From: an uncultured Clostridia bacterium | GTDB taxonomy: Bacteria > Bacillota > Clostridia > Lachnospirales > Lachnospiraceae | Assembly (NCBI GenBank): GCA_947178045.1 | Contig: CAMWWR010000075.1 | Span: 1-7,756, forward strand | Reading direction: 5' to 3' | Length of the DNA: 7,756 nucleotides | Shown here: positions 1-7,756 of the stretch, one piece after another | Layout of the letters: each line of letters opens with the position of its first letter | How positions within the stretch are numbered: position 1 is the first letter of the stretch | Position numbers and translations under genes: made by a program | Notes under the pieces: model-generated | Told to the model about the DNA's origin: nothing | What the model saw: only the letters and a program-made list of their open reading frames with translations | The model's database searches: none

Positions 1-186
1 CGCGCCGTTGTCCGTCACGCGGACCAGGCCGATGCCGCCCTCCCGGATCTCCACGGTCACGGAGCTTGCGCCTGCGTCGACCGCATTCTCCACAAGTTCC
101 TTCACAACGGAGGCCGGGCGCTCCACCACCTCGCCCGCCGCGATCTGATTTATCGTATCCGAATCAAGCACATGAATCTTTGACAT
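1..186 (-). CDS. mutL: DNA mismatch repair protein MutL, N-terminal 62 residues (partial, runs off the left edge)
   Basis: MutL is the matchmaker ATPase (an endonuclease in most Firmicutes) recruited by MutS at mismatches. Translating the minus strand from the ATG at 186-184 gives 62 residues of the GHKL ATPase domain. Motif I is visible as [12 protein letters not shown] (residues 29-40), with the presumed catalytic Glu30 and Mg-binding Asn34; motif II begins as TDNGA at residues 58-62. The segment [17 protein letters not shown] is the typical MutL N-terminus. The start is supported by a purine-rich GAGGAGGAGGGG stretch (about 192-203) upstream of the ATG and by alignment with the usual MutL start. 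It lies 22 bases after the mutS stop, so the two are almost certainly co-transcribed. The rest of the protein, including the C-terminal endonuclease domain, is outside the window. Confidence 0.97.
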
Positions 187-208
187 GGCCGCCCCTCCTC
201 CTCTCATT

Positions 209-2902
209 TTAATTGGATTTCAGCCTTTCCTGAAGCTCATAGAGCTTGTTGAGCGCAGCGATCGGCGTCAGGGCCGACAGATCAAGCTCCCTCAGCTCCG
301 CAAGCACCGGATTTTCCGGGGGAGCAAAAAATGAAAGCTGTTCAAAGCCCTCCGCGTAGGCTCCCCGCCCGCGCGCCGGCGGATTCGGTCTCGCCTTTTC
401 ACGCTTTTCCCTCCGGTCCGCGCCTTGCTGCGGCGATCCCTTCGTGTGATCCGCGAGAAGCCTTGCCCGCTCCGCCATATCGTTCTCGTTTAAAGTATCG
501 GCGATCTCCCGCGCACGGGTCAGCACGTCGGCCGGTACTCCGGCCAGCCTAGCGACCTGAATGCCATAGCTCTTGTCCGCGCCGCCCCGGACAATCTTCC
601 GCAAAAATACAATATCGTCGCCGGATTCCTTTACCGCAATGCAGTAATTGTTCACTCCCGGAAGCTTGCCTTCCAGCTCGGTCAGCTCGTGGTAATGCGT
701 TGCAAACAGCGTTTTGGCTCCGATATTTTCCGGACTGTTAATATGCTCCGCCACGGCCCATGCAATGCTCAGGCCGTCGAAGGTCGATGTGCCGCGCCCG
801 ATCTCGTCGAGAATAATAAGGCTGTTTCGCGTCGCGTTCCGGAGGATATTTGCCACCTCCGTCATTTCCACCATAAAGGTGCTCTGGCCTGAGGCGAGAT
901 CGTCCGACGCGCCGACGCGCGTAAAAATGCGGTCGACAATGCCGATATCCGCCATTGATGCGGGCACGAAGGAGCCGATCTGCGCCATCAGCACAATAAG
1001 CGCGGTCTGGCGCATATAGGTCGATTTTCCCGCCATATTCGGGCCGGTGATAATGGACAGCCGGTTGCTTTCATTGTCCAGCAGCGTATCATTCGCGACA
1101 AACGAATCGTTGTTCAGCATCTTTTCCACGACCGGGTGCCTGCCGTCTCGAATCTCAATGCGTCCCTCCGTATTGACGGACGGGCGCACAAAACGGCCGT
1201 GATCGGCGACAAACGCCAGAGAGGCGAATACATCCAGCCTTGCCACCGCTCTTGCCGTGCGCTGAATACGCTCGACCTCGGCCGCAATTTTCTCCCGGAT
1301 ATCGGAGAATATCTCGTATTCCAACGCGACGAGCTTATCCTCCGCATTCAGTATCCTGTCCTCCAGCTCCTTCAGCTCCGGCGTGGTATAGCGCTCCGCG
1401 CCGCTGAGCGTCTGCTTGCGGATCCAGTCCTCCGGCACCAGCTCCTTAAAGGAATTTGTCACCTCGAGATAGTAGCCGAATACCCGGTTGAACTTCACGC
1501 GCAGATTTTTGATGCCGGTGCGCTCCTTCTCCCTTGCCTCCAGCTCGGAGAGCCAGTTCTTCCCCTCCGTCTTGGCGCTGCGCAGGCTGTCCACCTCCTT
1601 GTGGAAGCCACTGCGGATCATTCCGCCCTCCTTCGTGCTGATCGGCGGGTCCGGCTCGATCGCACTCTCGACCAGCATGCACAGATCCTCAAGCGGATCC
1701 ATCTCCGAGCGGATTTTCTTAAGCTCGCTGCTGCCCAGGCCCTCCAGCAGATAACGGATCGGCGGAAGCATGGACAGGGAGGAGGCGAAGGCGATCAGAT
1801 CGCGCGGGTTGGCGCTCCGATAGCTGACTCTTCCCATCAGGCGCTCCAGGTCGTAGATTGCGTCCAGATATTCTCTCAGCTCATCCCTTGTAATAACGTT
1901 CGCGTTCAGCTCCTCGACCGCATCGAGGCGCGCGCGGATCTCCTCTGTATCGATGAGCGGCTGCTCGATATAGCTGCGCAGCAGCCTGGCTCCCATGGCC
2001 GTTTTTGTCCGGTCCAGCACCCAGAGCAGCGAGCCGCGCTTTGTCTTTTCCCGCAGCGTCTCGACCAGCTCCAGATTGCGTCGGGTCGAGGTATCCATCA
2101 CCATGTATTTGCTTGTCCGGTACGGCGTCAGCCGGGTCAGATGCTCCAGCGCCGTTTTCTGCGTCGTGATCAGGTACTGCAGCACCGCCCCGGCCGCGTT
2201 CCGGCCGACGGTGTAGTCGCCGAGCCCGAGGCCCTCCAGGGCTGTGACCTTAAAATGCTCCCGCAGTGCCTTCTCGCACAGCTCGCCGTCATAATACCAG
2301 TCCTCCAGCTCCGCGACCGCGATATGATAGCGGCCCTTCAGCTCCTCGATATCGATACCGCACGCCAGAAAGACCGGGCTGCAGATAATTTCGGAGGGCG
2401 AGAATTTGTAGATCTCATCCATAATTCCGCGCACGGAATCAACCTCTGTCACATAATAATCACCGGTCGAAATGTCCGCCGCGGAAATTCCGTAGCAGCC
2501 GTCCGCACCGATGATCCCCATCAGATAATTATTTTTTGCGGCGTCCATCGACTGGATATCCACGTTGGTGCCGGGTGTGACGATGCGTGTCACATCGCGC
2601 TTTACAAGTCCCTTCGCCTGCTTCGGATCCTCCACCTGCTCGCAGATCGCCACGCGGTAGCCCTTCTCGACAAGCCTTGTCAGATAGCTGTCGACGGCGT
2701 GGTACGGCACGCCGCACATCGGAGCGCGCTCATCCAGTCCGCAGGCCTTCCCCGTCAGCGTGATCTCCAGCTCTCTCGATGCGGTGAGAGCATCCTCAAA
2801 AAACATCTCGTAAAAATCGCCGAGACGATAGAATAAAATGCAGTCCGGATACTGTTTTTTCGTCTCCACATACTGCTGCATCATTGGTGTAAGTTCCGCC
2901 AT
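209..2902 (-). CDS. mutS: DNA mismatch repair protein MutS (MutS1)
   Basis: Cytoplasmic mismatch sensor that binds mispaired DNA and, on ATP exchange, recruits MutL. At 897 residues it is full length for the family (about 850-900). Domain I carries the mismatch-wedging Phe-X-Glu motif (F30-Y31-E32 in GDFYEMFF). Connector, lever and clamp domains follow (about 125-600). The ATPase domain has Walker [10 protein letters not shown] (620-628), the signature segment [15 protein letters not shown] (666-680), Walker B LIILDE (695-700) with GRGTSTFDG after it, and the switch histidine in FATHYHEL (733-740). The dimerisation helix-turn-helix region is near 773-790. A basic, proline-rich, probably disordered linker (about 815-852) leads to QLSFF (855-859), which matches the beta-clamp-binding motif known from Bacillus MutS. 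The C-terminal helical piece resembles the tetramerisation tail. The start is fixed by an AGGAGG site (2908-2913) five bases upstream. No defect seen. Confidence 0.99.
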
Positions 2903-2926
2903 TGGTTCCTCCTTAGAAAAGCAAAC

Positions 2927-2941
2927 GCCCGGCAGCCGGGC
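2927..2941 (-). terminator. Small GC hairpin between rnhA and mutS (weak terminator or RNA-processing site)
   Basis: GCCCGG (2927-2932) and CCGGGC (2936-2941) form a perfect 6-bp stem with a 3-base loop. Read on the minus strand it is followed by GTTTGCTTTTC, an interrupted T-rich stretch. It lies after the rnhA stop and 14 bases before the mutS ribosome site. The stem is short and the T-tract poor, so partial termination or mRNA end-protection is more likely than a full stop; mutS has no other obvious promoter nearby. Confidence 0.35.
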
Positions 2942-2961
2942 CTTCTGAAATCCGGAAGGAC

Positions 2962-3441
2962 TCAGCCGCCAAGGCCCTCGTCGACCGCCAGCTCCTCCCC
3001 GTCCGCCGCCGCGGTCGCCAGCGCGGCGCAGCGCTCATTCTGCGGGTGCCCGTTATGCCCCTTCACCCAGCGGAATTCCACCCGGTGCGGCGCCATCGCC
3101 TTAAGCAGGCGCTTCCACAGATCCACGTTTTTTACCGGCTCGCTTCCGCTCCGCTTCCAGTTCTTTTTCTGCCAGCCGTCGATCCAATGCTCGGTAAATG
3201 CTTTGACCAGATACTGTGAGTCCGAGTAGAGCGTTACCTCGCAGGGCCGGATAAGCGCCTCCAGCCCGACGATCGCCGCCATCAGCTCCATGCGGTTGTT
3301 TGTCGTGCGCACATAGCCGCCCGAATATTCCCGGAGATGCTCCGTTCCCCTGCCGTCTATGTAGGATACTATTGTTCCGTAACCGCCCGGCCCGTCCGGA
3401 TTTCCCCGCGCCGAGCCGTCCGTATAAATCGTCACCCTCAT
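2962..3441 (-). CDS. rnhA: Ribonuclease HI, with the fourth catalytic Asp replaced by Ala
   Basis: RNase HI cuts the RNA strand of RNA:DNA hybrids (R-loops, primer remnants) in the cytoplasm, using two metal ions held by a D-E-D-D set. The protein has 159 residues (E. coli 155) and is a single RNase H fold without an extra N-terminal domain. Visible motifs are [17 protein letters not shown] (Asp8), [12 protein letters not shown] (Glu52), LYSDSQYLV (Asp74), the basic-protrusion-like [14 protein letters not shown] (86-99) and [14 protein letters not shown] (His129 at the end of the flap). The fourth carboxylate, expected right after NERC (E. coli Asp134), is Ala139 here, encoded by GCC at 3025-3027; one base separates it from the Asp codon GAC. 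The ATG follows an AAAGGA-type ribosome site. It sits between the MutS-like gene and mutS in an apparent operon. Family assignment is certain; full activity is not. Confidence 0.96.
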
Positions 3442-3478
3442 GCTCTTATTCCTTTCCCCATGCTTCGCGACCGGAAAC

Positions 3479-3497
3479 CTGCCGTCCCATACGGCAG
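3479..3497 (-). terminator. Hairpin between the MutS-like gene and rnhA (weak terminator or attenuator)
   Basis: CTGCCGT (3479-3485) and ACGGCAG (3491-3497) make a perfect 7-bp stem with a 5-base loop. On the minus strand only GTTTCC follows, so there is no proper U-tract. It lies in the 76-base gap, 21 bases after the MutS-like stop. It may lower read-through into rnhA or stabilise the upstream mRNA end; I do not regard it as a full terminator. Confidence 0.35.
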
Positions 3498-3517
3498 CCT
3501 TCGCCGCTTAACCGCTT

Positions 3518-5191
3518 TTATTCGAAGGCCTGCCATTCACCGGTCTGCTCGAAATGCCGGGCGCGCTCCTCGGCCCGCTCTGTGATCCGGTCGGCATAGC
3601 CGAGCATCTTCAGCAGCCGGATCGCATTTTTCGACACCGCCCGCCCCTCATAGAGTTTGTAATCGAACAGCACCTGATCGTCCTCGACATATTCCTGGAA
3701 ATGGTAGTTGGAATACTGCTTTTCCAGAATATGCGTCAGCTCGATATCGTGGGTCGCCGCAAAGCAGATCGCGTTCCCGGACGCGAAATCCGACAGAATC
3801 TCGGACGAAGCCGCGATGCGCTCGAGCGTGTTCGTGCCGCGCAGCACCTCGTCCACGAAGCAGAGCATCGGCCGCCCGTCCCCGATGCGGTCCGCGATCC
3901 GCTTCAGCGATTTTATTTCGACAATGTAATAGCTCTCCTTGCTGAAAATATCGTCGCGCAGCGCCATCGAGGACGCGACCTGGAAAAAGCTCGCGCGGTA
4001 TTCCGCAGCCATCACCGTGCCGATCGTCTGCGCAAGGATGGCGTTGATGGCGAGCGTTTTGATAAAGGTGGATTTTCCGGAGGCGTTGGAGCCCGTGATC
4101 AGCACGCTGCGCTCCTCCGAGATGGAGGCTTTGACCGGCTCGTCCAGCATCGGGTGATAGACCTCCCTCACAGACAAAAACGGCTTTCCGTCCGAAACGA
4201 GCTCCGGCACGCACCAGTCGCGCATCAGCGCGCGGAAGGAGGCGGCCGCGATCATCGCGTCGAGAAAGCCCGCCGTCTCAAAAAGCGTTGTCAGCTCCTT
4301 CTCGTTATTATCAAAGATTTTCATCATCTGGTTGAATTTAATCAGATCAATGTGGAACAGCATGCGGAAATAATCGACCATTCCCTCCAGCAGGTCTCCG
4401 GTCGGCCGCTTTCCCGCCACAATGCGCGCGCCCTTCCGGAAGCCGGCAAATACCTTCAGCGTCTCCCGGACCGACGCCGTATAGACCTCGATCTCCCGGT
4501 CCGGCAGCTCCGAGAGCGTCTTCATGCCGTCCATCATTCGAATGAGATGCGATACAACGGTGAAATATTTTTCGATATCGCTCTTTCTTTTATAATACGA
4601 GAACGCGTTATATATCCCGACAATAATGACCGCGAGCACGCCCGTCACCGGAGCGACAAAAATCAGCGCGATCGCCGCGAGCATCCAGAGCATGCTGAGA
4701 TAGTGCGCGACGTTGCTCTCCCGTTTCAGCGTATGGAGCATGTTGATGTACTCGTAGATGGAAATATTTCTTTCCTTTCCCATTCGCATAAACTGCTCCT
4801 GCAGCTTCTGCCTTTCCGTCCTGTGCTTTGAGAAATGCTCGATCAGCCGGTTGCGTTCGGCCAGCTCCTCACCGGAAAAGCTCAGCCGGTGCAGCATGGC
4901 AAACAGATATTCCTCGCCCGCGGCGGAGCCGGTATTATTCATCGTCATAAAGATCTGATCCATATCCAGATCGTTCCATGTGATACTGTCAATATCGCCC
5001 TCGCCCTTTTCCTGCTGATTATAATAAAACTGGAGCGAGCGGTACTTGTCCTCGGAATATTCTTCCGACGGCACCTGTCCCCATTCCTTCTCCATCCTGC
5101 GGTACAGTCCGGCCGTATATTTCCTCTCGTCGTAAATGCTTTTTCCCAATAATGCAAGCAGCACCACGGCCGCAATTCCAACATAAAGCAT
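3518..5191 (-). CDS. Membrane-anchored MutS-family ATPase (MutS domain V protein), function unknown
   Basis: A 557-residue protein with a complete MutS-type ATPase at its C-terminus but no mismatch-binding domain I, no Phe-X-Glu motif and no Smr nuclease domain. It is therefore neither MutS1 nor MutS2. The N-terminus is a hydrophobic helix (about 2-16), and a second hydrophobic block (about 163-199) could be a transmembrane hairpin. The stretch between is charged and helical. From about 230 to 340 it resembles a lever/clamp-type helical region. ATPase motifs are Walker A GSNASGKST (367-375), a signature-like region around RDDIFSKESYYIVEI (412-426), Walker B LCFVDE (443-448) followed by RGTNT, and a switch histidine in AATHDIEL (His481). 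All key residues are present, so ATP hydrolysis is likely. The start has GGAGG (5201-5205) nine bases upstream and its own promoter. Related proteins are often annotated simply as MutS; a direct mismatch-repair role is unproven. Confidence 0.9.
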   Translation of the reverse strand: MLYVGIAAVVLLALLGKSIYDERKYTAGLYRRMEKEWGQVPSEEYSEDKYRSLQFYYNQQEKGEGDIDSITWNDLDMDQIFMTMNNTGSAAGEEYLFAMLHRLSFSGEELAERNRLIEHFSKHRTERQKLQEQFMRMGKERNISIYEYINMLHTLKRESNVAHYLSMLWMLAAIALIFVAPVTGVLAVIIVGIYNAFSYYKRKSDIEKYFTVVSHLIRMMDGMKTLSELPDREIEVYTASVRETLKVFAGFRKGARIVAGKRPTGDLLEGMVDYFRMLFHIDLIKFNQMMKIFDNNEKELTTLFETAGFLDAMIAAASFRALMRDWCVPELVSDGKPFLSVREVYHPMLDEPVKASISEERSVLITGSNASGKSTFIKTLAINAILAQTIGTVMAAEYRASFFQVASSMALRDDIFSKESYYIVEIKSLKRIADRIGDGRPMLCFVDEVLRGTNTLERIAASSEILSDFASGNAICFAATHDIELTHILEKQYSNYHFQEYVEDDQVLFDYKLYEGRAVSKNAIRLLKMLGYADRITERAEERARHFEQTGEWQAFE

Positions 5192-5200
5192 AGTTTTTTT

Positions 5201-5205
5201 CCTCC
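5201..5205 (-). promoter_or_regulatory. Ribosome binding site GGAGG of the MutS-like gene
   Basis: On the minus strand GGAGG is followed by nine A-rich bases and then the ATG at 5191-5189. It fixes the start that includes the N-terminal hydrophobic helix. Two upstream ATGs in the leader (near 5234 and 5224) are in other frames and lack such a site. Confidence 0.75.
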
Positions 5206-5242
5206 GCGCCGCCGTATCGACAGCATATTTTCATCCTGCTTT

Positions 5243-5271
5243 ATTATACAAATGAAATGAAATTTCGTCAA
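5243..5271 (-). promoter_or_regulatory. Sigma-A promoter of the mutS-like / rnhA / mutS / mutL unit
   Basis: Minus-strand -35 TTGACG (5271-5266, five of six consensus bases), a 17-base AT-rich spacer, and -10 TATAAT (5248-5243, perfect). Transcription should begin near 5237-5236, giving a leader of about 45 bases before the ATG at 5191. It is the only strong promoter I see for the genes to its left. The -35 box begins one base after the U-tract of the GH43 terminator. Confidence 0.88.
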
Positions 5272-5272
5272 T

Positions 5273-5324
5273 AAAAAGAGACGCCCCCTTTGCGCGGATT
5301 TTTTGATTCCGCGCAAGGGGCGTC
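5273..5324 (-). terminator. Strong rho-independent terminator downstream of the GH43 gene
   Basis: The arms 5280-5298 and 5308-5324 pair over 17 bp (GACGCCCC with GGGGCGTC, then TTGCGCGGA with TCCGCGCAA). There is a two-base bulge on one side and a 9-base loop. On the minus strand the stem is followed by CTCTTTTT (5280-5273). It starts about 35 bases beyond the GH43 stop. The plus-strand side lacks a T-run, so it works in one direction. Confidence 0.9.
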
Positions 5325-5339
5325 CTGTTGTTATTTTAT

Positions 5340-5351
5340 GGCCGTACGGCC
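5340..5351. repeat. 12-bp perfect palindrome GGCCGTACGGCC just after the GH43 stop
   Basis: A 12-base palindrome eight bases past the GH43 stop codon. As a hairpin it gives only a 4-bp stem with a 4-base loop. On the plus strand it is followed by GTTTTT, so it could be a weak plus-strand terminator, although no plus-strand gene reads into it. Role unknown. Confidence 0.4.
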
Positions 5352-5358
5352 GTTTTTC

Positions 5359-7008
5359 TCATTCCATGCAGAAGCAGAAGAATTCTGCGCGATTATCCGT
5401 CGCCGTATGGTTGGAACTTGTATACATGCCGACGGTGTTGCCGACAAAACCGCCGGCCGCCTCCGTGCTCAAAAAGCGTGCGTCCATGGCAGGCCCCAGC
5501 CTTTCAAAGCGGCCGTCCTCCTGCGCATACCAGAAGGTCAGCTGCTGGCCGTTCTGCATGACGGCCAGCGTCAGCGTTTCCGTCTTCTGCGTCAGCGCCT
5601 TCTCTGCGCGGATCTCGCCGAAACGCTCCGGAAGCGCACTTTCCTCCGGCAAAGACCCGGATTCATTTGCTCCGCCGGATTTACCGGACAGGGATTCCTC
5701 AGAACCCGCGCCCTCACCGGATTCGCCGGATAACCGGTCTCCGAAGCTCACAATGCGCAGTACTGTCTGGCCCTTCGATGCCGCGACAACGAAGCGCACG
5801 CTCGCCTCCTCGCTCTGAAGCAGCACCAGTCCGGCCTCCTCCGCGTCCTCCGGGCGGAACCTGAGCTCCGTCCTCACGGTGTAGTGATAGCTCTTCTGCC
5901 GGATGCCGAGATAGGAAGCGTTCGTTTTCTCCGTGATCGTTTCCGGCGACGTTTTCAGAATCAGAGAGCCGTTCCCCGCAAGCTCATACATATCCGGCTT
6001 CGGATTGCGCACCGTCACGAAATGCGGGTCGAGTGTCCTGGTATGGAAGGTATAGCAGCTGTTCTCCGGCAGCTCGCATACCTCCGGAAGACCGACCTGC
6101 TGGAATTCGTTCAGTATCCCGACGCCGTCGTTGACAACCGGCCAGCCGTCCTCCCAGGTCACCTTCGCCAGGAAGGTCTCCCGCCCGAGTCCAGTGTACC
6201 ACTCGCACGGTCTGGAGGCGAGCATGACCATGTACCATTCGCCGTCCGGCGTGTCCACAAGGTCGGCATGGCCGACATAACGGATCGGATAATTTTTCCC
6301 GAGATGACGGTGCGTCAGAATCGGATTGTTGAAATTTCCGACATACGGCCCCACAATATCACGGCTGCGCGCGACGCAGACCGCATGGGCCGGGCCGGTG
6401 CCGCCCTCGGCGTGCATAATATAATAATAGCCGTCCTTCTTGTACAGATGCGGGCCCTCCGGCCACTCCGCATCGCGCATCGCACCCTTCCACGCAAGCG
6501 TATAATCTCCTACAAGGCAGAAATTGTCCAGATCCAGCTCTTGAATATAGATATACCAGTCGCCGTTGTAGCGCACGCCGTCCGGATTCGGGCGCGTGCC
6601 GATATAATAGCATTTTCCGTCGTCGTCAAAGAACAGGCTCGGGTCAATCCCCTCCGCTCCCTTCAGATAATGCGGCTCGGACCATGGCCCTGCCGGATTT
6701 TCCGCTGTCACGATAAAATTGCCGCCGTGCGATACATTGGTTGTGATCATATAGAATACGCCCTCGTGAAAGCGTATCGTCGGCGCAAAAATCCCCTGCG
6801 ACATTCTGGAATCGCCGAGCGGAAGCTGCGAGTCCCTCGTCAGCACGTTTCCGATCTGGTGAAAATGCTGCAGGTCGCGGCTCTCAAACACCGGCACGCC
6901 CGGAAAATAGGCAAAGGTTGAATTTACGATATAGTAGGAATCTCCGACCCGGCAGATCGACGGATCCGGATAAAAGCCCGACAATATCGGATTTTTGACT
7001 GTGGACAT
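5359..7008 (-). CDS. Glycoside hydrolase family 43 protein (beta-xylosidase / alpha-L-arabinofuranosidase type)
   Basis: GH43 enzymes are inverting glycosidases that remove xylose or arabinose from xylan- or arabinan-derived chains. The five-bladed propeller domain fills about residues 4-310. The catalytic base is Asp15 in NPILSGFYPDPS, the pKa-modulating Asp122 is in GIDPSLFFDDDG, the general acid is Glu184 in EWPEGPHLY, and the conserved metal-site His247 is in VGHADLV. Residues about 320-549 form a C-terminal beta-sandwich (XynB-C / concanavalin-like), as in the GH43 subfamily 11/12 type of enzyme. There is no signal peptide, so it should act in the cytoplasm on imported oligosaccharides. 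An odd Gly/Ser/Glu-rich insert (426-457) interrupts the sandwich. The start has AGGAGG (7013-7018) four bases upstream. It follows a UxuB-like gene on the same strand by 101 bases and ends at a strong terminator. Family and triad are clear; xylosidase versus arabinofuranosidase cannot be settled by eye. Confidence 0.95.
   Translation of the reverse strand: MSTVKNPILSGFYPDPSICRVGDSYYIVNSTFAYFPGVPVFESRDLQHFHQIGNVLTRDSQLPLGDSRMSQGIFAPTIRFHEGVFYMITTNVSHGGNFIVTAENPAGPWSEPHYLKGAEGIDPSLFFDDDGKCYYIGTRPNPDGVRYNGDWYIYIQELDLDNFCLVGDYTLAWKGAMRDAEWPEGPHLYKKDGYYYIMHAEGGTGPAHAVCVARSRDIVGPYVGNFNNPILTHRHLGKNYPIRYVGHADLVDTPDGEWYMVMLASRPCEWYTGLGRETFLAKVTWEDGWPVVNDGVGILNEFQQVGLPEVCELPENSCYTFHTRTLDPHFVTVRNPKPDMYELAGNGSLILKTSPETITEKTNASYLGIRQKSYHYTVRTELRFRPEDAEEAGLVLLQSEEASVRFVVAASKGQTVLRIVSFGDRLSGESGEGAGSEESLSGKSGGANESGSLPEESALPERFGEIRAEKALTQKTETLTLAVMQNGQQLTFWYAQEDGRFERLGPAMDARFLSTEAAGGFVGNTVGMYTSSNHTATDNRAEFFCFCME
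5638..5733 (-). repeat. Degenerate tandem duplication coding a Gly/Ser/Glu-rich insert in the GH43 protein
   Basis: Residues 426-439 (LSGESGEGAGSEES) and 440-457 (LSGKSGGANESGSLPEES) are two diverged copies of one unit. At the DNA level both begin with a TCCGGYRAATCCGG-like core (minus strand). The encoded stretch is low-complexity and hydrophilic, and separates a strand ending RIVSFGD from one beginning ERFGEIRAE in the C-terminal beta-sandwich. A surface loop expanded by slippage or recombination is the simplest reading. Confidence 0.7.
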
Positions 7009-7053
7009 GTGCCCTCCTCTTTTTCTGCTTCACTATGTTTTGCTTATTGTTTC

Positions 7054-7070
7054 TGATTTTTCAAAAATCA
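7054..7070. repeat. Perfect 8+1+8 inverted repeat upstream of the GH43 gene (possible operator)
   Basis: TGATTTTT (7054-7061), one central base, AAAAATCA (7063-7070). It lies 46-62 bases upstream of the GH43 start. The 1-base centre makes a poor RNA hairpin but suits a dimeric DNA-binding regulator. I see no convincing -35/-10 pair around it, so an operator role is a guess. Confidence 0.4.
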
Positions 7071-7079
7071 CCGGATGCA

Positions 7080-7098
7080 AAGCCTCTTTCAGAGGCTT
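7080..7098 (-). terminator. Hairpin after the UxuB-like gene (weak terminator or processing stem)
   Basis: AAGCCTCT (7080-7087) and AGAGGCTT (7091-7098) form a perfect 8-bp stem with a 3-base loop, 11 bases past the stop codon. On the minus strand the stem ends in TT followed by TGC, so the U-tract is very short; the next T-run is about 18 bases away. Partial termination with read-through into the GH43 gene is plausible. Confidence 0.45.
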
Positions 7099-7109
7099 AC
7101 GGATTAGCC

Positions 7110-7719
7110 TCAGCCGAGTACGCGCTTCAATGTCTCCCTCACCGCGCCCGGCTGTGCATTCAGCTCATTGAAATACGCGGTAATCTTTGTGGAAAGTCCG
7201 CTTTCCACAAGATCGACAGCAAACAGATCACGGCGCGAAAGGATATCGTCAAAGGTTTTCTGCGGCACGATCTGCCCGAAGGTCACATCTTTCATTGCCT
7301 CCTGCAGCTCGCCGAGCATCGGGTCCGGCGACGGCTCGAAGCGGTTTCCGTCATCGTCCACCCCGAGCAGATAACGCAGGTATCCGGCCAGCACAAGCGG
7401 AATAAATTTCAGCCCGTCCAGCTTTTTCCCCTGGGCGAGATAAGCCTTCAGCGTCTCCCCGAACCGGATCGGAAGCTTCTGGGAGGTGTCAGTGGCAATG
7501 CGCTGCGGTGTATCCGGCATGAAAACATTCGGCAGACGCCGGTTCAGAACGGCATCGATGAAATCCTCCGGCTTCAGAATGCCCGGGTGAACGACGACCG
7601 GCATTCCCTCCTCATAGCCCATCCGCGTGACGAGGCTGCGGAGCAGCTCATCCTCCATCTCGTCATGGATCGTCGTGTACGACATCAGGCAGCCGAAGAT
7701 CGCCAGCGCCGTATGAAGC
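7110..7719 (-). CDS. uxuB: Mannitol dehydrogenase family protein, probably fructuronate reductase, C-terminal part (cut by contig end)
   Basis: About 202 genomic residues of the C-terminal domain of long-chain polyol dehydrogenases (mannitol / fructuronate / tagaturonate reductases). Fructuronate reductase interconverts D-fructuronate and D-mannonate with NAD(H) in glucuronate breakdown. Recognisable stretches are LHTALAIFGCLMSY, NVFMPDTPQRIATDTSQKLP and FIPLVLAGYLRYLLG. The family catalytic motif is K-x4-N-x2-H. Its His survives (codon 7715-7713), but the Lys and Asn lie beyond the break, as does the whole NAD-binding Rossmann domain. Roughly 60% of a usual ~530-residue protein is missing. 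The open frame continues to a GTG at 7748-7746, but those first ten codons are read almost entirely from sequencing adapter and are not protein. The stop is TGA at 7112-7110. The LHTALA form fits Firmicute fructuronate reductases best; I am sure of the family, less so of the substrate. Confidence 0.85.
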
Positions 7720-7756
7720 CTGTCACTAATACACCTCTCCGAGCCCACGAGACAGG
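7720..7756. other. Illumina Nextera (Tn5 transposase) read-2 adapter remnant at a contig end, not genomic DNA
   Basis: The plus strand from 7720 to 7753 matches the reverse complement of the Nextera read-2 transposase adapter at 31 of 34 positions. The 15-base tail CCGAGCCCACGAGAC (7739-7753) is exact. The 19-base Tn5 mosaic end (7720-7738) differs at three positions: 7725 T to A, 7728 T to A, 7735 A to C. The last three bases (AGG, 7754-7756) sit where the i7 index would begin. So the true sequence ends near 7719 and this is an untrimmed assembly edge. Confidence 0.95.

Follow-up and report, generated by a model that had tools for sequence, protein, structure and literature searches.

A MutS-superfamily ATPase with predicted membrane segments encoded upstream of the rnhA, mutS and mutL genes of a Clostridia bacterium

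MutS ATPases are ABC-type enzymes with paired ATP sites that open and close. One relative, KamC, the reactivase ATPase of lysine 5,6-aminomutase, is a precedent for a non-repair job of a MutS-type ATPase, and it is not known to have membrane segments. Membrane-coupled dimers of ABC-type ATPases are represented by the mechanotransmitters of the MacB/FtsEX type. Dimer formation is common among MutS proteins, and MutS2 uses an ATP-dependent change to act on ribosomes (PMC12292046). Public records entitled 'MutS-related protein' or 'MutS family DNA mismatch repair protein' include the family analyzed here; the names shown suggest mismatch repair and none mentions a membrane hairpin. Full-text searches, with subscription papers mostly outside their reach, returned no paper listed as describing a transmembrane MutS. 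The family is already annotated as MutS-related, so it is not unknown; its membrane architecture is described in none of the papers that the searches listed, in keeping with the initial annotation, which had singled the gene out as poorly described.

The window, a stretch of 7,756 nucleotides from an uncultured Clostridia bacterium, encodes one such protein, hereafter tmMutS (Table 1). A Pfam MutS_V match (4e-24; 86.1 bits against a cut-off of 30.2) places tmMutS in the MutS superfamily, and a search against subfamily profiles, as had been proposed at the outset, left it below the NCBIfam equivalog cut-offs of MutS1, MutS2 and KamC. The MutS1 scores were far under the thresholds (104.7 of 480 bits for NF003810 and 89.6 of 641.7 bits for TIGR01070), and unlike MutS1, tmMutS gave no match to domain I, II or IV and has a predicted membrane hairpin in its core. 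It reached 63.7 of 400 bits for MutS2 (TIGR01069) without a Smr or clamp match, and the MutS2 of the window's own genome contains no hydrophobic segment like the tmMutS hairpin. KamC (NF052383, 71.0 of 300 bits) resembles tmMutS as a MutS-type ATPase of about 500 aa, but there is no aminomutase gene in the window. MacB and FtsEX, which tmMutS would resemble as a membrane-coupled ABC-type dimer, differ from it in membrane domain and extracytoplasmic parts; a fold search with tmMutS gave only MutS-type chains among the matches listed, which excludes no kinship with them.

Table 1. Features of the window and of the tmMutS protein (residue numbers refer to tmMutS).
Feature	Position in window	Strand	Details
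mutL, N-terminal 69 aa, cut by contig end	1..207	-	HATPase trace
mutS (MutS1), 897 aa	209..2902	-	five domains, all present
rnhA, RNase HI, 159 aa	2962..3441	-	NCBIfam NF001236, 196 bits, cut-off 160
tmMutS, MutS-fold ATPase with predicted membrane segments	3518..5191	-	557 aa
C-terminal helical region, residues 516-550, aligning with the end of the MutS ATPase/HTH dimer region	3542..3646	-	
Switch histidine H481 in ATHD	3749..3751	-	invariant
Walker B region, residues 443-449 (D447 E448), then RGTNT	3845..3865	-	D447, E448, G452, T453, N454 invariant
ABC-type signature region ESYYIVEIK, residues 419-427	3911..3937	-	E425 invariant; aligns with STFMVEM of MutS1
Walker A TGSNASGKSTF, residues 366-376	4064..4096	-	invariant in 87 aligned relatives except S368, nearly invariant
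Mid-core hydrophobic hairpin, residues ~161-202, predicted membrane hairpin	4586..4711	-	KD 2.84
N-terminal hydrophobic segment, residues 1-19, predicted membrane anchor	5135..5191	-	KD 2.16
Sigma-70-type promoter-like site TTGACG-17-TATAAT	5243..5271	-	11/12 consensus positions
Predicted intrinsic terminator of upstream GH43 gene	5279..5325	-	-34.2 kcal/mol, z -7.13, then UCUCUUUUUAUU
GH43 glycosidase gene and truncated mannitol-dehydrogenase-family gene, upstream of tmMutS	5359-7754	-	

The tmMutS reading frame begins with ATG, preceded by GGAGG 9 nt upstream, and tmMutS, rnhA, mutS and mutL share the minus strand, as first described, separated by gaps of 76 nt (tmMutS to rnhA), 59 nt (rnhA to mutS) and 1 nt (mutS to mutL). 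Full-length frames matching the truncated mutL stand after mutS in relatives such as L008. The predicted GH43 terminator, a strong hairpin followed by a T-run, separates the GH43 gene from the tmMutS unit and lies just upstream of the promoter-like site, which ends 51 nt before the tmMutS start codon; two such sites were found in the region against 1.4 expected, hence the site is no proof of a promoter. Given the strong terminator and then the promoter-like site, tmMutS is probably the first gene of its own predicted unit, tmMutS-rnhA-mutS-mutL, and its proposed place at the head of the operon is therefore probable. The description of tmMutS as 'a second' MutS had to be corrected, since the draft genome (69% complete) holds five MutS_V genes. 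A small terminator-like hairpin lies between rnhA and mutS (2927-2941, minus strand) and could act as an attenuator of mutS-mutL.

The ATP site of tmMutS is intact. Alignment of 87 relatives (23 of 120 listed proteins, 63 of 80 loci and the window itself) revealed that the Walker A, Walker B, signature and switch residues, read as intact in the initial annotation, are identical throughout, S368 alone being nearly invariant. Outside the ATPase part, MutS_III left only a trace (0.0076) in which residue 79 of tmMutS corresponds to profile position 20, and neither MutS_I, MutS_II, MutS_IV nor Smr gave a Pfam match at E<=1 in a search whose filters drop most matches >0.1, in line with the mismatch-binding and Smr domains having been called absent. 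For comparison, the window's mutS product matched MutS_I at 1.4e-47 and MutS_IV at 4.2e-31. Many public records attach a MutS or mismatch-repair name to such proteins, yet neither a mismatch nor a connector nor a clamp domain is recognisable in tmMutS. The profile alignment of tmMutS with MutS1 spans residues 266-550, residue 266 corresponding to MutS1 residue 512. These positions, the MutS_III trace and the missing MutS_IV match suggest that about 75 residues of lever and clamp are gone from tmMutS, the putative clamp loss being deduced from absent profile matches and lengths. Residues 516-550 would have a role in the dimer.

Both hydrophobic segments named at the start, the N-terminal helix and the mid-protein hairpin, recur in 87/87 close relatives, and their insertion into the membrane is predicted. 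The hairpin, which falls between the first core helices and the ATPase, was also kept in 40/40 loci from other families or genera and in 10/10 proteins of the 600-aa type, and 0/21 MutS1 proteins had a hydrophobic hairpin at the corresponding place. When the tmMutS sequence was shuffled 2000 times, two shuffles reached KD 2.84 anywhere, so the mid-core hairpin is beyond chance. A value of 2.16 was reached by 168 shuffles, and the case for the N-terminal segment is accordingly its conservation among close relatives; it was present in 28/40 loci from other families or genera, which suggests an optional anchor within the branch. Charged, K/R-containing sequence after the N-terminal segment leads to a predicted N-out/C-in topology that has one anchor plus the hairpin and places the ATPase in the cytoplasm. 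Hydropathy and a predicted monomer model would place the hairpin in the cytoplasmic membrane as helices 161-179 and 181-227. A single residue separates these helices in the model, so the hairpin may be kinked or half-inserted instead of spanning. We infer its exact insertion point from the multiple alignment, since the profile comparisons with MutS1 and MutS2 aligned the C-terminal half only.

Relatives from Anaerocolumna and Herbinix are ~55% identical to tmMutS, and those from Staphylococcus, Ruminococcus and Spirosoma ~29-33%. Proteins of the window type (E<=1e-60) were found in 74/295 genomes of the order. Class-wide, 74/391 genomes had a match at E<=1e-40, a figure that takes in a second subfamily and shares some genomes with the order count, and further class-wide matches covered the ATPase part only. 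Ten proteins of 600-633 aa, nine taken from these ATPase-part matches in Clostridia genomes (L191-L199) and one from Bacteroides (L143), represent a sister subfamily, in which the mid hydrophobic segment is present in 10/10, two N-terminal segments in 9/10 and a single one in 1/10. In a quick tree of the ATPase region from 48 chosen proteins, in which two soluble proteins, MutS2 and one Bacteroides protein formed long branches, the membrane types formed one group apart from MutS1, MutS2 and the soluble pair (SH-aLRT 97); support for the window type alone was only 90. Because the hairpin is common to all relatives and sister subfamily members checked while the N-terminal anchor is optional, the hairpin marks what looks like a single membrane branch of the MutS superfamily, found in Bacillota and also represented in Bacteroidota.

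The strand and the probable promoter shared with rnhA-mutS-mutL speak for a repair accessory tethered to the membrane, one that would serve DNA repair or R-loop removal together with RNase HI and MutS-MutL, for instance as a membrane anchor for nucleic acid or repair enzymes. Gene order within the family adds to this case. The family loci were the best 80 of 501 and so are biased towards the window; among the 74 with at least 1.5 kb downstream, rnhA comes within 1 kb downstream of tmMutS in 38 and the mutS start falls within 1.5 kb in 27; 20 loci have both and 29 neither. The first possible rnhA start overlaps the tmMutS end in 21/41 loci, which is an upper bound. The family tree has two deep halves; loci with adjacent rnhA are present in both (at least 14 changes), and loci with adjacent mutS in one only (at least 6 changes). 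From an even draw of genomes (32 family genomes with tmMutS), rnhA was within 1.5 kb in 15 of the 28 family loci obtained, the window included. The neighbourhood survey suggested in the initial annotation recovered a recurring rnhA link inside the family.

Common upstream genes are spoIVA (39/80 loci) and an NlpC/P60 gene (30/80), both absent from the 2.5 kb available upstream of tmMutS in the window. In much of the window's family, tmMutS belongs to a conserved chromosomal stretch with spoIVA, rnhA, mutS, mutL and miaA. A mutS gene was located on the tmMutS contig within 65 kb (3-61 kb) in 14/31 family genomes, indicating slow decay of one old neighbourhood, and at 142 and 254 kb in two more. 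L008, the window's closest relative, has spoIVA and NlpC/P60 upstream where the window has the GH43 and dehydrogenase genes. Some distant copies of tmMutS have one or both of these two window genes upstream: GH43 is 48% identical in L073 (6398-7960), and the dehydrogenase cluster c42 is present in L064, L065, L073 and L084.

Outside the family, rnhA was near tmMutS in 0/39 loci (19 family codes; ~7 kb where the contig allows), and mutS-mutL-miaA stood ~3.5 kb upstream in 1/39 (L177). In twenty class-level loci, whose flanks are shorter and whose genomes are in many cases the same ones, rnhA was likewise not nearby, and clustering by protein similarity identified no gene that recurs directly beside tmMutS across families in the 39 non-family loci. 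Random positions in relatives, which the initial annotation had held to count against a link, were thus seen outside the family and not inside it. In all five fetched loci of family f8 (L126-L130), tmMutS is flanked by cdaA-ybbR (c-di-AMP synthesis) on one side and by genes for a DEAD_2/PD-(D/E)XK helicase and a metallo-hydrolase on the other, an arrangement seen within this single family. Pfam assigns the hydrolase to the metallo-beta-lactamase superfamily only, and we take it to be a WalJ-like exonuclease; a relative of it is encoded four genes upstream of tmMutS in two f21 loci. The nucleic-acid genes of f8 and the L177 locus also speak for the repair accessory.

Gene order and partnership were distinguished by presence and absence of rnhA, a strong match being defined as E<1e-50 to the window RNase HI, in 31 family genomes with tmMutS (the window's own left out) and 16 without. 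Strong matches were present in 15/31 genomes with tmMutS, within 172 nt downstream in 14 of the 15 and at 2.3 kb in one, a closeness that favors the repair accessory. The other 16 genomes had no strong match, three of them showing weak ones (1e-12 to 1e-4). Strong matches were also found in 7/16 genomes without tmMutS, four near alaS and one near spoIVA, which is still the old neighbourhood. With related genomes and small numbers making the counts indicative, rnhA was no commoner with tmMutS than without it (Fisher p = 1.0), nor when weak matches were added (18/31 versus 7/16, p = 0.38) or genera were counted (8/15 versus 5/12, p = 0.70). Altogether, 25/47 examined genomes of family f1, to which these counts belong, had no strong match, so RNase HI seems to be frequently lost there.

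A functional pairing with RNase HI, which looked strong in the first 80 loci, thus gained no support from presence and absence in the family genomes. The position of tmMutS ahead of rnhA-mutS-mutL is best read as inherited family gene order and not as proven partnership, since rnhA is no commoner with tmMutS and none of the 39 outside-family loci has it. Tight adjacency to rnhA, and to mutS-mutL in one clade, is equally expected from a functional link. MutS1 was present in 60/60 tmMutS genomes searched, which says little because MutS1 is widespread. With no DNA-gripping domain found in tmMutS either, we consider the repair accessory unlikely, and the role in R-loop handling or repair first proposed is not upheld. 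A tidy operon such as rnhA-mutS-mutL can be inherited order, and the co-retention test separating the two readings came out negative.

The other option raised at the outset, an unrelated job that uses the MutS ATPase fold, fits best. A job other than mismatch repair is likely, because tmMutS has no recognisable DNA-gripping domains and its hairpin is predicted in the membrane. We favor, with roughly even confidence, an ATP-driven dimeric switch in the cytoplasmic membrane that acts on a membrane-associated partner, and not a mismatch-repair or R-loop clamp; such a switch is the simplest mechanism since no DNA grip was found and the membrane hairpin sits in the moving core. By analogy with MutS biochemistry, two ATP sites would be shared between two tmMutS subunits, which would open and close as ATP is bound and hydrolysed. 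The motion would act on the membrane hairpins, or on whatever partner they hold, where in MutS it acts on the DNA-gripping levers and clamp. An unrelated surface of tmMutS, such as the basic stretch near residues 251-262, may still bind DNA or RNA.

A rival reading is a membrane ABC-like mechanotransmission dimer with six predicted membrane helices (eight in the sister subfamily) that would spend ATP on pushing lipids or a membrane protein in the manner of MacB or FtsEX. The ABC-type nature of MutS ATPases, a hairpin in the core that moves with ATP and the paired N-terminal segments of nearly all sister proteins agree with it, but the hairpin loop is predicted to have almost no extracytoplasmic residues, unlike MacB or FtsX as generally described, and the matches listed in the fold search held no fold beyond MutS types. 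We hold this arrangement to be improbable. Defence or mobile-element function was considered as well. Distant relatives occur on records labelled as an S. aureus plasmid (L088, NZ_CP077935.1) and a Staphylococcus phage, PhiSepi-HH3 (L141, MT880872.1), and there are PADLOC matches. All seven of the latter are weak (best 2.2e-6) and fall inside the ATPase part, residues 349-466; the two records look like chromosome pieces because they share one housekeeping gene order (rex, ABC-F, the tmMutS relative, tsaD-rimI-tsaB-tsaE, ilvD), and much of the window's family keeps tmMutS in the conserved chromosomal stretch described above. This function was rejected as highly improbable. Finally, tmMutS could be a decayed MutS remnant whose hydrophobic stretch arose by chance. 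The N-terminal segment taken by itself would conform to this, but the idea is barely credible: the catalytic residues are invariant and every relative checked has a hairpin, which speaks strongly against it.

The membrane switch favored for tmMutS may extend to its relatives. We offer as a tentative conjecture, one we hold to be possible but somewhat doubtful, that the whole membrane-embedded branch, in its two architectures (~550 and ~600 aa), traded the DNA clamp for the hairpin, so that the ATP cycle would drive movement in the membrane and not on DNA, a widespread machine hidden under the name 'mismatch repair protein'. If the hairpin does lie in the membrane, the ABC-type MutS motor would have been put to a new use in the membrane across Bacillota and in some Bacteroidota, and the current names would be misleading. 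A different pair of MutS-like ATPases, of 548 and 550 aa, is encoded in tandem on the minus strand of the same genome as tmMutS (L006, G000:C74, 2342-3988 and 4096-5748). Both score below all NCBIfam cut-offs, have no hydrophobic segment over the threshold and form a separate pair in the tree.
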